Part shown: positions 1-64,000 of the stretch, piece by piece
Layout: each line of letters begins with the position of its first letter
How positions within the stretch are numbered: position 1 is the stretch's first letter
Assembly (NCBI RefSeq): GCF_002900975.1
Contig: NZ_PJON01000004.1
Coordinates: 248,001 to 312,000 of the forward strand
Reading direction: 5' to 3'
Source of the DNA: Tabrizicola aquatica
GTDB lineage: Bacteria; Pseudomonadota; Alphaproteobacteria; Rhodobacterales; Rhodobacteraceae
DNA length: 64,000 nt
Notes under the pieces: generated by a model
Databases searched by the model: none
What the model was told of the DNA's origin: nothing
What the model saw: the letters and a program-made list of their open reading frames with translations, nothing else
Translations under genes and position numbers: made by a program

Positions 1-314
1 TGCAGAAATTCCTGATGGGGCGCGAGTTGATGCAGGGGGCTTCGGTCATCGTCATCAACCAGCCGACCTGGGGGGTGGATGCGGCGGCGGCGGCGCAGAT
101 CCGGCAGTCGATCCTGGACCGGGCAGGGGAAGGCGCGGCGGTCGTGGTGATTTCGCAGGACCTGGATGAGTTGCTGGAAGTGGCGGACAGCTTTGCGGTC
201 TTGAACGAGGGGCGGCTGACGAAGCCCCGGCCGACCGAGGGGCTGACGATGGACGAGATCGGGCTGATGATGGGCGGCGCCCACGGCATGGAGGTCGCGC
301 ATCATGTGGCATAG
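1..314 (+). CDS. Nucleoside-type ABC transporter ATP-binding protein, C-terminal fragment
   Basis: This is the C-terminal end of an ABC ATPase that begins before the window; the first full codon is at position 3. The fragment opens with QQKFLMGREL, which normally follows the ABC signature in the second nucleotide-binding domain of CUT2/nucleoside-type ATPases. A Walker B-like segment (VIVINQPTWGVD) and an H-loop-like segment (VVVISQDLDEL) follow. Gln replaces the catalytic Glu and the switch His, which is usual for the degenerate second domain of this family and is not damage. The two permeases and the BMP protein downstream point to import of purine nucleosides or related compounds. The exact substrate cannot be read from the sequence. 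Confidence 0.9.
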   Translation, partial: QKFLMGRELMQGASVIVINQPTWGVDAAAAAQIRQSILDRAGEGAAVVVISQDLDELLEVADSFAVLNEGRLTKPRPTEGLTMDEIGLMMGGAHGMEVAHHVA

Positions 315-363
315 GGGCCAAAACTCTTTGAAGAGTTTTGCAAATTCCTTCGAAGGAATTTGT
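315..363. repeat. Double-hairpin repeat, copy 1
   Basis: GGGGCC is followed by two adjacent palindromes. One is at 320-339 (arms AAAACTCTT and AAGAGTTTT). The other is a perfect 22-base palindrome at 341-362. It begins at the ATPase stop codon and lies ahead of the first permease. A second copy with the same layout but different arm sequences is at 41635-41686, so pairing is conserved more than sequence. It could be an attenuator, an RNA-processing site or a mobile palindrome. Confidence 0.75.
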
Positions 364-415
364 CGTGTGGCGCACGGTAGCTTTGCCAGTGACACGGCAT
401 GCTTGGGGATACTGC

Positions 416-470
416 GGAGCGGGGGGCCAGCCCCCCACACCCCCCGGGATACTTGTGGACAGAAAATGGG
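416..470 (+). repeat. GGGATA-type intergenic repeat, copy A
   Basis: A short hairpin (GGGGGG, CCAG, CCCCCC) is followed by a run of C and then CGGGATACTTGTGGACAGAA. The same arrangement is at 5003-5046. Its 3' part matches elements at 39250-39352 (minus strand) and 44964-45070. It abuts or overlaps the start region of the permease gene, which makes that start uncertain. Confidence 0.65.
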
Positions 471-478
471 GTGTGGTC

Positions 479-1558
479 GTGCTGAGGCTTGAGAAGCGAC
501 CGACCCCGAGCCGGTTCTGGCTGTATGCGACACCGCCCGTGGCGGTGATCCTGACGATGATCGCGGGGGGCATCCTGTTCGCCGCGATGGGGAAGAACCC
601 GTTCGAGGTGATCCGCACGATCTTCTGGGACCCCTTGTTCGGCGAGTTCGCCTTCTATCTGCGCGGGCAGCTGCTGGTGAAGGCGGGGCCGCTGATCCTG
701 ATCGCCATTGGCCTGGCGCTGGGCTTCCGGGCGGGGATCTGGAACATCGGGGCCGAGGGGCAGTACATCATGGGCGCCATCATCGGCGCCTCGGTCGGGC
801 TGGCGGTGTTTCCGACGGAAAGCCGGTGGATCTTTCCGGCGATGGTGGTGGCGGGGGCCTTTGGTGGCTGGGCTTGGGCGATGATCCCGGCGATCCTGAA
901 GACGCGGTTCAACACGAACGAAATTCTTGTCAGCCTCATGCTGGTCTATGTGGCCGAGACGATCTTGGCCAAGGCCTCGACCGGGTTTCTGAAGAACCCC
1001 GAGGGGATGGGGTTTCCGGGGAGCCGGAACTTCTCCAGCTATCCGGCGGCGCAGAACGCGTTCATCTATGAGCCGCTGGGCCTGCACTGGGGCGGCGTGG
1101 CGGCTCTGGTCACGGCGGTCTTGGCCTATATTCTGTTGACGCGGCATCAGGCGGGGTTCCAGATCCGGCTGGCCGGGCAGGCCCCCAGGGCGGCGCGGTT
1201 CCATGGGGTGTCACCGGCACGGCTGGTGGTGTTGTGCATGGGGCTGTCCGGTGCGCTGGCGGGGCTGGCGGGGATGTTCGAGGTGACGGGGCCGGCGGGG
1301 CAGATCAGCATCGACTTCAATACGGGCTACGGGTTCACGGCGATCATCGTGGCGTTCCTGGGCCGGCTGAACCCCTTGGGGATCGTGCTGGCGGGGTTCC
1401 TGATGGCACTGACCTATGTGGGGGGCGAGATGGCCTCGACCAACCTTGGGCTGCCGGATGCGGCGATCCAGGTGTTCCAGGGGATGCTGTTGTTCTTCCT
1501 TCTGGCGGTGGATGTGCTGACGAATTATCGGTTCAGGCTGGCTGTGGGGGCGCATTGA
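479..1558 (+). CDS. Nucleoside-type ABC transporter permease (BPD_transp_2), first subunit
   Basis: This integral inner-membrane permease (about 359 residues) belongs to the branched-chain amino acid/ribose/nucleoside permease family PF02653. It is hydrophobic almost throughout, with family-typical segments such as GFRAGIWNIGAEGQYIMG near residue 80 and FNTNEILVSLMLVYVAE near 150. It would form half of the channel with the next gene. The reading frame is open back to an ATG at 338, but that stretch is a palindromic repeat. I therefore chose GTG 479, giving MLRLEKRP, which resembles the start I expect for this family. GTG 473 and GTG 455 are alternatives. The stop overlaps the start of the second permease. 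Confidence 0.9.
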   Translation: MLRLEKRPTPSRFWLYATPPVAVILTMIAGGILFAAMGKNPFEVIRTIFWDPLFGEFAFYLRGQLLVKAGPLILIAIGLALGFRAGIWNIGAEGQYIMGAIIGASVGLAVFPTESRWIFPAMVVAGAFGGWAWAMIPAILKTRFNTNEILVSLMLVYVAETILAKASTGFLKNPEGMGFPGSRNFSSYPAAQNAFIYEPLGLHWGGVAALVTAVLAYILLTRHQAGFQIRLAGQAPRAARFHGVSPARLVVLCMGLSGALAGLAGMFEVTGPAGQISIDFNTGYGFTAIIVAFLGRLNPLGIVLAGFLMALTYVGGEMASTNLGLPDAAIQVFQGMLLFFLLAVDVLTNYRFRLAVGAH

Positions 1559-2493
1559 TGGACTTCTTGGGCGGTATCAATCCGGTCATCCTGATCGCCA
1601 CGCTGATGGCCAGTGCGGTGCCGATCCTGATGGCGGCGCTGGGCGAGACGGTGGTCGAACGCGCGGGCGTCTTGAACCTGGGCGTCGAGGGGATGATGGT
1701 CATCGGCGCGCTGGGTGGGTTCATCGTGGCGGTCGAGACGGGCAGCCCGGTGCTTGGCTTCATCGGGGGCGCGGCGGCGGGGGCGGCGCTGAGTTTGATC
1801 TTTGCGCTCCTGACGCAGGTTTTTCTGGCGAACCAGGTGGCAACGGGGCTGGCGCTGACGCTGTTCGGGCTGGGGGTCAGTTCACTGGGCGGGCAGGGCT
1901 ACAACGGGATCAAGCCGCCGGCGACCGGGCAGCTTTTGCCGGATGCGCTGGCGGATTTGCCGGTGGTGGGGCCGATCGTCTTTGGGCATGACTGGATGGT
2001 CTATTTCAGCATCGCGATGACGGCGGTGCTGTGGTGGGTGCTGAAATCCACGCGGATCGGCCTGATCATCCGCGCCGTGGGCGAAAGCCACGAGGCCGCC
2101 CATGCGCTGGGCTACAAGGTGAACCGCATCCGGTTGATGTGCATCGCCTTTGGCGGGGCGATGGCGGGGATGGGCGGGGCCTATGTCAGTCTGGTGCGGG
2201 TGCCGCAATGGGTGGACGGGATCACGGCGGGAGCCGGCTGGATTGCACTGGCGATTGTGGTCTTTGCCAGCTGGCGGCCGTGGCGGGTGCTGATCGGTGC
2301 CTATCTTTTCGGCGGGATCACCGTGCTGCAGTTGAACCTGCAAGTGGCGGGCAGCGGCATCCCGGTCGAGTACTTGTCCATGGCGCCCTATTTGATAACC
2401 ATCCTTGTGCTGGTCATCATGTCGGCCGGGCGGCGGGGCAAGGCCAACGGCGCACCCGCTGCGCTGGGACAGAACTTTCACGCCTCGCGCTGA
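1558..2493 (+). CDS. Nucleoside-type ABC transporter permease, second subunit
   Basis: This is the second PF02653 permease of the importer, 311 residues and multi-spanning. Near the N-terminus it carries the family segment ERAGVLNLGVEGMMVIGA. Its ATG overlaps the TGA of the preceding permease, so the two are translationally coupled, as expected for subunits made in equal amounts. Two different permeases beside a BMP binding protein are characteristic of purine nucleoside ABC importers. The direction is import, because of the dedicated binding protein downstream. Confidence 0.93.
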   Translation: MDFLGGINPVILIATLMASAVPILMAALGETVVERAGVLNLGVEGMMVIGALGGFIVAVETGSPVLGFIGGAAAGAALSLIFALLTQVFLANQVATGLALTLFGLGVSSLGGQGYNGIKPPATGQLLPDALADLPVVGPIVFGHDWMVYFSIAMTAVLWWVLKSTRIGLIIRAVGESHEAAHALGYKVNRIRLMCIAFGGAMAGMGGAYVSLVRVPQWVDGITAGAGWIALAIVVFASWRPWRVLIGAYLFGGITVLQLNLQVAGSGIPVEYLSMAPYLITILVLVIMSAGRRGKANGAPAALGQNFHASR

Positions 2494-2542
2494 GGCTGAT
2501 AACTGCAGGGCCAAGGGCCTTGCCACCTAGGGGAGTAAGTCG

Positions 2543-3634
2543 ATGAAACGTAGAAATCTGCTGGCGACCGCGGCGATGGGGCTGACGCTGGCCTTTGGCG
2601 GTGCGGCCTTTGCGCAGGGCATGGACAAGGTGAAGGCCTGCTTCGTCTATGTCGGCCCGATCGGCGATGGCGGCTGGACCTTCCAGCACCACGAAGGTGC
2701 CCTGGCCGTGCAGAAGGAGTTCGGCGACAAGGTCGAGATCCAGTGGCAGGAAAACGTGCCGGAAGGCGCCGATGCAGAGCGAGTGCTGACCCAGATGGCG
2801 CTGGGCGGCTGCAACATCATCTTCACCACCTCGTTCGGCTATATGGACCCGACCAACGCCGTCGCGGCCAAGTTCCCGGACGTGAAGTTCGAGCATGCCA
2901 CCGGCTTCAAGCGCGAGCATCCGAACGTCACCACCTATAACGCCCGCTTCTACGAAGGCCGCGCGGTGCAGGGCCATATCGCGGGCAAGATGACCAAGTC
3001 GAACAAGATCGGCTACATCGGGTCCTTCCCGATCCCCGAGGTGATCATGGGGATCAACAGCTATTACCTGCATGCCAAGAAGGTGAACCCGAACGTTGAG
3101 CTGTCAGTGGTCTGGGCCTTCACCTGGTTCGACCCGGCCAAGGAAGCTGACGCAGCCAAGGCGCTGATCGACCAGGGCGTGGACGTGATCGCGTCGCACA
3201 CCGACTCGACCGCCCCGCTGGCCGAGGCTGCCAAGACCAATGGCGCGGTGATCGGGTTCGGTCAGGCCTCGGACATGGCCGAGTACAAGGACGGGCCGCG
3301 GGTGTCGTCGATCATCGACAACTGGGCGCCCTATTATGTGAAGCGCGTCGGCGCGCTGCTGGACGGCACCTATGCGCAGCAGGACGCCTGGGAAGGCATC
3401 GCCGGCGGCGAGGTCGAGATCGGCGAGATCACCGACAAGGTCCCGGCCGACGTGAAGGCCGAGGCCGAGGCGCTGCGCGACGCCATCGCAGCGGGGACCT
3501 ATCACCCGTTCACCGGGCCGATCAACAAGCAGGACGGCAGCCCCTGGCTGGCCGAGGGCGCGACCGCGCCGGATGGCGACCTTCTGGGGATGAACTTCTA
3601 TGTCGAAGGGATTGTCGGCGACATTCCCCAGTGA
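2543..3634 (+). CDS. BMP-family substrate-binding protein of nucleoside-type ABC importer
   Basis: This 363-residue periplasmic binding protein belongs to the basic membrane protein family (PF02608), whose studied members bind purine nucleosides. A Sec signal peptide ends near residue 25 (GGAAFAQG). The mature part holds KACFVYVGPIGDGGWTFQHH, IIFTTSFGYMDPTNAVA and FEHATGFKR, all typical of the family. An AGGGGAG ribosome site lies just before the ATG. It is the last gene of the ATPase-permease-permease operon and is followed by a strong terminator. The next gene is a paralogue of the same length, so there may be two ligand specificities for one transporter. Confidence 0.93.
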   Translation: MKRRNLLATAAMGLTLAFGGAAFAQGMDKVKACFVYVGPIGDGGWTFQHHEGALAVQKEFGDKVEIQWQENVPEGADAERVLTQMALGGCNIIFTTSFGYMDPTNAVAAKFPDVKFEHATGFKREHPNVTTYNARFYEGRAVQGHIAGKMTKSNKIGYIGSFPIPEVIMGINSYYLHAKKVNPNVELSVVWAFTWFDPAKEADAAKALIDQGVDVIASHTDSTAPLAEAAKTNGAVIGFGQASDMAEYKDGPRVSSIIDNWAPYYVKRVGALLDGTYAQQDAWEGIAGGEVEIGEITDKVPADVKAEAEALRDAIAAGTYHPFTGPINKQDGSPWLAEGATAPDGDLLGMNFYVEGIVGDIPQ

Positions 3635-3656
3635 CCATTCTCATGATCTGACAGCG

Positions 3657-3689
3657 AACAGGCCCGCCTTGCGGGCCTGTTTTCATTTT
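3657..3689 (+). terminator. Rho-independent terminator after the BMP gene
   Basis: A perfect hairpin (CAGGCCCGC, loop CTT, GCGGGCCTG) is followed by TTTTCATTTT, 25 bases after the stop codon. It separates the first BMP gene from its paralogue downstream. Confidence 0.9.
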
Positions 3690-3697
3690 ACCGTGAG

Positions 3698-3783
3698 TTA
3701 CCCATCCATGCGGCCAATTGTTTTGAGTTTGTCTAAATCCTGAGGACTGTTTGCATACAAATCTTGACTTCCCGCATGGGTAA
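3698..3783 (+). promoter_or_regulatory. Leader of second BMP gene with long-range inverted repeat
   Basis: TTACCCATCCATGCGG at 3698-3713 is mirrored by CCGCATGGGTAA at 3772-3783, with a four-base interruption in one arm and AT-richer DNA between. This lies after the terminator of the first BMP gene, so it is probably the promoter or 5' leader of the second. No clear -10/-35 pair and no known riboswitch class was recognised. Confidence 0.4.
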
Positions 3784-3795
3784 ATGAAGGTCCGC

Positions 3796-3824
3796 GCCAT
3801 GGCCTTCATGTTGAAGGCCATGGC
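3796..3824 (+). repeat. Perfect 13-bp hairpin upstream of second BMP gene
   Basis: GCCATGGCCTTCA, loop TGT, then the exact reverse complement. It lies 67 bases before the ATG and is not followed by a T-run, so it is more likely an operator or leader stem than a terminator. Confidence 0.7.
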
Positions 3825-3890
3825 CCGGATTGCGATGCCCCCGCTTTGCCTTCCGGCCAGTTTCGGTCGCGTAACGAGAAGGTCGCGTAA

Positions 3891-4982
3891 ATGGTGGCAA
3901 TGCTTAAGACGACGTGTTTCCGTGCTGCAGTTTTCGCCTTCGGAATGGCCCTTCCGGCAGCCGGACAGACGCTGGAAAAAGTGAAGGCCTGCTTTGTCTA
4001 CCTTGGCCCGCTTGAGGACAGTGGCTGGACCTATCAGCACCACATCGGGGCCGAGTCCGCAAAGGCCGGTTTGGGCGACCGGATGGAACTGGTCTGGCAG
4101 GACAATGTTCCCGAAGATTCCAGTGCCGAGGCGGTCATCGAGGATTTCGCGAGGTCGGGCTGCGACATCATCTTCACGACCTCGTTCGGGTTCATGGACC
4201 AGACGAACGCCATCGCGGCGAAGTATCCGAACGTGAAGTTCGAGCACGCGACAGGCTACAAGCGGGACACGCCCAACGTATCGACCTACAACGCCCGGTT
4301 CTACGAAGGCCGCGCAGTCGAGGGGCTGCTGGCCGGGTATATGACCCGGACCAACAAGATCGGCTATGTCGCCTCGTACCCGATCCCAGAGGTGCTGGCG
4401 GGGATCAACGCCTATTACCTGGCGGCGAAAAGGGTGAACCCGGATGTCGAGCTGGAGGTTCGCTGGGCCTATACCTGGTTCGATCCGAAGGTCGAAGGCG
4501 AAGCGGCCCAGTCGATGATCGATGCGGGCGTGGACGTGATCGCGGCGCATACCGATTCCACGGCGACGCTGGAGGCCGCTGCGGCGACCGGGGGCTCGGT
4601 CCTTGGCTTCGGTCAGGCCTCGGACATGATCGAGTTCAGGCCATCGCCGCGCATCTCCGCAATCGTGAACAACTGGGGACCCTATTACTTTGAACGGATC
4701 AGCGCCCTCTTGGACGGTACCTATACCCAGTCCGATACCTTCAAGGGCATGAGCCAAGCGGTGCTTATCGGACTGATCACGGAAGAGGTTCCCGCGTCCG
4801 TGCGGCTTGAGGCAGAAAAGCTGCGCGATGCATTGGCAGCGGGCCAGACCAATGCCTTTGTCGGGCCGATCAGACGGCAGGACGGCAGCCTCTGGCTGGC
4901 GGAAGGCGAGTTTGCGCCGGATGCCGATATTCTGGGCATGAACTTCCTTGTCGAAGGAATTGCCGGAGACATTCCGCAATAA
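3891..4982 (+). CDS. Second BMP-family substrate-binding protein (paralogue)
   Basis: A 363-residue paralogue of the preceding BMP protein, alignable end to end. It shares KVKACFVYLGPLEDSGWTYQ, IIFTTSFGFMDQTNAIAAKY and the ending EGIAGDIPQ. A signal peptide ends at about GMALPAAGQ. An AGAAGG site stands before the ATG at 3891; ATG 3900 is also possible. It has its own leader and no transporter genes after it, so it probably feeds the same ABC importer with a different ligand or under different conditions. Substitutions are spread along the whole protein, which suggests a retained duplication and not a fresh one. Confidence 0.9.
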   Translation: MVAMLKTTCFRAAVFAFGMALPAAGQTLEKVKACFVYLGPLEDSGWTYQHHIGAESAKAGLGDRMELVWQDNVPEDSSAEAVIEDFARSGCDIIFTTSFGFMDQTNAIAAKYPNVKFEHATGYKRDTPNVSTYNARFYEGRAVEGLLAGYMTRTNKIGYVASYPIPEVLAGINAYYLAAKRVNPDVELEVRWAYTWFDPKVEGEAAQSMIDAGVDVIAAHTDSTATLEAAAATGGSVLGFGQASDMIEFRPSPRISAIVNNWGPYYFERISALLDGTYTQSDTFKGMSQAVLIGLITEEVPASVRLEAEKLRDALAAGQTNAFVGPIRRQDGSLWLAEGEFAPDADILGMNFLVEGIAGDIPQ

Positions 4983-5002
4983 CTGCGCTTCAATGACGGT
5001 CG

Positions 5003-5077
5003 GTGGAGTGGGGGCCAGCCCCCACACCCCCGGGATATTTGACGAAGAGAAAGGGCATGGGGTCTCCGTGCCCTTTC
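5003..5077 (+). repeat. GGGATA-type intergenic repeat, copy B, with terminator-like hairpin
   Basis: The inverted repeat GTGGGGG-CCAG-CCCCCAC at 5008-5025 is followed by CCCCCGGGATATTTG. A second stem (AAAGGGCA...TGCCCTTT) lies at 5050-5076. The first part matches copy A at 416-470. The second stem could end transcription of the upstream BMP gene, just ahead of the FAD oxidoreductase. Confidence 0.65.
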
Positions 5078-5096
5078 GTCTGCAAAGGAAAGCGGA

Positions 5097-6173
5097 ATGG
5101 ACGCGGATTTTCTGATCATCGGCGGCGGGATCGCCGGGATCTCGGCAGCGGCGCGGCTGTCGGAGCTGGGGTCGGTGATCGTGCTGGAGGCCGAGGATGT
5201 GCTGGCGCATCACGCCAGCAGCCGGTCGGCGGCGCTGTATGAACCGCGCTATGGCGCGCCGGCGGTGGTGGGGTTGTCCATGGCCTCGGAAGCGGCGTTC
5301 CGGGCGATGCCGGGGGTGCTTTCCCCGAGGGGGCTGATGCTGGTGGCCAAGGCCGAGGCGCGGGCGGCGTTCGAGCGTGACCTGGAGGCGATGGCGTTTA
5401 CCGAGGTCAGCCTCGACGAGGCGCGGGCGATGGTGCCGATCCTGAACCCGGAGGTGGTGGCGCTGGCGGGCTATGCCGCGCATGCCGAGGATGTGGATAC
5501 CGACCTTCTGGTCCAGGGGTTCGCCCGCGAGGCCAAGGGGCGCGGGGCGCTGGTGGTGACGAAGGCGCGGGCCACGGCGATTGCGCGCGACGGCGCGGGG
5601 TGGCGGGTTTCAACCGGCGCGGGAGAGTTCAGCGCGCGGATGATCGTGAACGCGGCCGGGGCCTGGGCCGACCATGTGGCCGGGATGGCCGGGGTGCGGC
5701 CCCTGGGGTTCACGCCCTATCGCCGGTCAATGGCGCGGATTCCGGCGCCGGGCGGGCTGGACGTCAGCCGCTGGCCGATGATGTTCGGGCCGGGTGAGGA
5801 CTGGTACGCCAAGCCGGACGCGGGGGCGCTGATCGTCTCGCCGGCTGAGGAGGACCTGATGGAGCCGCATGACGCCTGGGCCGATGACATGGTCCTGGCC
5901 GAGGGGCTGGCGCGATATGAGGAGATGGTGACGGAACCGGTGACGCGGCTTTTGGCCAGCTGGGCCGGGCTGCGCACCTTTTCGCCCGACCGGGTGCTGG
6001 TGATCGGGCCGGACGTGCGGGAGCCTGGGTTCTTCTGGCTGGCGGGACAGGGCGGTTACGGGTTCCAGACCTGTCCGGCGGCCAGCCGGCTGGCGGCGGA
6101 CCTGATCGGCGGTCGCGCGCCCGAGATCGATGTGGATCTGGTGGCGGCGCTGTCGCCGGCCCGGTTCGGCTAG
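5097..6173 (+). CDS. DAO-type FAD-dependent oxidoreductase
   Basis: This 358-residue flavoprotein belongs to the D-amino-acid oxidase/glycine oxidase family (PF01266). The dinucleotide-binding motif is at the extreme N-terminus (FLIIGGGIAGISAAARL). The C-terminal FAD-contact region reads FFWLAGQGGYGFQTCPAA. The ATG is preceded by AAAGGAAAGCGGA. Family members oxidise amines or D-amino acids to imines with FAD; the substrate is not evident here. The next gene starts three bases after the stop, so the two are likely co-transcribed. Confidence 0.85.
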   Translation: MDADFLIIGGGIAGISAAARLSELGSVIVLEAEDVLAHHASSRSAALYEPRYGAPAVVGLSMASEAAFRAMPGVLSPRGLMLVAKAEARAAFERDLEAMAFTEVSLDEARAMVPILNPEVVALAGYAAHAEDVDTDLLVQGFAREAKGRGALVVTKARATAIARDGAGWRVSTGAGEFSARMIVNAAGAWADHVAGMAGVRPLGFTPYRRSMARIPAPGGLDVSRWPMMFGPGEDWYAKPDAGALIVSPAEEDLMEPHDAWADDMVLAEGLARYEEMVTEPVTRLLASWAGLRTFSPDRVLVIGPDVREPGFFWLAGQGGYGFQTCPAASRLAADLIGGRAPEIDVDLVAALSPARFG

Positions 6174-6175
6174 CC

Positions 6176-6844
6176 ATGGCGCTGAAGCTGCCGGACAGCG
6201 GTGCGGAAATCCTGGCTGACGGGCGGCGGATGGTGCCCTCGGCTGCGCGCAACGCCGGGCCGATCCTGGAGGTGTTGCAGGGGCTTGCCCTGAAGGGCCG
6301 GCTTCTGGAGATCGCTGCCGGATCGGGCCTGCATGCGGCGGTGATGGCAGGGCCCCTGGGGGTGGAGTGGCAGCCGACCGAGGTTGATCCAGGGAACTTC
6401 GGCTCGATCCGGGCCTGGGCGGCCGAGGGTGGGGGGCGGATCCTGCCGCCGGTCCAGCTGGATGCGACCGCGCCGGGCTGGGGGGCGGGGATCGGGCTTT
6501 GGGATGCGGTGCTGCTGGTCAACCTGCTGCACCTGATCCCAAGGACGGCGGCGCGGGTGGTCCTGGCCGAGGCGGCGCAAGCCCTGGCACCCGGTGGCAC
6601 GCTGTGTCTTTACGGGCCGTTCCTGCGCGAGGGCCGCGCGACAAGCGAGGGCGACGCGGCCTTTGACCGGTCGCTTCGGGCGCAGGATCCGGCCATCGGC
6701 TACAAGGATCTGGACTGGGTGCTGGGCCTTCTGGCAGAGGCTGGCCTGGCCGCAAGGGTGGTCGAGATGCCGGCCAACAACCTGATGCTGCTGGCCCGGC
6801 GCGGGTCCTGGGAGAATCCGCCCAGGGCCGGAAATCCCGGGTGA
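6176..6844 (+). CDS. DUF938 SAM-dependent methyltransferase-like protein
   Basis: This 222-residue protein matches the DUF938 family, a class I methyltransferase fold of unknown substrate. The SAM-binding glycine loop is LLEIAAGSGLHAAVMA near residues 42-57. A later acidic/hydrophobic strand reads GLWDAVLLVNLLHLIP. The C-terminus has PANNLMLLARR, the final strand typical of this group. It starts immediately after the FAD oxidoreductase. Whether the two act in one pathway is unknown. Confidence 0.82.
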   Translation: MALKLPDSGAEILADGRRMVPSAARNAGPILEVLQGLALKGRLLEIAAGSGLHAAVMAGPLGVEWQPTEVDPGNFGSIRAWAAEGGGRILPPVQLDATAPGWGAGIGLWDAVLLVNLLHLIPRTAARVVLAEAAQALAPGGTLCLYGPFLREGRATSEGDAAFDRSLRAQDPAIGYKDLDWVLGLLAEAGLAARVVEMPANNLMLLARRGSWENPPRAGNPG

Positions 6845-6875
6845 CAAGCCGCACGGCGCACGGCAGCATGGTGGC

Positions 6876-7673
6876 ATGATCCGCGCCCTTCCCCGTCTTG
6901 CCCCGACCCTTCTTGCCCTGCTTCTGCTGGCCGCCTGTGGCGGGTCCGCTCGTGCGCCGGTAGGCGAGGAGACAATCACCGTCACCTCGTCGAACTTCCG
7001 CGATGCCGATCCGACCGACTGGCCGGGCCGCTCGCCCGACCGCTATCCGGTGCATGGGATCGACCTGTCGCGGTTCCAGACCCAGGTGGACTGGACGACG
7101 GCGCGGGCGAACGGGGTGAACTTTGCCTTCATCAAGGCGACCGAGGGCGGCGACCTGGTGGACCCGATGTTCGACAGCCACTGGCGCGGCGCGGCGGCGG
7201 CGGGGGTGAAGCGGGGGGCCTACCACTTCTTCTACCATTGCCGCCCGGCGGCCGAGCAGGCGCGGTGGTTCATCCGCCATGTGCCAAAGGTGCCGGGTGC
7301 CCTGCCCCCGGTTCTGGACCTGGAATGGACGCCGACCAGCCCGACCTGCACGATCCGCCGCGACGGCGCCACGATCCGCGCCGAAGCCCGTGCGTTCATG
7401 GACATCGTGGCGCGGCACTACGGCCAGCGGCCGGTGATCTATACCACGGTCGATTTCTACGAGGACACCGAGCTGTGGCGGCTGGAGGGCGTGGAGTTCT
7501 GGCTGCGCGCCGTCGCGGACCATCCGGGCGAGGTCTATGACGGACGGGCCTGGAGCTTCTGGCAATATACCTCGACCGGGGTGGTGCCGGGGATCGCGGG
7601 CGAGGTGGATATCAACGTCTTTGCCGGGTCCAAGGCCGCCTGGGCGCGCTGGCTGGCCGCGCGGAGCCTTTAG
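6876..7673 (+). CDS. GH25 lysozyme-family lipoprotein
   Basis: This 265-residue exported protein has a lipobox (LLLLAACGG) at about residues 17-25, so it is predicted to be a lipoprotein. A glycoside hydrolase family 25 domain follows, starting at HGIDLSRFQTQVDW. The catalytic DxE motif is in PPVLDLEW, and other GH25 segments are NFAFIKATEG and GAYHFFYH. GH25 enzymes cleave the muramic acid-glucosamine bond of peptidoglycan, so a role in cell-wall turnover is likely. Its end overlaps the convergent membrane-protein gene by four bases. Confidence 0.87.
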   Translation: MIRALPRLAPTLLALLLLAACGGSARAPVGEETITVTSSNFRDADPTDWPGRSPDRYPVHGIDLSRFQTQVDWTTARANGVNFAFIKATEGGDLVDPMFDSHWRGAAAAGVKRGAYHFFYHCRPAAEQARWFIRHVPKVPGALPPVLDLEWTPTSPTCTIRRDGATIRAEARAFMDIVARHYGQRPVIYTTVDFYEDTELWRLEGVEFWLRAVADHPGEVYDGRAWSFWQYTSTGVVPGIAGEVDINVFAGSKAAWARWLAARSL

Positions 7674-7990
7674 GACCGCCAGTCCCGCCAGCGACGGAAC
7701 CAGCGCTTGACCGACCGGCGCCCACGGATGACCAGGACCGAGATCGGCCCGCGCAGCACTGGCAGGTCCACGGCCAGGAGGAGAAGGCCGAGCGGCAGCA
7801 TCCAGATGCCCAGCACCGGCAGGAACGAGAAGACTCCTCCCGCGATGAGGAGAAGCGCCACCGGAAAGCGGATCGGGAACCAGCTGTCGCGGCGCAGGGT
7901 GGACATCGGCCGGCGCAGGGGCGGGACCAGCCGCTCCAGCGCGTCGAATTGTCGTTGGAACCGGCGTTCCCGTCTTTGTCTCGCGGCCAT
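7670..7990 (-). CDS. Small membrane protein of unknown function
   Basis: A 106-residue protein with a basic N-terminal stretch, a central hydrophobic pair of segments (about residues 45-80, VALLLIAGGVFSFLPVLGIW onward) and a basic, Trp/Arg-rich tail. This suggests two closely spaced membrane spans with both ends cytoplasmic. I do not recognise a family with confidence. It overlaps the end of the GH25 gene tail to tail and is followed by no other minus-strand gene. Confidence 0.65.
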   Translation of the reverse strand: MAARQRRERRFQRQFDALERLVPPLRRPMSTLRRDSWFPIRFPVALLLIAGGVFSFLPVLGIWMLPLGLLLLAVDLPVLRGPISVLVIRGRRSVKRWFRRWRDWRS

Positions 7991-8051
7991 GGCGTAGAGA
8001 TGGGGATGGCGGTCAGGTGTTCAAGGTCGACGTCGGGTATAGGTGGCCCTG

Positions 8052-8118
8052 CTCGTCGAGCACTTCGTGCACTCCTCGCGGTGGTCTGCCGACGAGTGCA
8101 CGAAGTGCCCGAGGAGGT
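8052..8118. repeat. Dispersed GCTCGTCGA palindrome, copy 1
   Basis: An imperfect palindrome of about 66 bases beginning GCTCGTCGAGCACTTCGTG and returning as CGACGAGTGCACGAAGTGCC. It lies between the end of the FAD/GcvT dehydrogenase and the small membrane-protein gene. Related copies are at 10761-10831, 18341-18408, 34549-34618 and, as a left arm only, 54719-54750. Confidence 0.8.
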
Positions 8119-8123
8119 GTCGC

Positions 8124-10622
8124 CTAGCCGTCGATGCGGATGCGGGCGTTCGTCGGGTCGAAGGGGCTGTCCTCGGTCACGACGGCGTCCCATTCCTGAA
8201 GCTGGATCTTGACCTTCAGCTTCTGGCCCGGTTCGGCCAGGGCGGCGGGGACATAGCCCATGCCGATCTGCTTGCCGAAGGCCACGGAATAACCGCCCGA
8301 GGTCAGGCGGCCGACCTTGATGCCGTCGTGGATCAGCGCCTCTTTGCCCCACGGGTCGGTATCAGACGGGCCGTCGATCAGGAGGGTGACGCATTTCGAC
8401 CGGATGCCGGTTTCCAGCATCTTCTCCTTGCCGCGGAAGTCCTTGGTCAGGTCGACGAAGCGGTCGAGTGCGGCCTCCAGCGGGGTGGCGTCGCGGCCCA
8501 GTTCGTTGCCGAAGGCGCGGTAGGACTTTTCCTGCCGGAGCCAGTTCTGGGCGCGGGCACCGACGCCCTTGAGGCCGTGCTTTGCGCCCACCGACCAGAT
8601 CAGGTCCCAGAGGTAGCGGCCGAATTCGATGGGGTAGTGCAGTTCCCAGCCAAGCTCGCCCGTGTAGGCCACGCGGACGGCGCGGACGGGGCACATGCCC
8701 AGTTCGATGTCGCGGTAGGAGAGCCAGGGGAAGCGCTTGTTGGAAAGGACGGTGTCGGGGTCGGCGTCCTTGACGATCTCTTTCAGCAGCGCGCGGGCGT
8801 TGGGGCCGGCCAGCGCATAAACGCCCCATTGGGTCGTCACGTCGTGGATGTCGATGTGGCCCTTGCCTGAAGCCATCCAGTCGTCGGCGGTCTTTTGCAG
8901 GAAATCGTAGTCATAGGCCGTCCAGGCCCCGGCGGAGATCAGGTAGTATTCGTCCTGCTTGAGGCGGACGATGGTGTATTCGGTCCGCGTGGTGCCGTGG
9001 TCGGTGAGCGCATAGGTCAGGTTGATCCGGCCCACGTTCGGCAGTTTGTTGCAGGTGAAGTGGTCAAGGAAGGCCGTCGCGCCGGGGCCGCGCACCAGGT
9101 GCTTGGTGAAGGCAGAGGCGTCGATGATGCCGACGGTGTTGCGGACGGCTTCAGCCTCGGCCTTGGCGTACTGCCACCAGTCACCGCGCCGGAAGCTGCG
9201 CGAGTTGTGGTCGAAGTCGGCGGGGGCGTCCTTGGGGCCGTAGTAGTTGGGGCGCTCCCAGCCGTTCACCTGGCCGAACTGCGCGCCCATTTCCTTCTGG
9301 CGGTCATAGGCGGGTGCGGTGCGGAGGGGGCGGCAGGCTTCGCGTTCTTCGTCCGGGTGGTGCAGGATGAAGACGTGGTCGTAGCACTCCTCGTTCTTCC
9401 GGCTGGCGTATTCGGTCGTCATCCAGCCGCCGAACCGCTTGGGGTCGAGGGAGGCCATGTCGATCTCGGCCTCGCCTTGCGTCATCAGCTGGGCGAGGTA
9501 GTAGCCGGTGCCGCCTGCGGCGGTGATGCCGAAGGAAAAGCCTTCCGCCAGCCACATGTTGCGCAGGCCGGGGGCGGGGCCGACGAGCGGGTTGCCGTCG
9601 GGGGTATAGCAGATCGGGCCGTTGTAATCGTCCTTGAGGCCCACGGTTTCCGAGGAGGGAATCCGGTGGATGAAGGACATGTACTCCTGCTCGATCCGTT
9701 CCAGATCCAGCGGGAAGAGGTCGGCGCGGAAGCTGTCGGGGACGCCGTACTGGAAGCGGGCCGGGGCACCCTTTTCGTAGGGGCCAAGGATCCAGCCGCC
9801 GCGTTCCTCACGCACATACCACTTGGCGTCGGCGTCGCGCAGGACCGGGTGCTGCGGGTTGGTCTTGCGCCATTCGACAAGGGCCGGGTCAGGCTCGGTC
9901 ACGATGTACTGGTGTTCGACGACGACGGCGGGGGTCTTGATGCCGAGGAGTTTCGCTGTCCGCTGGGCGTGGTTGCCGGTGGCGGTGACGACGTGTTCGG
10001 CATGGATGTCGAAGGTGTCGTCGGTGGCGACGAGGTTGCCGCCCTTTTCCTCAAGCCTGGTGCAGGAGACGATCCATTCCGACCCGGTCCAGCGGTAGCC
10101 GTCGACCTGGATTTTCCGTTCGATGGTCGCGCCCAGCTGCCGCGCGCCCTTGGCCATGGCTTGCGTCACGTCGGCGGGGTTAATGTAGCCGTCCTGCGGG
10201 TGATACAGCGCGCCGATCAGGTCTTCGGTGCGGACCAGCGGCCAGCGGTCCTTGATCTCTTTCGGCGTCAGGAATTCGTGGTAGACCCCGGCGGTTTCGG
10301 CCACCGAGGAATACAGCATGTATTCGTCCATGCGCTGCTGGTGCTGCGCCATGCGCAGGTTGCCGACGACGTAAAAGCCGGGGTTGAGGCCGGTTTCAGC
10401 CTCCAGCCCCTTGTAGAAGTCGACCGAGTACTTGTGGATGTGGGTCGTCGCGTAGCTCATGTTGAAGAGCGGGAGGAGACCGGCGGCGTGCCAGGTCGAA
10501 CCCGCCGTCAACTCGTCCCGTTCGACCAGCATGGTGTCCCAGCCGGCCTTCGCCAGGTGATAGGCGATCCCGGTGCCGACTGCGCCGCCGCCGACGACGA
10601 GGGCTTTGACGTGGGTTTTCAT
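8124..10622 (-). CDS. FAD-dependent dehydrogenase with GcvT domain (dimethylglycine/sarcosine dehydrogenase type)
   Basis: This 832-residue protein has two parts. The first (about residues 1-390) is a DAO-type FAD domain with GGGAVGTGIAYHLAKAG at 11-27. His45 in GSTWHAAGL matches the covalent flavinylation site of dimethylglycine and sarcosine dehydrogenases. The second half is a GcvT-like folate-binding domain containing a characteristic GELGWELHYPIEF stretch. Family members oxidatively demethylate N-methyl amines and pass the one-carbon unit to tetrahydrofolate. The exact substrate (dimethylglycine, sarcosine or another methylamine) is not decided by sequence. It appears to be a single-gene unit, divergent from agmatinase. 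Confidence 0.88.
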   Translation of the reverse strand: MKTHVKALVVGGGAVGTGIAYHLAKAGWDTMLVERDELTAGSTWHAAGLLPLFNMSYATTHIHKYSVDFYKGLEAETGLNPGFYVVGNLRMAQHQQRMDEYMLYSSVAETAGVYHEFLTPKEIKDRWPLVRTEDLIGALYHPQDGYINPADVTQAMAKGARQLGATIERKIQVDGYRWTGSEWIVSCTRLEEKGGNLVATDDTFDIHAEHVVTATGNHAQRTAKLLGIKTPAVVVEHQYIVTEPDPALVEWRKTNPQHPVLRDADAKWYVREERGGWILGPYEKGAPARFQYGVPDSFRADLFPLDLERIEQEYMSFIHRIPSSETVGLKDDYNGPICYTPDGNPLVGPAPGLRNMWLAEGFSFGITAAGGTGYYLAQLMTQGEAEIDMASLDPKRFGGWMTTEYASRKNEECYDHVFILHHPDEEREACRPLRTAPAYDRQKEMGAQFGQVNGWERPNYYGPKDAPADFDHNSRSFRRGDWWQYAKAEAEAVRNTVGIIDASAFTKHLVRGPGATAFLDHFTCNKLPNVGRINLTYALTDHGTTRTEYTIVRLKQDEYYLISAGAWTAYDYDFLQKTADDWMASGKGHIDIHDVTTQWGVYALAGPNARALLKEIVKDADPDTVLSNKRFPWLSYRDIELGMCPVRAVRVAYTGELGWELHYPIEFGRYLWDLIWSVGAKHGLKGVGARAQNWLRQEKSYRAFGNELGRDATPLEAALDRFVDLTKDFRGKEKMLETGIRSKCVTLLIDGPSDTDPWGKEALIHDGIKVGRLTSGGYSVAFGKQIGMGYVPAALAEPGQKLKVKIQLQEWDAVVTEDSPFDPTNARIRIDG

Positions 10623-10760
10623 GGAAGAGACTCCCGCAATAGGTTTGCCCCTATGTGCCAGAGGCGCGGGATTGCGGGCAAGTCCACCCGACCTTTGGCG
10701 TCAGAAAACGACATGAGGGCATGTCGCGCGCGAAATCCGCAGGCGAGGGGTCCTTGGGCG

Positions 10761-10831
10761 GCTCGTCGATGACTGCGTCACTCCTCGCGCGGGGGACGCT
10801 CCGACGAGAAGACGAAGTCGCACGAGGAGGC
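10761..10831. repeat. Dispersed GCTCGTCGA palindrome, copy 2
   Basis: The left arm is GCTCGTCGATGACTGCGTCA and the right arm returns as GAAGTCGCACGAGGAGG. It sits in the 277-base gap between the divergent FAD/GcvT dehydrogenase and agmatinase genes, where I see no gene. Promoters for both genes should lie in the rest of this gap, but none is clear enough to place. Confidence 0.75.
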
Positions 10832-10899
10832 GGGGTGGAGCCTTGTCGCGGCGGGGATTATGGGCAAGTTTTGGGCCGACAGCAGAAGGAAGGCGGCAG

Positions 10900-11871
10900 A
10901 TGGCGTTCAACCAACCCCTTGGCGGCAACGAGATGCCACGCTTTGGCGGGCCGGCGACGATGATGCGGCTGCCCTCGGCCAGCAGTCCCAAGGGGCTGGA
11001 TGTGGGGTTCATCGGGATTCCGATGGACCACGGCACCAGCAACCGGCCGGGAACGCGGCTGGGGCCGCGCCAGATCCGGGACGAAAGCCGGATGCTGCGG
11101 CCCTATAACATGGCGACGGGGGCGGCGCCGTTCGAGCATTTGCAGGTTGCGGACCTGGGCGATGTGGCGATCAACACCTTCGATCTTAAGAAATCGGTCG
11201 AGATCATCGCGGCGCATTACCGGGAGGTGCTGGCGCATGGGGTGATCCCCTTGACGCTGGGCGGCGACCATACGCTGACCTGGCCGATCCTGCGCGCGAT
11301 CAAGGAACGGCACGGGCCGGTGGCCCTGATCCACATCGACGCCCATGCGGATATCAACGAGACCATGTTCGGCGAGACGGTGGCGCATGGCTGCCCCTTC
11401 CGCCGCGCCTGGGAGGAGGGGTGTCTGATCAATGACAAGGTGTTCCAGATCGGCCTGCGCGGCACCGGCTATGCGCCCGAGGATTTCGACTGGGCGCGGG
11501 GCCAGGGCTGGACGGTGGTGCAGGCCGAGGAGTGCTGGTGGAAATCGCTGACCCCGCTGATGGCGCAGGTCCGCGCGCGGATCGGGGATGCGCCGGTCTA
11601 TATCAGCTATGACATCGACAGCCTGGACTCGGCCTTTGCCCCGGGCACCGGCACGGTGGAGCCGGGCGGGCTGACCACCTGGCAGGCGCTGGAAATCATC
11701 CGGGGCTGCGCCGGGCTGAACATCGTCGGCGGCGATCTGGTCGAGGTCTCGCCGCCCTATGATCCCAGCGGCAATACCGCGCTGATCGGGGCGAATCTGC
11801 TGTATGAGATGCTGTGCGTCCTGCCGGGCGTGCCGCAGGTGCCGCCACGGTCGTCGGGATTGCAGTTCTAG
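10900..11871 (+). CDS. speB: Agmatinase / ureohydrolase
   Basis: This 323-residue enzyme of the arginase/agmatinase superfamily hydrolyses a guanidino compound to urea and an amine. The manganese-binding motifs are all present: GGDHT, HIDAHADIN, and SYDIDSLDSAFAPGTG, the last being a signature of agmatinase-type members. AGAAGGAAGG lies before the ATG at 10900; an upstream in-frame ATG at 10843 has no such site. Agmatine is the most likely substrate, but guanidinobutyrate or guanidinopropionate cannot be excluded. Its stop shares the palindrome CTAG with the stop of the convergent gene. Confidence 0.87.
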   Translation: MAFNQPLGGNEMPRFGGPATMMRLPSASSPKGLDVGFIGIPMDHGTSNRPGTRLGPRQIRDESRMLRPYNMATGAAPFEHLQVADLGDVAINTFDLKKSVEIIAAHYREVLAHGVIPLTLGGDHTLTWPILRAIKERHGPVALIHIDAHADINETMFGETVAHGCPFRRAWEEGCLINDKVFQIGLRGTGYAPEDFDWARGQGWTVVQAEECWWKSLTPLMAQVRARIGDAPVYISYDIDSLDSAFAPGTGTVEPGGLTTWQALEIIRGCAGLNIVGGDLVEVSPPYDPSGNTALIGANLLYEMLCVLPGVPQVPPRSSGLQF

Positions 11872-12881
11872 TCCTGCGGTTCGTCGACCCCGGTCACGGT
11901 GCAACGCTTGGAGCCGCCGATACCCTTGGTGCAACTGACCTCGCCCGTAGCCTGGCCGTCCTCGGGTTCCACGGTCTCATCCCGGCCGAAAAGTGAGCCG
12001 AGAAAGCCGCTGCCGAAATTTTCTTCCGCCTCGGCGGCGGCGATGCGGGCCTCATCCTCAAGCCGTTGCGCTTCGCGTTCGGCGGCCAGGATCGCCTCGC
12101 GTTCGGCGATGTCGGCGTCATAGGCGGCGCGGGTGGCTGCGTCCAGGACCGAGGCCAGGACGATCACCGGGACCTTGCCCAGGCCGGTCTGCTTGTCAAC
12201 GACGCTGGCATTCATCGCCTCGACATGCAGGGTCTGGAAGAAGGGCACCAGATCCTGGTCCTTCATCCGTTCCGGCGCAAGGACGCGCAGGTGGATCTGG
12301 CCGCCGACATCCGCCAGGAACAGCCGGGCATTCACCTCGTCCGGCAGAAGGTCCTCCTCAACGTCAAGGCCGCGCACGGTCATGAACTCGGTCCCGGAAA
12401 ACTCAGCCGCGCGCATCTGCAATTCGAACCGCTGTGTCATGGCCATGAAGCTGGTGAAGATCACATCGGGATAGCGGACCGCCTGGAAGATCACCTTCCG
12501 CTCGCCCCGCTCATAGGTTAGGGCGGCGGTTTCGACGCTGCGACCCTTGGCCGGCTTTACCATCGCCTCGATATGGCCGCGCACGTCCTTGGGCACCGAC
12601 TTGCGGTCCTTGGGCAGGAAGCCGTCGATATCGCCGGGTTCGGTCGGGCGGACGGTCCAGCCTTCGGGCGCGCGGGGCAGCATCTCGACCAGCTTGTTTG
12701 GCAGGCCCGCAGCCCCGCCCCCCCCAACGAGGCCGCCGGTATAGCCGGCAAGATATTCGGTGAAGGTCAGACCTTCGCCATCCTCGCGCCCGGACCAGCG
12801 GCTGGACATGGTGTAGTCGACGGTGACGAAGATCCCCAGGCTAAGCGGAAGGCCGAGCAAAAGACCGAACAAACGAAACAC
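11868..12881 (-). CDS. Hypothetical protein with N-terminal membrane anchor
   Basis: A 337-residue protein with one hydrophobic segment at the N-terminus (FRLFGLLLGLPLSLGIFV), which is a signal anchor. A soluble domain of about 200 residues follows, then an Ala/Glu/Arg-rich stretch (about 250-290) that looks like a coiled coil, and a short Cys-containing C-terminal tail. I do not recognise the family. It probably faces the periplasm. It is convergent with agmatinase, sharing a 4-base stop overlap, and lies just upstream of znuB on the other side of a short gap. Confidence 0.6.
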   Translation of the reverse strand: MFRLFGLLLGLPLSLGIFVTVDYTMSSRWSGREDGEGLTFTEYLAGYTGGLVGGGGAAGLPNKLVEMLPRAPEGWTVRPTEPGDIDGFLPKDRKSVPKDVRGHIEAMVKPAKGRSVETAALTYERGERKVIFQAVRYPDVIFTSFMAMTQRFELQMRAAEFSGTEFMTVRGLDVEEDLLPDEVNARLFLADVGGQIHLRVLAPERMKDQDLVPFFQTLHVEAMNASVVDKQTGLGKVPVIVLASVLDAATRAAYDADIAEREAILAAEREAQRLEDEARIAAAEAEENFGSGFLGSLFGRDETVEPEDGQATGEVSCTKGIGGSKRCTVTGVDEPQD

Positions 12882-12968
12882 GGACGGGCACTCCTTGCGC
12901 TGCGCCTTGATGCTTTAGGCGCGAATTTGGGCAAGCTTCGGGCAGGGGATGGGCAATTTGCCGCCGGA

Positions 12969-13751
12969 TCAGGGCCTTGGGCGCAATGATCCCAGGGCAA
13001 AGAGCGCGGCCGCGACGACAATGATCGAGGGGCCGGCCGGCGTGTCCTGCCAAAGCGAGAGGGCCAGCCCGCCGATCCCAGCGACCATGCCGATGGCGGT
13101 GGCCCCCAGGGCCATCGCCTCGGGCGTGCGGGCCAGGCTGCGGGCTGCGGCGGCGGGGATGATCAGCATGGCGGCTATGAGCAGCGCGCCGACGACCTTG
13201 AGCGCGACGGCGACGACCAGGGCCAGGGCGATGACCAGCACCAGACGCTCACGATCCGGGCGGATGCCGGCGGCATGGGCCAGGTCCTCGTTCAAGGTGG
13301 CTGTCAGCAGCGCCTGCCAGCGCCAGGCGATCAGCGCAAGAACCAGAAGCGAGCCGCCCCAGATCAGCGCAAGGTCGGTGCGGCTGACGGCCAGAATGTC
13401 GCCGAAGAGGTAGGAAGAGAGGTCGGTGCGCACCGTTGGAAAGAAGCTGACCGCGACCAGGCCGAAGGCCAGCGCGGAATGGGCAAGGACGCCAAGCGTG
13501 GTGTCCATGGCCCAGCCCTTGGCGGCCAGGCTGGCGACGGTCACGGCCATGGCCAGCGCCACGACCAGCGTGCCAAGGCCGATCGGCAGGTCGGTGGCCA
13601 GCGCCAGCGCCACGCCCAGGATCGCGGCATGGGCGGTCGCATCGCCGAAATAGGCCATCCGGCGCCAGACGACGAACGACCCAAGCGGCCCGGTTGCCAG
13701 CGACAGGCCGGTAGCGGCAAAGGCGGCGCGGGTCAGGAAATCGTCAAGCAT
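12969..13751 (-). CDS. znuB: Zinc ABC transporter permease
   Basis: This 260-residue, multi-spanning permease belongs to the ABC-3 (metal) family and moves zinc into the cytoplasm with ZnuA and ZnuC. Family features include GPLGSFVVWRRMAYFGDATAH near residue 20 and the segment GALLIAAMLIIPAAAARSL near 190. It overlaps the end of znuC by 8 bases and is the last gene of zur-znuC-znuB. Derepression in zinc limitation is expected through Zur. Confidence 0.93.
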   Translation of the reverse strand: MLDDFLTRAAFAATGLSLATGPLGSFVVWRRMAYFGDATAHAAILGVALALATDLPIGLGTLVVALAMAVTVASLAAKGWAMDTTLGVLAHSALAFGLVAVSFFPTVRTDLSSYLFGDILAVSRTDLALIWGGSLLVLALIAWRWQALLTATLNEDLAHAAGIRPDRERLVLVIALALVVAVALKVVGALLIAAMLIIPAAAARSLARTPEAMALGATAIGMVAGIGGLALSLWQDTPAGPSIIVVAAALFALGSLRPRP

Positions 13752-14502
13752 GGGTATGGTCGTGGTGATGGTGGTGGTGATTGTGCGGCTCGTCCGCGTG
13801 GTCGTGGTCGTGTTCGTGCCGGTACAGCGCCAGCGCGCCCTGCGTCCCCAGCCCGAAAAGCGCCCGATATTCCGGCGCGGTAGAGACCACGCGGGGCGTG
13901 CCTTCGCAGCAGATATGGCCGTTCAGGCAGATCACCCGGTCAGAGGCCGCCATGACGACATGCAGGTCGTGGCTGACCATCAGGACGGCGGCGCCGGTGT
14001 CGCGCCGGACCTCTTCGATCAGGCGGTAGAAGGCGGCCTCGCCGGGCTGGTCAAGGCCCTGGGTCGGTTCGTCCAGCATCAGCACCTGCGGCTTGCCCAG
14101 CAGCGCCCGTGCCAGAAGGACGCGCTGCAACTGGCCGCCGGAGAGTTGGGTCATCTGGTCGGCCTCGTGCCCCGCCATGCCGGTGCGGGCCAGCGCCTCG
14201 GCCGCCGCCTGGTCGCTGACGCGGGCGGGCAGCGACAGGAAGCGGCGCACGGTCATCGGCATGGTGCGGTCGATCATCAGGCGCTGCGGGATGTAGCCCA
14301 GGCGCAGGCCGGGGGCGCGAGAGACGCTGCCCTGAGCCACCGGAAGGATGCCCAGCAACGCACGGAGAAGCGTCGATTTGCCCGAGCCGTTGGGGCCAAG
14401 GATGGTGACGATCTCGCCGGGAGCCAGCGACAGGCTGACGTCGTGCAAGACCTCCTCGGCGCCGAAGCGGACGCAGATATGGCTGGCGGACAGAAGGCTC
14501 AT
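13744..14502 (-). CDS. znuC: Zinc ABC transporter ATP-binding protein
   Basis: This 252-residue ATPase of the zinc importer has a Walker A (GPNGSGKST, residues about 36-44), an LSGGQ signature (QLSGGQLQRVLLARALL), a Walker B (VLMLDEPTQGLD) and a His switch in MVSHDLHVV. The C-terminus ends in a His/Asp-rich tail with six consecutive His followed by DHTHA, which could bind zinc. It overlaps zur by 4 bases at its start and znuB by 8 at its end, so the three are translated as one unit. Confidence 0.95.
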   Translation of the reverse strand: MSLLSASHICVRFGAEEVLHDVSLSLAPGEIVTILGPNGSGKSTLLRALLGILPVAQGSVSRAPGLRLGYIPQRLMIDRTMPMTVRRFLSLPARVSDQAAAEALARTGMAGHEADQMTQLSGGQLQRVLLARALLGKPQVLMLDEPTQGLDQPGEAAFYRLIEEVRRDTGAAVLMVSHDLHVVMAASDRVICLNGHICCEGTPRVVSTAPEYRALFGLGTQGALALYRHEHDHDHADEPHNHHHHHHDHTHA

Positions 14503-15023
14503 GCCTGGTCCTTGCAGGCGGGGCAGAGGCCCAGCGCCTCGATCGTGGTGCGTTCGATGGTAAAGCCCAGGCGGGCGGCGTCGTGGGCCAGGGCATCGCG
14601 GGCGGGGGCGGCTTCGGCCTCGGCAACGCTGTGGCAGGATCGGCAGATCAGGAAGGCGGGGGCATGCGCCTCGCCCGGATGGGCGCAGGCGGTAAAGGCG
14701 TTCAGGCGCTGGATGCGGTGGGCAAGCCCTTGTTCCACAAGAAACTCCAGCGCGCGATAGGCGACGGGGGGCTGGTTGCCGAAACCGTCGGCAGCAAGGC
14801 GGGCCAGCACGTCATAGGCACCAAGCGCGCGGTGGTCTTCCAGCAGGATCTCCAGCACGCGGCGGCGGACGGGGGTCAGGCGCGCACCAGAGGCGGCGGT
14901 GATCGCATGCGCCCGGGCCAACGCATCCGCGGCGCAATGCGCGTGGTCATGCGCCGCGAAGGCCAGGTCCGGCGCGGCACAGCCGGGACAGGTGGCAGGA
15001 TTGTGGGGGGCAGGCGTGGGCAT
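14499..15023 (-). CDS. zur: Zinc uptake regulator (Fur family)
   Basis: This 174-residue Fur-family repressor is assigned as Zur because it is the first gene of the znuCB operon and faces znuA. The winged-helix region includes RLTPVRRRVLEILL and AYDVLARLAADG. Cys pairs CRSC (about residue 127) and CPAC (near the C-terminus) form the structural zinc site. The N-terminus carries an additional CPGC and a His-rich stretch. It should repress both divergent units from the operators in the 70-base gap when zinc is sufficient. Confidence 0.92.
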   Translation of the reverse strand: MPTPAPHNPATCPGCAAPDLAFAAHDHAHCAADALARAHAITAASGARLTPVRRRVLEILLEDHRALGAYDVLARLAADGFGNQPPVAYRALEFLVEQGLAHRIQRLNAFTACAHPGEAHAPAFLICRSCHSVAEAEAAPARDALAHDAARLGFTIERTTIEALGLCPACKDQA

Positions 15024-15033
15024 TGGAGGGGGC

Positions 15034-15062
15034 TTGACCTGTTATGATATTACATACATAGA
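15034..15062 (+). promoter_or_regulatory. znuA promoter region with candidate Zur box 1
   Basis: A TTGACC (-35-like) at 15034-15039 is followed by GTTATGATATTAC (15041-15053). This is one mismatch from the Zur-type palindrome GTTAT-N3-ATAAC and would lie between the -35 and -10 elements. It also lies just upstream of zur on the other strand, so one operator could control both directions. Confidence 0.7.
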
Positions 15063-15093
15063 CCTTGGCCGAACCCGACGAAAGGTCTTTGCC

Positions 15094-16080
15094 ATGCGTT
15101 ATATCATAACTGCCCTCTTGGCCAGCACCCCTGCCCTTGCCGAAGTGCCGCGCGTGGTGACCGATATCCCGCCGGTCCATGCGCTGGTGGCGCAGGTGAT
15201 GGGCGAACTGGGGCAACCGGAGCTGCTGCTGGCCAAGGGTGCGGACGAGCATGATTTCCAGCTGCGCCCCAGCCAGGCGGCGGCGGTCGCGGATGCGGGG
15301 CTGGTGGTCTGGATCGGGCCGGAACTGACGCCCTGGCTGGCCAGCGCGCTGGAAACCCGGCCCGAGGGCGCGGCGGCACTGGGGCTGCTGGATGCCGAGG
15401 GCACGGTCCTGCGAGAGTATGGCGAGAAGGCGGAGCATGACGATCATGCGGGTGAGGCCGGGCATGATGACGAAGCCGGGCACGACGACCACGGGCATGA
15501 CGATCATGCGGACGAGGCGGAGCATGTCGATGAAGCCGGGCATGACGGGCACGACCATGCCGGCGCCGATCCGCATGTCTGGCTGGACCCCGGCAATGCG
15601 CAAGTCTGGCTGGGCCTGATCGCGGCGGAACTGTCGCGGTTGGACCCGGAGAACGCGGCGACCTATGCGGCCAATGCGGCGGCGGCCGGGACGGAACTGG
15701 CGGCGCTGGACGCCGAATTGGCCGCGCGGCTGGCGCCGGTCAAGGACAAGCCGGTGGTGACCTTCCACGACGCCTATGGCTATTTCGGCGCGCATTACGG
15801 GCTGACCTTCGCCGGTAGCGTGGCACTGGGGGATGCGGCCTCGCCCGGGGCGGCGCGGCTGTCGGACCTGCGCGCGACGCTGGAGGCTGGCGACGTGCTG
15901 TGCATCTTCCCCGAAGTGCAGCACGACCCCGCCCTGGTCGAGCAGATGGCCGAGGGGACCGGGGCCAGGATCGGCGGGGCGCTGGACCCCGTGGGCTCGT
16001 CGCTGGAGCCGGGTCCGGGGGCCTATGCGGCGCTGTTGACCGGGATGGCCACGACGATCGCCGACTGCCTGGAGGGGTAA
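15094..16080 (+). CDS. znuA: Zinc ABC transporter periplasmic binding protein
   Basis: This 328-residue periplasmic zinc-binding protein of the importer has a short signal peptide ending at about LASTPALAEV. A likely zinc ligand is His29 in DIPPVHALVAQV. A long His/Asp/Glu-rich loop spans about residues 112-157, with many HDDH and GHD repeats, as in ZnuA proteins of high-affinity systems. The region after the loop starts ADPHVWLDPGNAQVWL. The ATG at 15094 fits the signal peptide; a second Zur-like palindrome overlaps its first codons. Transcribed away from zur. Confidence 0.95.
   Translation: MRYIITALLASTPALAEVPRVVTDIPPVHALVAQVMGELGQPELLLAKGADEHDFQLRPSQAAAVADAGLVVWIGPELTPWLASALETRPEGAAALGLLDAEGTVLREYGEKAEHDDHAGEAGHDDEAGHDDHGHDDHADEAEHVDEAGHDGHDHAGADPHVWLDPGNAQVWLGLIAAELSRLDPENAATYAANAAAAGTELAALDAELAARLAPVKDKPVVTFHDAYGYFGAHYGLTFAGSVALGDAASPGAARLSDLRATLEAGDVLCIFPEVQHDPALVEQMAEGTGARIGGALDPVGSSLEPGPGAYAALLTGMATTIADCLEG
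15098..15110 (+). promoter_or_regulatory. Candidate Zur box 2 inside the znuA start
   Basis: GTTATATCATAAC is a perfect GTTAT-N3-ATAAC palindrome covering codons 2-6 of znuA. With box 1 it makes two sites about 57 bases apart, which would let Zur bind cooperatively or block elongation. Confidence 0.65.
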
Positions 16081-16166
16081 GGGGCGGTGGGCGAAGCGCC
16101 CACCCTACGCCCATGCGTTGACCCGCCTTGGCGCGGGCGTAGGGTGGGCAATTTGCCCACCCTTGG
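16081..16166. repeat. GTAGGGTGGGC hairpin repeats (two copies)
   Basis: GGTGGGCGAAGCGCCCACC followed by CTACGCCC, then a spacer and GGGCGTAGGGTGGGCAATTTGCCCACCC. Each is a hairpin, and the two also pair with each other. They fill the gap between convergent znuA and the PfkB-type kinase and may serve as a two-way terminator, although no long T-run follows. Relatives are at 51201-51232 and 51345-51378; a variant is inside cobN. Confidence 0.8.
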
Positions 16167-16170
16167 CGTG

Positions 16171-17154
16171 TCAGATCAGGCCTTCCTTGCGGAAGAGCGC
16201 CTTCAGGTCCGTCTCGGGCCGGGCGCCGAAATGGCTGATGACCTCGGCCGCGGCGACGCAGCCCATGCGGCCGGCCACGGCCAGCGACTGGCCGGTGGCC
16301 AACCCATACAGGAACCCGGCCGCGAACTGGTCCCCGGCCCCGGTCGCATCGGCGGGGACGACGCGGTGGACTGGAACGATGGCCTCTTCCTCGCCGCGCA
16401 CGACGATCACGTCATGGCCCGACCGCGTGCAGACCACGAGGCCCGCGTCCTGCGCGGCCTGTTCCAGCGCGGTGGACAAGTCGGTCTGGTAGAGCGAAGC
16501 CCATTCGTGTTCGTTGCCGATCACATAGTCCAGCGACTTGACCAGACGGCGAAAGTCGTCGCGGTGGCGGTCGACGCAGAACGGGTCCGAAAGCGCGATC
16601 CCGGCCTTGCCGCCGGCGGCGTGGCAAAGTTCGACCGCGCGTTCGAATGCCTGTTTCCCTTTGGGCTTGTCGTAAAGGTAGCCTTCCAGAAACAGGATCT
16701 CGGCGCTGCCTGCCACGCTATCAGACACGTCGTCGGGGCCGAGTTCGGAGGAGATGCCGAGATAGGTGTTCATCGACCGCTCTCCATCGGGCGAGACGAA
16801 GATCATGCTGCGCGAGGTCGGCAGTTCGCCCCCCGGCACGGGCGGGTTGACGAAATCGGTTCCTTCCTGCGCCATGGTCTGGGCGTAGAACTTGCCCAGG
16901 GCGTCGTCGTGGACGCGACCGATGAAGGCGGTCGTCAGGCCAAGGTTGCCAAGTCCCGCCAGCGTGTTCGCGACCGAGCCGCCGGGGGCCTGCTGGCGGT
17001 TGGTCATCGCGCCGTAAAGCATCTCGCCCCGCTCACGCTCGACCAGCTGCATGATGCCCTTCTGGATGCCCATCAGGTCAAGAAAGCTGTCATCGGCGGT
17101 GGAAAACACATCGACGATGGCGTTGCCGATGCCGACGACCTGATAGGACTTCAT
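16171..17154 (-). CDS. PfkB-family carbohydrate/adenosine kinase
   Basis: This 327-residue ribokinase-superfamily enzyme resembles bacterial adenosine kinases. It has GIGNAIVDVFS at residues 8-18, the N-terminal signature region APGGSVANTLAGLGNLG, and the C-terminal PfkB signature PADATGAGDQFAAGFLYG with the catalytic Asp. It would phosphorylate adenosine or a sugar with ATP in the cytoplasm. The ATG at 17154 overlaps the nth stop; an upstream in-frame start would run into nth. An adenosine substrate is the best guess by family resemblance. Confidence 0.8.
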   Translation of the reverse strand: MKSYQVVGIGNAIVDVFSTADDSFLDLMGIQKGIMQLVERERGEMLYGAMTNRQQAPGGSVANTLAGLGNLGLTTAFIGRVHDDALGKFYAQTMAQEGTDFVNPPVPGGELPTSRSMIFVSPDGERSMNTYLGISSELGPDDVSDSVAGSAEILFLEGYLYDKPKGKQAFERAVELCHAAGGKAGIALSDPFCVDRHRDDFRRLVKSLDYVIGNEHEWASLYQTDLSTALEQAAQDAGLVVCTRSGHDVIVVRGEEEAIVPVHRVVPADATGAGDQFAAGFLYGLATGQSLAVAGRMGCVAAAEVISHFGARPETDLKALFRKEGLI

Positions 17155-17795
17155 GCGGTCTTCTCCGGATAAAGGCACCAGTCCCGGATCGGGCAGATGC
17201 CGCATTTGGGTTTGCGCGCGACGCAGATATACCGGCCGTGCAGGATAAGCCAGTGATGCGCGTGGTGCTGGTATTCGACGGGGACGTTATCCTCGATCGC
17301 GCGTTCGACCTGCGCCTCATCCTTGCCGGGGCAGATGCCGGTGCGGTTGCCGACGCGGAAGATATGGGTGTCGACGGCCTGGGCGGGGTGGTGGAACCAC
17401 ATCGACAGGACCACGTTCGCGGTCTTGCGGCCAACGCCCGGCAAGGTGACGAGGGCGGCGCGGGAACTGGGCACCTCGCCCCCGAAAGTGTCGATGAGGA
17501 GGCGCGAGAGCTTGATGACGTTCTTTGCCTTGTTGCGGAACAGGCCGATGGTCTTGATGTGCTGGATCAGCCCCTCTTCGCCCAGGGCCAGCATCTTTTC
17601 CGGCGTGTCGGCGATCTGAAAGAGGGCGCGGGTGGCCTTGTTCACGCCCACGTCGGTCGCCTGCGCCGACAGGGCGACGGCGACCAGAAGGGTGAAGGCG
17701 TTGGTATGCTCCAACTCGCCCTTCGGGTGCGGCTCGGCCTCGGCAAAGCGGGCGAAGACCTGTTTCAGCGTGGCATAGGGAAGTTGCGGCGTCAT
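17151..17795 (-). CDS. nth: Endonuclease III
   Basis: This 214-residue DNA glycosylase/AP lyase excises oxidised pyrimidines in base-excision repair. The helix-hairpin-helix is LPGVGRKTANVV with the catalytic Lys, and the catalytic Asp is in QAVDTHIFRVG. The C-terminal 4Fe-4S cluster has the expected C-X6-C-X2-C-X5-C spacing (CVARKPKCGICPIRDWC). The length is normal. It precedes the PfkB-type kinase, overlapping by 4 bases. Confidence 0.96.
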   Translation of the reverse strand: MTPQLPYATLKQVFARFAEAEPHPKGELEHTNAFTLLVAVALSAQATDVGVNKATRALFQIADTPEKMLALGEEGLIQHIKTIGLFRNKAKNVIKLSRLLIDTFGGEVPSSRAALVTLPGVGRKTANVVLSMWFHHPAQAVDTHIFRVGNRTGICPGKDEAQVERAIEDNVPVEYQHHAHHWLILHGRYICVARKPKCGICPIRDWCLYPEKTA

Positions 17796-17843
17796 GGCGC
17801 CCTTGTGCCAGCCGGGAGGACGTGGCGCAACTGGGCTTGGGCC

Positions 17844-18218
17844 TCAGGGTGGTGGCAGGGCCGCGTCCTGTTCGCAGCGGGCAAGCGGGATCTCTTTCAG
17901 GCTTCTGATCGAGATGACGTTGTCGTACTGGCCGCGGCTGGCGTCGAATTCGCCTTCGGCGCAGGCGCAGCTATAACCGTAGCGCTGGGTCACCTGGCCG
18001 GCATAGTCGATGCGCAGCCGGTTGTCGAAAGCGGTCGTATAGGCATCCTCGAACCCCGGGGCTGCCGGTCCGCCCTGCATGGAAAGCCACCACTGGCCAT
18101 CAGCGTCTTCCAGAATGACGTTCGCCGGCGTGGGGTTGTGATACCAACCGCAGCGGGTTTCGGCGCCGGCAGGCAGCGCGGCGAGGAGGGCGGCGGTCAG
18201 CAGGACAGGACGGAGCAT
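17844..18218 (-). CDS. Secreted DUF4087-like protein
   Basis: A small exported protein of 124 residues. After a signal peptide (LLTAALLAALPAGAET) comes RCGWYHNPTPANVILEDADG, characteristic of DUF4087 proteins. Cys residues in RCGWYH, GYSCACAEG and RCEQD probably form disulfides. I chose the ATG at 18218 because GAGG lies at the right distance; the ATG at 18233 lacks such a site. Function unknown; likely periplasmic. Confidence 0.72.
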   Translation of the reverse strand: MLRPVLLTAALLAALPAGAETRCGWYHNPTPANVILEDADGQWWLSMQGGPAAPGFEDAYTTAFDNRLRIDYAGQVTQRYGYSCACAEGEFDASRGQYDNVISIRSLKEIPLARCEQDAALPPP

Positions 18219-18340
18219 CAGGACCTCATGCATGGGTGCGGCCCAGAGACCACAGCGGGGGGGCCGGCCTCAAGGCTGGAAAACCGGATGCGCAGGAAGC
18301 GGGTCGCGCAGGGGCGGGGTCTGCGGGTATGGATGGGAAT

Positions 18341-18408
18341 GCTCGTCGATGACTTCGTCACTCCTCGCGACGTTCTGCGAGGAGGAGACGCAGTCGAACG
18401 ACGAGCCG
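18341..18408. repeat. Dispersed GCTCGTCGA palindrome, copy 3
   Basis: The best-formed copy. GCTCGTCGATGACTTCGTCA pairs with the returning CAGTCGAACGACGAGC, with GCGAGGAG closing near the centre. It occupies much of the 206-base gap between the divergent DUF4087 gene and the Ada-like gene, directly upstream of the latter. Confidence 0.8.
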
Positions 18409-18424
18409 GCTGAAGGAAGCACGC

Positions 18425-19255
18425 ATGACAGACCAATCCCCGTCCTACCATTACCAGGTGATCGGCCGCGCCCTGCAGGTGATCGATGCCGAAGGCCCCG
18501 CCCTGACGCTGGAGGAACTGGCGCAGCGGATGCAGATGAGTCCGGCGCATTTCCAGCGGGTGTTCAGCCAATGGGTGGGCGTCAGCCCCAAGCGCTATCA
18601 GCAATATCTGACGCTGGGCCATGCGCGGCGGTTGCTGGCGGAACGGCACACGCTGCTGGGCACGGCGCTGGAAACCGGCCTTTCGGGCACCGGCCGGTTG
18701 CATGACCTGTTCCTGACCTGGGAGGCGATGTCGCCCGGCGACTATGCCCGGGGCGGGGCGGGGCTTGAGATCCGCTGGGGCTGGTTCGAAAGCCCGTTCG
18801 GCCCGGCCCTGGTGATGGCGACCGGGAAGGGCATCTGCGGGATCGGCTTTGCCGATGAGGCGGGGGCCGAAGCGGCGCTGGAGGATCTGGTGCGCCGCTG
18901 GCCCAAGGCGGCTTACGTCGAGGACCCGGTGGCGCTGCGGCCGCTGGTCGATGCGGCCTTTGGCGGCAAGGCGACCGAATTGCACCTGATCGGTGCCCCC
19001 TTCCAGATCAAGGTCTGGGAGGCGCTGCTGGCGATCCCCTCGGGACATGTCACCACCTATGCCGACATCGCCGACGCCATCGGCCATCCGCAGGCGCATC
19101 GGGCGGTGGGAACGGCGGTCGGGCGCAACCCGATCAGCTTTCTGATCCCCTGCCACCGCGCCCTGCGCCGGGACGGGGGCCTTGGCGGCTATCACTGGGG
19201 CCTGCCCCGCAAGCGGGCGATGCTGGCCTGGGAAGCGGCCCGCACGAACCTGTGA
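18425..19255 (+). CDS. Ada-like protein: AraC-type HTH fused to O6-methylguanine-DNA methyltransferase
   Basis: A 276-residue fusion. Residues about 10-105 form an AraC-type DNA-binding domain (LTLEELAQRMQMSPAHFQRV). The C-terminal half is a DNA repair methyltransferase with the suicide-cysteine motif PCHR (Cys243) in SFLIPCHRALRR. It removes methyl groups from O6-methylguanine by transfer to that Cys. The N-terminal zinc domain of classical Ada, which senses methyl-phosphotriesters, is absent, so any regulatory role would need another signal. This short architecture is common in proteobacteria. Confidence 0.92.
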   Translation: MTDQSPSYHYQVIGRALQVIDAEGPALTLEELAQRMQMSPAHFQRVFSQWVGVSPKRYQQYLTLGHARRLLAERHTLLGTALETGLSGTGRLHDLFLTWEAMSPGDYARGGAGLEIRWGWFESPFGPALVMATGKGICGIGFADEAGAEAALEDLVRRWPKAAYVEDPVALRPLVDAAFGGKATELHLIGAPFQIKVWEALLAIPSGHVTTYADIADAIGHPQAHRAVGTAVGRNPISFLIPCHRALRRDGGLGGYHWGLPRKRAMLAWEAARTNL

Positions 19256-19371
19256 TGCGCGGAACCCTGCCGAAGCGATGGGAACCGGCAGCACCTCGAC
19301 GCCGTTGGTGTATTGTGGCACGGGTCTGAGGACAGGCCCGCCAAAGGGCGCATTTCGAGGCGAGAGCAAAC

Positions 19372-20028
19372 ATGATGATGAAAACCAACCTGATCCTGGC
19401 CGTGGCCGGCACCTTGGCACTGACGGCTTGCGTGGACCCCAACGCCTATCCCGACGACCCGAACGCCCGGCAGCGCCAGGGCGCGATTGTCGGCGGCCTG
19501 GTCGGCGCGGTGACCGGCGCTGCGGTGTCGGGCGACGGCGACGAGCTGAAGGGCGCCATTGTCGGCGGCGCTTTGGGCGCGGGTGCGGGTGCGCTGATCG
19601 GCGCGGACCTTGACCGCCAGGCAGCGGAACTGCGCGGCTCGCTCAGCTCGAACATCTCGGTGACCAACACCGGCGAGTATCTGATCGTGAACATGCCGCA
19701 GGACCTGCTGTTCGCCACCGACAGCGCCTCGGTCCGGCCGGACCTGCGCCGCGACCTGTCGACGGTCTCGTCCAGCCTGCTGAAGTACCCCAACAGCCGG
19801 ATCGAGGTGATCGGTCACACCGACAACACCGGCTCGGCCGCGTATAACCAGGACCTGTCGCAGCGCCGCGCGGTGGCGGTGGCCAGCGTCCTGCGCGAGA
19901 ATGGCGTGCCGGGATCGCGCGTTGCGGCCTATGGCCGGGGCGAGGATCAGCCGATCGCGTCGAACCTGACGCCGGAAGGCCGCGCCCAGAACCGCCGGGT
20001 GGAAATCATCATCCGCCCGACCCGTTGA
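19372..20028 (+). CDS. OmpA-family outer-membrane lipoprotein
   Basis: A 218-residue lipoprotein. The lipobox ALTAC is at about residues 19-23. A glycine-zipper region follows (GAIVGGLVGAVTGAAV and GAIVGGALGAGAGALIG). Then comes an OmpA C-terminal peptidoglycan-binding domain with IEVIGHTDNTGSAAYNQDLS and NRRVEIIIRP. It resembles the YiaD/YfiB group, which tethers the outer membrane to peptidoglycan. It is a single-gene unit followed by a strong terminator. Confidence 0.93.
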   Translation: MMMKTNLILAVAGTLALTACVDPNAYPDDPNARQRQGAIVGGLVGAVTGAAVSGDGDELKGAIVGGALGAGAGALIGADLDRQAAELRGSLSSNISVTNTGEYLIVNMPQDLLFATDSASVRPDLRRDLSTVSSSLLKYPNSRIEVIGHTDNTGSAAYNQDLSQRRAVAVASVLRENGVPGSRVAAYGRGEDQPIASNLTPEGRAQNRRVEIIIRPTR

Positions 20029-20048
20029 TCCGGCGGCACTAGCTTCCA

Positions 20049-20078
20049 GGGGCCGGTCCGCGGGATCGGCCCCTTTTT
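20049..20078 (+). terminator. Rho-independent terminator after the OmpA-like gene
   Basis: A hairpin with arms GGGGCCG and CGGCCCC, extended by partial pairing in the loop, is followed by TTTTT, 20 bases after the stop codon. Confidence 0.88.
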
Positions 20079-20098
20079 CGTTTGTGCATTCCGGCTGG

Positions 20099-20129
20099 TG
20101 GTCATAATTTCCGACCAATCCAGATGGTC
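20099..20129 (+). promoter_or_regulatory. Candidate GntR operator half-sites
   Basis: TGGTC at 20099, GACCA at 20113 and TGGTC at 20125 form two inverted repeats just before the GntR-family gene. TGGT/ACCA half-sites are typical of FadR-type operators, so autoregulation is plausible. No convincing ribosome site lies before the ATG. Confidence 0.4.
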
Positions 20130-20134
20130 CGGTC

Positions 20135-20902
20135 ATGCCCTTCGTAAAGATCACCCCCGAAAAACTGTCCCAGTCCGTCATCCGGCAGATCGAGCAGTTG
20201 ATCCTGCGCGGCATCCTGCGTCCGGGCGAGCGGCTGCCTTCGGAACGCGACATGGCGGAAGAGCTTGGCGTCTCGCGCCCCAGCCTGCGCGATGCGCTGG
20301 CAGAGCTGTCAGAGCGTGGGCTGCTGACCAGCCGGGCGGGGTCCGGGGTGTTCGTGGCGGATGTGCTGGGCTCGGCCTTCTCGCCGGCGCTGATCGAGTT
20401 GTTCGCCAGCCATGACGAAGCGGTGACCGATTACATCAGCTTTCGCCGCGATATCGAGGGGCTGGCGGCGGAACGGGCCGCACGTTTGGGGTCCGAGACC
20501 GATCTGCGGGTGATCGACACGATCTTCCGCAAGATGGAAGCTGCGCACCAGAAGCGCGACCCCTCGGATGAGGCACAGCTGGATGCCGAGTTCCACATGG
20601 CAATCATCGATGCCAGCCACAACGTGATCATGCTGCACATGCTGCGGTCGATGTTCGACCTGCTGCGGCAGGGCGTGTTCTATAACCGTCAGATGCTGTT
20701 CAGGAACCGCATGACGCGCGATCAGTTGCTGGACCAGCACCGGGCGATGAATACGGCCCTGCAGGCCCGCGATCCGGCGGGGGCGCGGGCGGCGGTCGAA
20801 GCGCATCTGACCTATGTCGAACAGGCCTATGTCGAGCAGTCCCGGGCGGAAAAGCACGAGGCCATCGCGCGGCAGCGGCTGGACCATGAGGCGCGGCGCT
20901 AG
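20135..20902 (+). CDS. FadR/GntR-family transcriptional regulator
   Basis: A 255-residue regulator. Residues about 8-75 are a GntR winged helix (GERLPSERDMAEELGVSRPS). The C-terminal FCD domain has the metal-site Asp and His in DAEFHMAIIDASHN and His in DQHRAMN and VEAHLTYVE. Such proteins sense small carboxylates (lactate, glycolate, pyruvate) or sugar acids. No catabolic gene adjoins it, so the effector is unknown. It ends against the atp operon with a shared two-way terminator between. Confidence 0.88.
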   Translation: MPFVKITPEKLSQSVIRQIEQLILRGILRPGERLPSERDMAEELGVSRPSLRDALAELSERGLLTSRAGSGVFVADVLGSAFSPALIELFASHDEAVTDYISFRRDIEGLAAERAARLGSETDLRVIDTIFRKMEAAHQKRDPSDEAQLDAEFHMAIIDASHNVIMLHMLRSMFDLLRQGVFYNRQMLFRNRMTRDQLLDQHRAMNTALQARDPAGARAAVEAHLTYVEQAYVEQSRAEKHEAIARQRLDHEARR

Positions 20903-20923
20903 GGCCCGGACCCCGCAAAAGCA

Positions 20924-20952
20924 AAACCGGCGGCCCTGACGGCCGCCGGTTT
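20924..20952 (-). terminator. Two-way terminator between the GntR gene and the atp operon
   Basis: A perfect 12-base stem (AAACCGGCGGCC, loop CTGAC, GGCCGCCGGTTT). On the minus strand it is followed by TTTTGCTTTTG, so it should end the atpI-B-E-G-F transcript; on the plus strand it can end the regulator transcript. Confidence 0.88.
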
Positions 20953-20973
20953 CGAGATTTGGGAAGCGGATGC

Positions 20974-21531
20974 TTAGTGCAGCCGCGTTTCAACCTGCGC
21001 AATCGCCGCGTCGATCGAGGCAGCGGCGGCATCGGCCGTCATCTGCTTGGCCAGCACATCCCCCGCCGCAGCGACAGCCACAGCGACCGCCTGCTCGCGC
21101 ACCTGACGGATGGCGCCGGCTTCGGCCGACGCGATCTGATCGGTTGCGGACGCCATGCGACGGGCAATCGAGGCCTTGAGGTCGGCCTTGGCCTGTTCGG
21201 CCGCAGCCATCGCCTCGTCCTTGGCGGAAGCGACGATACGCTCGGCCTGCTCTTGCACTTCCTTCTGCCGCCGCTCGTACGAGGCGAGGATCGTCTTGGC
21301 CTCTTCCCGCAGGGCGCGGGCTTCGTTCAGCTCGGACTTGATCATCGCCGCGCGGGCGTCAAGCATCCCCATCAGCCTTGCCGGCACCTTGAGGTAGACC
21401 AGCAGCGCGATGAAGGACAGGAAGGCCAGCAGGACCACGAAGTCGGTGTTCTGCAGCGAGAAGAACGGCTTGCCTTCGGCGGCCAGCGCGGGGCCGGCGA
21501 GAAGGGCGAAGAGGATGGAAAGCTTTTTCAT
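20974..21531 (-). CDS. atpF: ATP synthase F0 subunit b
   Basis: A 185-residue peripheral-stalk subunit. The N-terminus looks like a signal sequence ([19 protein letters not shown]) and is followed by a membrane span ([17 protein letters not shown]). The rest is a long charged, Ala-rich helix for dimerisation ([19 protein letters not shown]). It is last of the F0 operon, four bases after the b' gene. The pairing of b with a divergent b' is typical of Rhodobacterales and phototroph-type enzymes. Confidence 0.93.
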
Positions 21532-21535
21532 CGTC

Positions 21536-22060
21536 TTACCCTTTCAGCCGCGCGGTCACGGCCGCCGACACGGACTTGGCATCCGCCGCGCCGCCCAGGG
21601 CCGTCACCAGTTCCGCCGCCGTATCGCGGGCCACTTCGGCCACCGCAGCAGCGGCGCCGTCGCGGATCGCGGCGATCGATTTCTCGGACTCGGCCGTCTT
21701 GGCCGCAATCTCGGCATCCGCCTTGGCCGTCGCTGCATCGAGGTCCTTCTGGATCTCGGCCTTCGCGGCGGCGATGATCTTTGCCGCCTCGGTCCGGGCA
21801 TTGGCCAGCGCGTCGTTATAGGCCTTTTCGGCCTCGACCGCCTTCTGCTTCAGCTCTTCTGCGGCAGCCAGGTCATTGGTGATCGTGCTTTTCCGATCCG
21901 CCAGAACCGCGCCAATGCGCGGCAGGGCGATCTTCGACAGCACGAGGTAGATCACGACGAGCGTGACCAGAAGCCAGAAGATCTGGTTCGGCCAGGTCGA
22001 GAAATCCAGCTGGGGCATACCCACAGCCGCTCCTGCCTCGCCATGTGCTTCGGTTGCCAT
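21536..22060 (-). CDS. atpG: ATP synthase F0 subunit b'
   Basis: A 174-residue second b-type stalk subunit. A short N-terminal segment precedes one membrane span ([20 protein letters not shown] at about residues 26-45). A long Ala/Glu/Lys-rich helix follows ([19 protein letters not shown]). It forms the heterodimeric stator with AtpF. Note that in this naming system atpG also denotes the gamma subunit of F1 in other species; here it means b'. It lies between atpE and atpF. Confidence 0.92.
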
Positions 22061-22128
22061 GTCGTCTCTCCTGAATCCTTGGAACCAGGGCCAGCCCGTG
22101 GACTGGCCCGGAAGTCAGGCCAGAAAGA

Positions 22129-22365
22129 TCAGACGGCGAACATCAGCAGCAGAGCGATCAGGAACGAGAAGATCCCGAGGGCTTCTGCGAAGGCGATGCC
22201 GACGAAGAGGTTGGCAGTCTGCGACGGGGCCGCCGACGGGTTGCGGAGCGCGCCGGCAAGGAAGTTGCCCGCGATGTTGCCCACGCCGATACCAGCGCCG
22301 CCCAGACCGATGGCAGCCAGGCCAGCACCGATGTATTTGCCCATGAGAGCGAGTTCGCCTTCCAT
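22129..22365 (-). CDS. atpE: ATP synthase F0 subunit c
   Basis: A 78-residue proteolipid forming the rotor ring. It has two membrane helices joined by the conserved polar loop ALRNPSA. The proton-carrying carboxylate is Glu61 in [12 protein letters not shown], and the glycine-rich first helix reads [14 protein letters not shown]. Spacing before and after is larger than elsewhere in the operon, which leaves room for the strong ribosome site that c subunits need (AGGAGA upstream of the ATG on the minus strand). Confidence 0.97.
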
Positions 22366-22410
22366 GATGATCTCCTGTGAAGGTAAGGGGTTGTCGTTTG
22401 GATTCAGGCC

Positions 22411-23163
22411 TTAGTGATGCGCTTCGCCGACGGCGTCACGCAGATACACGCAGGTCAGGATGGTAAAGACATAGGCCTGCACGGCGGCCACCAGCACTTC
22501 GAGGCCATACATGGCGACGATCGCGGCAATCGGAACCACCGAAGCCAGGCCCATCGCGCCGGCAAAGCCCGCGAAGACCTTGATTACGGCGTGGCCCGCC
22601 AGCAGGTTGCCGCCAAGACGCACCGAGTGCGACACAGGGCGGACGAAGTAGGACACGACCTCGATCACGGCCAGGACCGGACGCAGCGCCAGCGGCGCGG
22701 AGGTGACCCAGAACATCGCCAGGAAGCCCAGGCCCTTGCGGTAAAGGCCGACCAGCGTCACGGTCAGGAACACCAGCATCGCCAGGACCACAGTCACCGC
22801 GATATGCGAGGTGGTGGTGAAGGACATCGGGATCAGGCCCAGCATGTTCGACAGAAAGACGAACATGAACAGCGTCATCACATAGGGGAAGAACTTGACG
22901 CCCTCATGGCCCGCCACGTCCTCGACCATCTTGTGGACAAAGCCGTAGAACAGTTCGGCCACCGACTGCCCGCGCGAGGGAACGATGGCGCGGCGGCGGG
23001 TGGACAGGACCAGAAGCGCGATCACGGCAAGGACCGCGATCCCCATCCAGAGCGTGACGTTGGTGGGCGTATACCACTGGATCGGGCCGTCGCCGAACAG
23101 CGGCTTGACCACGAACTGATCCATCGGGTGGATCTGCAGGCCGCTGCCTTCTTCCGTCGCCAT
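22411..23163 (-). CDS. atpB: ATP synthase F0 subunit a
   Basis: A 250-residue multi-spanning stator subunit that provides the proton half-channels. The essential Arg is in [16 protein letters not shown]. The N-terminus holds the usual IHPMDQF sequence and the C-terminus ends with [15 protein letters not shown]. It starts two bases after the atpI stop. Confidence 0.96.
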
Positions 23164-23165
23164 CG

Positions 23166-23492
23166 TCAGTTTCCTTCGTCCTTTGCGGCCTGCTCGGCCT
23201 TTCGTCCCAGTTCCCTTGCCGTACCCAGCATCGTGCGGATGCCGGCGGCAAAGCCGAAGAGCGTGAAGATGATCAGGAAGATCGGGATCGTGCCCGCAAG
23301 GGTGTCGATCCCGTAACCGATGGCAAATCCCAGCCCGATGCCGGTCGCCAGCTCGATTACCATCCTCCAGGCCACCTCGCCCTGCGAGAAACCCTTGGCC
23401 GTTGTGGACTGCTGCGCCTTCGGCTTCTCCTTCACCTGAGCAAGCCGCGCTTCAAGCGCGCGCAGCCGGTCGGGATCGGGTTCGGACGCCAT
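23166..23492 (-). CDS. atpI: ATP synthase assembly protein AtpI
   Basis: A 108-residue protein with two membrane spans (about residues 45-90, [20 protein letters not shown] onward) and charged ends. It heads the F0 operon and is thought to help assemble the c ring or Mg uptake in related systems. I chose the ATG at 23492, giving [20 protein letters not shown]; the frame is open further upstream but without a good start. Confidence 0.88.
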
Positions 23493-23630
23493 GGCAGGCC
23501 CTTTCACGGTCGGCCGGAACCTAGGGGCCGCAGCGCGCCGAGTCAAGCGCGGTTGTCGCACTTCAAGATATTGAAATCGCTTGGTTTATTCAGGACCATC
23601 ATTGCCGAAGTGTCAGGCAGGGGCTTTTGC

Positions 23631-24023
23631 ATGTTCAACCGATTGGTTGACGATCCCAGGGCTTGCGCCGATAGTCACGCGATGACCAACCGTCTGGATG
23701 CCGTCTTTTCCGCTTTGGCCGACCCGACGCGACGGGCGATCCTGGCCATGCTGCTGGAGGATGACATGGCGGTCACCGACGTGGCCGAGCCGTTCCAGAT
23801 GAGCCTGGCCGCAATCTCGAAACATCTGGCGGTGCTGGCCGAGGCCGGGCTGATCAGCCGCGAACGGCGGGGCCGTCTGATCTGGTGCAAGCTGGAGCCG
23901 GACGCGATGCGCGCGGCCTCGGTCTGGATGCAGGGATTCGGGCAGTTCGAGCCTTTGGACCTGGATGCCTTCGAACGCTTCCTGGCCCGCGAGTTGCAGG
24001 TCGACCAGCAGGATGACGGTTAA
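23631..24023 (+). CDS. ArsR-family transcriptional regulator
   Basis: A winged-helix repressor-type protein of 130 residues with the ArsR-family segment SALADPTRRAILAMLLED and recognition region MSLAAISKHLAVLAEAGLIS. It lacks an obvious cysteine metal site, so it is more like the ArsR members that regulate SRPBCC-domain genes than a metal sensor. I chose the ATG at 23631; the ATG at 23682 has no ribosome site. No target gene is adjacent. It is divergent from the atp operon. Confidence 0.82.
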   Translation: MFNRLVDDPRACADSHAMTNRLDAVFSALADPTRRAILAMLLEDDMAVTDVAEPFQMSLAAISKHLAVLAEAGLISRERRGRLIWCKLEPDAMRAASVWMQGFGQFEPLDLDAFERFLARELQVDQQDDG

Positions 24024-24184
24024 CGGAATTTTCACGCCTTTCCGGCAGTTTGGCCGATAAGCCTGCGGCAGGCGAAACAATCCGTTTCGAATTTGCCGCA
24101 GACACGCCCCGAAACCAGCCACGGCTTGCCATAGTCCTGCCCCGCTTGCGCAGGATATGGTGGCAACGGCGAGAGGATCACCCA

Positions 24185-24361
24185 ATGAAAAAAGCGCTGA
24201 ACCTGCTGCAGAAGATCGGCCTGAAGAAGGCCAAGTCCGAAGAGGAAGAGCTGGACGCCTTCGACAAGCGCCTGAAAAAGGTGAACCGGGCGCGGGTGGT
24301 GAACCAGATCGGGCTGGGTGGCCCGGTGTTCAAAAGCCGCCAGTCGGAATCGGAAGCCTGA
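24185..24361 (+). CDS. Small basic protein of unknown function
   Basis: A 58-residue, Lys-rich, largely helical protein (KKALNLLQKIGLKKAKSEEE; later NRARVVNQIGLGGPVF). An AGAGGA site lies before the ATG. Its last 32 bases overlap the end of mipZ on the opposite strand. I do not recognise the family. Its compact, charged makeup suggests a cytoplasmic nucleic-acid or protein-binding peptide, but this is a guess. Confidence 0.55.
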   Translation: MKKALNLLQKIGLKKAKSEEEELDAFDKRLKKVNRARVVNQIGLGGPVFKSRQSESEA

Positions 24362-25109
24362 GACCCGCCATCAGGTCGCGCAGCTCTTGCCGCGCGGCCA
24401 CATTCGACAGGCTGAGCTGATCGACCCCGGTATCCTTGAGGTCCAGCAGCGTCAGCCCGCGCGGGAACAGTTCGCGGAAGATCACACGCTCGGAAAAGCC
24501 GGGCAGGACGCGAAAGCCGATGCGGCGCGACAGTTCTTCCAGCGCGGCGCCGACCTTCTTCTTGTTGTGCATCTGCTGTGCGCCAAGGCGGTTGCGGACG
24601 ACGATCCAGTCGATCGGCTTCAGCCCCTCTTGCGCGCGCAGTTGCCGGGCCCCCCAGACCATCTCGGCATAGATCGACGGCCCCTTGATCTTGCCGGTGG
24701 CGGGATCGACGCGGGCCAGAAGGTCGAAGTCCACGAAACTGTCGTTCAAGGGCGTGATCAGCGTATCGGCCATCGTATGGGCCAACTGCGACAGGCGGGT
24801 GTGGCTGCCGGGGCAGTCGATCACGATGAAATCCGAGGTGGCATCAAGCGCCTCGACCGCCTGGGCCAGACGGGCGTCGCCATCGCCTTCGGCCAGATCA
24901 TGCATCTCCGGGGTGGGCAGGGTCAGGCCGGCCTGGGCCAGATAGGCGCGGCGGTTCTCCAGATAGCGGGCGAAGGAGCGTTGCCGCAGGTCAAGATCCA
25001 GCGCCCCCACCCGTTGGCCCAGCCGCGCAAGCGCCGTGGCGACATGCATGCAGGTGGTGGACTTGCCCGAGCCGCCCTTTTCGTTTCCGACGACGATGAT
25101 ATGCGCCAT
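24330..25109 (-). CDS. mipZ: Division-plane positioning ATPase MipZ
   Basis: A 259-residue ParA/MinD-type ATPase. The deviant Walker A is VGNEKGGSGKSTTCMHV at about residues 6-22. LDLDLRQRSFARYLENRRA, LITPLNDSFVDFDLL, and VIFRELFPRGLTLLDL closely match MipZ of Caulobacter, which forms a gradient from the poles and blocks FtsZ assembly away from midcell. It is transcribed alone, convergent with the 58-residue protein. Confidence 0.93.
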   Translation of the reverse strand: MAHIIVVGNEKGGSGKSTTCMHVATALARLGQRVGALDLDLRQRSFARYLENRRAYLAQAGLTLPTPEMHDLAEGDGDARLAQAVEALDATSDFIVIDCPGSHTRLSQLAHTMADTLITPLNDSFVDFDLLARVDPATGKIKGPSIYAEMVWGARQLRAQEGLKPIDWIVVRNRLGAQQMHNKKKVGAALEELSRRIGFRVLPGFSERVIFRELFPRGLTLLDLKDTGVDQLSLSNVAARQELRDLMAGLRLPIPTGGF

Positions 25110-25196
25110 GCCGCTTCCCCGTTCCCTGCCGCCGTCATATGCGCAAGGGATGGTGGACGGAAGCGGGAAGCTGTGGATAGGTTGGGGTGAAGCGGT

Positions 25197-25216
25197 CGAT
25201 TTCTTTGAAGAAATCG
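25197..25216. repeat. Perfect short hairpin between mipZ and rpmE
   Basis: CGATTTCTT-TG-AAGAAATCG, with the same TG loop and AAGA pattern as the first hairpin of the double-hairpin repeats at 315-363. A further pair GAAATC/GATTTC lies 30 bases on. The 225-base gap holds nothing else except the rpmE terminator. Confidence 0.5.
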
Positions 25217-25288
25217 TCGCGGTGCCCTGACGCGAGGGGCCCGAAATCGGTCAGGATTTCGCAGCGGGGGACGGGCCCGCAAAGAAAA

Positions 25289-25312
25289 GGGGCGCGTGTT
25301 GCCACGCGCCCC
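25289..25312 (-). terminator. Rho-independent terminator of the rplS-rpmE unit
   Basis: The stem GGGGCGCGTG / CACGCGCCCC has a four-base loop and, on the minus strand, is followed by TTTTCTTT. It lies 22 bases past the rpmE stop. Confidence 0.9.
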
Positions 25313-25334
25313 CGGTTCGATGCGTCGGCGGGGA

Positions 25335-25559
25335 TCAGAAGCCCAGGCCGGCGTACTTGTTCTTGAACTTCGACACGCGGCCGCCGGTGTCCATCAGCTT
25401 GGCCTGCTGGCCAGTCCAGGCCGGGTGCGCCAGCGGGTCGATGTCGAGCGACATCTGGTCGCCCGGCTTGCCCCAGGTCGACCGGGTCTCGTAGGTCGAG
25501 CCGTCGGTCATCTTGATGGTGATGGTGTGGTAATCGGGGTGGGTTTCGGCTTTCATCAT
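25335..25559 (-). CDS. rpmE: 50S ribosomal protein L31
   Basis: A 74-residue ribosomal protein beginning [20 protein letters not shown] and ending [11 protein letters not shown]. It has no zinc-binding Cys, so it is the Cys-less form. It follows rplS by 8 bases, an order common in alphaproteobacteria, and is closed by a terminator. Confidence 0.95.
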
Positions 25560-25567
25560 CCCGCTCC

Positions 25568-25942
25568 TTATTCGGCTTTGGCTTTGTAGTTGGCGTCTTC
25601 GGCGATACGGGCCGATTTGCCGCGACGGGCGCGAAGGTAGTACAGCTTGGCGCGGCGAACCTTGCCGCGGCGCACAACCTCGATGCTGTCGATGTTGGTG
25701 GAGTAGAGCGGGAACACGCGTTCCACGCCTTCGCCGAACGAAATCTTGCGGACGGTGAACGAGGCGGCGATGGTCGCCCCACCCTTGCGGCCGATGCAGA
25801 CGCCTTCATAGGCCTGCACGCGGCTGCGGGTGCCTTCGGTCACTTTGTAGCCGACACGGATGGTGTCGCCGGCCTTGAAGTCCGGGATGGTCTTGCCAAG
25901 GGAAGCAATCTGCTCCGCCTCGATCTGCGCGATGAGGTTCAT
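25568..25942 (-). CDS. rplS: 50S ribosomal protein L19
   Basis: A 124-residue ribosomal protein of normal length with the family stretches [32 protein letters not shown] and the C-terminal [15 protein letters not shown]. It lies at the 30S-50S interface. A 254-base gap separates it from trmD upstream, so it may have its own promoter; a CTGCGGAAAATACCGCAG stem sits just before the gene on the minus strand. Confidence 0.97.
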
Positions 25943-26196
25943 GCGCGGTTCCTTTCTTGCCTGCGGTATTTTCCGCAGAGGTGATGCCGCGCCAGAGCTT
26001 CCGGTCTTCGTCCGGGTCCCCCCTGGTTGCCCAGGAAGCCCGCCGCAGGTGGCGCCTGCTTTGTCATGTACCGCCCCGGAGCGATGACCCTGCGGAAGAA
26101 GGCAGGCAGGCCACGGGAATCGGGTCCGGCGGGCAGAGTGCCCCGGACCGTGCGCGTATAGGGGGAAGGGTCGGGCCGGTCAAGGGGCGGGGGCGC

Positions 26197-26994
26197 CTAG
26201 GGCTTGCGCCTGTCCCACAAATCCGGGCGGCGGGCGCGGGTCAACGCCTCGGCCTGGGCGCGGCGCCATTTGGCGATTTCGCCGTGGTTGCCGGATTGCA
26301 GGACGGGGGGGATTTCCTGCCCCTCCCACTCGGCAGGGCGGGTGTATTGCGGGTGTTCGAGCAGGCCGTCGGAAAAGCTTTCCTCTTCGGTGGAGGCGGC
26401 GTTGCCCAGGACGCCCGGCAGGAGGCGGACGGTGGCGTCCAGGATGGCCTGGGCGGCGATCTCTCCGCCGGTCAGGACGAAGTCGCCAAGGCTGATCTCT
26501 TCGACCTGGTGGTGGTCCAGGACGCGCTGATCCACGCCTTCGAACCGGCCGCAGAGGAGGGTCAGCCCCTCGGCCTGCGCCAGGCGGCGGGCGGTGGCCT
26601 GGTCGAAGGGCTTGCCCCGGGGCGAGAGATAGATGACCGGCCAGCGGGTGCGGTCGATGGGCGTGCCGACGCGGGCATGGCGGAAGGCGGCGTCCACCAC
26701 ATCCGCGCGCAGGACCATGCCCGCTCCGCCGCCCGCAGGCGTGTCGTCGACGTTGCGATGCTTGCCCTCGCCGAACTGGCGCAGGTCAATCGCTTCCAGC
26801 CGCCAGAGGCCTGTGTCCAGCGCCTTGCCGGTCAGCGACAGGCCCAGCGTGCCGGGGAAGGCATCGGGGAAAAGCGTGATGACCTTGGCCACCCAGGCCC
26901 CCTTGACCAGGCGCGGCTCCTCCATGAGGTCGCGGGGCTGCAAGGTGGGCCGGATCGACAGGCGGCCGTGGCTTTTGGTCGGTTGGTCGGACAT
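26197..26994 (-). CDS. trmD: tRNA (guanine37-N1)-methyltransferase
   Basis: A 265-residue SPOUT enzyme that methylates G37 of tRNAs reading CNN codons, preventing frameshifts. The trefoil-knot SAM-binding segments LLCGRFEGVDQRVLDH and EISLGDFVLTGGE are present. The start was set at the ATG at 26994 (MSDQPTKSHGR); an N-terminal extension of about 30 residues before the catalytic core is seen. It sits in the rimM-trmD-rplS order usual for bacteria. Confidence 0.95.
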   Translation of the reverse strand: MSDQPTKSHGRLSIRPTLQPRDLMEEPRLVKGAWVAKVITLFPDAFPGTLGLSLTGKALDTGLWRLEAIDLRQFGEGKHRNVDDTPAGGGAGMVLRADVVDAAFRHARVGTPIDRTRWPVIYLSPRGKPFDQATARRLAQAEGLTLLCGRFEGVDQRVLDHHQVEEISLGDFVLTGGEIAAQAILDATVRLLPGVLGNAASTEEESFSDGLLEHPQYTRPAEWEGQEIPPVLQSGNHGEIAKWRRAQAEALTRARRPDLWDRRKP

Positions 26995-27034
26995 GGCCCC
27001 GCACTTAGCGCGAAAGGCGGCGCCGGGGAAGGGT

Positions 27035-28015
27035 TCAGGCGTGCCGTGTCTTGGGCACCGGAACCGGGTCAAGCGGCGCCAGGTCGGCCTTGGCGTCAGC
27101 CTCACGCGCGAGGGCGGCGTCGACGGCGCGGGCCAGGGCTCGCAGCCCGTCGCACAGGTCATCGCGCAGGTGCCGCGGCAGATCGGCATTCGGGTCGTCG
27201 TTCATGCCCGCAGCGGCGGCCTGGCGCAGACGCGCGGCCGTCGGAAACCCCTGAGCGCGGTAGGGGAACGCCTGAAGCAGCGCCATGGCCCGGGGCACGA
27301 ACAGACGCAGGAGGTCGGGGTTGCCCTCGGCGATGGCAAAGGACGAGGCTACGGCATGGGGGATGCGACCGGGGGCGACAACCTCGGGCTCGGTGGCCCA
27401 GAGGACCAGGGCGCGACGCAGCGCGGCATGGCTGCGGCCGGGATTGGCCAGGGCGGCCGTCAGCGCCTTGAGGCGGACATCACCGTTCACGCCGCCAAGG
27501 GTGCGGGCCACAGCCTCGGTCACCTGGGTGTCGGGGGCGGCATCCGGCAGGTTCAGCAGCGGGGTCACGGCGGCCCCGGCCTCGGCCGCAGCGCGGGGGC
27601 GATGGGCCGCTTCCGCCTCGGCATCGAGGAAAAAGCCCTGATCGGCCGCCTCGCGCGCGTCCCAAAGCATGCGGCACAGTGGAATGGCAAGGAAGGAGAT
27701 CGATAGCGGCAGGACCGGGTTGACCACCGGCACGACACCGGCAACGGCACCGATGCCGCGGCCAAGGCCAAAGAGAACGGCGACCAGCGCCACCTGCGAC
27801 AGCACCTGGGCCAGAGCTGCCAGCAAGGCGCTGCCGGTCAGCCATTCGTTAGGCGTGGTCGGCCATTGCTCGGGCCGCAGGATCATCAGCCAGACGACGA
27901 AGATCGCGGAAAAGGGTGCCACCAAACCCCAGCCAAAACCGCACATCCCCGCAAACAGCGGACCGATGTACAAAAGCGCGGTTGCCCCCTTCAAAAGGCG
28001 CATGCGGTTCAGCAT
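27035..28015 (-). CDS. Membrane protein of unknown function in the rimM-trmD interval
   Basis: A 326-residue protein. The N-terminal 130 residues hold several hydrophobic segments (ALLYIGPLFAGMCGFGWGLV; LLAALAQVLSQVALVAVLFG; PLSISFLAIPLC). The rest is Ala/Arg-rich, soluble and mostly helical (RHLRDDLCDGLRALARAVDA near the end). The start is the ATG at 28015 with AGGGGG before it. I do not recognise the family. Its place between trmD and rimM suggests co-transcription, not a shared function. Confidence 0.65.
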   Translation of the reverse strand: MLNRMRLLKGATALLYIGPLFAGMCGFGWGLVAPFSAIFVVWLMILRPEQWPTTPNEWLTGSALLAALAQVLSQVALVAVLFGLGRGIGAVAGVVPVVNPVLPLSISFLAIPLCRMLWDAREAADQGFFLDAEAEAAHRPRAAAEAGAAVTPLLNLPDAAPDTQVTEAVARTLGGVNGDVRLKALTAALANPGRSHAALRRALVLWATEPEVVAPGRIPHAVASSFAIAEGNPDLLRLFVPRAMALLQAFPYRAQGFPTAARLRQAAAAGMNDDPNADLPRHLRDDLCDGLRALARAVDAALAREADAKADLAPLDPVPVPKTRHA

Positions 28016-28055
28016 GTCTGTCCCCCTTACCCACACCCTGCCGCAACTGGCACGG

Positions 28056-28559
28056 TCAGTCGACATCCTCGGGCAGGTCCACAATCAGGCGACCGGCCGA
28101 AATGTCAACATTGGGCACGATTGCCTTGGTAAAGGGCAAAAGCAGGGCCGATTTATGACCGGTCGGGGATATTTCGATGATATCCCCCGCACCGTGGTTG
28201 TGGACGGCGGTGACTTTTCCCAAGAGCACTCCACCCGGATCGAAGGCCGCAAGGCCAATCAGGTCGGCGTGGTAGAACTCGTCATCGGGCAGCGAGGGCA
28301 GGCGGTCGCGCGACACGAAAAGGCTGGTCCCGCGCAGGGCGTCGGCCTGGTCCTTGGTGGTGACGCCGGCAATCCGGGCCCCAAGGCCGCCGGCGACCGG
28401 GCGGGTCAGGGTGACGGTGAAGCTGCGGCTGCCATCCTCGGTCAGCAGGGGGCCATAATTGGCGATGTCGCTAGGTTCGGCGCAGAAGGATTTCAGCCGG
28501 ACTTCTCCGGTCACGCCGAAAGCGCCGGCTATGGCACCGATACAGATCAGGTCGGACAT
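28056..28559 (-). CDS. rimM: Ribosome maturation factor RimM
   Basis: A 167-residue 30S assembly factor that binds S19. The N-terminal beta-barrel starts [20 protein letters not shown] and the C-terminal PRC-barrel includes [17 protein letters not shown] and [14 protein letters not shown]. The start at 28559 immediately follows the bluB stop, so expression is coupled to bluB and rpsP upstream. Confidence 0.96.
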
Positions 28560-28560
28560 G

Positions 28561-29193
28561 TCAGCGCGTCTCCAGGTGCAGGGTGGGCGAGCGGGTCTCC
28601 CAGCCGGCGCGTTCCAGTTCGGGCACGGTATCGTCCTCCTCGGGCCAACCGATGCAGAGATAGCCGATGAAACGCCAGTTTGCGGGGACGTCAAGGTCAC
28701 GCATCAGGCGGTCGCGGTCGAGGATCGAGACCCAGCCAAGGCCAAGCCCTTCGGCGCGCAGGGCCAGCCAGAGGTGGATGATCGCGCCGACGACTGAATA
28801 GGCGCGGGTCTCGGGCATGGTGGCAGCGCCAAGGCCGTGGCCTTTGGGCGTGCTGTCGTCAGAGAAGATGGCGAGGTGAACCGGCGCTTCGGCCATGCCC
28901 GAGAGCTTGAGCCGGGCATAGGTCGCGGCGCGGTCGTCGGTCTGGGTGGCAAGCGCCTGGGCATTGCAGTCGCGGTAGTTCTGCAGGCAGGCGGCGCGTC
29001 TGGCGGGGCTGTCGATCCGCAGGATGCGCCAGGGTTCCGACAGGCCGACCGAGGGGGCCAGGGCAAAGGCCTGCAAGCCACGGGCAAGCAGGCCTTCGGG
29101 AACCGGATCGGTGCGGAAGCGGCGCACGTCGCGCCGCCACCGCATAAGTGCGGCCAGTTCCTCCCGGAAGGCGGGGCTGAACTGGCCGGTCAT
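28561..29193 (-). CDS. bluB: 5,6-dimethylbenzimidazole synthase
   Basis: A 210-residue flavin-destroying enzyme of the nitroreductase fold. BluB cleaves reduced FMN with oxygen to make 5,6-dimethylbenzimidazole, the lower ligand of vitamin B12. Family segments are [26 protein letters not shown], and [13 protein letters not shown]. It starts four bases after rpsP ends and stops one base before rimM begins, so it is embedded in a ribosomal operon. The biosynthetic cluster it serves is about 6 kb away in this window. Confidence 0.92.
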
Positions 29194-29197
29194 GAGG

Positions 29198-29551
29198 TTA
29201 CTCGGCAGCCGGTTCGGCAGCGCGGGCGGCCTTCTTGGCGGCACGCTCGGCCATCGCCTTGCCGGGGGTGCCGGACTTCAGGTTGGCGCGGGCGGCCTTC
29301 GGACGGACGCCGGCGGCTTCCAGGAAGCGGGCAACGCGGTCGGTCGGCTGGGCGCCCTGGCTCAGCCAGTGCTGCACGCGCTCCATGTTCATGACGACGC
29401 GCTTTTCGTCGTCCTTGGCGAGAAGCGGGTTGTAGACGCCCAGCTTTTCCAGGAAGCGGCCGTCGCGCGGCATGCGCGAGTCGGACGCGACGATGGAATA
29501 GAACGGGCGCTTCTTGGAACCACCGCGCGCGAGACGGATCTTCATAGCCAT
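29198..29551 (-). CDS. rpsP: 30S ribosomal protein S16
   Basis: A 117-residue S16 starting [20 protein letters not shown], with [17 protein letters not shown] in the core and an Ala/Lys-rich C-terminal extension (about residues 85-117) of the kind seen in alphaproteobacteria. It heads the rpsP-bluB-rimM stretch. Confidence 0.97.
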
Positions 29552-29590
29552 GATGTTACTCCTGTTTGGCTTGGGGCCGGGACATCCCGG

Positions 29591-29884
29591 TCATTTCTGA
29601 AAGGTTTCGTGGTGCCTGATGACTTCACTGATGATGAAGTTCAGGAATTTCTTGGCAAATTCCGGGTCGAGGTCGGCCTCTTCGGCCAGCCGCTGCAACC
29701 GTTCGATCTGCCGTGCTTCGCGCGCCGGGTCCGACGGCGGAAGGGCGTGTTCGGCCTTGAGTTGCCCCACGGCCTGGGTGTGCTTGAACCGTTCAGCCAG
29801 CGTGAAGACAAGGATCGCGTCCAGCCGGTCGATCGACTCGCGGTGATGCTTCAGTAGGTCCGCTGCCTTGGTCGCGGTGTCCAT
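29591..29884 (-). CDS. Chorismate mutase, AroQ type
   Basis: A 97-residue all-helical enzyme converting chorismate to prephenate for phenylalanine and tyrosine synthesis. Active-site residues lie in HRESIDRLDAILVFTLAERF and VGQLKAEHALP, and in the C-terminal helix FLNFIISEVIRHH. It is a stand-alone single-domain form. The ATG at 29884 was chosen because the frame upstream runs into the acetyltransferase region. It lies between ffh/GNAT and rpsP, as in related genomes. Confidence 0.92.
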   Translation of the reverse strand: MDTATKAADLLKHHRESIDRLDAILVFTLAERFKHTQAVGQLKAEHALPPSDPAREARQIERLQRLAEEADLDPEFAKKFLNFIISEVIRHHETFQK

Positions 29885-29921
29885 CAGGCCCCCCTCCTGG
29901 CGGTGTGGCGTGCAGTCATGG

Positions 29922-30461
29922 TCATGCCGGCACCTCGGCCGCCGGGTGGCGATAGACGTGGTGGTGGCCCTTGTCGTCGTCCAGCGTCCGCTCCAGCGTG
30001 GCGCCAAGGCGTTTGGCCAGCGCCTCGGACCGGGTATTGTCGACGGCAATATAGCTGATCGGCGGACGGCTGGAGATCCGGGCAAGGTAGTCTGCACGGG
30101 CAGCGCGGGCGGCCTCGGCCGCATAGCCCTGGCCTTCGTATCCGTCGAACAGGTGCCAGGCGAGTTCGGGTTCGTCCCAGCCATCGTGATAGATCACGCC
30201 GACACGACCAATGAAGTGGCCGCCCAGGGTATCCACTGAGAAGAAGCCATAGCCGCGCAGGGCCCAGTGTCCGATATTGGCCAGAAGCCCGCGCCAGACC
30301 TGCTGGCGGGGAACACCGCCGCCAACGAACGTGGAGCGCGGGCTGGCGTTGAAGGCGAGCATGGCGGGAAAGTCCGCCTCACGCGGGTCGCGCAGGACCA
30401 GACGCTCGGTCGCAAGAACCGGGATCGTCACGCTGATCTGGTGCGCGGCGGGCTGCATCAC
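29922..30461 (-). CDS. GNAT-family N-acetyltransferase (RimJ/RimL-like)
   Basis: A 179-residue acetyltransferase of the group that includes RimJ/RimL. It contains TERLVLRDPREADFPAMLAF at the N-terminus and the acetyl-CoA region GYEGQGYAAEAARAARAD, followed by YIAVDNTRSEALAKRLGA. The acceptor could be a protein N-terminus or a small molecule. It overlaps the ffh stop by 4 bases and is therefore co-translated with it. Confidence 0.88.
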   Translation of the reverse strand: MMQPAAHQISVTIPVLATERLVLRDPREADFPAMLAFNASPRSTFVGGGVPRQQVWRGLLANIGHWALRGYGFFSVDTLGGHFIGRVGVIYHDGWDEPELAWHLFDGYEGQGYAAEAARAARADYLARISSRPPISYIAVDNTRSEALAKRLGATLERTLDDDKGHHHVYRHPAAEVPA

Positions 30462-31969
30462 TTCTTCTTCATCAGTCCCGACAGGCCCGCAGGCAGGGTC
30501 ATCCCGCGCGGCAGGCCGCCCATGCCGGGGGGCAGGCCGCCGCCCATCCCGCCCATGCCCTGACCCATGCCCTTGGCCATCTCGGCCAGTTGTTCGGGCG
30601 ACATCTTGGACGGGTCGGGCATGCCGCCCTTGCCAAGGAACTGCTTGACCATGTTCTTCATCATGCCGCCCTTGCCCATCTTCTTCATCATGTCCGCCAT
30701 CTGCTTGTGCTGTTTCAGCAGGCGGTTGAGATCGGCAACGTCAAGGCCAGCGCCAGCGGCAATGCGCTTCTTGCGGCTGGCGGCGAGGAGATCGGGGTTC
30801 GCGCGTTCCTTCTTTGTCATCGAATTGATCAGCGCGATCTGGTGGTGGAGCATCTTGTCGTTCAGGCCCGCAGCCTCCGCCTGGCCCGCCATCTTGCCCA
30901 TGCCGGGCATCATGCCCATCAGACCCTGCATGCCGCCCATCTTCAGCATCTGGTCCAGCTGCAGCTTCAGGTCGTTCATGTTGAACAGACCCTTCGCAAA
31001 ACGCTTGGCCATGCGTTCGGCCTGTTCGGCCTCGAAGGTTTCCTGCGCCTTTTCGACAAGGGCGACGATGTCCCCCATGCCGAGGATGCGGCCCGCGACG
31101 CGTTCGGCCTCGAACGGTTCGATCGCGTCCATCTTCTCGCCAAGGCCGACAAAGCGGATCGGCTTGCCGGTAATGGCACGCATCGACAGCGCCGCACCGC
31201 CCCGGCCGTCGCCGTCCATCCGGGTCAGGACGACGCCCGAGATGCCGACCTTGCCGTCGAATTCGGTGGCGACGTTGACCGCGTCCTGGCCGGTCAGGCC
31301 GTCGACAACCAGCAGCGTCTCGCGCGGCTGGGCGATGTCGCGGACGGCCTGGATTTCGTCCATCAGGACTTCGTCGATGTGCAGACGCCCGGCGGTATCC
31401 AGGAACACGACGTCATAGCCGCCAAGGTTCGCTTGCGTCTTGGCGCGCTTGGCGATCTGGACCGCCGTCTCGCCCTTGACGATGGGCAGCGAGTCGACGC
31501 CGATCTGGGTGCCGAGGATCGCCAACTGCTCCATCGCCGCCGGGCGGTTGGTGTCAAGGGACGCCAGCAGGACCTTCTTGCCCTGCTTTTCTTTGAGCCG
31601 CTTCGCCAGCTTGGCGGTCGTCGTCGTCTTGCCCGAGCCTTGCAGGCCGACCATCAGGATCGTCGCGGGCGGGTTGTCGATCTTCAGCGCCTCGGGCGTG
31701 TCATCGCCGGCAAGGACGCGGATCAGTTCGTCGTGGACGATCTTCACGACCATCTGGCCGGGGGTGATCGACTTTGTCACCGCCGACCCGGTAGCTTTCT
31801 CGGTTACGCGCTTGATGAAGTCGCGGGCGACCGGCAGCGAGACGTCCGCCTCCAGAAGCGCGGTGCGAACCTCACGCAGGGCGGTGACGACGTCGGCCTC
31901 GGACAGCGCGCCCTGCTTGGTGAGACGGTCGAACACGCCACCAAGGCGTTCTGACAGGCTTTCGAACAT
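30458..31969 (-). CDS. ffh: Signal recognition particle protein Ffh
   Basis: A 503-residue SRP GTPase that binds signal peptides on nascent membrane proteins and targets ribosomes to FtsY. The NG domain has GLQGSGKTTTTAKLAKRLKE, DTAGRLHIDEVLMDE and LTRMDGDGRGG. The C-terminal M domain (from about residue 310) is Met-rich and ends in a Met/Gly tail. The ATG at 31969 gives the standard MFESLSERLGG. I did not find the 4.5S RNA nearby. Confidence 0.97.
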   Translation of the reverse strand: MFESLSERLGGVFDRLTKQGALSEADVVTALREVRTALLEADVSLPVARDFIKRVTEKATGSAVTKSITPGQMVVKIVHDELIRVLAGDDTPEALKIDNPPATILMVGLQGSGKTTTTAKLAKRLKEKQGKKVLLASLDTNRPAAMEQLAILGTQIGVDSLPIVKGETAVQIAKRAKTQANLGGYDVVFLDTAGRLHIDEVLMDEIQAVRDIAQPRETLLVVDGLTGQDAVNVATEFDGKVGISGVVLTRMDGDGRGGAALSMRAITGKPIRFVGLGEKMDAIEPFEAERVAGRILGMGDIVALVEKAQETFEAEQAERMAKRFAKGLFNMNDLKLQLDQMLKMGGMQGLMGMMPGMGKMAGQAEAAGLNDKMLHHQIALINSMTKKERANPDLLAASRKKRIAAGAGLDVADLNRLLKQHKQMADMMKKMGKGGMMKNMVKQFLGKGGMPDPSKMSPEQLAEMAKGMGQGMGGMGGGLPPGMGGLPRGMTLPAGLSGLMKKK

Positions 31970-32172
31970 CGTGTCACCCTTTGTTGCGGTGGCCCCGATA
32001 TGGGGCGGCGAAGCGTCTGCGCAAAGCCGAAGGGCACCCGTGGGCGCATCCGCGCTGACGGGTGTCGATCCCTGGCCTTGCGCCAATGGGACCGGAAGCC
32101 TGGGCCTCCGGGGAATTCAGGCTGGGGCGATACGCGGAAACGGCGGGGGAGTCAATGATGGCAGGCGCCGGG

Positions 32173-32655
32173 TCAGGGCTGCAGCCAGTCATTGATCGCT
32201 TGGGCCATCCGTTCGGCCCCGTCCCCGGCGCTGTATGCGGTGGTCAGCGGCACTTCGCCCTGCGGTGTCAGCAGGACCGCACGGTGGGTTTCGCTGACCG
32301 TCGCCGTGCCGCCGTTTGTCGGAGTGGAGCGGGAGATCGAGGTTTCGACCCGGGCGGCACGGATATCGGCCAGGGGCAGAACCTGCGCCGTCTCGCCCGT
32401 CAGCCGGCGCAGGCGGATCACGACGTGACCGGCAGGGCGATCAAAGAGGACGCGGGTCCGCACGACAAAGAGGACGAGGAAGAGCGCCAGAAAAGCCGCA
32501 ACCGCCAGGGGGATCAGCCCGAACCACGAGCCCTGCACCAGCAGGACCACCGCCAGCGCCAGTGGCAGGAACACCGCGATTGCCAGGAGGACGCCAAGGA
32601 GCAGCGGGTTCTCCTCAAGCAAAAGCCGATCTGGCGTCTGGTCCAGGACTTTCAT
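32173..32655 (-). CDS. Membrane protein of unknown function
   Basis: A 160-residue protein with two adjacent membrane spans (about residues 18-65, from LLLGVLLAIAVFLPLALAVV onward). A soluble beta-rich domain follows that resembles a PH-like membrane domain (VVIRLRRLTGETAQVLPLAD). I do not recognise a named family. It is divergent from the LysR gene, sharing a 119-base gap with a strong palindrome. The start could also be six codons earlier. Confidence 0.6.
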   Translation of the reverse strand: MKVLDQTPDRLLLEENPLLLGVLLAIAVFLPLALAVVLLVQGSWFGLIPLAVAAFLALFLVLFVVRTRVLFDRPAGHVVIRLRRLTGETAQVLPLADIRAARVETSISRSTPTNGGTATVSETHRAVLLTPQGEVPLTTAYSAGDGAERMAQAINDWLQP

Positions 32656-32747
32656 GCATCCCCCGTTCGGCACAGACTATGCACCCGTCCAGCCGTCGGC
32701 AACCGCCCCGCAAGCTGCCTTGCGCAGGTCGCCGCAATACGGTTTTC

Positions 32748-32763
32748 TGTGCATCAATGCACA
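32748..32763 (+). promoter_or_regulatory. Palindrome before the LysR gene (candidate operator)
   Basis: TGTGCAT-CA-ATGCACA is a perfect inverted repeat ending one base into the AAGGAGG ribosome site of the LysR gene. A LysR or other regulator bound here would block both transcription and translation. Confidence 0.55.
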
Positions 32764-32774
32764 AGGAGGCTTCA

Positions 32775-33659
32775 TTGGAAAACTGGGACGAGATCCGCAC
32801 CGCCTTCCAGGTCGCCCGGCTGGGCACCGTCTCGGGCGCGGCCGAGGTGCTTGGGGTGCATCATGCCACCGTGATCCGGCATATCGACGCGCTGGAGAAG
32901 CGGCTGGGATCGAAGCTGTTCCAGCGCCACGCGCGCGGCTATACGCCGACCGAGGCAGGGCGCGACCTGCTGGCGGTGGCGCAGACGACGGAAGAGCAGT
33001 TCGCCCATCTGGCCAGCCGGATCAAGGGCCAGGGCGAGACGGTCTCGGGCGAGCTGGTCGTCACCTCGATCGCGGGGGTGGCCGATCTGCTGACGCCGGT
33101 CATGGTGTCGTTCCAGGAGAAATGGCCGGATGTCCGCGTGCGCTTCCTGACCGACATGCGGGTGTTCCGGCTGGACTATGGCGAGGCGCATGTGGCGATC
33201 CGGGCCGGCGCTGGCCCCGAAGAGCCGGACAACGTGGTGCAGCCCCTGGCCCGCATCCGCGCCGCGCTGTATGCGGCGCGGTCCTATGTCGACCGCTTCG
33301 GCCGTCCCGGCAGCGAGGAGGAGTTCCCGGGGCATCGCTTCGTCTGCTCGGACAACGAGACGACGCGCGCGCCCTTCCACCGCTGGCTCCGTGCAACGGT
33401 CCAGCCCGACCAGATCGCCTATAGCGCGACCGAGCCTGCCGCGCTGGAAGAGGCGGTGCTGGCGGGGGCCGGGATCGGGTTCATGTCGGTCTTTCGCGCG
33501 GCCGGCAATCCGGACCTTGTCGAAGTGCTGCCGCCCCGCGCTGAGTGGGAGTCGCCGCTGCGCATCGTCACCCATGTCGACCTGCACCGGACCCGAAAGG
33601 TCCAGGCCTTCCTTGTCCACCTGAAAGAGGCGGCGAAAGAGTGGAAGTTCTGCGGCTGA
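32775..33659 (+). CDS. LysR-family transcriptional regulator
   Basis: A 294-residue regulator. The N-terminal winged helix includes RTAFQVARLGTVSGAAEVLG and HHATVIRHIDALEKRLGSKL; the effector-binding domain begins near residue 90. I chose a TTG start at 32775 because AAGGAGG lies six bases upstream and the product then begins LENWDEIRTAF, as expected. An ATG at 32757 would put that ribosome site inside the gene. The stop overlaps the start of the EamA transporter by one base, so it may control that exporter. Confidence 0.88.
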   Translation: MENWDEIRTAFQVARLGTVSGAAEVLGVHHATVIRHIDALEKRLGSKLFQRHARGYTPTEAGRDLLAVAQTTEEQFAHLASRIKGQGETVSGELVVTSIAGVADLLTPVMVSFQEKWPDVRVRFLTDMRVFRLDYGEAHVAIRAGAGPEEPDNVVQPLARIRAALYAARSYVDRFGRPGSEEEFPGHRFVCSDNETTRAPFHRWLRATVQPDQIAYSATEPAALEEAVLAGAGIGFMSVFRAAGNPDLVEVLPPRAEWESPLRIVTHVDLHRTRKVQAFLVHLKEAAKEWKFCG

Positions 33660-34546
33660 TGCCCCAGCCGTTGACCGAGCCGCAGCGCGGGCATCTGGCG
33701 ATGCTGGCCTTTTCGGCGCTGGTGGCGGGGTCGTTCTCGCTGGGGGTGCTGGCCGCGCCGCATATCGACCCGGGCGCGCTGTCGGTGGTGCGCTTCGTGC
33801 TGGCGGGGGTGCTGGTGGGCATGGCGGCGCTGCTGACGACCGGGCTGCCGCGTCAGGCCTGGGTGGCGCCATGGCGCTATCTGGTGCTGGGCGGTCTTCT
33901 GGCCGCCTATTTCGTGCTGATGTTCGAGGGGTTGAAGACGGCGGCGCCCGTATCAGCGGCGGCGGTGTTTACCCTGACGCCGCTGATGGCGGCGGGCTTT
34001 GGCTGGCTGACGCTGCGCCAGCGGTTGACCGGCCGCATGGCGCTGGCGCTGACCATCGGCGGGCTTGGCGCGCTGTGGGTGATCTTCCGGGCCGATCCCG
34101 CGGCGCTGCTGGCCTTCGAGGTCGGGCGGGGCGAGGTGATCTATTTCGTCGGCTGCGTGGCCCATGCCGCCTATGCGCCGCTGGTGCGCAAGCTGAACCG
34201 GGGCGAGCCGGCTGTGGTCTTTACCTTCGGGATGATGGTGGCGGGGACATTGCTGCTGGCGATCTATGCATGGCCCGCCGTGGTGGCGACGGATTGGGCC
34301 GCGCTGCCGGGGGTGGTCTGGGTCACGCTGGTCTATGTCGCGGTGGCGGCCAGCGCGCTGACCTTCGTTCTGCTGCAATATGCGACGCTGCGCCTGCCAG
34401 CGTCGAAGGTGATGGCCTATACCTACCTGGTGCCCAGCTGGGTCGCCCTGTGGGAGTTGGTCCTGCACGGGCTGGTGCAGCCGGGACTGGTGCTGGTGGG
34501 CGTGGCGATGACGGTGCTGGCGCTGGGGTTGCTTCTGAAGGAATAG
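33659..34546 (+). CDS. EamA/DMT-family transporter
   Basis: A 295-residue protein of the drug/metabolite transporter superfamily with two EamA repeats of about five membrane helices each (first repeat includes FSLGVLAAPHIDPGALSVVR, second starts near VIYFVGCVAHAAYAPL). These proteins export amino acids, nucleosides or drugs. The ATG shares one base with the LysR stop; an in-frame GTG at 33641 has a better ribosome site and may be the true start. Substrate unknown; coupled to the LysR gene. Confidence 0.87.
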   Translation: MPQPLTEPQRGHLAMLAFSALVAGSFSLGVLAAPHIDPGALSVVRFVLAGVLVGMAALLTTGLPRQAWVAPWRYLVLGGLLAAYFVLMFEGLKTAAPVSAAAVFTLTPLMAAGFGWLTLRQRLTGRMALALTIGGLGALWVIFRADPAALLAFEVGRGEVIYFVGCVAHAAYAPLVRKLNRGEPAVVFTFGMMVAGTLLLAIYAWPAVVATDWAALPGVVWVTLVYVAVAASALTFVLLQYATLRLPASKVMAYTYLVPSWVALWELVLHGLVQPGLVLVGVAMTVLALGLLLKE

Positions 34547-34548
34547 CG

Positions 34549-34618
34549 GCTCGTCGATGACTTCGTCACTCCTCGCGCGGCGATCCTGCGAGGAGGAGCC
34601 GAAGGCGAACGAGGAGCG
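34549..34618. repeat. Dispersed GCTCGTCGA palindrome, copy 4
   Basis: GCTCGTCGATGACTTCGTCA pairs with the returning GAAGGCGAACGAGGAGC. It fills the gap between the convergent EamA and phosphotransferase genes, touching the phosphotransferase stop, so here it could also act as a terminator. Confidence 0.8.
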
Positions 34619-34619
34619 G

Positions 34620-35564
34620 TCAGGGACGGAACGCGGCCAGCCCGTCAGTCAGGAAGCGTTCGGCCAGGTGCAGGGTGCCCTGCGTGTAGGCGACGCCGCC
34701 AAGGGCCTGCGCGGTGTCGCTGTCGGCGCGGGTTGCCAGCCAGGCGGTCAGCAGCACCCGGCGCAGGAAGATCAGCGCGGGGATCATTGCGCGGTCCTCG
34801 GGGCCAAGGGGCGCGATGCGGGTGTAGCCAGTTACCCAGGCGGCGATCAAATCGGGCAAGCGCGGGTCGGTCTCGATGAAGCTCAGCGCGGCGGCCAGGT
34901 CATAGGCCCACCAGCCATGCCCGCAGTCGTCGAAGTCGATGGCGGTGAGGCTGTCGCCCTGCACCATAAGGTTCGCCAGCCGCAGGTCGGCATGGATCAG
35001 GCCGAAGGTCCGGGGCCCGGTACCGTAGGCGCGAAGCGACGCGGCCAGAGCCGTGGTCGCTCGGGCCAACAGCTCCTCGCCCTGCGGATCAAGACCCTGG
35101 GCCTGCCGCCAGTGGCCCCAGTGCGGCTGCGGGCCGAGTATCGTATCCACATCCCAACGCTTGCGGGTGAAGCCTGGCGGCGGGGTCCAGTCACGCGCGT
35201 GCAGGTGCAGCCGGGCGGTGATCTCGCCCAACGGCGCGAACCAGCGCGCCAGATCATCGCCGGGCTGAAGCTCTTGCCCCGGAAGCCGGGCGAAGGCGAC
35301 GAGGAAACGGCCGTCGATGTCCGTCACCGGGCCATCGGCGCCGGAAATGGGCCGCACGGCATCCAGCCCCGGCAGGCCCTGCAAGGCACCCAGCCAAGCA
35401 AGTTCGGAGGCGATTTCTGCGCGCGTATGATAGCCTGGGCGGTGCAGCCGCAGGACAAGGTCGCCCGCCGCCCAGGTCTCATTCTCGGACCTGTTGAGAA
35501 GGGTCAGGGGCGTTTCGGGCGGCAGGCCGTAAAGCGGCAGCGCGCGGGCCAGAAGGTCAGACAT
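34620..35564 (-). CDS. APH-family kinase (phosphotransferase) at the end of the cob operon
   Basis: A 314-residue kinase of the aminoglycoside phosphotransferase/choline kinase/homoserine kinase fold. The catalytic loop is GLIHADLRLANLM and the metal site AIDFDDCGHGWWAYDLA. It starts within the last 8 bases of cobF, so it is translationally coupled to cobalamin genes. The closest functional type by motif is a small-molecule (alcohol) kinase, not an antibiotic resistance enzyme. A role in making an O-phosphorylated linker precursor of B12 is possible but unproven. Confidence 0.82.
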   Translation of the reverse strand: MSDLLARALPLYGLPPETPLTLLNRSENETWAAGDLVLRLHRPGYHTRAEIASELAWLGALQGLPGLDAVRPISGADGPVTDIDGRFLVAFARLPGQELQPGDDLARWFAPLGEITARLHLHARDWTPPPGFTRKRWDVDTILGPQPHWGHWRQAQGLDPQGEELLARATTALAASLRAYGTGPRTFGLIHADLRLANLMVQGDSLTAIDFDDCGHGWWAYDLAAALSFIETDPRLPDLIAAWVTGYTRIAPLGPEDRAMIPALIFLRRVLLTAWLATRADSDTAQALGGVAYTQGTLHLAERFLTDGLAAFRP

Positions 35565-36303
35565 CGCCCCCCCGGCGCAGAAGGTAGATATCCATGATCC
35601 AGCCGTGCTCCACCCGCAGCCGGACGCGGGTGGACAGGATCTGGTCGGCAACCTGCGACAGGGGGCCATGGATCAGCGTCTCTTCCGGCATTCCGACATA
35701 GGCGGCCCACCAGATATCCGTGTCAGTCGGGTCAAGGGTGGTGAAGGCCCCGCCCTTGTCCAGCATCACGGCCAGGGTGGTCGCCCCGTCCGGCCAGCCA
35801 TGGTCGCGCAGCTGGCGGCCGGTCGTGATGGTCACCGGAGCGGCCAGCGTGTTCAACGGGATCGCATGGGCCGCCGTCAGGGCCTGAAGGCTGGTGATGC
35901 CGGGGATTACCCGGACAGTCAGGCCGGGCAGACGCGCGGCGATGCGCAGCGTGCTGTCGTACAGCGAGGGGTCGCCCCAGACCATCAGCGCGACATTCGC
36001 GGCATCTGGCCGGTGGGTGGCGATGGTGTCGGCCCAGACGCGGGCGATGGCATCGTGCCAGTCATTCACCGCGCCCAGATAGTCGTCCTGGTCGGCCCGC
36101 TGCGGCACGTCGTAATCAGCCACCGGGACCGGGCTGGTCAGAACTTGCGACAGGATAAGCTGGCGCACTTCTGCCAGGTCGGACTTTGCCGTGCCCTTGC
36201 GCGGGATCAGGATCAGGTCGGCTGCGTTCAATGCCTTGATGGCTTGCCCCGTCACATGGTCCGGGTTCCCCGTGCCAATGCCGACCAGCCAGAGGGTGGT
36301 CAT
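35557..36303 (-). CDS. cobF: Precorrin-6A synthase (deacetylating)
   Basis: A 248-residue SAM-dependent enzyme unique to the aerobic pathway. It methylates C1 and removes the acetyl group to give precorrin-6A. It has the tetrapyrrole methylase fold with LWLVGIGTGNPDHVTGQA at the N-terminus and LILIPRKGTAKSDL near residue 30. It overlaps cobA by 4 bases and the APH-type kinase by 8. Its presence indicates the oxygen-dependent route. Confidence 0.94.
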   Translation of the reverse strand: MTTLWLVGIGTGNPDHVTGQAIKALNAADLILIPRKGTAKSDLAEVRQLILSQVLTSPVPVADYDVPQRADQDDYLGAVNDWHDAIARVWADTIATHRPDAANVALMVWGDPSLYDSTLRIAARLPGLTVRVIPGITSLQALTAAHAIPLNTLAAPVTITTGRQLRDHGWPDGATTLAVMLDKGGAFTTLDPTDTDIWWAAYVGMPEETLIHGPLSQVADQILSTRVRLRVEHGWIMDIYLLRRGGDV

Positions 36304-37025
36304 TCCGTGCCCTCGGCCAGGTTGCCAACCAGGATCAGGCCGGGGTGGGGTGAGCGGTCCTCGGCCAGCCGCGCGGCAAGATCGGCAACGGTAGAGCGGT
36401 GCAGGGTCTGCTCGGGTGTGCTGACGGATTCGGCCAGAAGCGCAGGGGTCGAGGGCGGCAGGCCGTGGGCAATGAGGGCTTCGGCCAGCGCCGGGAAGGT
36501 GCGCTTGCCCATGTAGATGACGGTGGTGGCCTGCGGATCAGCAAGCGCGGCCATGTTCAGGCCGGGCGGCAGGTTGCCGGTGACATCGGCGGCGGTGATG
36601 AACTGGACCCGCTGGGCGTGCTGGCGCCGGGTCAGCGGGATGCCGGCAGCGGCTGCGGCGGCCGAGGCAGAGGTGACGCCGGGGATGATCTCGCAGGCGA
36701 TCCCGGCGGCGCGGACGGCGGTCAACTCCTCCTCCAGTCGCCCGAAGATACCGCTGTCACCCGACTTCAGGCGGACGACATGCGCCCCGGTCAGGGCGTA
36801 GTCCACCAGCAGGCGGCTGACATGGTCCTGCTTGGGCGAGGCGCGGCCGGCGCGCTTGCCCACGCCCACCATGTCGGCACCGGGTTTCGCCAGCGCAAGG
36901 ATCGGCCCCGAGGACAGGTCGTCGAACAGCACGGCATCCGCGCGTTCCAGAGCCTTCACCGCCTTGACGGTCAGCAGGTCCGGGTCGCCCGGCCCGGCCG
37001 AAACGAAGCTGACGAAGCCGGTCAT
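36300..37025 (-). CDS. cobA: Uroporphyrinogen-III C-methyltransferase
   Basis: A 241-residue SAM-dependent enzyme adding methyl groups at C2 and C7 of uroporphyrinogen III to form precorrin-2. Motifs are VSAGPGDPDLLTVKAVKAL at the N-terminus, VVRLKSGDSGIFGRLEEEL and EIIPGVTSASAAAA. It is the stand-alone form, without the CysG dehydrogenase part. It lies between cobB and cobF, overlapping cobF by 4 bases. Confidence 0.95.
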   Translation of the reverse strand: MTGFVSFVSAGPGDPDLLTVKAVKALERADAVLFDDLSSGPILALAKPGADMVGVGKRAGRASPKQDHVSRLLVDYALTGAHVVRLKSGDSGIFGRLEEELTAVRAAGIACEIIPGVTSASAAAAAAGIPLTRRQHAQRVQFITAADVTGNLPPGLNMAALADPQATTVIYMGKRTFPALAEALIAHGLPPSTPALLAESVSTPEQTLHRSTVADLAARLAEDRSPHPGLILVGNLAEGTE

Positions 37026-37113
37026 GCGCGCCCCCGCTGGCGTGAAAGCAAAGCCTTTGCAGGTCTTGAACCGGAATTCTGCAGGGTTCCGGGCGCGAGC
37101 TGGGTAGGTCGGG

Positions 37114-38430
37114 TCATGCGCTTGCGATCAGGTGGAAGAAGGTGCCGGTCGATAGCCCGCCTTCGGACTGGAGTCGAGTGGACCCGGTTTCGGGCACGGT
37201 GGACCCGGTGGCATCGGTAACATGGGCCAGCGGCGCGTCGGGCTGCGACAGGATGGTGGAATAGTGGAACTCATGTCCTCTCAGCGGGCTGTCGGGGCGG
37301 TGGCCCGGGATCGGCTGGGCCAGTTGCGCCAGCCGGTAGCCAAGGTGCATCTTCCGCTTCTCAAAGCTGGTGACCAGCCCGAGCAGCCCCGCCATCCGGT
37401 GCCGCACCCCGTCCTTGTCCACGATCGCCTCGCCCATCGCCATATAGCCGCCGCACTCGCCATGGACGGGTTTGGTCGCGGCAAAGGCACGCAGGCCCGC
37501 GCGAAAGCGGTCGGCCTGCGCCAGGGTTGCGCCGTGCAGTTCGGGATAGCCGCCAGGCAGCCAGCAGACATCGGCCGAAGGGTCCGGGGCCTGGTCGGCC
37601 AGCGGAGAGAAGGGCAGCACCTCAGCCCCGGCCGCGCGCCAGCCGTGCAGGAGGTGGGGGTAAACGAAGCTGAACGCCGCGTCTCGGGCAAGCGCAATGC
37701 GCTGGCCGGGCGGGGTGATCTTCGCGGGCGCGTGGGTCACGGCGGTCGTCCGCGCGGCGGCGATCAGGGCGTCAAGGTCCACGCCCTCGCGCATCAGGGC
37801 TGCCGCTTCGGCGATGAGGGCCTGCAGCGCGGGCTGCTCCTCGGCCTGCACCAGGCCCAGGTGGCGTTCCGGCATGGCGATGGCCGCGCGCTTGGGCAGG
37901 ACGCCCAGCACCGACAGGCCCGCTTCTTTCATCCCCACTCGCACCAGCGCCTCATGCCGGGGGCTGGCGATGCGGTTCAGGATCACGCCTGCAACCCGCA
38001 CGCCGGCCCGGAACCGCGCCAGCCCCTGCGCAACCGCCGCCGCCGTCTGCGCCTGCCCGCTGGCATCGATCACCAGCACCACTGGCCAGCCCATCCGCGC
38101 TGCCAGGTCAGCACTGGCGCCATTGCCCGTCGCCCCTGGGGCCGCCACGCCGTCGAACAGGCCCATCGAGCCTTCGGCCAGCACCAGATCCGCCCCATCG
38201 GCGGCGGCAAGCATCCCGTCCAGCATCGCCTCGGGCATGGCCCAGGTATCCAGGTTGAACGACTCCCGCCCCGACGCCGCCCGGTGAAAGGCCGGGTCGA
38301 TGTAGTCCGGCCCGTTCTTGAACGGCTGCACCACATGCCCCCGATCCCGCAAGCTGGCCAGAAGCCCCAGCATGACCGTCGTCTTGCCGGTGCCACTGGC
38401 CGGAGCGGCAACAAGCAGGCCCGGGATCAC
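37114..38430 (-). CDS. cobB: Cobyrinic (hydrogenobyrinic) acid a,c-diamide synthase
   Basis: A 438-residue amidotransferase that uses glutamine and ATP to amidate the a and c side chains. The P-loop is [16 protein letters not shown] at about residues 9-24; [11 protein letters not shown] and [11 protein letters not shown] follow. The C-terminal glutaminase domain holds the catalytic Cys in [15 protein letters not shown] start at 38430 was chosen; it overlaps the cobM stop as GTGA. In the aerobic pathway the substrate is hydrogenobyrinic acid. Confidence 0.94.
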
Positions 38431-39212
38431 CGTCCGGTCCCCGGAAAGCGGGGATGGGTGCCGACCGGGCGATAGCGGCGGTCGTAGTCGCCGGCATAAA
38501 GGCGGCTTTCCTCGAACCCCTCCTGTGCCAGTGCGGGGCCGACAAGGATCAGCGCGGTACGCTCCACTTCCTCGGGGACGGCAGCCTTCAGCGTCGCCAA
38601 AGTAGCCCGGATGACCCGCTGGTCGGGCCACGATGCGCGCCAGACCACGGCGACCGGGCAGTCGGCGCCGTAATGCGGGATCAGGTCCGCCGTCAGCTTG
38701 TCGATCAGGTGGATCGACAGGTGCAGCGCCAGCGTCGCCCCGGTGGCGGCGAAAGCGGGCAGCGTCTCACGCGGGGGCATCTGCGTCGCCCGCCCCTCGG
38801 TCCGGGTCAGGACGACCGACTGGGCCAGGCCCGGCAGCGTCAGCTCCACCCCCAGCGCTGCCGCCGCCGCCGCGAAGGACGGCACCCCCGGCGTCACGTC
38901 ATAAGGGATGTCAAGCTCGCGCAGCCGCCGCAACTGCTCGCCCATCGCCGACCAGACCGACAGATCGCCCGAATGCAGCCGCGCCACATCCTGCCCAGCC
39001 TCATGCGCCGCGACAATCTCGGCCACGATCTCGTCCAGCGACAGGGGCGCGGTGTTGACGATACGGCAGCCCGGCGGACAATGCGACAGCACCCCCTCAG
39101 GCACCAGCGAGCCTGCATAAAGACAGACCGGAGAGGCCGCGATCAGGTCCCGCCCCCGCAGGGTCAGAAGATCCGGCGCGCCGGGTCCGGCCCCGATGAA
39201 ATGAACGGTCAT
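38427..39212 (-). CDS. cobM: Precorrin-4 C11-methyltransferase
   Basis: A 261-residue tetrapyrrole methylase making precorrin-5. Motifs are [18 protein letters not shown] at the N-terminus, [19 protein letters not shown] and [18 protein letters not shown]. Its end overlaps cobB by 4 bases. A long repeat (39250-39352) separates it from cobE upstream. Confidence 0.95.
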
Positions 39213-39249
39213 GCCGCACCCATGCAGGGATGATCCCCTGCCCTTTCAC

Positions 39250-39352
39250 ATTTGCCCAAATATCCCCTGCGGAGCACGCCCGAGCCGGTTGCGCGCCCTT
39301 CGCGCGCAGAGGCGAGACAAAAGGCTTGCGCCGCAAGGCGCTCGATCTGACA
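39250..39352 (-). repeat. TCAGATCGAGCGC-type repeat, cob copy 1
   Basis: Read on the minus strand it starts TCAGATCGAGCGCCTTGCGG, continues with GCGCAAGCCTTTTGTCTCGC and ends with the motif GCAGGGGATATTTGGGC. It matches 44964-45070 over most of its length. It separates cobE from cobM inside an otherwise overlapping gene string, and its 3' end resembles copies A and B near 416 and 5003. Confidence 0.75.
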
Positions 39353-39378
39353 GCCGCCTGTCACCGAAAGCACCGGCG

Positions 39379-39738
39379 TCATGGCCGGGCCTCGGCAATC
39401 GCGGCCGTCGCCGTCCCGTCGGCCGACACCGCCCGCGGGCCACGCAGCCGCGCCCCCTGCCCCGCCGCCGCCAGCGCCGCCGCTTCCGCGACAGATCCTG
39501 TGCCGAACAGCGCCACCACCCGGTCCGACCGGGTCAGCGTCAGCTGGCTGCGCAGCGCCTCCGGCGCCAGTGCGACCAGCGGCAGGTCCAGCGCCAGGGC
39601 CAGCGGTTCCAGCCCCGCGACCTTGTCCGCAAGCGTCGCCAGATGCGTCACACCCTGCGGACCGCCGGCCCGTGACAAGGCATCCCGCAGCGCCGACAGG
39701 GTCACGCCTGCCCGAAAGCCGAACCCCGCGACGATCAT
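39379..39738 (-). CDS. cobE: Cobalamin biosynthesis protein CobE (CbiG C-terminal domain-like)
   Basis: A 119-residue protein equivalent to the C-terminal domain of CbiG. It has the glycine-rich start MIVAGFGFRAGVTLSALRDA and the later VVALFGTGSVAEAAALAAAG. CobE is needed for aerobic B12 synthesis, but its chemical role is poorly defined; binding of a corrin intermediate is suspected. The ATG at 39738 overlaps the cobL stop by 4 bases. Confidence 0.88.
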   Translation of the reverse strand: MIVAGFGFRAGVTLSALRDALSRAGGPQGVTHLATLADKVAGLEPLALALDLPLVALAPEALRSQLTLTRSDRVVALFGTGSVAEAAALAAAGQGARLRGPRAVSADGTATAAIAEARP

Positions 39739-40904
39739 CGGGTGACGCTCCACTGCAGGATCGGCAGCGCCGATTTCCAGCCGCGCTTGCGGCCGATGGC
39801 GGTGGGTTCCGACAGCTCGACCTTCAGAAGCTGGCCGCCGTGACGGGCGGACCAGTCCAGGACCAGCGCCTCGGTTTCCAGCGTGACGGCGTTCAGCACC
39901 AGCCGGGTGCCGGGCGGGATCAGGTCCCAAAGGTGGGTCAGCAGCGCCTCGGATGCGCCGCCGCCAATGAAAACGGCATCGGGGGTGGCCAGCCCCGCCA
40001 GCCCTTCCGGGGCGCGGGCCTCGGTCAACTGGTAGCGATGAGAAAGGCCGAAGGCCTCGACATTCCCCCGCGCTCGGGCACCGCGGGTGGGGTCAGCCTC
40101 CAGCGCCGCGACGTGCGCACCGCCGGCCAGCAACCATTCGATCCCGATTGACCCGGAACCTGCACCGATGTCCCACAGCACCTCGCCCGGACGCGGTGCC
40201 AGGGCCGAGAGCGTCAGCGCGCGCACCGGACGCTTGGTGATCTGGCCATCGTGCTGGAACAACGCGTCCGGCAAGCCCGAGGCCCGCGGCAGCCCGGGAT
40301 CGGTGGCCTCGATGGCCGCCGAGACCGGGGCCCCGATCGGGCCGTCTGGCACCCCTCTGGTGATCCGTTCCAGCGGGCCGCCCAGGCGTTCCAGGACGGT
40401 CAGCCGCGCGTTCGGGTGGCCGTTCCCGGCCAGCCAACGAGCCAGTTCCTCCACCGCCGCCCCGTCGCGCAGCGTGCAGATCACGCGCACCCCACGGCCC
40501 AGCAGCGGGCGCAGCCGCGCGAAGGGCGCGGCGTGCAGGCCCAGGGTCAGCACCTCCTCCAGCCGCCAGCCCAGCCGGTTCGCGGCCAATTGGAAGGTCG
40601 ACGGCGCGGGATGCGAGACCCACTCGCCCGGCGAAAGCTGCGCCATAAGGCTGCCGCCCGCGCCGAACCAGAACGGATCGCCCGAGGCAAGGACCACGGT
40701 CGGCTGGCCCCGCTGCGTCAGGACCGGGGTGGCGTCGAAGGGAATCGGCCAGGCTTGGCCCTTGCCCCCGGCCCCGATCAGGTCCAGATGCCGGGGACCG
40801 CCGAAGATCACCTTGGCGGCGGCCAGAGCGGCATGGCTTGCGGGAGACAGACCCGCCGGTCCATCCTCGCCCAGGCCGATGATCGTCAACCAGGGTTCAG
40901 CCAT
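39735..40904 (-). CDS. cobL: Precorrin-6Y C5,15-methyltransferase (decarboxylating)
   Basis: A 389-residue fusion of a CbiE-like methylase (residues about 1-200, WLTIIGLGEDGPAGLSPASH) and a CbiT-like methylase/decarboxylase (about 200-389, with the SAM loop WDIGAGSGSIGIEWLL). It methylates C5 and C15 and removes the C12 acetate carboxyl. The ATG at 40904 lies in a CATG shared with the divergent cobK start. It heads the cobL-E-M-B-A-F string. Confidence 0.95.
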   Translation of the reverse strand: MAEPWLTIIGLGEDGPAGLSPASHAALAAAKVIFGGPRHLDLIGAGGKGQAWPIPFDATPVLTQRGQPTVVLASGDPFWFGAGGSLMAQLSPGEWVSHPAPSTFQLAANRLGWRLEEVLTLGLHAAPFARLRPLLGRGVRVICTLRDGAAVEELARWLAGNGHPNARLTVLERLGGPLERITRGVPDGPIGAPVSAAIEATDPGLPRASGLPDALFQHDGQITKRPVRALTLSALAPRPGEVLWDIGAGSGSIGIEWLLAGGAHVAALEADPTRGARARGNVEAFGLSHRYQLTEARAPEGLAGLATPDAVFIGGGASEALLTHLWDLIPPGTRLVLNAVTLETEALVLDWSARHGGQLLKVELSEPTAIGRKRGWKSALPILQWSVTR

Positions 40905-41631
40905 GACACGCATCCTGCTTCTCGGCGGCACGACCGAGGCGAACCTGGTGGCGCAGGCCATCGCAAGGGCGGGGCTGGCGGGCGTCTACTCCTACGCCGG
41001 CCGGACCGAGGCGCCGATGGGCCAGCCGATCCATATGCGCGTTGGCGGCTTTGGCGGGGTGGAAGGGTTGCGGTCCTATCTGAAGGCGGAGGGGATCAGC
41101 CATGTGATCGACGCCACGCATCCCTTCGCCGCGCAGATGAGCAGCAATGCCGTCGCCGCCTGCGCGGCCGAGGGCGTGCCCCTTGTCGCCTTGGAACGCG
41201 CACCGTGGGTGGCCGGTGAAGGCGACAAGTGGACGCAGGTGCCCGACATCCCTGCTGCCGTAACGGCGCTGGCCGGGCCACCGCAGCGGGTGTTCCTGGC
41301 CATCGGCCGCCAGCACATCGACGCCTTCGCAGCCCAACCGCAGCACATGTATTTGCTGCGTCTGGTGGACGAGCCAACCGCCCCCCTGCCCTTCCCAGCC
41401 GATGTGGTCGTGGCGCGCGGGCCCTTCGACGTGGCGGGGGATACCGCCCTGATGCAAGACCATCGCATCGACGTCGTCGTGGCCAAGAACGCCGGTGGCA
41501 AGGGCGCGGTGGCCAAGATCGCGGCGGCCCGGGCGCTGGGACTGCGGGTGGTGATGATCGACCGGCCCATGATCCCGGCCCGACCCGTGGTGCGGACGGT
41601 TGCCGAGGTCATGGCCTGGCTGAACGGCTGA
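40903..41631 (+). CDS. cobK: Precorrin-6A reductase
   Basis: A 242-residue NADPH-dependent enzyme reducing precorrin-6A to 6B. It has TRILLLGGTTEANLVAQAIA at the N-terminus, SHVIDATHPFAAQMSSNA in the middle and VVVAKNAGGKGAVAKI near the end. It is the only plus-strand gene within the cob string. Its ATG overlaps the cobL ATG on the other strand, so its promoter must lie inside cobL, and cobL's inside cobK. Confidence 0.95.
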   Translation: MTRILLLGGTTEANLVAQAIARAGLAGVYSYAGRTEAPMGQPIHMRVGGFGGVEGLRSYLKAEGISHVIDATHPFAAQMSSNAVAACAAEGVPLVALERAPWVAGEGDKWTQVPDIPAAVTALAGPPQRVFLAIGRQHIDAFAAQPQHMYLLRLVDEPTAPLPFPADVVVARGPFDVAGDTALMQDHRIDVVVAKNAGGKGAVAKIAAARALGLRVVMIDRPMIPARPVVRTVAEVMAWLNG

Positions 41632-41634
41632 CGC

Positions 41635-41686
41635 GGGGCCAAGACTTTTCGAAAAGTCTTGCAAAATCCTTCGAAGGATTTTGGCC
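41635..41686. repeat. Double-hairpin repeat, copy 2
   Basis: Perfect palindromes at 41641-41660 (AAGACTTTTC...) and 41662-41683 (CAAAATCCTTC...), flanked by GGGGCC and GGCCC. It lies between the convergent cobK and cobJ genes and has the same design as 315-363. Here it may serve as a two-way terminator. Confidence 0.8.
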
Positions 41687-41690
41687 CGGG

Positions 41691-42425
41691 TCATCCCGCG
41701 CTCCTGGGGGAGTAGACGAAGCGCCCGACGCGGCGGGTGGCCGAGTTGCCCACGATCACCACGGTGCGCATGTCGGCCATCTCGGGCGTGGCTTCGCCAA
41801 GGGTCACGGTCAGCAGGCGCTGATCGGGCGTGCTGACCGCGCGGGCGAAGGTGATCAGGCGGTCGAGGCCGCATTCTTCGCGCAGCGTGGCGAGGGCCTT
41901 GACGAAGCCCTCCGGGCGGCTGGCGGAGCGCGGGTTGTAGAAGGCCATCGCGAAGTCGGCGCGGGCGGCGTGGCGGAGGCGGGTCTCGATCACCTCCCAG
42001 GGTTTCAGGTTATCGGACAGGTTGATGCAGCAGAAATCGTGACCCAAGGGGGCACCCGCAGCGGCGGCCGCGGCAAGCATCGCGGTGATGCCGGGCAACA
42101 CGCGGATCTCCAGCGCCTGCCAATCGGTGCGACCCTCCAGCGCCTCGAACACGGCGGAGGCCATCGCAAAGACCCCGGGGTCGCCCGAGGAGACCACCAC
42201 CACGCGCTTGCCTTCGGCCGCCATCTCCAGCGCGTGCCGGGCGCGGTCCAGTTCAACGCGGTTGTCCGACGGGTGCAGCGTCAGGCCGGGCCGGGCGGCG
42301 ACGCGGGCGACATAGGGAATGTAGCCGACCACATCCGTCGCCTCGGCCAGCGCGGCCGAGACCTCGGGCGTCACCAGCCGCTCGTCCCCCGGGCCAAGAC
42401 CTGCAATGACCAGCCAGCCGCTCAC
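41691..42425 (-). CDS. cobJ: Precorrin-3B C17-methyltransferase
   Basis: A 244-residue tetrapyrrole methylase responsible for ring contraction. Motifs are LVIAGLGPGDERLVTPEVSA at the N-terminus, VVVVSSGDPGVFAMASAVFE, and ADFAMAFYNPRSASRPEG. The ATG overlaps the end of cobI by 4 bases. The end abuts a double-hairpin repeat facing cobK. Confidence 0.95.
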   Translation of the reverse strand: MSGWLVIAGLGPGDERLVTPEVSAALAEATDVVGYIPYVARVAARPGLTLHPSDNRVELDRARHALEMAAEGKRVVVVSSGDPGVFAMASAVFEALEGRTDWQALEIRVLPGITAMLAAAAAAGAPLGHDFCCINLSDNLKPWEVIETRLRHAARADFAMAFYNPRSASRPEGFVKALATLREECGLDRLITFARAVSTPDQRLLTVTLGEATPEMADMRTVVIVGNSATRRVGRFVYSPRSAG

Positions 42426-43171
42426 TCGGCAATCTCCGGGCGGCGGCCGTGGCCGTGGACCAGCACGATCGCGAAATAGGGGCAGTCGGCGGCATCGACC
42501 CCGGCCAGCCGCGCGACGCGCTGGTTCGGCATCGTGCCGCGTTCCACCAGCCAGGCCTGGTCCAGCCGTCCCGCCCGCTCCAACGCGCGGCGGACGCGGG
42601 GCAGGTTGCGGCCGGTCTTCATCACCACAAGGGCGTCGGCTGTCTGCATGTGACGGACGAGATCTTCCTCGGGCAGCGTGCCCATCAGGACGGTAAGCAC
42701 GTCATCGCCCCAGGTGATCGGCGTGTCGGTGGCGTTCCAGCAGCCGGTCATGCCGGTGATGCCGGGGATCACCTCGACCGGAACCCGGCCTTGCAGGCGC
42801 GAGTGCAGGTGCATGAAGCTACCGTAGAAGAAGGGGTCGCCCTCGCAAAGGACGACCACGTCCTGCGTGGCGGCAAGGCTGGCCAGGCGGTTCGCCCAAT
42901 CGTCGTAGAAGCGGGCCAGCGCGTCGGTGTATTCCGGGCTGTCGAAGGGCAGTTCCGTGGTGACGGGGTATTCCATCGGGTGTTCGATGGCGTCGAGCGG
43001 CAGCATCCCCTCGACGATCCGGCGGGCCTGCCCCGCGCGGCCTTCCTTGCGGAAATAGGCGACGTGCCTGGCGGAGCCGATGGTTCGGGCGGCCTTCAGG
43101 CTCATCAACTCGGGGTCGCCGGGGCCAAGGCCGGCACAGATCACCTTGCCAGTTACCGGGGCCATGGTCAT
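42422..43171 (-). CDS. cobI: Precorrin-2 C20-methyltransferase
   Basis: A 249-residue tetrapyrrole methylase making precorrin-3A. Motifs are VICAGLGPGDPELMSLKAAR at about residues 9-28, VVLCEGDPFFYGSFMHL and EVIPGITGMTGCWNA. Two ATG codons are possible (43171 and 43165); the first overlaps the cobH stop as ATGA and follows GGAAGGA. It lies between cobH and cobJ, overlapping both by 4 bases. Confidence 0.95.
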   Translation of the reverse strand: MTMAPVTGKVICAGLGPGDPELMSLKAARTIGSARHVAYFRKEGRAGQARRIVEGMLPLDAIEHPMEYPVTTELPFDSPEYTDALARFYDDWANRLASLAATQDVVVLCEGDPFFYGSFMHLHSRLQGRVPVEVIPGITGMTGCWNATDTPITWGDDVLTVLMGTLPEEDLVRHMQTADALVVMKTGRNLPRVRRALERAGRLDQAWLVERGTMPNQRVARLAGVDAADCPYFAIVLVHGHGRRPEIAE

Positions 43172-43797
43172 TCCTTCCGCGAGGCGAGGGCATTGACCGC
43201 CGCCACAGTGATGGCGCTGCCGCCCAACCGGCCCTTGACGATAAGGGAGGGGACCGGAGGAGCCTCCATCAGTGCGTCCTTCGATTCCGCCGCACCGACG
43301 AAGCCGACCGGACAGCCGATGATCGCGGCGGGGCGCGGGCAGGCGGGGTCTTCCAGCATGTTCAAGAGGTGGAAAAGCGCGGTGGGCGCGTTGCCGATGG
43401 CCACAACCGCGCCTTGCAGATGCGGGCGCCAGAGTTCCACGGCAGCGGCAGAGCGGGTGTTGTTGATGCGGGCCGCAAGGGCGGGGACGTCGGGGTGTTG
43501 CAGGGTACAGATGATCTGGTTGTTGGCCGGCAGGCGTTTCCTGGTGATGCCTTCACTGACCATGCGGACATCGCAGAGGATGGGGGCACCGCCCTCAAGC
43601 GCGGCACGGGCTTCGATCGCCATGCCGTGCGAGAAGTGGATGTAGGGCGCGAGTTCCACCATCCCGGCGGCGTGGATCATGCGGACGGCGACGATCTCTT
43701 CCTCGGGTGTGAAGCGGGCGAGGTCGGCCTCGGCCCGGATCATGGCGAAGCTTTGCAGGTAGATCGCCGCGCCGTCGGTTTCATAGATATGGGGCAT
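43168..43797 (-). CDS. cobH: Precorrin-8X methylmutase
   Basis: A 209-residue enzyme that moves the C11 methyl to C12, giving hydrogenobyrinic acid. The family stretch HAAGMVELAPYIHFSHGMAI is near residue 40, and GCPVGFVGAAESKDAL lies near the C-terminal end. It overlaps cobG by 17 bases, the longest overlap in the cluster. Confidence 0.95.
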   Translation of the reverse strand: MPHIYETDGAAIYLQSFAMIRAEADLARFTPEEEIVAVRMIHAAGMVELAPYIHFSHGMAIEARAALEGGAPILCDVRMVSEGITRKRLPANNQIICTLQHPDVPALAARINNTRSAAAVELWRPHLQGAVVAIGNAPTALFHLLNMLEDPACPRPAAIIGCPVGFVGAAESKDALMEAPPVPSLIVKGRLGGSAITVAAVNALASRKE

Positions 43798-44935
43798 TCG
43801 GGGCCTTCAGGTGGTCAAGGATTGCCTGGGGCGAAAGGCCCGTCAGGCTGGGGGTGTCGGCGGCGGTGCCGTCCAGGATCAGGTCATAGCCCTGGCCTGT
43901 GGCGGTAAGGGTCAGCGCGGCGGGCGCGGGATGGGCGCAGCCCTTGGCGCAGCCGGAAAGGTGCAGGGTCTGGGTGCCGGGCAGATGGGGCGCGAGCTGG
44001 CGCGCCAGATCGCGGGTGTCGCCCAGCGCCTGAGGGCAGGCCGGTGCGCCGGTGCAAGCGGTGATGCGAAGAATGGGGTCGGCCGGGTCGGTGAGGACGC
44101 CGGTGATCCGCGGGGCAGAGGTCGCACCGACCAGCAGAAGCATCCGCCAGGGCGTGGGGCGAATCTCATGGCCAAGGGCGGAGAGGGCCTGCAGCGTCGC
44201 CGCCCGCATCTGGCCGAAGGCCAGGGCGATCAGGGCCCCGTCCGGGTGCAGGCCCGGTTGCGGGGCTGGCAAGGGGTCCGCTGGGGCAAGCGTGCAGTTC
44301 GGCGGGACGATGCCACGTGCGATGAGGGCAGCCATCCGGCCCCTCCCATTGGTGACACCACCGCTGGCGACGAACCATTCGGCCATGGCGATGGCGTCGG
44401 CGGCAAGTTCGGTGACCGGTTGGCCAAGCGGATGACCCTCGGGTCGCAGGATCAGGCGGCCGTCCGTGCAGCGCTCGACCCGGATATCGACGGAGGCCCC
44501 GGTCAGGACCGGGCGCGGACCGGTGTCGAGGGCAAAGCCGAACTTGCCGGGAAGGCGGGGCATCCGGCTCAGGGCGGCAGTCAAGGTGTCGGCGAGGGCG
44601 GCAGTGCTGTCGCCGGCGCCGACCGGGCGGAAGGGAGTGACGATGAGGTTGCGCAGCGACTCCGTTTTGATGTCAGGGTCGATCAGGCCCTGGGCGCGGA
44701 GGTCCTGGATCAGGGGCGGATGGCTGGCCTCGGTCACGCCGCGCAGTTGCAGGTTGGCGCGGGCGGAAAGGTCGATGACGCCGTTGCCGTGGGTTTCGGA
44801 CGCATCCGCGATGGCGTTTGCCTGCGCTGGGGTGAGACGTCCGAGCGGCGGGCGGATACGGACGACCAGCCCGTCGCCGGATTGCATCGGCCGGAGGGCG
44901 CCAGGGCACCAGCCCTTGATCTCCCAGGCGGTCAT
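43781..44935 (-). CDS. cobG: Precorrin-3B synthase
   Basis: A 384-residue iron-sulfur monooxygenase related to sulfite/nitrite reductases. It hydroxylates precorrin-3A at C20 using oxygen, which marks the aerobic pathway. The cluster Cys are in ITACTGAPACPQALGDTRD and LHLSGCAKGCAHPA. The ferredoxin-like half-domain at the N-terminus contains KGWCPGALRPMQSGDGLVVR. The start is the ATG at 44935. A long repeat lies upstream, separating it from cobN. Confidence 0.94.
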   Translation of the reverse strand: MTAWEIKGWCPGALRPMQSGDGLVVRIRPPLGRLTPAQANAIADASETHGNGVIDLSARANLQLRGVTEASHPPLIQDLRAQGLIDPDIKTESLRNLIVTPFRPVGAGDSTAALADTLTAALSRMPRLPGKFGFALDTGPRPVLTGASVDIRVERCTDGRLILRPEGHPLGQPVTELAADAIAMAEWFVASGGVTNGRGRMAALIARGIVPPNCTLAPADPLPAPQPGLHPDGALIALAFGQMRAATLQALSALGHEIRPTPWRMLLLVGATSAPRITGVLTDPADPILRITACTGAPACPQALGDTRDLARQLAPHLPGTQTLHLSGCAKGCAHPAPAALTLTATGQGYDLILDGTAADTPSLTGLSPQAILDHLKAPNAPYL

Positions 44936-44963
44936 GCGGCGCACCTTGGGGTTCGGGCGGTTT

Positions 44964-45070
44964 TCAGATCGAGCGCGTTCCGCGCAAGCCTTTTGTCTCG
45001 CCGCTCTGCGTGAAGAACGCAGAGCGGCTCGGCCGTGCCTCCGGCGGGGATATTTGGCGACAGAAAATGG
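44964..45070 (+). repeat. TCAGATCGAGCGC-type repeat, cob copy 2
   Basis: TCAGATCGAGCGCGTTCCGC is followed by GCAAGCCTTTTGTCTCGC, then a perfect 11-base stem at 45001-45027 (CCGCTCTGCGT / ACGCAGAGCGG), and it ends CGGGGATATTTGGCGACAG. It matches the element at 39250-39352, which lies on the opposite strand. It occupies most of the gap between cobN and cobG. Confidence 0.75.
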
Positions 45071-45077
45071 ACAGGTG

Positions 45078-48000
45078 TCATGCAGCACCGTCCAGCCTTG
45101 CGGCGATGGAGTTGCGGCGGGTCTGCCAAAGGCCGGCGTCGCGAAGGCGGCGGAAAAGGTCTTCCATTGCCGCGAGGGCGGCGGGATTTTCGCGCTGGAG
45201 GAACGCGCGGACCTCGTCACGGCCAAGGGTGGCATCGTGGTAGAGGTCGAAGAGATGCGGCGGGACAACCTGGGCCAGGTGGGCGAAGGCGGCCATGTGG
45301 TCAAGCGTGGCGGCGATCTCGGCGGCGCCACGGAAGCCGTGGTTCATCATGCCATCGGCCCAGAGCGGGTTCGCGGCGCGGGCGCGGACGGTGCGGGCGA
45401 TTTCCTCGGTCAGGGTGCGGGCACGGGGGTCGTCGGGGCGGGTGGCGTCAAGGTGGTAGAGGGCGGGTTGCGCCCCGCCCAGCTTGGCGACGGCGGCGGC
45501 GAAACCGGCCTCGTGCGCGGCGTAGTCAGCGGCGATGAGGACGTCGGTTTCGGGCAGGTCCTGGGCGTGGACGAAGCTGTCGGCGGCAAGGAGGCGCTGT
45601 TCCAGGACGGCGCGGGCCTCGTGCGACTGGCCGTCGGGGCCGATGGCCCAGCTGGAGGCGTTCAGCCAGGCTTCGCCAGCGGCGGCGCGCGCCTCGGCGG
45701 TGAAGGTGTCGGCGGCGGTGCCCATTCCAAGGCCGTACAGGCCGGGCTTGGGGCCAAACACACGGGATTGCCGCGCGGCATAGGGGTTGTCCTCGGCGGC
45801 CTCGTCGCGTTGGCTCAGGGCTTCGGCCCCGGCTTCGAAAAGCTGGGCGAGGGTCGGAAAGACGTCGCGGAAAAGGCCGGAGACGCGCAGGGTGACGTCG
45901 ATCCTGGGGCGGCCAAGGATCGCGAGGGGCAGGATCTCGAAGCCCGACACGCGGGCGGACCCGTCGTCCCATTTGGGCGCAAGACCGGCGAGGTGAAGGG
46001 CCATGGCGAATTCCTCGCCCGCCGTACGCATGGTGGCGCTGCCCCAGAGGTCCACCACCAGCCCGCGCGGGTAGTCGCCATGGTCCTGCAGGTGGCGGCG
46101 GATTAGTTCTTCGGCCAGCTTGACCCCCTGAGCGTGGGCGTTGCGCGAGGGGACGGCGCGGGGGTCGACGGAATAGAGGTTGCGGCCGGTTGGCAGCACG
46201 TCGGAGCGGCCCCGGTTAGGCGATCCTGCCGGGCCGGGGCGGACATGGTGGCCGTTCAGGGCGGTGAGGAGGCCGTCGCGCTCTCCTGCCCCGTGGCCGA
46301 AGATGTGCAGGCCGTGGCCGAACTGGCTTTCCTTCAGGTCGCAGACGAAACGGTCGATGCGGGTGATCGCCTCGGCGGGGGTGGCGTCCGGGGCGAGACC
46401 AAGGTCGGCGGTGACGCCGGAGGCTGCGGCCTCGTCCCGGATGCTGGCGACCAGCCGGCTGCGTCGGGCGGGGTCAAGGCCGTCGGCGGTGGAATATTCG
46501 TCCAGCAGACGCTCAAGCCGCAGGAGTTCGGGGGGCGTCGCACTGGCGACCATCGGTGGTGGCAGGTGGCCGAGGGTGACGGCACCGATGCGGCGCTTGG
46601 CCTGGGCGGCCTCTCCCGGATCGTTGACGATGAACGGGTAGATGACCGGGGTGGGGCCGATCAGAACCTCGGGCCAGCAGGTATCGGACAGGGCGACGGA
46701 TTTGCCCGGCAGCCATTCCAGCGTGCCGTGCGCACCCATGTGGATCAGGGCGTGAACCCCCTGCGCACGAAGCCAGAGGTAGAACGCGACATAGCCGTGG
46801 CGTGGCGTGCGCGAGAGGTCGTGATAGTCGCCGTCGCGGGTCGCCACTTCGCCGCGTTCGGGTTGCAGGGCGATGAGTGCGTGGCCACGCCGGGTTGCGG
46901 GGAAGTGGAAGTGGCCGTCCTTGACCAAGGGGTCGGCGGCGGGGTCGCCCCAGGCTTCGGTCAGGGTCTGGCGGAGGAGAGATGGCAGGGTTTCCAGCGC
47001 CGTCTGGTAGTCGGCCAGCGACCAGCTCAGGGATGCGGTCAGGGCTTCCGGCAGCGGGGTGCCCGGGGTGATGGCATAGCCTTCGGTTGTCAGGGTCGTC
47101 AGCAGCGCCTCGGTCGAGGCCAGGGCATCAAGGCCGACGGCATGGGCCATCTGGTGCGTGCGGCCGGGGTAGGTGGAGAGGACCACCGCCAATTGCCGGT
47201 CCCGCGCGGGGGTAGCGGCCAGACGGTGCCAGTGGACGATGCGATCGACAACGGCCTGGATGCGTGCGGCATCCGCGCGATGGGCGAAGCGCGAGAATTG
47301 CAGATCGGGGTGGCGCTTGCCCGGGGATTTGTGGCTGACGATGCCGGCGAAGAGGCGACCGTCAACCTCGGGCAGCACGACATGCATTGCGAGGTCGGCG
47401 GGCGACAGGCCCCGGTCCGACGTCGCCCAGTCCCGGCGCCGGGCGGTGGACAGCGCGACCTGGAACACGGGGCATTGCGCCGCATCGAACGGGGTCGCAC
47501 CGGTGTCGGAGCGGGCCGAGAAGGCGGTGGCGTTGATGATGGCGACCGGTGGGTTCTGCGCCAGGTGGGTCGAAAGCCAGTCAGCGACCCCGGGGGCCTT
47601 GAGGCTGGGGGCGAAGGCACCGTAGGCGGCAAAGCCTTCCGCGCGAAGGGCGTGAATCAAGGCGTCTACCGGCGCGGTATCGCCCGAGGTCAGGTAGCTT
47701 CGGTAGAAGGTGACGAGAACCGGGCCTCTGGACTGCTGGATGGTCGTCGAGAGACCCCGTCCCGGGCTTGACCCGGGACCTCCAGCCGCAAACGCCCCGC
47801 CCGGCTCGGGAAGAGGCCCCGGGTCAAGCCCGGGACGGGTGATCCTGACGTCCAGCGACGGAATCACGCCCCGTTCGGGATCGTAGAATCCCATCTGCGG
47901 CACGGTCTTGTCGCCCATGACCGGGGCTGCATAGATCCCGGCGGCCAAGGCCAGCTGCGCCAGCGCCGCGTGGGCCGCGACGGCCCCACCCTCGTCGCAC

Positions 48001-48434
48001 AGCGCCTGCAGGCGGCGCAGGGTAGAGACAGGAAGCGTGGAAAGTTCGTCCAGGCGGGGGTCGGGGCGGCCATCGGCAGGCAGGATCGCCAGCGCAGTGC
48101 CCTGACGCCGGGCCAGGTCCTGCAACGTGGCAAGGCCGTAGGGCCAGTAGGCCTCGCCCCCGATCAGTCGGACCAGGATCGCCTTTGCGCCCGAGAGGGT
48201 TCGTTCGGCGTAGGTATCGACCGAAATCGGGTGCTTCAGCGCGATGATATTGGCAAGCCGCACCGTAGGGTGCGTGATATCACGCACCCTACACATGCGC
48301 TCATATCCCGCGGTGAAGGCACCAAGGTCGCTGTCCGAGAAGCTGAGGACCACCAGATCGGCGGGGTCCTGACCCAGGTCAAACGGGGTTTCGGTTTCCT
48401 CCAGCCCATGGCTTTCGCGAAAGACGACGTGCAT
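45078..48434 (-). CDS. cobN: Cobaltochelatase large subunit CobN
   Basis: A 1118-residue subunit that binds hydrogenobyrinic acid a,c-diamide and inserts cobalt with CobS and CobT, which are not in this window. Typical segments are MHVVFRESHGLEE at the start, HMGAHGTLEWLPGKSVALSD in the core and NPLWADGMMNHGFRGAAEI near the end. The ATG at 48434 has GGAGG before it. Two palindromic elements are inserted in frame (48265-48292 and 47755-47840), adding Gly/Pro-rich and CRVRDITHP-type peptides in the N-terminal third. The frame stays open throughout, so the protein is probably functional. Confidence 0.95.
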   Translation of the reverse strand: MHVVFRESHGLEETETPFDLGQDPADLVVLSFSDSDLGAFTAGYERMCRVRDITHPTVRLANIIALKHPISVDTYAERTLSGAKAILVRLIGGEAYWPYGLATLQDLARRQGTALAILPADGRPDPRLDELSTLPVSTLRRLQALCDEGGAVAAHAALAQLALAAGIYAAPVMGDKTVPQMGFYDPERGVIPSLDVRITRPGLDPGPLPEPGGAFAAGGPGSSPGRGLSTTIQQSRGPVLVTFYRSYLTSGDTAPVDALIHALRAEGFAAYGAFAPSLKAPGVADWLSTHLAQNPPVAIINATAFSARSDTGATPFDAAQCPVFQVALSTARRRDWATSDRGLSPADLAMHVVLPEVDGRLFAGIVSHKSPGKRHPDLQFSRFAHRADAARIQAVVDRIVHWHRLAATPARDRQLAVVLSTYPGRTHQMAHAVGLDALASTEALLTTLTTEGYAITPGTPLPEALTASLSWSLADYQTALETLPSLLRQTLTEAWGDPAADPLVKDGHFHFPATRRGHALIALQPERGEVATRDGDYHDLSRTPRHGYVAFYLWLRAQGVHALIHMGAHGTLEWLPGKSVALSDTCWPEVLIGPTPVIYPFIVNDPGEAAQAKRRIGAVTLGHLPPPMVASATPPELLRLERLLDEYSTADGLDPARRSRLVASIRDEAAASGVTADLGLAPDATPAEAITRIDRFVCDLKESQFGHGLHIFGHGAGERDGLLTALNGHHVRPGPAGSPNRGRSDVLPTGRNLYSVDPRAVPSRNAHAQGVKLAEELIRRHLQDHGDYPRGLVVDLWGSATMRTAGEEFAMALHLAGLAPKWDDGSARVSGFEILPLAILGRPRIDVTLRVSGLFRDVFPTLAQLFEAGAEALSQRDEAAEDNPYAARQSRVFGPKPGLYGLGMGTAADTFTAEARAAAGEAWLNASSWAIGPDGQSHEARAVLEQRLLAADSFVHAQDLPETDVLIAADYAAHEAGFAAAVAKLGGAQPALYHLDATRPDDPRARTLTEEIARTVRARAANPLWADGMMNHGFRGAAEIAATLDHMAAFAHLAQVVPPHLFDLYHDATLGRDEVRAFLQRENPAALAAMEDLFRRLRDAGLWQTRRNSIAARLDGAA
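47755..47840. repeat. In-frame palindromic element 2 inside cobN
   Basis: CCCCGTCCCGGGCTTGACCC at one end is mirrored by GGGTCAAGCCCGGGACGGG at the other, about 86 bases in all. It encodes roughly 28 Gly/Pro-rich residues in CobN, between the VIPSLDV and VLVTFYRSYLTSG segments. Confidence 0.8.
48265..48292. repeat. In-frame palindromic element 1 inside cobN
   Basis: A perfect 28-base palindrome, GTAGGGTGCGTGAT followed by its reverse complement, coding CRVRDITHPT about 60 residues into CobN. It shares the GTAGGGTG head with intergenic hairpins at 16081-16166, 51201-51232 and 51345-51378. Confidence 0.85.
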
Positions 48435-48536
48435 CAGGTCCTCCGCAGCGGGGCGCCCTTCCACCCCAACCCTGCCCCATGGTGAGGAGAGGGAGGTGCC
48501 ATTCGGCCTGGGATGGGTAAGGGATGGCTCACGATG

Positions 48537-49571
48537 TCAGGCCCCAAGGACCTTGCGGATGGCGGCTTCGTCGATGTCATCATGCTCGGCGATGACCACC
48601 AGTTGCGACCGGCGCGGTTCCTGTCCCCAGGGACGGTCGTATTGCATGCGGACCCGGGCGCCGACAGCCTGCACCAGCAAGCGCAGCGGCTTGCCCGCGA
48701 CGGCGACGTGGCCTTTCACCCGGAGGATGTTCAGCTCTTCCGCCAGGCGCTGGATGGCGGTCGAAAGCGCCTCGGGGTCGGTAACTTCGGGCAGGTCGAT
48801 GACAACGCTGTCAAAGTCCTCATGCTCATGGTCGTCAGCCCCGTCGTGGTGCGAGGGGCGGGAGGCGAGGTCATCCTCGGCGGCGGCATTCAGGCCCAGG
48901 ATCACCCGAGGGTCGATCACGCCTTCGGTCATCGCCAGCATCGGGACGGGGCGATTCATCTCGGCGGCAATGACCTCGCGGGCGGTTTGCAGGCCCGCGT
49001 CCCCGGCGAGGTCGGCCTTCGACAGCAGGATCAGGTCAGCGCACAGGATCTGGTCCTCGAACACCTCGGACAGCGGGGTTTCGTGGTCAAGGCTGGGGTC
49101 GGCTGCCCGCTGGGCCTCGACCGCGTCCACGTCGGGGGCGAAGCGGCCGGCGGCCACGGCCTCGGCATCGGCCAGCGCGATCACGCCGTCCACGGTGATG
49201 CGGCTGCGGATCGCGGGCCAGTCGAACGCCTTGAGCAAGGGCTTCGGCAGTGCAAGGCCCGAGGTCTCGATCAGGATATGGTCGGGGCGCTGCGGCATGG
49301 CCATCAGCGCCTCGATCGTCGGGATGAAGTCGTCGGCAACGGTGCAGCAGATGCAGCCGTTGGCAAGTTCGACGATGTTCTCGACCGGGCACATCTCATC
49401 GGCACAGGATTTCAGGATATCGCCGTCAACGCCCACGGTGCCGAATTCGTTCACCAGGATCGCCAGGCGCTTGCCTTGCGGGTTCTGCATCAGGTGGCGG
49501 ATCAGCGTGGTCTTGCCCGCCCCAAGGAAGCCGGTGATCACGGTGACGGGGATCTTGGTCAGGTCGGTCAT
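48537..49571 (-). CDS. cobW: Cobalamin biosynthesis GTPase CobW
   Basis: A 344-residue COG0523 GTPase thought to deliver cobalt to the chelatase. The Walker A is TGFLGAGKTTLIRH (residues 13-26), the metal-binding CxCC motif is ELANGCICCTVADDF, and a His/Asp-rich stretch (SHHDGADDHEHED) lies at about 240-252. Its C-terminal domain is the usual CobW_C. It overlaps the DUF1636 gene by 4 bases and lies just upstream of cobN, behind a cobalamin riboswitch. Confidence 0.94.
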   Translation of the reverse strand: MTDLTKIPVTVITGFLGAGKTTLIRHLMQNPQGKRLAILVNEFGTVGVDGDILKSCADEMCPVENIVELANGCICCTVADDFIPTIEALMAMPQRPDHILIETSGLALPKPLLKAFDWPAIRSRITVDGVIALADAEAVAAGRFAPDVDAVEAQRAADPSLDHETPLSEVFEDQILCADLILLSKADLAGDAGLQTAREVIAAEMNRPVPMLAMTEGVIDPRVILGLNAAAEDDLASRPSHHDGADDHEHEDFDSVVIDLPEVTDPEALSTAIQRLAEELNILRVKGHVAVAGKPLRLLVQAVGARVRMQYDRPWGQEPRRSQLVVIAEHDDIDEAAIRKVLGA

Positions 49572-49936
49572 TCGGCGGCCTCTGGCAGGGGATGTGGGGG
49601 GATGCGGGCGATCGATTGCTTGCGGAAGACAGTGGGACGCTCGCGCCAGGGAACGATTCCGTCCGGGCTGGCGGCGTATTTCCCGGCGCCTTCCAGGATC
49701 GCGGGGACGTCGTCAAGGGTAAGGCGACCGTAGACATAGGACCAGGCGCCCGGCTTGGTCAGCGAGATCGCGCAGCCGGTGTTGCAGGCCGACAGGCATT
49801 CGACCCCGACGATGCGCACGTCCTGGGGGGCGCCTTCGGCAAGCGCGGCATGAAGCTGCGCGCCGGGGGGCAGATCACCCTCGGGCACCGGCTGACCGGC
49901 CTTGCAGGTGGTGCAGACGTAAAGGGTCGTGCCCAT
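49568..49936 (-). CDS. DUF1636 ferredoxin-like protein, first copy
   Basis: A 122-residue protein of the DUF1636 family with a thioredoxin-like 2Fe-2S ferredoxin appearance. Cys residues are at 8, 11, 47, 51 and 55 (LYVCTTCKAG; ECLSACNTGC). It is the first gene after a cobalamin riboswitch and overlaps cobW. Members are often found beside cob genes, and a role in electron supply or cobalt handling is suspected. AGGAAGG precedes the ATG. Function unproven. Confidence 0.83.
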   Translation of the reverse strand: MGTTLYVCTTCKAGQPVPEGDLPPGAQLHAALAEGAPQDVRIVGVECLSACNTGCAISLTKPGAWSYVYGRLTLDDVPAILEGAGKYAASPDGIVPWRERPTVFRKQSIARIPPHPLPEAAE

Positions 49937-50035
49937 ATCAGCCTTCCTAAGGCGGCAAGGGTGGGCCAGCGAGGGGCCGCCCGGAAGATGGGCCGCCGAT
50001 CACCGGTCGCGGAACACCCCGTCCGCCGGTTACCG

Positions 50036-50226
50036 TCCGCGCTGGCAGGTCTCCCGGCTTGCGGATACGGGGCGCCGAAAGTCTGGGCCCCACGGCCCCC
50101 CGCCTTCCCGGCTGATCGCCAGTGGCATTGGAGACCTCTCCGGTCACGGTCGCGGGGGCGGCTGCTTCTGGTCGCTTCCGACCTGTCGCATTCCCTCTTC
50201 GCCTGTCATAACAGGAACCAGCGCCC
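50036..50226 (-). ncRNA. Cobalamin riboswitch 1 (upstream of DUF1636-cobW)
   Basis: On the minus strand the element starts with GGTTCCTGTTATGACAGG and contains GCCACTGG (plus-strand 50119-50126). It ends with the B12 box AGCCGGGAGACCTGCC (plus-strand 50044-50059). About 100 bases of expression platform, with GC-rich stems, lie before the ATG at 49936. When adenosylcobalamin is plentiful the operon should be repressed. The 337-base gap to cobO is almost filled by this element, so the cobO promoter must overlap it on the other strand. Confidence 0.95.
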
Positions 50227-50273
50227 ATCCACCTGTGGCAGATGGGGGCCCATTGTCAAGGACGCGACCGACC

Positions 50274-50906
50274 ATGACCGACACCGATGCGACACCCGAA
50301 ACCGAAGAGCTGGCCCGGCACGCCGCCAAGATGGCGAAGAAGAAGGCCGCGCGGGACAAGATCATGGCCGGGAAAGAGGGCGAGAAGGGCCTGATCATCG
50401 TTCACACCGGGGCGGGGAAGGGAAAGTCCTCCTCGGGCTTCGGGATGATCCTGCGCTGCATCGCGCATGGGATGCCCTGCGCGGTGGTCCAGTTCATCAA
50501 GGGGGCCTGGGACACCGGCGAGCGGCGGCTTCTGACCACCCATTTCGCCGACCTCTGCCAGTTCCACGCGATGGGTGAGGGCTTCACCTGGGAGACGCAG
50601 GACAAGGCCCGCGACATCGCGGCGGCGAAGGCGGGGTGGGAGAAGGCGAAGGAGTTGATCCGCGACCCCTCCATCCGGCTGGTCCTGCTGGACGAGATCA
50701 ACATCGCGCTGCGGTACGGCTACCTGGACCTGGACGAAGTCCTGGCCTTCCTGGCCGAGGAAAAGCCCCCGCTGACCCATGCCGTGCTGACCGGCCGGAA
50801 CGCGGCGGAGGCGCTGATCGAGGCGGCGGATCTGGTGACCGAGATGACGCTGGTCAAACACCCGTTCCGGGCCGGGATCAAGGCCCAGGCGGGGGTGGAG
50901 TTCTAG
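50274..50906 (+). CDS. cobO: Corrinoid adenosyltransferase CobO
   Basis: A 210-residue CobA/CobO-type enzyme that transfers the adenosyl group of ATP to Co(I) corrinoid. The P-loop variant is VHTGAGKGKSSSGFGMIL (about residues 41-58). VVQFIKGAWDTGERRLL and VLLDEINIALRYGYLDLDEV are family-typical. The ATG at 50274 was chosen; the frame extends upstream into the antisense of the riboswitch. It is divergent from DUF1636-cobW and not itself behind the riboswitch. Confidence 0.95.
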   Translation: MTDTDATPETEELARHAAKMAKKKAARDKIMAGKEGEKGLIIVHTGAGKGKSSSGFGMILRCIAHGMPCAVVQFIKGAWDTGERRLLTTHFADLCQFHAMGEGFTWETQDKARDIAAAKAGWEKAKELIRDPSIRLVLLDEINIALRYGYLDLDEVLAFLAEEKPPLTHAVLTGRNAAEALIEAADLVTEMTLVKHPFRAGIKAQAGVEF

Positions 50907-51001
50907 GGCTGTCCACGGTGGACATTCTCTGGAACTCAAGCAAAATCAGATACTTGATCGCCGACGTTTACCATTTGGCAAGGATTTGGCGGAGGGCGCA
51001 G

Positions 51002-51142
51002 ATGCGGAAAACGGGACTGACATTGGTGCTGGTGCTGGCGGGGCTTGCGGCTGCGGGCTGCACGCCCCTGATCGTGGGCGGCGCGGTCGTCCTCGCCGAC
51101 GAGGTGGTCGAGCAGGACCAGGGCGGCGACGGGCTGTTCTGA
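51002..51142 (+). CDS. 46-residue lipoprotein
   Basis: A very short exported lipoprotein with a full signal peptide and lipobox (LAGLAAAGC at residues 12-20). Only about 26 mature residues remain (CTPLIVGGAVVLADEVVEQD and a short acidic tail). GGAGG precedes the ATG. Small lipoproteins of this type are often missed by gene callers. It may be co-transcribed with cobO, but no function can be inferred. Confidence 0.65.
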   Translation: MRKTGLTLVLVLAGLAAAGCTPLIVGGAVVLADEVVEQDQGGDGLF

Positions 51143-51200
51143 CGACTGACCGAAGGACTTCCATCCCCTGCCCGGCGACGGCATCGCCAAGGCCTGCGGT

Positions 51201-51232
51201 GCGGGCGTAGGGTGGGTGTGTCCGCCCAGCGC
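51201..51232. repeat. GTAGGGTGGGT repeat, copy near cobO
   Basis: GCGGGCGTAGGGTGGGTGTGTCCGCCCAGC, a hairpin-like relative of the elements at 16081-16166. A similar copy follows 140 bases later at 51345. The intervening DNA has no gene. Confidence 0.65.
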
Positions 51233-51344
51233 GCGGTCGCGGATCGGGGTCAAGGCGGAGAGGAGCGAAGCGGACGTCCTGCCACGAGAGGTGCGGCAAT
51301 GGCCGTGCCTGGCGCTGACCACAGCGTCGCCGGGCCTTTGGTTC

Positions 51345-51378
51345 GGGCGTAGGGTGGGTGTTTCCACCCACCCCGGTC
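51345..51378. repeat. GTAGGGTGGGT repeat, copy before OMP stop
   Basis: CGGGCGTAGGGTGGGTGTTTCCACCCACCC forms a perfect GGGTGG-GTGTTTCC-type stem ending just before the stop of the outer-membrane protein gene, where it could act as a terminator. Confidence 0.7.
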
Positions 51379-51383
51379 GCAGG

Positions 51384-51971
51384 TCAGAACATGTAGGACA
51401 CGCGCAGCCCGAGCATGTCGAGGTCACGCTCGTAAAGATCCGCGTCGTCCTCGCGGATCGCGTCGTAGTTCAGGTCGACCCGTACCGGCATCGTGCCGCC
51501 AACCTGTTCCCAGGATACGCCGAAAGACAGGCCCCGGCCCGTAGCGTTGACATAGTTGTCGGGCCCGTCCTCGGCGCGGCCGCGCACGATCACGGCCCCA
51601 AGCGACCCCATCACGCGGCTGCCATTGGCCAGATCGCTGGTGACCGTGCCCCGCAGGCGCAGGGCTGCGTCCACCTCGCACCAGGTCGGGGCGAAGTCCG
51701 TGCAAGCGTCGAAGGTGTCGCTCATCAGCTTGCCGCCCATCAGGTCGAGGTTGCCTTCGATCCCATAGGTCACCGTCCCGACCGAGGCGAAACGATAGCC
51801 TGCGGTGAGGGCCAGCCCGAAGTCGGTTGCCGAGGGTTCAAACCCCGTTACCTCGGACGCGGTGGTGCTGTTGGCCGACACGCCCAGCCCCAGACCGAAA
51901 TATGCGTCCTGGGCCTGCACGGCGGGGGCAAGGGCCAGGAGGGCGGCGCTTGCAAGCAAAGTCATCTTCAT
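51384..51971 (-). CDS. Outer-membrane beta-barrel protein
   Basis: A 195-residue exported protein. The signal peptide ends at ALAPAVQAQ. The rest alternates short amphipathic strands (DAYFGLGLGVSANS; GLALTAGYRFASVGTVTYGI; RVMGSLGAVIVRG) and ends with the aromatic C-terminal residue (GLRVSYMF) that marks outer-membrane barrels for BamA. Two Cys (about residues 90 and 98) may form a disulfide. It resembles small OmpA/OprG-like porins but no family is certain. It lies between two B12 loci without evident relation to them. Confidence 0.8.
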   Translation of the reverse strand: MKMTLLASAALLALAPAVQAQDAYFGLGLGVSANSTTASEVTGFEPSATDFGLALTAGYRFASVGTVTYGIEGNLDLMGGKLMSDTFDACTDFAPTWCEVDAALRLRGTVTSDLANGSRVMGSLGAVIVRGRAEDGPDNYVNATGRGLSFGVSWEQVGGTMPVRVDLNYDAIREDDADLYERDLDMLGLRVSYMF

Positions 51972-52092
51972 GGCGATTCTCCCTTTTCGACGCCGCAGCC
52001 CGGGATGGAGCGCGGGTCGTGCGTCTGTCTTGCGCCCCGGTCGGACGGGCGGCCTTGACCGGGATCAATCGCGCGCAATTGGCGGGGGCGGC

Positions 52093-52115
52093 GTGGCATT
52101 GCTGCCACCTTTTTT
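52093..52115 (+). terminator. Terminator-like hairpin with T-run on the plus strand
   Basis: GTGGCA-TTGC-TGCCAC followed by CTTTTTT. No plus-strand gene ends just upstream, so it may end an unseen transcript or be chance. Confidence 0.4.
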
Positions 52116-52119
52116 GGCA

Positions 52120-52143
52120 AGTCGGGCTGAAGCCCGACCTACG
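52120..52143. repeat. GTAGGTCGGGC hairpin at the cobQ stop codon
   Basis: AGTCGGGCTGAAGCCCGACCTAC; the TAG of cobQ lies inside the CTAC end of this palindrome. It is a common proteobacterial hairpin type and may serve as the cobQ terminator. Confidence 0.7.
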
Positions 52144-53578
52144 CCAGTTCCAGAAGCCGATCGGTTGCGATGTGGGTGGCCAGATGATCGGCGAGGGCGT
52201 CGAGTGTCTCTTCGACCGTGCGGTCATAGCTCGTATTGCCCGGCGTCACCCCAAGGCTGGCCAGGAAGGCGCGGCGGAAGGCGTCTTCGGTGAACATGCC
52301 GTGCAGATAGCTGCCCATCACGCGGCCATCCTCGCGCATTGCCCCTTCGGGCTGGCCGTCCACGGTGAACATCGGGCGGTCACGGTCGGGGCCGGTCGTG
52401 CGGCCAAGGTGGATTTCGTAGCCTTTCACCTGCGTGCCAGAGGCGGGATGCAGGGCCGTGGTTTCGGTGACGCGCTTGTCGGGGGTCATGGTGGTGGTGA
52501 GGTCGAGGAGGCCGAGGCCGGGCACGCTGCCCGGCTTGCCCTCGATCCCGTCGGGGTCGGCGATGTCGCGGCCAAGCATCTGGTAGCCGCCGCAGAGGCC
52601 GAGGACCTTTGCGCCGCGCCTGAGGGCGGCCTGAAGGTCGATGTCCCAGCCTTGGGCCCGGAAATGCGCCAGGTCGGCGATGGTGGCCTTGGAGCCGGGG
52701 AGGATGATCAGGTCAGCCTCGACCGGCAGCGGCTGGCCGGGTTTGACGATCCGCAGCGTGACGCCGGGCTCCTGCGCCAGGGGGTCGAGGTCGTCGAAAT
52801 TGGCGATGCGGTTCAGGTGCGGGACGGCGATCAGGAAGCTGCCGCTGCCCCGCGTGCCGCCGAGGTCGGCGGCATCCTCGGCGGGCAGTTTGTGGGCATG
52901 CGGGAACCACGGCACGACGCCAAGGCCGGGCCAGCCGGTGCGCTGCTCGATCAGGCGGTAGCCGTCGTCGAAGAGGCGCGTATCGCCGCGGAACTTGTTG
53001 ATCAGGAAGCCCCTGATCATCGCGGAGTCGTCTGGGTCCAACACGGCCTGGGTGCCGACCAGTTGCGCGATGACGCCGCCGCGGTCGATGTCGCCGGTCA
53101 GGATCACCGGCACATCGGCGGCGCGAGCGAAGCCCATGTTGGCGATGTCGTTCGCGCGGAGGTTCACCTCGGCCGGGCTGCCCGCGCCTTCGACGATCAC
53201 AAGGTCGGCCTTGGCCTGCAGGCGGTGGAAGCTGTCCAGGACCGGGGCCATCAGTTGCGGCTTCAGCGCGGCATAGTCCCTTGCGCGGACGGTGGTCAGG
53301 CGCTGGCCTTGCACAATGACCTGCGCGCCCGTCTCGGATTCCGGTTTCAGGAGGACGGGGTTCATGTCGACATGCGGCTGCACCCCGCAGGCGCGGGCCT
53401 GCAGGGCCTGGGCGCGGCCGATTTCTCCACCTTCGGCGACGGCGGCGTTGTTCGACATGTTCTGCGGCTTGAACGGGCGGACGGTCAGGCCCTGGCGGGT
53501 GTAAAGCCGGCAAAGGCCGGCGACCAGCATCGACTTGCCGACGTTCGAGCCGGCACCCTGGATCATCACGCGTTTCAT
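52139..53578 (-). CDS. cobQ: Cobyric acid synthase
   Basis: A 479-residue glutamine amidotransferase adding four amide groups (b, d, e, g) to adenosylcobyrinic diamide. The N-terminal nucleotide site is [20 protein letters not shown]. The glutaminase domain holds the catalytic Cys in [15 protein letters not shown] and His in [14 protein letters not shown]. It overlaps btuC by 4 bases. Its stop codon lies in a palindromic repeat. Confidence 0.95.
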
Positions 53579-54630
53579 GCCTTGCGGGCCATGAGCCAGA
53601 GGAAGAACACGCCCCCGACAAGGCCGGTGACCACGCCGATCGGCATATCCTCGGGCGCCATGACGATGCGGGCGACGGTGTCGGCGGCAACCAGGAAGAT
53701 CGCGCCAAGGAGGGCGGAGAGCGGCAGGACACGGGTGTTGTCCCCGCCGACGGCGAGACGGACGAGGTGGGGCATCATCAGCCCGACAAAGCCGATGAGG
53801 CCCGAGAAGGCAACCATGACTCCGGTGATCAGGGCGCCCGCGACAAAGACGGTCAGGCGGAACCGCGCGACGGGGATGCCGAGGGAGGCGGCGGTTTCAT
53901 CCCCGAGGGACATGGCGTTGAGGGCCGGGGCCTGGGACCAGAGCCAGAGGCCGGCGGGCAGCAGGACGGCAAGCGGGTAGATCAGGTGGCCCCACTGGGC
54001 AAGGCCCAGGCCGCCGAGCATCCAGAACACGACGGTATGGGTGGCCTTGGGATCGCCGAGGAAGATCAGGATATTGGCGCCCGCCATGATGATGAAGCTG
54101 ACGGCGACGCCGGCCAGGACCAGGCGGTCGGCGCTGGTGGCCCCGGTCACGCGCGCGACGGCGAGGACAAGGAGGGTCGCGGCAAGCGCCCCGCCGAATG
54201 CCAAAAGCGGCACGGTGAGGAGGCCGAGGAAAAGCCCGGTGTGCAGAAGCGCCGCGATGGCCCCGAACGCCCCGCCCGAGGAGATGCCCAGGAGGTGGGG
54301 GTCGGCAAGCGGGTTCCGCGTGACCGACTGCAGGGCCGCGCCCACGATCCCGAGGCCGGCACCGACAAGGGCCGCGAGCAGCGCGCGGGGGAAGCGGATG
54401 TCCCAGACGATGGCCTCGCGGCCGGGGGTCCAGTCGGGGGTGACAAGGCCGGGGACGACATGGTTTGCCAGCACGCCCCAGACGGTGGCCAGCGGGACGG
54501 CGACCGCGCCGACCGAGACGGCGGTGAGGATGGCAAGGAGGAGTACCCCGCCGCCGCCAAGGGCAAGGGCGGCCCGGCGGGTCAGGCGGAGGGTGGCGGA
54601 AGCCGGGGTGGAAAGCGGGGTTTCGGTCAT
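53575..54630 (-). CDS. btuC: Vitamin B12-type ABC transporter permease
   Basis: A 351-residue FecCD/BtuC-family permease with many membrane spans. It has [40 protein letters not shown] and [20 protein letters not shown], all typical. Siderophore permeases share these features, so B12 as substrate rests on the riboswitch upstream and on coupling to cobQ. The ATG at 54630 was chosen. A 966-base gap separates it from btuF upstream. Confidence 0.9.
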
Positions 54631-54718
54631 GTGCGTCCCACCGGGGCTGCTTCTCGGCGCTCTTTCCGGCCCTTGGCGCAAGTCGAGAGGCGCGGCAGTG
54701 GCGGATTGGCCAGGGTGC

Positions 54719-54750
54719 GCTCGTCGATGCACTTCGTGCACTCCTCGCTG
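54719..54750. repeat. Dispersed GCTCGTCGA palindrome, partial copy 5
   Basis: Only the left arm is recognisable (GCTCGTCGATGCACTTCGTG then CACTCCTCGC). The right arm is replaced by unrelated sequence, so this looks like a decayed copy at the edge of the repeated block. Confidence 0.7.
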
Positions 54751-54900
54751 GTCGGGCGGGGCGCGGTCCGTGGCGCTCCATCACCATGCGGCCGGAAGCG
54801 GGGGTGCCTCTGGCTGTGCCGGGGCAGATCGGCCGGCGGAAGCTGGCCTGGCGTCCCGGGACGGCTTGTCGATCCGGCCCCGGCACAGCAAGGCGTGCAA

Positions 54901-55407
54901 GCGAAGAGCGGCGAAGCCATGCGATGAGCGGTTCGGGGGATTGCGGACGCCGAGGTGCCTGTCGCCACGGTTTCGGCCCTGCGCCAAGATGACATCGTCT
55001 GGGCGGTCCGGCCTGCAAGGAAAGTGCCGTGGTCCGTGGCGGGGGCCTGCGGTTCGTGCATCCGGGGCTGGGTCAAGTTGACCGGGGTGACAAGCAATGT
55101 CGCGGTCATGCTTGGCCCCTTGGGAACGATGAAGGTTGTGACCGACTTGCCGCGCTGGCGAAGCCACTCGATGGGCGTCTCGGGGGAACCGCGGGCGCGG
55201 GCGTTCCCTCTGCCAAGGTTTCGGCCCTGTGCCGCCCGGCTATCGTCTGGGCGGCCAGACCTGCGAGGAAAGCGTCATGCGCCGTGCCGGGGGCCTGCGG
55301 TTCGCGCATCCGGCGCTGGGTGGGGTTGACCGGGGTGGCAAGCAGCGTCGCGGTCGTGACTGTGCAAAGGCCGCAGCGAAGAGCGGCGAAGCCGTGCGAT
55401 GAGCGGC
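54901..55407. repeat. Degenerate direct repeat, two units plus a third partial
   Basis: Unit 1 starts at 54901 (GCGAAGAGCGGCGAAGCCAT), unit 2 near 55152 and a third start at 55376. Shared cores include GGTTTCGGCCCTG, ATCGTCTGGGCGG, GGGGGCCTGCGGTTCG and TTGACCGGGGTG. Spacing is about 250 then 225 bases, with scattered substitutions. Confidence 0.75.
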
Positions 55408-55596
55408 TTGTGGGGCGCACCGGCGCAGGAGTGCAGTCTGACATTGTCGCACTCATCCCGCGCATTCCACGGTCGGCTGTGCGGCAGAACGTCCCCCACG
55501 CCCCGCGCCCGTGACCACAACCCGGCGCGGCGTGCGCGCGGACCCGCTGCGCGAGAAGCGCGGCGGGCAGCAGGGTCATGGCGGCGCGGCGGTGCA

Positions 55597-56526
55597 TCAC
55601 TTGTCCCAGAAGCCCGCGACCAGCTTTTCCACCGCGCGGATGTTGCGGGGGCCGGGCGTGGCCTCGACATACTCAAGGACGACATACCGATCATTCTTCA
55701 CCGCGTCGACATTGGCGAAGGCGGGGTTGGCTTCCAGGAAGGCGATCTTCTGGTCCGCCGTCACGTCGCCGTAGTTGACGATCACGATCACTTCGGGGTT
55801 CCGCTCGACCACTGGCTCCCAGGCGACGGTGGCCCAGCTTTTGTCCAGGTCGTCCATGATGTTGCGGCCGCCTGCTGCCTCGATCAGGGCGGTGGGCATG
55901 GCATAGGCGCCGGCGGTGAACGGGGTCTCTTCGCCCGAGTCGTAGACGAAAACGCGCAGCGGCGTGGTGCGGTCGACGGCGGCGGTGATCTCGGCCAGCC
56001 GGGCCTCATAGCCGGCGACCAGCTCTTTCGCGCGGTCCTCGATCCCGAAGATGATCCCGAGGTTTAAGAGGTCGGCGTACATGTCCTGCATCGAGGATTT
56101 GGCCTTGGGACCGACGAAGATGCAGCTTTCGGTCAGCTCGTAGGTCTTGATGCCCAGGGGTTCCAGCGTCTCGGGCGTGACCTCGCCGCCGACCTTCATG
56201 CCGTAGTTCCAGCCGGCGAAGAAGAAGTCGGGTTCGGCACCGACGAGGACCTCACGCGTGGGGTATTGGGCGGACAGTTCCGGCAGTTCGGCGATCCCGG
56301 CGCGGAGTTCTTCGTCCAGGGTCTTCCAGCCGGAGACGCCGGTGTAGCCGACCATGTGGTCGCGCAGGCCAAGGGCCAGCATCATCTCGATCAGGTTCAC
56401 GTCATTGGCGATGGCGCGGGCGGGGGGGGCGTCGAAGGTGACGGTCCGGTTGCAGCTTGGCACGGTGACGGGGAAAGCCAGCGCGGGGGTGGCGGTGAGG
56501 AGAAGGGCAAGGAGGGCGGTTTTCAT
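55597..56526 (-). CDS. btuF: Vitamin B12-type ABC transporter substrate-binding protein
   Basis: A 309-residue periplasmic protein of the FecB/BtuF class. The signal peptide is MKTALLALLLTATPALA. SCNRTVTFDAPPARAIAND begins the first lobe, and the sequence ends KLVAGFWDK. B12 is inferred from the riboswitch-led operon; related proteins bind iron chelates. It ends next to the repeat-rich gap that separates it from btuC. Confidence 0.85.
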   Translation of the reverse strand: MKTALLALLLTATPALAFPVTVPSCNRTVTFDAPPARAIANDVNLIEMMLALGLRDHMVGYTGVSGWKTLDEELRAGIAELPELSAQYPTREVLVGAEPDFFFAGWNYGMKVGGEVTPETLEPLGIKTYELTESCIFVGPKAKSSMQDMYADLLNLGIIFGIEDRAKELVAGYEARLAEITAAVDRTTPLRVFVYDSGEETPFTAGAYAMPTALIEAAGGRNIMDDLDKSWATVAWEPVVERNPEVIVIVNYGDVTADQKIAFLEANPAFANVDAVKNDRYVVLEYVEATPGPRNIRAVEKLVAGFWDK

Positions 56527-57285
56527 CTAATGGTCCGTCAGGTGGAAGGAAAAGCGGGGGGCCGTGCCGGTGCGGTCGATGCGCGTGGCGACACGGAAGG
56601 CGCGGGAGATGGTGGCCTCGGTCAGGGCCTGGTCGGGGGGGGCGTCGGCGATGACGCGGCCCTGGTCCAGGATCAGGACACGGTCGGCGAATTCGGCGGC
56701 CAGGGTCAGGTCGTGCAGGGTGCAGACGACGGCCAGGCCAAGGCCGCGCAGCAGCCGCAGCAGTTCCAGCTGGTGCCGGATGTCGAGGTGGTTGGTGGGT
56801 TCGTCCAGCACCAGGATGCGCGGTTCCTGCGCCAGGGCGCGGGCAACCATGACACGCTGACGCTCACCCCCCGACAGGGTGCCGAAGCGGCGGTCGGCAA
56901 GCTGGGCAAGGTCCATCCGCAAAAGGGCCGCGTCGGTGATCGCCTTGTCGCGCGCGCCCGGCCCCATGCCCTGCCGGTGCGGCAGGCGGCCAAGAGACAC
57001 GATCTCGCGGCAGGTCAGGGCAAAGTCGGTGGGTTGTTCCTGCAGGACAGCGGCGACGATGCGGGCGGCCTCGCGCGCGGAGTGCTGCCAGAGGTCGCGG
57101 CCCTGGACGAGGACGGTGCCCGAGAGCGGGGCCTGGTGGCGGTAAAGGAGGCGCAGGAGCGAGGATTTGCCGGCCCCGTTCGCGCCGCAGATCGCCAGAA
57201 CCTCGCCCTCGGCCAGGGTGAACGAGATGTCGTGCAGGATCGCCGGGGCGCGTTTCGGGCCCCACGTCACGCCCTTGACCTGCAT
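56527..57285 (-). CDS. btuD: Vitamin B12-type ABC transporter ATP-binding protein
   Basis: A 252-residue ATPase with Walker A GANGAGKSSLLRLLY, signature FGTLSGGERQRVMVARALAQ, Walker B ILVLDEPTNHLD and switch His in CTLHDLTLA. It belongs to the FepC/BtuD class. I chose the ATG at 57285; GTG codons at 57288 and 57294 are possible, the latter overlapping the DUF1636 stop. It ends directly before btuF. Confidence 0.9.
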   Translation of the reverse strand: MQVKGVTWGPKRAPAILHDISFTLAEGEVLAICGANGAGKSSLLRLLYRHQAPLSGTVLVQGRDLWQHSAREAARIVAAVLQEQPTDFALTCREIVSLGRLPHRQGMGPGARDKAITDAALLRMDLAQLADRRFGTLSGGERQRVMVARALAQEPRILVLDEPTNHLDIRHQLELLRLLRGLGLAVVCTLHDLTLAAEFADRVLILDQGRVIADAPPDQALTEATISRAFRVATRIDRTGTAPRFSFHLTDH

Positions 57286-57290
57286 CACGG

Positions 57291-57740
57291 TCACTGGATC
57301 GCCCCTTCCCGCGTGACGATCATCGCGGCGGGGATGCGGGCGAGCGTGGTGTCGATCAGGCCCGGCGGCAGGTCGCGGCCGGTCATCCAGCCGTCGTCCA
57401 GGGCGGCATAGGCGCGGGCAAACTCGACCAGTTCGTCCAGGGGCTGGTCGGGGTCGATGTCGCCGAAAAGCCAGGTCGCCTTTTCGGTGGCCCGCCAGCC
57501 GACGATGCAGGGCTTGCCATGGTCGGGCACGCACCCGGCAAGGCAGGCGGTGCCCGAAACCTCGAACTGGTCGCCAAGGCCCGCGGCCGAGATCGCGGCG
57601 CGCAGGTTCTTCAGCAGCTGGAACCCTTGCGTGCAGGCCTGGCCGGTATGCTTGCAGGCCTTGCAGACAAGGATCTGGTGCGGCGCGGATTGCGGCACGG
57701 CATAAGGTCGGGCGCGGCGGCCCTGGGGAAGATCGTCCAT
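57291..57740 (-). CDS. DUF1636 ferredoxin-like protein, second copy
   Basis: A 149-residue DUF1636 protein. Cys are at 26, 29, 36, 66, 70 and 78 (ILVCKACKHTGQAC; GTACLAGC). It shares only the general layout with the copy at 49568. It is the first gene behind the second cobalamin riboswitch. GGAAGGAGTG precedes the ATG at 57740; a GC-rich stem (57753-57770) touches that ribosome site, so translation may be controlled. Function unproven; electron transfer or cobalt handling is possible. Confidence 0.8.
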   Translation of the reverse strand: MDDLPQGRRARPYAVPQSAPHQILVCKACKHTGQACTQGFQLLKNLRAAISAAGLGDQFEVSGTACLAGCVPDHGKPCIVGWRATEKATWLFGDIDPDQPLDELVEFARAYAALDDGWMTGRDLPPGLIDTTLARIPAAMIVTREGAIQ

Positions 57741-57784
57741 CGAACACTCCTTCCGGGGCACCCCGCCCGGTGGGTCACGTCTTC

Positions 57785-57984
57785 GATGGCAGGTCTCCTG
57801 ACTTCGCGGGTCGCCGCTTCCCCCTGCCTTCCCGGCCTGCCGTTCAGACGGCGGGGCCAGTGGCGTGAGAGGGGTCGCTCGCCGCTTACAGTTGCGGGGG
57901 CAGTCGGGGATTTGGCGGCTGATGCCTACACCTCACCCCGTTCCCTTTTCACCCGGCCGCGCTTGGCTTGGCCGGGAACCATCA
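57785..57984 (-). ncRNA. Cobalamin riboswitch 2 (upstream of DUF1636-btuDF)
   Basis: On the minus strand it begins GATGGTTCCCGGCC and has GCCACTGG (plus-strand 57857-57864). It ends with the B12 box AGTCAGGAGACCTGCC (plus-strand 57788-57803). A short expression platform with the stem CCGGGCGGGGTGCCCCGG lies directly before the ribosome site of the DUF1636 gene, which suggests translational control. It occupies most of the 321-base gap to gluconokinase. Confidence 0.96.
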
Positions 57985-58061
57985 CCAATCTGTGTGCGCC
58001 GGAATGCGGGGCGGGGCAAGACGGAAAACGACGCCCCCGGGACCAGAGGCGGCAGGCGCGG

Positions 58062-58571
58062 TCAGGGAAGCCGGGCCAGGATGGCATCGACCAGCTCCGG
58101 AAGCGGCTGGGCGATGTCAACGGTAATCGCTTCGTCCGGGCCCGGAGGCTCCAGCGCGGCGAACTGGCTGTCCAGCAGCGAGAGCGGCATGTAATGGCCG
58201 GTACGCTGCGCCATGCGGGCGGCGATCAGGTCGCGACTGCCCGCAAGGTGGACAAAGGTGACCGGCCCCCCTGCCCCGGCCCGGATGCGGTCGCGATAGG
58301 CGCGTTTCAGGGCCGAGCAGCCAAGGATCACCGGCGCCTCGGCCCGCAGGGTGGCGGCCACCTGGTCCAGCCAGGGCCAGCGGTCGGCGTCGGTCAGAGG
58401 CACCCCGGCGCGCATCCTGGCGACGTTCTCGGGCGGGTGCAGGTCGTCGCCATCGCGGTAGCGAATCGCCAGGCGGGTCGCCAGCGCCTCGCCGACCGAG
58501 GATTTGCCGCAGCCGGCGACGCCCATGATCACCAGCCTCAGGGCGTCTTGCGGGGGGTGGGTCGTGGTCAT
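58062..58571 (-). CDS. gntK: Gluconokinase
   Basis: A 169-residue kinase phosphorylating gluconate to 6-phosphogluconate for the Entner-Doudoroff or pentose phosphate routes. The P-loop is VIMGVAGCGKSSVGEALA. RDGDDLHPPENVARMRAGVP and ILGCSALKRAYRDRIRAG are signature regions. It is a single gene, divergent from the RgpF pair. The start is the ATG at 58571; the preceding frame is open but has no better site. Confidence 0.93.
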   Translation of the reverse strand: MTTTHPPQDALRLVIMGVAGCGKSSVGEALATRLAIRYRDGDDLHPPENVARMRAGVPLTDADRWPWLDQVAATLRAEAPVILGCSALKRAYRDRIRAGAGGPVTFVHLAGSRDLIAARMAQRTGHYMPLSLLDSQFAALEPPGPDEAITVDIAQPLPELVDAILARLP

Positions 58572-58777
58572 GGCGGGCTCCAGTCCGGGCGGGGGGCCAG
58601 AATGGCAGAGGATGTGGCGGGGAAAAGGGCGAAAGTGCCACGCGGATCGGCGACCGGGCGCCACCTTTGTGCGGAGGCGCTTGCCTTGCGCCCAGGTTGT
58701 TTCTTAAGAGTGCGTGTGAGTGGTGCGCAGATCGCCCTATGGTTGTCTGTTTCCCCGTTGCTGGGAGAGGTACGAGT

Positions 58778-59851
58778 ATGCAGACACCCTGGAAGCTGTG
58801 GCGGGAACTGGACCGTCTGGGGCAGCAACTGCGCGGCGTCACCGAGAGGTTCACCGATCCCTTGCAGCAAAAGCGCCTGGACAAGCTGGTGGCGAATGGG
58901 TTGCCCTGCCTGCAGGGCCAGGTGCCGCTGACGGACCGGGTCGCGCTGTTCCTGGTCTATCAGCCGGGGGGTCTTAGTGCCTCGACCTTTGGCACGCTGC
59001 GCTGGCTGGCCGGGCTGGGCTATGCGCCACTTCTGGTCTCGAACGCGCCGCTTTTGCCGGCCGACCGCGAGGCGTTGCAATCGCTGGTCTGGCGCGCGGT
59101 CGAGCGGCCGAATTTCGGCTATGACTTCGGCGGCTACCGTGACGGGCTGACCTTGCTGGAGCAATGGTCCGTGCGGCCGGAAGAGCTGTTGATCCTGAAC
59201 GACAGCATCTGGCTGCCGGTCCTGCCGGAAAGCGACCTTGCCGCGCGCCTTGCGGCCGAGCCGGCCGAAGTGGCCGGGACGATCCTGCGCAAGCGCGGGG
59301 AGGAGCGGTTTCTGGAAAGCTATCTGTACCGGCTGCGCCGCCCGGCGCTGGAGCATCCGGCCTTTCGCGATTATTGGTCCCGGCTGCGGCTGACATCGAA
59401 CAAGTACTACGTCATCCGCCGGGGCGAACGCGGATTCAGCGCGGCGATGCGGGCGGCGGGGCTGCGGGTGGCTGGGGTCTATGACACCGAAACCGCCGCG
59501 CTGCACCTGGCCGAGCAGGACGACGATTTTCTGCACCGGACACTGGAACATGCGGCCTATATCGACCCCCACCTGCAGGCCGAACGCGATCACCTGCTGG
59601 CGTCGCGCGGGCGCAGTTTCCGGTCGGCCACGGTGGCGCATGTCGGCAAGGTGCTGGAGAAGCGGCAGCTTTATTCCAGCTTCCCCTATGCGTCGGTCCA
59701 GCTGATGGGATATCCGGTGCTGAAGAAATCCGCCGAGCCGATCAGCCGCGCCTGGCGGCAGGCGCATCTGCGCGCGATCGAGGCCGGGCGGCTGCACGCG
59801 CCGCCGCCGCCGATCCTGTCCGAAGTCCAGGCACGGGACGCCGCAGGGTGA
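58778..59851 (+). CDS. RgpF-like glycan biosynthesis protein 1
   Basis: A 357-residue protein of the rhamnan synthesis F (RgpF, PF05045) family. Key segments are VALFLVYQPGGLSASTFGTL, RPNFGYDFGGYRDGLTLL and ELLILNDSIWLPVLPESDL. In streptococci RgpF takes part in making cell-wall rhamnan. Here there are no rhamnose genes, so the product is a putative glycosyltransferase-like protein for a surface glycan. GGGAGAGG precedes the ATG. It overlaps the second copy by 4 bases. Confidence 0.8.
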   Translation: MQTPWKLWRELDRLGQQLRGVTERFTDPLQQKRLDKLVANGLPCLQGQVPLTDRVALFLVYQPGGLSASTFGTLRWLAGLGYAPLLVSNAPLLPADREALQSLVWRAVERPNFGYDFGGYRDGLTLLEQWSVRPEELLILNDSIWLPVLPESDLAARLAAEPAEVAGTILRKRGEERFLESYLYRLRRPALEHPAFRDYWSRLRLTSNKYYVIRRGERGFSAAMRAAGLRVAGVYDTETAALHLAEQDDDFLHRTLEHAAYIDPHLQAERDHLLASRGRSFRSATVAHVGKVLEKRQLYSSFPYASVQLMGYPVLKKSAEPISRAWRQAHLRAIEAGRLHAPPPPILSEVQARDAAG

Positions 59852-60987
59852 GCCTGCCGCCCTGGTGGAAGATCAAGCGCGAGTTGGCGCGGGTGCGGGA
59901 CGCGGCCACGCGCGCCCTGGGTCGCGCGCTGGTCGAGCCGCCGCGCCAGTGGCTGTACGACCGGGCGACCGACCGCAACGAGCGGGTGACGCCGGGCCGC
60001 CTGCCCCTGACCGGGCGGGTTGCGGTGCTGGTGCTGTTCCAGCCGCGTGGGATTGCTGCATCCGTGCAACTGACGCTGGACCATCTGGCTGCCGAGGGCT
60101 GGTCGGTGCTGGCGGTGTCCAATGCGCCCCTGTCCGACGCCGACCGGGCACTGGTGCAGGAGAAAGCCGCGCTGGTGCTGGAACGGCCCAATGTCGGCTA
60201 TGACTTTGGCGCCTATCGCGCGGGCGTGCGGCGGCTGGACCGGCTGGGCCACCGGCCCGAGCGACTGATCCTGATGAACGACAGCACCTGGTTTCCCTTG
60301 CGCGAAGGTGACGACACCCTGCGCCGGATGGAGGCGATGGGTGTTGGCATGGTCGGGCATATCTTCAAGACCGAGGGCACCGCAGACAGGGACCATGTCG
60401 AATCGCACCTGCTGATGTTCGACGCCAAGGCGCTGGCGCATCCGGCGCTGACCGGGTTCTGGCGGGACTATCTGATGTCGGACGACCGGGTGCTGACGAT
60501 CCGGCACGGCGAGAAGGGGCTGACCCGCGCCGTCCGTGCGGCGGGGCTTGAGGTTCGTGGCCTGATCGGTCGGGACAGTCTTATCACCCACCTGCGAGTG
60601 TTGGACGATGCCGAATTGCTGGCTGTCCTGCGCGAGGTGGTGCATCACCGCGCGGATGCCAAAACCTTGTGCGAGGGAATTGCCGCCGCCGCCGCAGCGG
60701 GGCTGGACTGGCGCGAGGATTTCCTGGCCTGGGTGGACAGGGCGCTGGCGAATTCGTTGCAGCACATGGTCTCGACCACGTTCATCGCGCCGGCGATGCA
60801 GGTCTGCGGGATGGGCTTCGTGAAAAAGACCAGTGACCGCCGATTCCATCTGGCCCGGCAAAAGGTGCTGGAACTTGACGCAGCGGGACGCATCGCGCCG
60901 CTGCATCCCGCCGTCCGCGCCGAGATCACGGCCAGCGTGGCGGGCTGGAAACCGTCTGCCGCAGAGGCGCGGATGGCGGCGGCCTGA
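59848..60987 (+). CDS. RgpF-like glycan biosynthesis protein 2
   Basis: A 379-residue homologue of the preceding protein, with VAVLVLFQPRGIAASVQLTL, RPNVGYDFGAYRAGVRRLD and ERLILMNDSTWFPLREGDD. It starts with GTG overlapping the upstream TGA. The N- and C-terminal regions diverge between the two, so they may have different acceptors. They form a two-gene unit ending at a strong inverted repeat shared with convergent leuD. Confidence 0.8.
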   Translation: MSLPPWWKIKRELARVRDAATRALGRALVEPPRQWLYDRATDRNERVTPGRLPLTGRVAVLVLFQPRGIAASVQLTLDHLAAEGWSVLAVSNAPLSDADRALVQEKAALVLERPNVGYDFGAYRAGVRRLDRLGHRPERLILMNDSTWFPLREGDDTLRRMEAMGVGMVGHIFKTEGTADRDHVESHLLMFDAKALAHPALTGFWRDYLMSDDRVLTIRHGEKGLTRAVRAAGLEVRGLIGRDSLITHLRVLDDAELLAVLREVVHHRADAKTLCEGIAAAAAAGLDWREDFLAWVDRALANSLQHMVSTTFIAPAMQVCGMGFVKKTSDRRFHLARQKVLELDAAGRIAPLHPAVRAEITASVAGWKPSAAEARMAAA

Positions 60988-60995
60988 GCAAGGCG

Positions 60996-61030
60996 GCTGC
61001 ACCCCGCCACGCAAGGCGCGGCGGGGCAGC
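60996..61030. terminator. Inverted repeat between the RgpF pair and leuD
   Basis: GCTGC-A-CCCCGCC pairs with GGCGGGG-CAGC across a short loop, between two convergent genes. No clear T-run follows in either direction, so the strength as a terminator is uncertain. Confidence 0.55.
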
Positions 61031-61043
61031 TTGTGTCAAGAGG

Positions 61044-61649
61044 TCAGGCCCAGGGACGCAGGGTGGCGTTGCGCGCCTCGTACGAATCGATGGCGCTGGC
61101 TTTTTCCAGCGTCAGGCCGATGTCGTCGAGGCCGTTCATCAGGCAGTGCTTCTTGAAGGCGTCGACCTCGAAGGCGAAGGTCTTGCCGTCCGAGGCGGTG
61201 ACGGTCTGCGCCTCCAGGTCCACGGTGATACGGGCGTTCTCGCCCTTGCGGGCGTCGTCCATCAGGTGATCCACCGCGTCCTGCGGCAGGACGACCGGCA
61301 GGATGCCGTTCTTGAAGCAGTTGTTGTAGAAGATGTCGGCAAAGCTGGTCGAGATCACGCAGCGGATGCCGAAATCCAAAAGCGCCCAGGGCGCGTGTTC
61401 GCGGCTGGAGCCGCAGCCGAAGTTGTCACCAGCGACCAGGATCTGCGACTTGCGATAGGCGGGCTGGTTCAGGATGAAGTCCGCGATCTCGGCCCCGTCT
61501 TGGGTATAGCGCATCTCGTCGAACAGGTTCTTGCCCAGGCCCGACCGCTGGATCGTCTTGAGGAACTGCTTGGGGATGATCATGTCGGTGTCGATGTTGA
61601 CCAGCGGCATGGGCGCGGCAATGCCGGTCAGGGTGGTGAACTTATCCAT
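61044..61649 (-). CDS. leuD: 3-isopropylmalate dehydratase small subunit
   Basis: A 201-residue subunit that with LeuC isomerises 2- and 3-isopropylmalate in leucine synthesis. Motifs are [20 protein letters not shown] at about residues 17-36 and [20 protein letters not shown], which forms the substrate-recognition loop. It follows the glycosyltransferase gene, overlapping its end by 8 bases, instead of following leuC directly. Confidence 0.95.
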
Positions 61650-62625
61650 GAGAGGGCTCCGTCGTTGAAAGGGGGGTGGTCGCGGGCGCATCGGGCCAGC
61701 GAAAGCCATCGATCCGGGAAAGACAGTCGGCCACACCGGGCAGAGCCGCCAGTCGCCGCATCTCGGCGGTGATGTCGGGGATGAGGGGGAAGGCGCTGCG
61801 CTCTTCCGCCTGGTTCTGGTTCTTCTTGGCGTAGAACTGCGCGTCGCGGACGACCGCATGCTGGTTCGCCGCGTCGAAATAGCCGTCGCCGCGCGCCCGC
61901 TTGCGCTGGAACATGTCCGGCGTGCGGATCGAGAAGTGCAGCACCTGCCCGAGGCGGTAGAGGTTCTGCACCGAGGCCAGGCGGTTATAGGGGTTGCGCC
62001 GGTCGCGGTGGTAGAATTCGGCCGGGACGGGCTGGCGGTCGCTGCCGATCCAGCGGAAATCGTCCGGGCCGACCCCGGCGCGCAGGATCGGGCGGTGGAT
62101 GTCGAACGCCTCGATCCAGTCGCCGAAGCGGAACAGCGTCTTGACCTGCGGCGGCTTGCGGCGCCAGCGGCGGGCGGCACGCGGGAAGCTGGGCCAGATC
62201 TGCCGGCCCGGCCAAGTCGCATTGCCGCTGTCCCCGCAGAAGCGCCAGGCGATCGACAAGGCCTCCTGGTCGCCAAGTTCGGCCAGAAGGGCCGGCAGCC
62301 GCCCGGTCGTGTCGGGCGGCAGCAGGTATTCGTCCAGGTCCAGCCACATGGTCCAGGCCCCCGGCGGCACCGCCCCCGAGGCCAGGATCGTCGCCGCCGC
62401 CTTCTTCTGCGGGATCTCGTCCGGGCCGACCCGGTTCGTCAGGTGAACCACCTCGCCCGCCGCGTGCAGCGCGTCGAGCAGGGCATCCGAACCATCGGTG
62501 CAATCGTTCGAGGCCACGATGATCCGCTCGAAGCCGATGACCCGGTGATAGGCCAGCCATTCCAGGAGGAACGGCCCCTCGTCCTTTTGGGCCGAGATCA
62601 GCACCGAGGCGGGCGACGCGGTCAT
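61642..62625 (-). CDS. Glycosyltransferase family 2-like protein
   Basis: A 327-residue putative glycosyltransferase of the Glyco_tranf_2_4 type. It starts with [20 protein letters not shown], followed by [20 protein letters not shown], and the metal-binding DxD-like motif is in [13 protein letters not shown]. It has no membrane spans. The donor and acceptor are unknown. It lies between leuC and leuD, overlapping leuD by 8 bases, and about 650 bases from the RgpF pair. Confidence 0.85.
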
Positions 62626-62724
62626 GGTCTGGCGCCGGACCAAGCAGACAGCCGCCCGGCAAGGCCGTGGTCGCCACACGCAAGCCCGCCCGCGCTGCCG
62701 CCGGGGCAGTGCGGGACGCCCCGC

Positions 62725-62749
62725 CCAGACAGGCGGGATGCCTGTCTGG
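62725..62749. repeat. Inverted repeat between leuC and the glycosyltransferase gene
   Basis: A perfect 10-base stem CCAGACAGGC / GCCTGTCTGG with a 5-base loop. It lacks a T-run on the minus strand, so it may stabilise or process the leuC mRNA without ending it. Confidence 0.6.
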
Positions 62750-62802
62750 TGCGGGTCATCGGGTCACGGCGTCTGTCTGACCGGGCCATGCTGGCGCGCC
62801 GC

Positions 62803-64000
62803 CTATACCGTCTCGCCCATCAGTTCGCGCACGTCGGTCAGGTGGCCGGTGATCGCTGCCGCCGCCGCCATCGCGGGCGACATCAGGTGCGTGCGACCGC
62901 CGCGGCCCTGACGCCCCTCGAAGTTGCGGTTCGAGGTCGCGGCGCAGCGCTCACCGGGTTGCAGCTGGTCGGGGTTCATCGCCAGGCACATGGAGCAGCC
63001 GGCAAGCCGCCATTCGAAACCCGCGTCGATGAAGATCTGGGCCAGGCCCTCTTCTTCCGCCTGGGCGCGGACGAGGCCCGAGCCGGGCACGACCATCGCG
63101 CGCTTCACGGCGATCTTCTTGCCCTTCAGGATCGCGGCGGCGGCGCGCAGATCCTCGATCCGGCCATTGGTGCAAGAGCCGATGAACACGGTGTCGATGG
63201 CGATGTCGGTCAGCTTCTGGCCGGGGGTCAGGCCCATGTAGTCAAGCGACCGCTTCGCGGCCTCGACCTTGCCGCCGGTGAAGCTTTCGGGTGCGGGGAC
63301 CACGCCGGTGATCGGAAGCACGTCCTCGGGCGAGGTGCCCCAGGTCACGACCGGGGCGATATCCTCGCCGCGGATGGTGACGACCTTGTCGAAATGCGCG
63401 CCTTCGTCGGTATAGAGGGTCTTCCAGTAGGCAAGTGCCGCTTCCCACTTCGCGCCTTTCGGGGCGTGGGGGCGGCCCTTCACATACTCGAAGGTCTTTT
63501 CATCCGGCGCGATCAGACCGGCGCGGGCACCGCCTTCGATCGCCATGTTGCAGACGGTCATCCGGCCTTCCATCGACAGTTCGCGGATCGCCTGGCCGCA
63601 ATATTCGATGACATAGCCGGTGCCGCCAGCGGTGCCGGTCGCGCCGATCACCGAAAGGGTGATGTCCTTGGCCGTGACACCGGGGCGAAGCGACCCGGTG
63701 ATCTCGACCTTCATGTTCTTGCCCTTGCGCTGGATCAGCGTCTGGGTGGCCAGCACATGCTCGACCTCGGAGGTGCCGATCCCGTGCGCGAGGCTGCCGA
63801 AGGCGCCGTGGGTGGCGGTGTGGCTGTCACCACAGACCACGGTCATGCCCGGCAGGGTCCAGCCCTGTTCCGGCCCGACGATGTGGACGATGCCCTGGCG
63901 GACATCGGTCACCGGGTAGTAATTGATCCCGAAGTCCTTGGCGTTCTTGTCCAGCGCGGCGACCTGGATGCGGCTGTCCTCGGTCATCGTCGCGGCATTG
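62803..64000 (-). CDS. leuC: 3-isopropylmalate dehydratase large subunit, 3' portion
   Basis: The C-terminal 399 residues of LeuC, whose start lies beyond the window. It is an aconitase-type enzyme; the 4Fe-4S ligands are in [18 protein letters not shown] and in [37 protein letters not shown] and [17 protein letters not shown] are other signatures. It works with LeuD, which is here separated from it by a glycosyltransferase gene. Confidence 0.96.

Follow-up and report, generated by a model that had tools for sequence, protein, structure and literature searches.

The cobN gene of Tabrizicola aquatica carries a perfect 28-base palindrome in frame, which is probably a symmetric, double-headed, GTAG-tagged REP element of class A (the hairpin class letters A to D are assigned in this analysis), lying at an old REP site in cobN where the core seems to have been exchanged in place. 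The window, meaning the whole stretch of DNA that was analysed, comprises 64,000 nucleotides of contig NZ_PJON01000004.1. To our knowledge it is not settled how REPs spread and are maintained, since insertions for which a clean empty site exists are difficult to find. Two places in this genus, the cobN codon position (27 genomes, at least three hairpin types) and a convergent gene junction (29 genomes), make exchange testable against insertion. On a broader and only tentative reading, a site would be kept for the lifetime of the genus while the identity of the element it holds changes, even within the coding sequence of an enzyme.

The features to which the argument refers are these:

45078 to 48464, minus strand: cobN, cobaltochelatase subunit CobN (NF008973, 1623.7 bits)
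48265 to 48292, no strand: probable symmetric class-A GTAG REP unit, a perfect palindrome in frame in cobN
48265 to 48272, no strand: left head or arm GTAGGGTG, the same in G006, G009, G012, G018 and G025 and altered in several other relatives
48273 to 48284, no strand: core CGTGATATCACG, differing at 7 of 12 bases from the GGCAATACTGCC core of G006, G009, G012 and G025, with 0 of 16 arm bases different
48285 to 48292, no strand: right head or arm CACCCTAC
16086 to 16161, no strand: two GTAGGGTGGGC-type (class B-like) hairpins in inverted orientation, forming a BIME-like unit, also within the window

The CobN frame is open over 1128 amino acids with a family-model score above the cut-off, and its likely start is the ATG at 48434 (MHVVF), which matches the beginning of PDB 9uk9 and of the family model. 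A sequence-only reading of this DNA had described a perfect 28-base palindrome in frame in cobN, and this is upheld: GTAGGGTGCGTGATATCACGCACCCTAC, at 48265–48292, is fully self-complementary and is read as TGT AGG GTG CGT GAT ATC ACG CAC CCT ACG, or CRVRDITHPT, stop-free and with VRLANI next. It is readable inside cobN because stops occur in only one of its three frames. The head recurs within the window, as that reading had also stated, since GTAGGGTG is found in the hairpin pair at 16086–16161 and at 51207 and 51349. No other perfect palindrome with arms of at least 12 bases exists in the window, none of arm 12 or arm 14 arose in 40 Markov-simulated windows, and the expectation is ~0.001 perfect arm-14 palindromes per window, or ~0.07 perfect 28-base ones per genome. 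Origin by chance from codon choice, which has nothing in its favour beyond the peptide being tolerated, was rejected as practically out of the question; it is refuted by this low expected number and by the copies, namely a further exact one in the genome and a repeat family that spans the genus.

The second exact copy of the 28-mer lies at C8:219721 of the T. aquatica genome, with near copies at C6:422393 (1 mismatch) and C1:257000 (3 mismatches). The flanks of the dispersed copies are mutually unrelated and hence the repeat unit is the palindrome itself, from GTAG to CTAC. Symmetric elements of the form GTAGGGTG...CACCCTAC number 14 in the genome (3.87 Mb), compared with 0 for a reversed-pattern control, and comprise seven of type GGGTTGAACCC, two CAATATTG, one CGATATCG, two shorter relatives of these and two CGTGATATCACG. 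Across the genus the symmetric pattern is present in 21 of 32 genomes, class-A units with at most 2 mismatches to the 24-base query GTAGGGTGCGTGATATCACGCACC in 19, and exactly GTAGGGTGCGTGATTTCACGCACC in 13. Nine inverted pairs of class-A units, 94–115 bases apart, were found, together with a few that are closer, and some stand beside genes for the REP-associated tyrosine transposase (RAYT); the cobN copy is single and outside any inverted pair. A short palindromic unit repeated at dispersed places and inverted pairs (dimers) of that unit, both expected of GTAG REPs, are present here, and dispersal with inverted pairing is the anatomy of REP elements and paired REPs. The earlier proposal of a dispersed palindromic element lying in frame in cobN is therefore confirmed by the copies elsewhere in the genome. 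A search for the palindrome in other coding regions was answered in part: copies exist elsewhere, but among the 14 symmetric copies a verified gene was found only across that in cobN. Ten long ORFs spanning symmetric copies at 9 other loci gave Pfam matches in 0 of 10 cases, a count that excludes a 197-aa ORF across the L043 copy as well as the contexts of L043 and L046. Of 10 ORFs whose start or end adjoins a copy, 9 had a Pfam match, and at L042 neither the spanning nor the neighbouring ORF was matched.

An ORF that is presumably mannitol dehydrogenase-like, to judge from its sequence, takes its final residues (KGA) and its TGA stop from a near copy of the palindrome (L004, 1501–1528). In a wider contig collection, from which the records of our own genome are possibly left out, the exact 28-mer is present in 6 stretches, and no CobN was seen among the ORFs inspected, without a profile search, beside these. 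In two of the metagenome-assembled genomes concerned, one labelled Planktotalea (L200, 2560–2587) and one assigned to Pseudomonadota (L203, 1283–1310), the 28-mer follows ORFs with similar C-termini, and so different genera may have this copy in common at one site.

The class to which the palindrome belongs is linked to a transposase. A 168-aa ORF in G017 and G023 directly precedes a class-A REP pair and matches NF047646 (REP-associated tyrosine transposase) with 188.9 bits against a cut-off of 80. With a RAYT of the genus as query, matches were obtained in 28 of 32 genus genomes including our own, which has two such genes, at C6:256977-257441 (47% identity to the query) and C6:517527-518057 (62–64% over two pieces). 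The absence of RAYT suggested by Pfam Y1_Tnp (PF01797), with none in our own genome and two sub-cut-off matches in the genus, was discarded as a failure of sensitivity, given the 28 of 32 found by the genus query. The RAYTs of G017, G023 and G029 are followed by class-A REPs, so that for class A a cognate RAYT flanked by the same REP class is found in sister genomes; in G016, 11 bases separate the exact 28-mer from the matched RAYT end, and in Rhodosalinus it lies ~520 bases from a RAYT. Beside the RAYT genes of our own genome no class-A hairpin, the class of the cobN palindrome, was found; the C6:517527 gene adjoins class-C hairpins, GGTGGGGTT, and the C6:256977 gene falls in a supported clade of 10 rows in the RAYT tree that are flanked by class-B (GGTGGGC) hairpins in 10 of 10 cases. 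The RAYT tree has 37 rows (G025 C346 and others being left out), of which some fit the motifs of two or more classes and six fit none, and in it the class-A rows (G017, G023, G029, G016, Rhodosalinus) do not form one supported clade. RAYTs and hairpins associate by class. At 11 of 12 loci of class-B-type RAYTs, a near-symmetric hairpin precedes the matched start by 26–32 bases; 5 of these hairpins have two intact GTAG heads, and another 3 deviate at a single head base. The symmetric form is hence a regular member of these loci. These upstream hairpins (L149, L152-L157, L162, L164, L165 and L167) are possible autoregulatory sites.

The resemblance to the GTAG REP superfamily, or REPtrons, as set out in the available part of Di Nocera et al. 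2013 (PMC3733652), extends to the GTAG tag, the short hairpin, the inverted pairs, a RAYT beside its cognate REP, placement at gene ends and TAG stops supplied by the element, as well as to in-frame copies in real genes. In the definition given there, the GTAG stands at one end and is unpaired. Unlike such units, the cobN copy is tagged at both ends and fully symmetric over 28 bases, and its GTAG pairs with CTAC at the opposite end. Because its tag is base-paired we file it as a symmetric variant and not as a plain member of the superfamily. Asymmetric units without CTAC, in which the GTAG is unpaired, lie beside RAYTs in G029 (L166) and in G017 and G023.

The cobN site could be read in 27 of 32 genus genomes (none in G002, G008, G015, G017 and G021). 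A strong hairpin (score of at least 8, or the identical 28-mer) is present in 10 of the 27 genomes, with different residues, and a clear hairpin is absent in another 10, among which G003 has a weak one. The expectation that some relatives would have related palindromes at this site was thus borne out, and the orthologues do not all carry the same residues over non-palindromic DNA. At a shared codon position the core is CGTGATATCACG in our own genome (G000) and GGTGATATCACC in G016, where 19 of the 28 palindrome bases, from the middle on, are visible and the contig ends inside the palindrome, as repeats often cause. It is GGCAATACTGCC in G006, G009, G012 and G025, and also in G031 with one arm change; GGCAACTCTGCC in G018, where both arms are as in our own genome and 9 of 12 core bases differ; and GGGCAATA(T/C)TGCCC with altered arms in G013 and G028. 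A GGTTTCCAACC type is found in G022, where the linker is 6 bases shorter and the right head absent, and with further arm changes in G001, G020 and G024, while G004, G029 and G030 have degenerate forms, that of G029 with an extra partial inverted unit. Comparing our own copy with those of five relatives (G006, G009, G012, G018 and G025), all 16 arm bases are identical and 7–9 of 12 core bases differ; arms are altered in G013, G028, G031, G001, G020 and G024. The 28-mers of G006, G009, G012 and G025 each recur elsewhere in their own respective genome. In the most extreme pair, G012 and G025, the linker is identical at 36 of 36 bases, against 81.7% for the flanks and 57.4% for third positions. 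The hairpin score by itself is not proof, because in the outgroup G065 this segment forms an unrelated hairpin that scores 9.

Other copies of the element lie at gene ends, where REP hairpins may end transcription, and one might imagine that the palindrome is regulatory, an operator, terminator or uptake sequence located in cobN by coincidence. We consider this very improbable: the species-specific cores speak against one binding protein, there are only 14 symmetric copies in 3.87 Mb, and the palindrome lies deep in the coding region and lacks a T-run.

The length of the linker bears on how the element came to be in cobN. The palindrome had been said to add a CRVRDITHP-like peptide, and the linker of T. 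aquatica CobN is indeed longer, but by 4 codons relative to the shortest outgroup linkers, not by 9–10. The remaining outgroup linkers differ by 1 to 3 codons and one sister-genus row is equally long, in a comparison that captured the outgroups G084, G042, G056 and G078 only partly and missed G077. The solved CobN structure 9uk9 has 5 residues fewer at the palindrome site. Aligning CobN of close relatives, the check once proposed for insertion, did reveal relatives with and without related palindromes, but a clean 28-base insertion was sought in relatives and not found, the outgroup gap being at most 12 bases. Several genus members without the palindrome still have a longer linker, as is often so, and the sister-genus row G053 has a full-length linker with a similar peptide, RAGNAATPT. 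With outgroup linkers no more than 12 bases shorter (not 28–30), and with palindrome-free members that have longer linkers, an empty site is undefinable; given these lengths and the G053 peptide, the first arrival of the element in cobN is old and blurred.

Several independent insertions at one favoured site, whether or not brought about by RAYT, would account for different hairpins at one place without exchange, and would accord with the frequency of RAYTs in the genus and with the extra partial inverted unit of G029. We regard this as rather unlikely, since the codon phase is constant and the arm positions are reused in six genomes, the length relative to outgroups is at most +12 and not +28, and the orientation of the GGCAATACTGCC core is identical in G006, G009, G012 and G025. 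Somewhat less probable still is an ancient linker that evolved in place without any exchange with other REP copies, its quasi-palindrome being maintained or made perfect through repair templated by the hairpin or through selection for an mRNA or DNA hairpin in cobN. Changes in G013 and G028, and weakly in G003, look compensatory, the RNA of this stretch folds strongly (z -4.91), and the G053 peptide is similar; against this, several cores are identical to dispersed repeats, the differences between G000 and G009 fall on 7 of 12 core bases and on none of the 16 arm bases, and the hairpin is evidently not needed, as 10 of 27 genus genomes have no clear one. Paired changes were counted in 8 distinct rows (11 genomes), all of the 28-base length class. 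Both sides had changed in 6 of 13 pairs, a value reached in 3 of 500 shuffles, and 89.4% of cells were paired, a share that drops to 33–51% in sliding controls; further pair types were reached in 20 of 500 shuffles and the covariation score in 0 of 500. Since block replacement of the core contributes to these counts, they are no independent proof of selection on the hairpin.

We favour exchange of the core between REP classes in different species. A CobN tree of 41 rows (27 genus, 14 outgroup), computed with the linker excluded, places G012 and G016 as sisters (support 97), and these differ in core. The three core types require at least 5 changes on this tree, a minimum that is only indicative because many forks are weak (15 of 38 are open). 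The tree left out L034, L076, L077 and L081-L084; L027 and L086 duplicate rows that were used.

The second exact copy, at C8:219721, offers a comparison outside a coding sequence. It ends a gene that we take from its sequence to be folD, and the stop TAG lies within the GTAG head. The class of hairpin turns over at this convergent junction, which in 29 genus genomes (L169-L197) holds class A in 3, B in 5, C in 2, D in 8, an AT-rich hairpin in 7 and none, meaning no match to the class motifs used here, in 4. For classes A, C and D the TAG stop is at the head position in 12 of 13 cases, with GTAG intact in only 3 of 13; for class B, in which the units start some bases further downstream, this is so in 0 of 5 cases, and for the AT-rich hairpins in 0 of 7. 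A TAG stop alone is no mark of a REP, because 3 of the 4 junctions without a match likewise end in TAG. The right-hand head is retained in 16 of 18 class A–D cases. The folD junction tends to retain a hairpin while its class changes.

On the reading that we prefer, the class-A palindrome would be a repeat that is non-autonomous and of a kind whose movement is ascribed to RAYT transposases, and the place that it occupies in cobN would be an old REP site, within a linker tolerant of length changes. Its first arrival would have been an insertion, and the peptide that it encodes is presumably neutral. The core would since have been exchanged, and the likeliest routes are either that dispersed copies served as templates, through gene conversion or template switching at shared heads, or that a RAYT acted on the resident element. 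No donor or intermediate for the exchange of cores was seen, and a different core could also have come in with a longer stretch of cobN, acquired by recombination from relatives outside the sample. As relatives carry different hairpins at the matching place in cobN, the comparison suggests that elements of a mobile kind are exchangeable inside a working gene. That REPs turn over in this way more generally, by core replacement at one or both retained GTAG heads, whether in a gene or at a convergent junction, is a proposal we advance only tentatively.

Published precedents cover parts of this picture. Within the available text of PMC3733652, in-gene GTAG and CGTC REPs and TAG stops derived from GTAG REPs are already reported, and recB of two Xanthomonas species has different REPs at about the same site, to which the cobN site is comparable; it differs from what is described there in that, within a single genus, one codon position is occupied by several hairpin types. 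Nunvar et al. 2013 (PMC3686654, as far as the accessible portion goes) describe orthologous RAYTs with different flanking REP classes in related strains. As in those orthogroups, the REP class changes at a conserved chromosomal place; unlike them, the places here are a host coding site and a convergent gene junction and not the flanks of a RAYT. Apart from the recB remark in PMC3733652, no report of exchange of REP cores at a host coding site was found, in a search that left subscription journals mostly uncovered. As far as this search shows, the symmetric double-headed unit and the turnover of hairpins in many species at one codon position are new.

The sequence-only reading had likened the palindrome to the RPE elements of Rickettsia. 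That likeness is only partial, the nearest known kind being the RAYT-linked GTAG REP superfamily. Like RPE as described in the accessible part of PMC3733652, the cobN palindrome is a palindromic repeat read in frame in a gene for a likely functional protein. According to the same source, RPE belong with the CGTC-tagged repeats (CGTC at one end), a superfamily for which no linked transposase was found, and the palindrome ends in GTAG and CTAC. A second insert in cobN does resemble that superfamily, and its parts are as follows:

47721 to 47897, minus strand: second variable CobN linker with a different REP type, 59 aa in our own genome and 20 aa in 8 of 22 genus genomes
47818 to 47837, minus strand: CGTC-tagged REP CGTCCCGGGCTTGACCCGGG, first unit of an inverted pair
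47758 to 47777, plus strand: second, inverted CGTC REP unit, an exact copy on the opposite strand

The comparison with RPE fits better this CGTC REP dimer at 47758–47837, an element separate from the palindrome and absent from the sequence-only reading. The unit has 4 exact matches in the genome, two in cobN and the others at C1:603503 and C5:496627, and 3 more with 1–2 mismatches. The CGTC end, stem-loop, inverted pair and dispersal are those of CGTC REPs as given in the available part of PMC3733652, and all are found in this linker. The pattern was read in 22 of 27 genomes (G012, G014, G003, G018 and G006 being missed): G001, G007 and G011 have a similar peptide, TRPGLDPGP...GPGSSPGR, and elsewhere in the genus a different sequence encodes HPLPTEGEG or GRDGEGG. 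Because other species hold other sequences or nothing here, the linker gives the impression of a second landing site within the same gene. CobN is thus an enzyme whose linkers carry in-frame hairpins of both REP superfamilies.

Two further observations concern the window at large. Perfect palindromes of arm 11 occur at position 341 and at 41640–41683, one of which is CAAAATCCTTCGAAGGATTTTG. Two GTAGGGTGGGTGT heads, at 51207–51220 and 51349–51362, lie ~140 bases apart and are possibly further REP copies.
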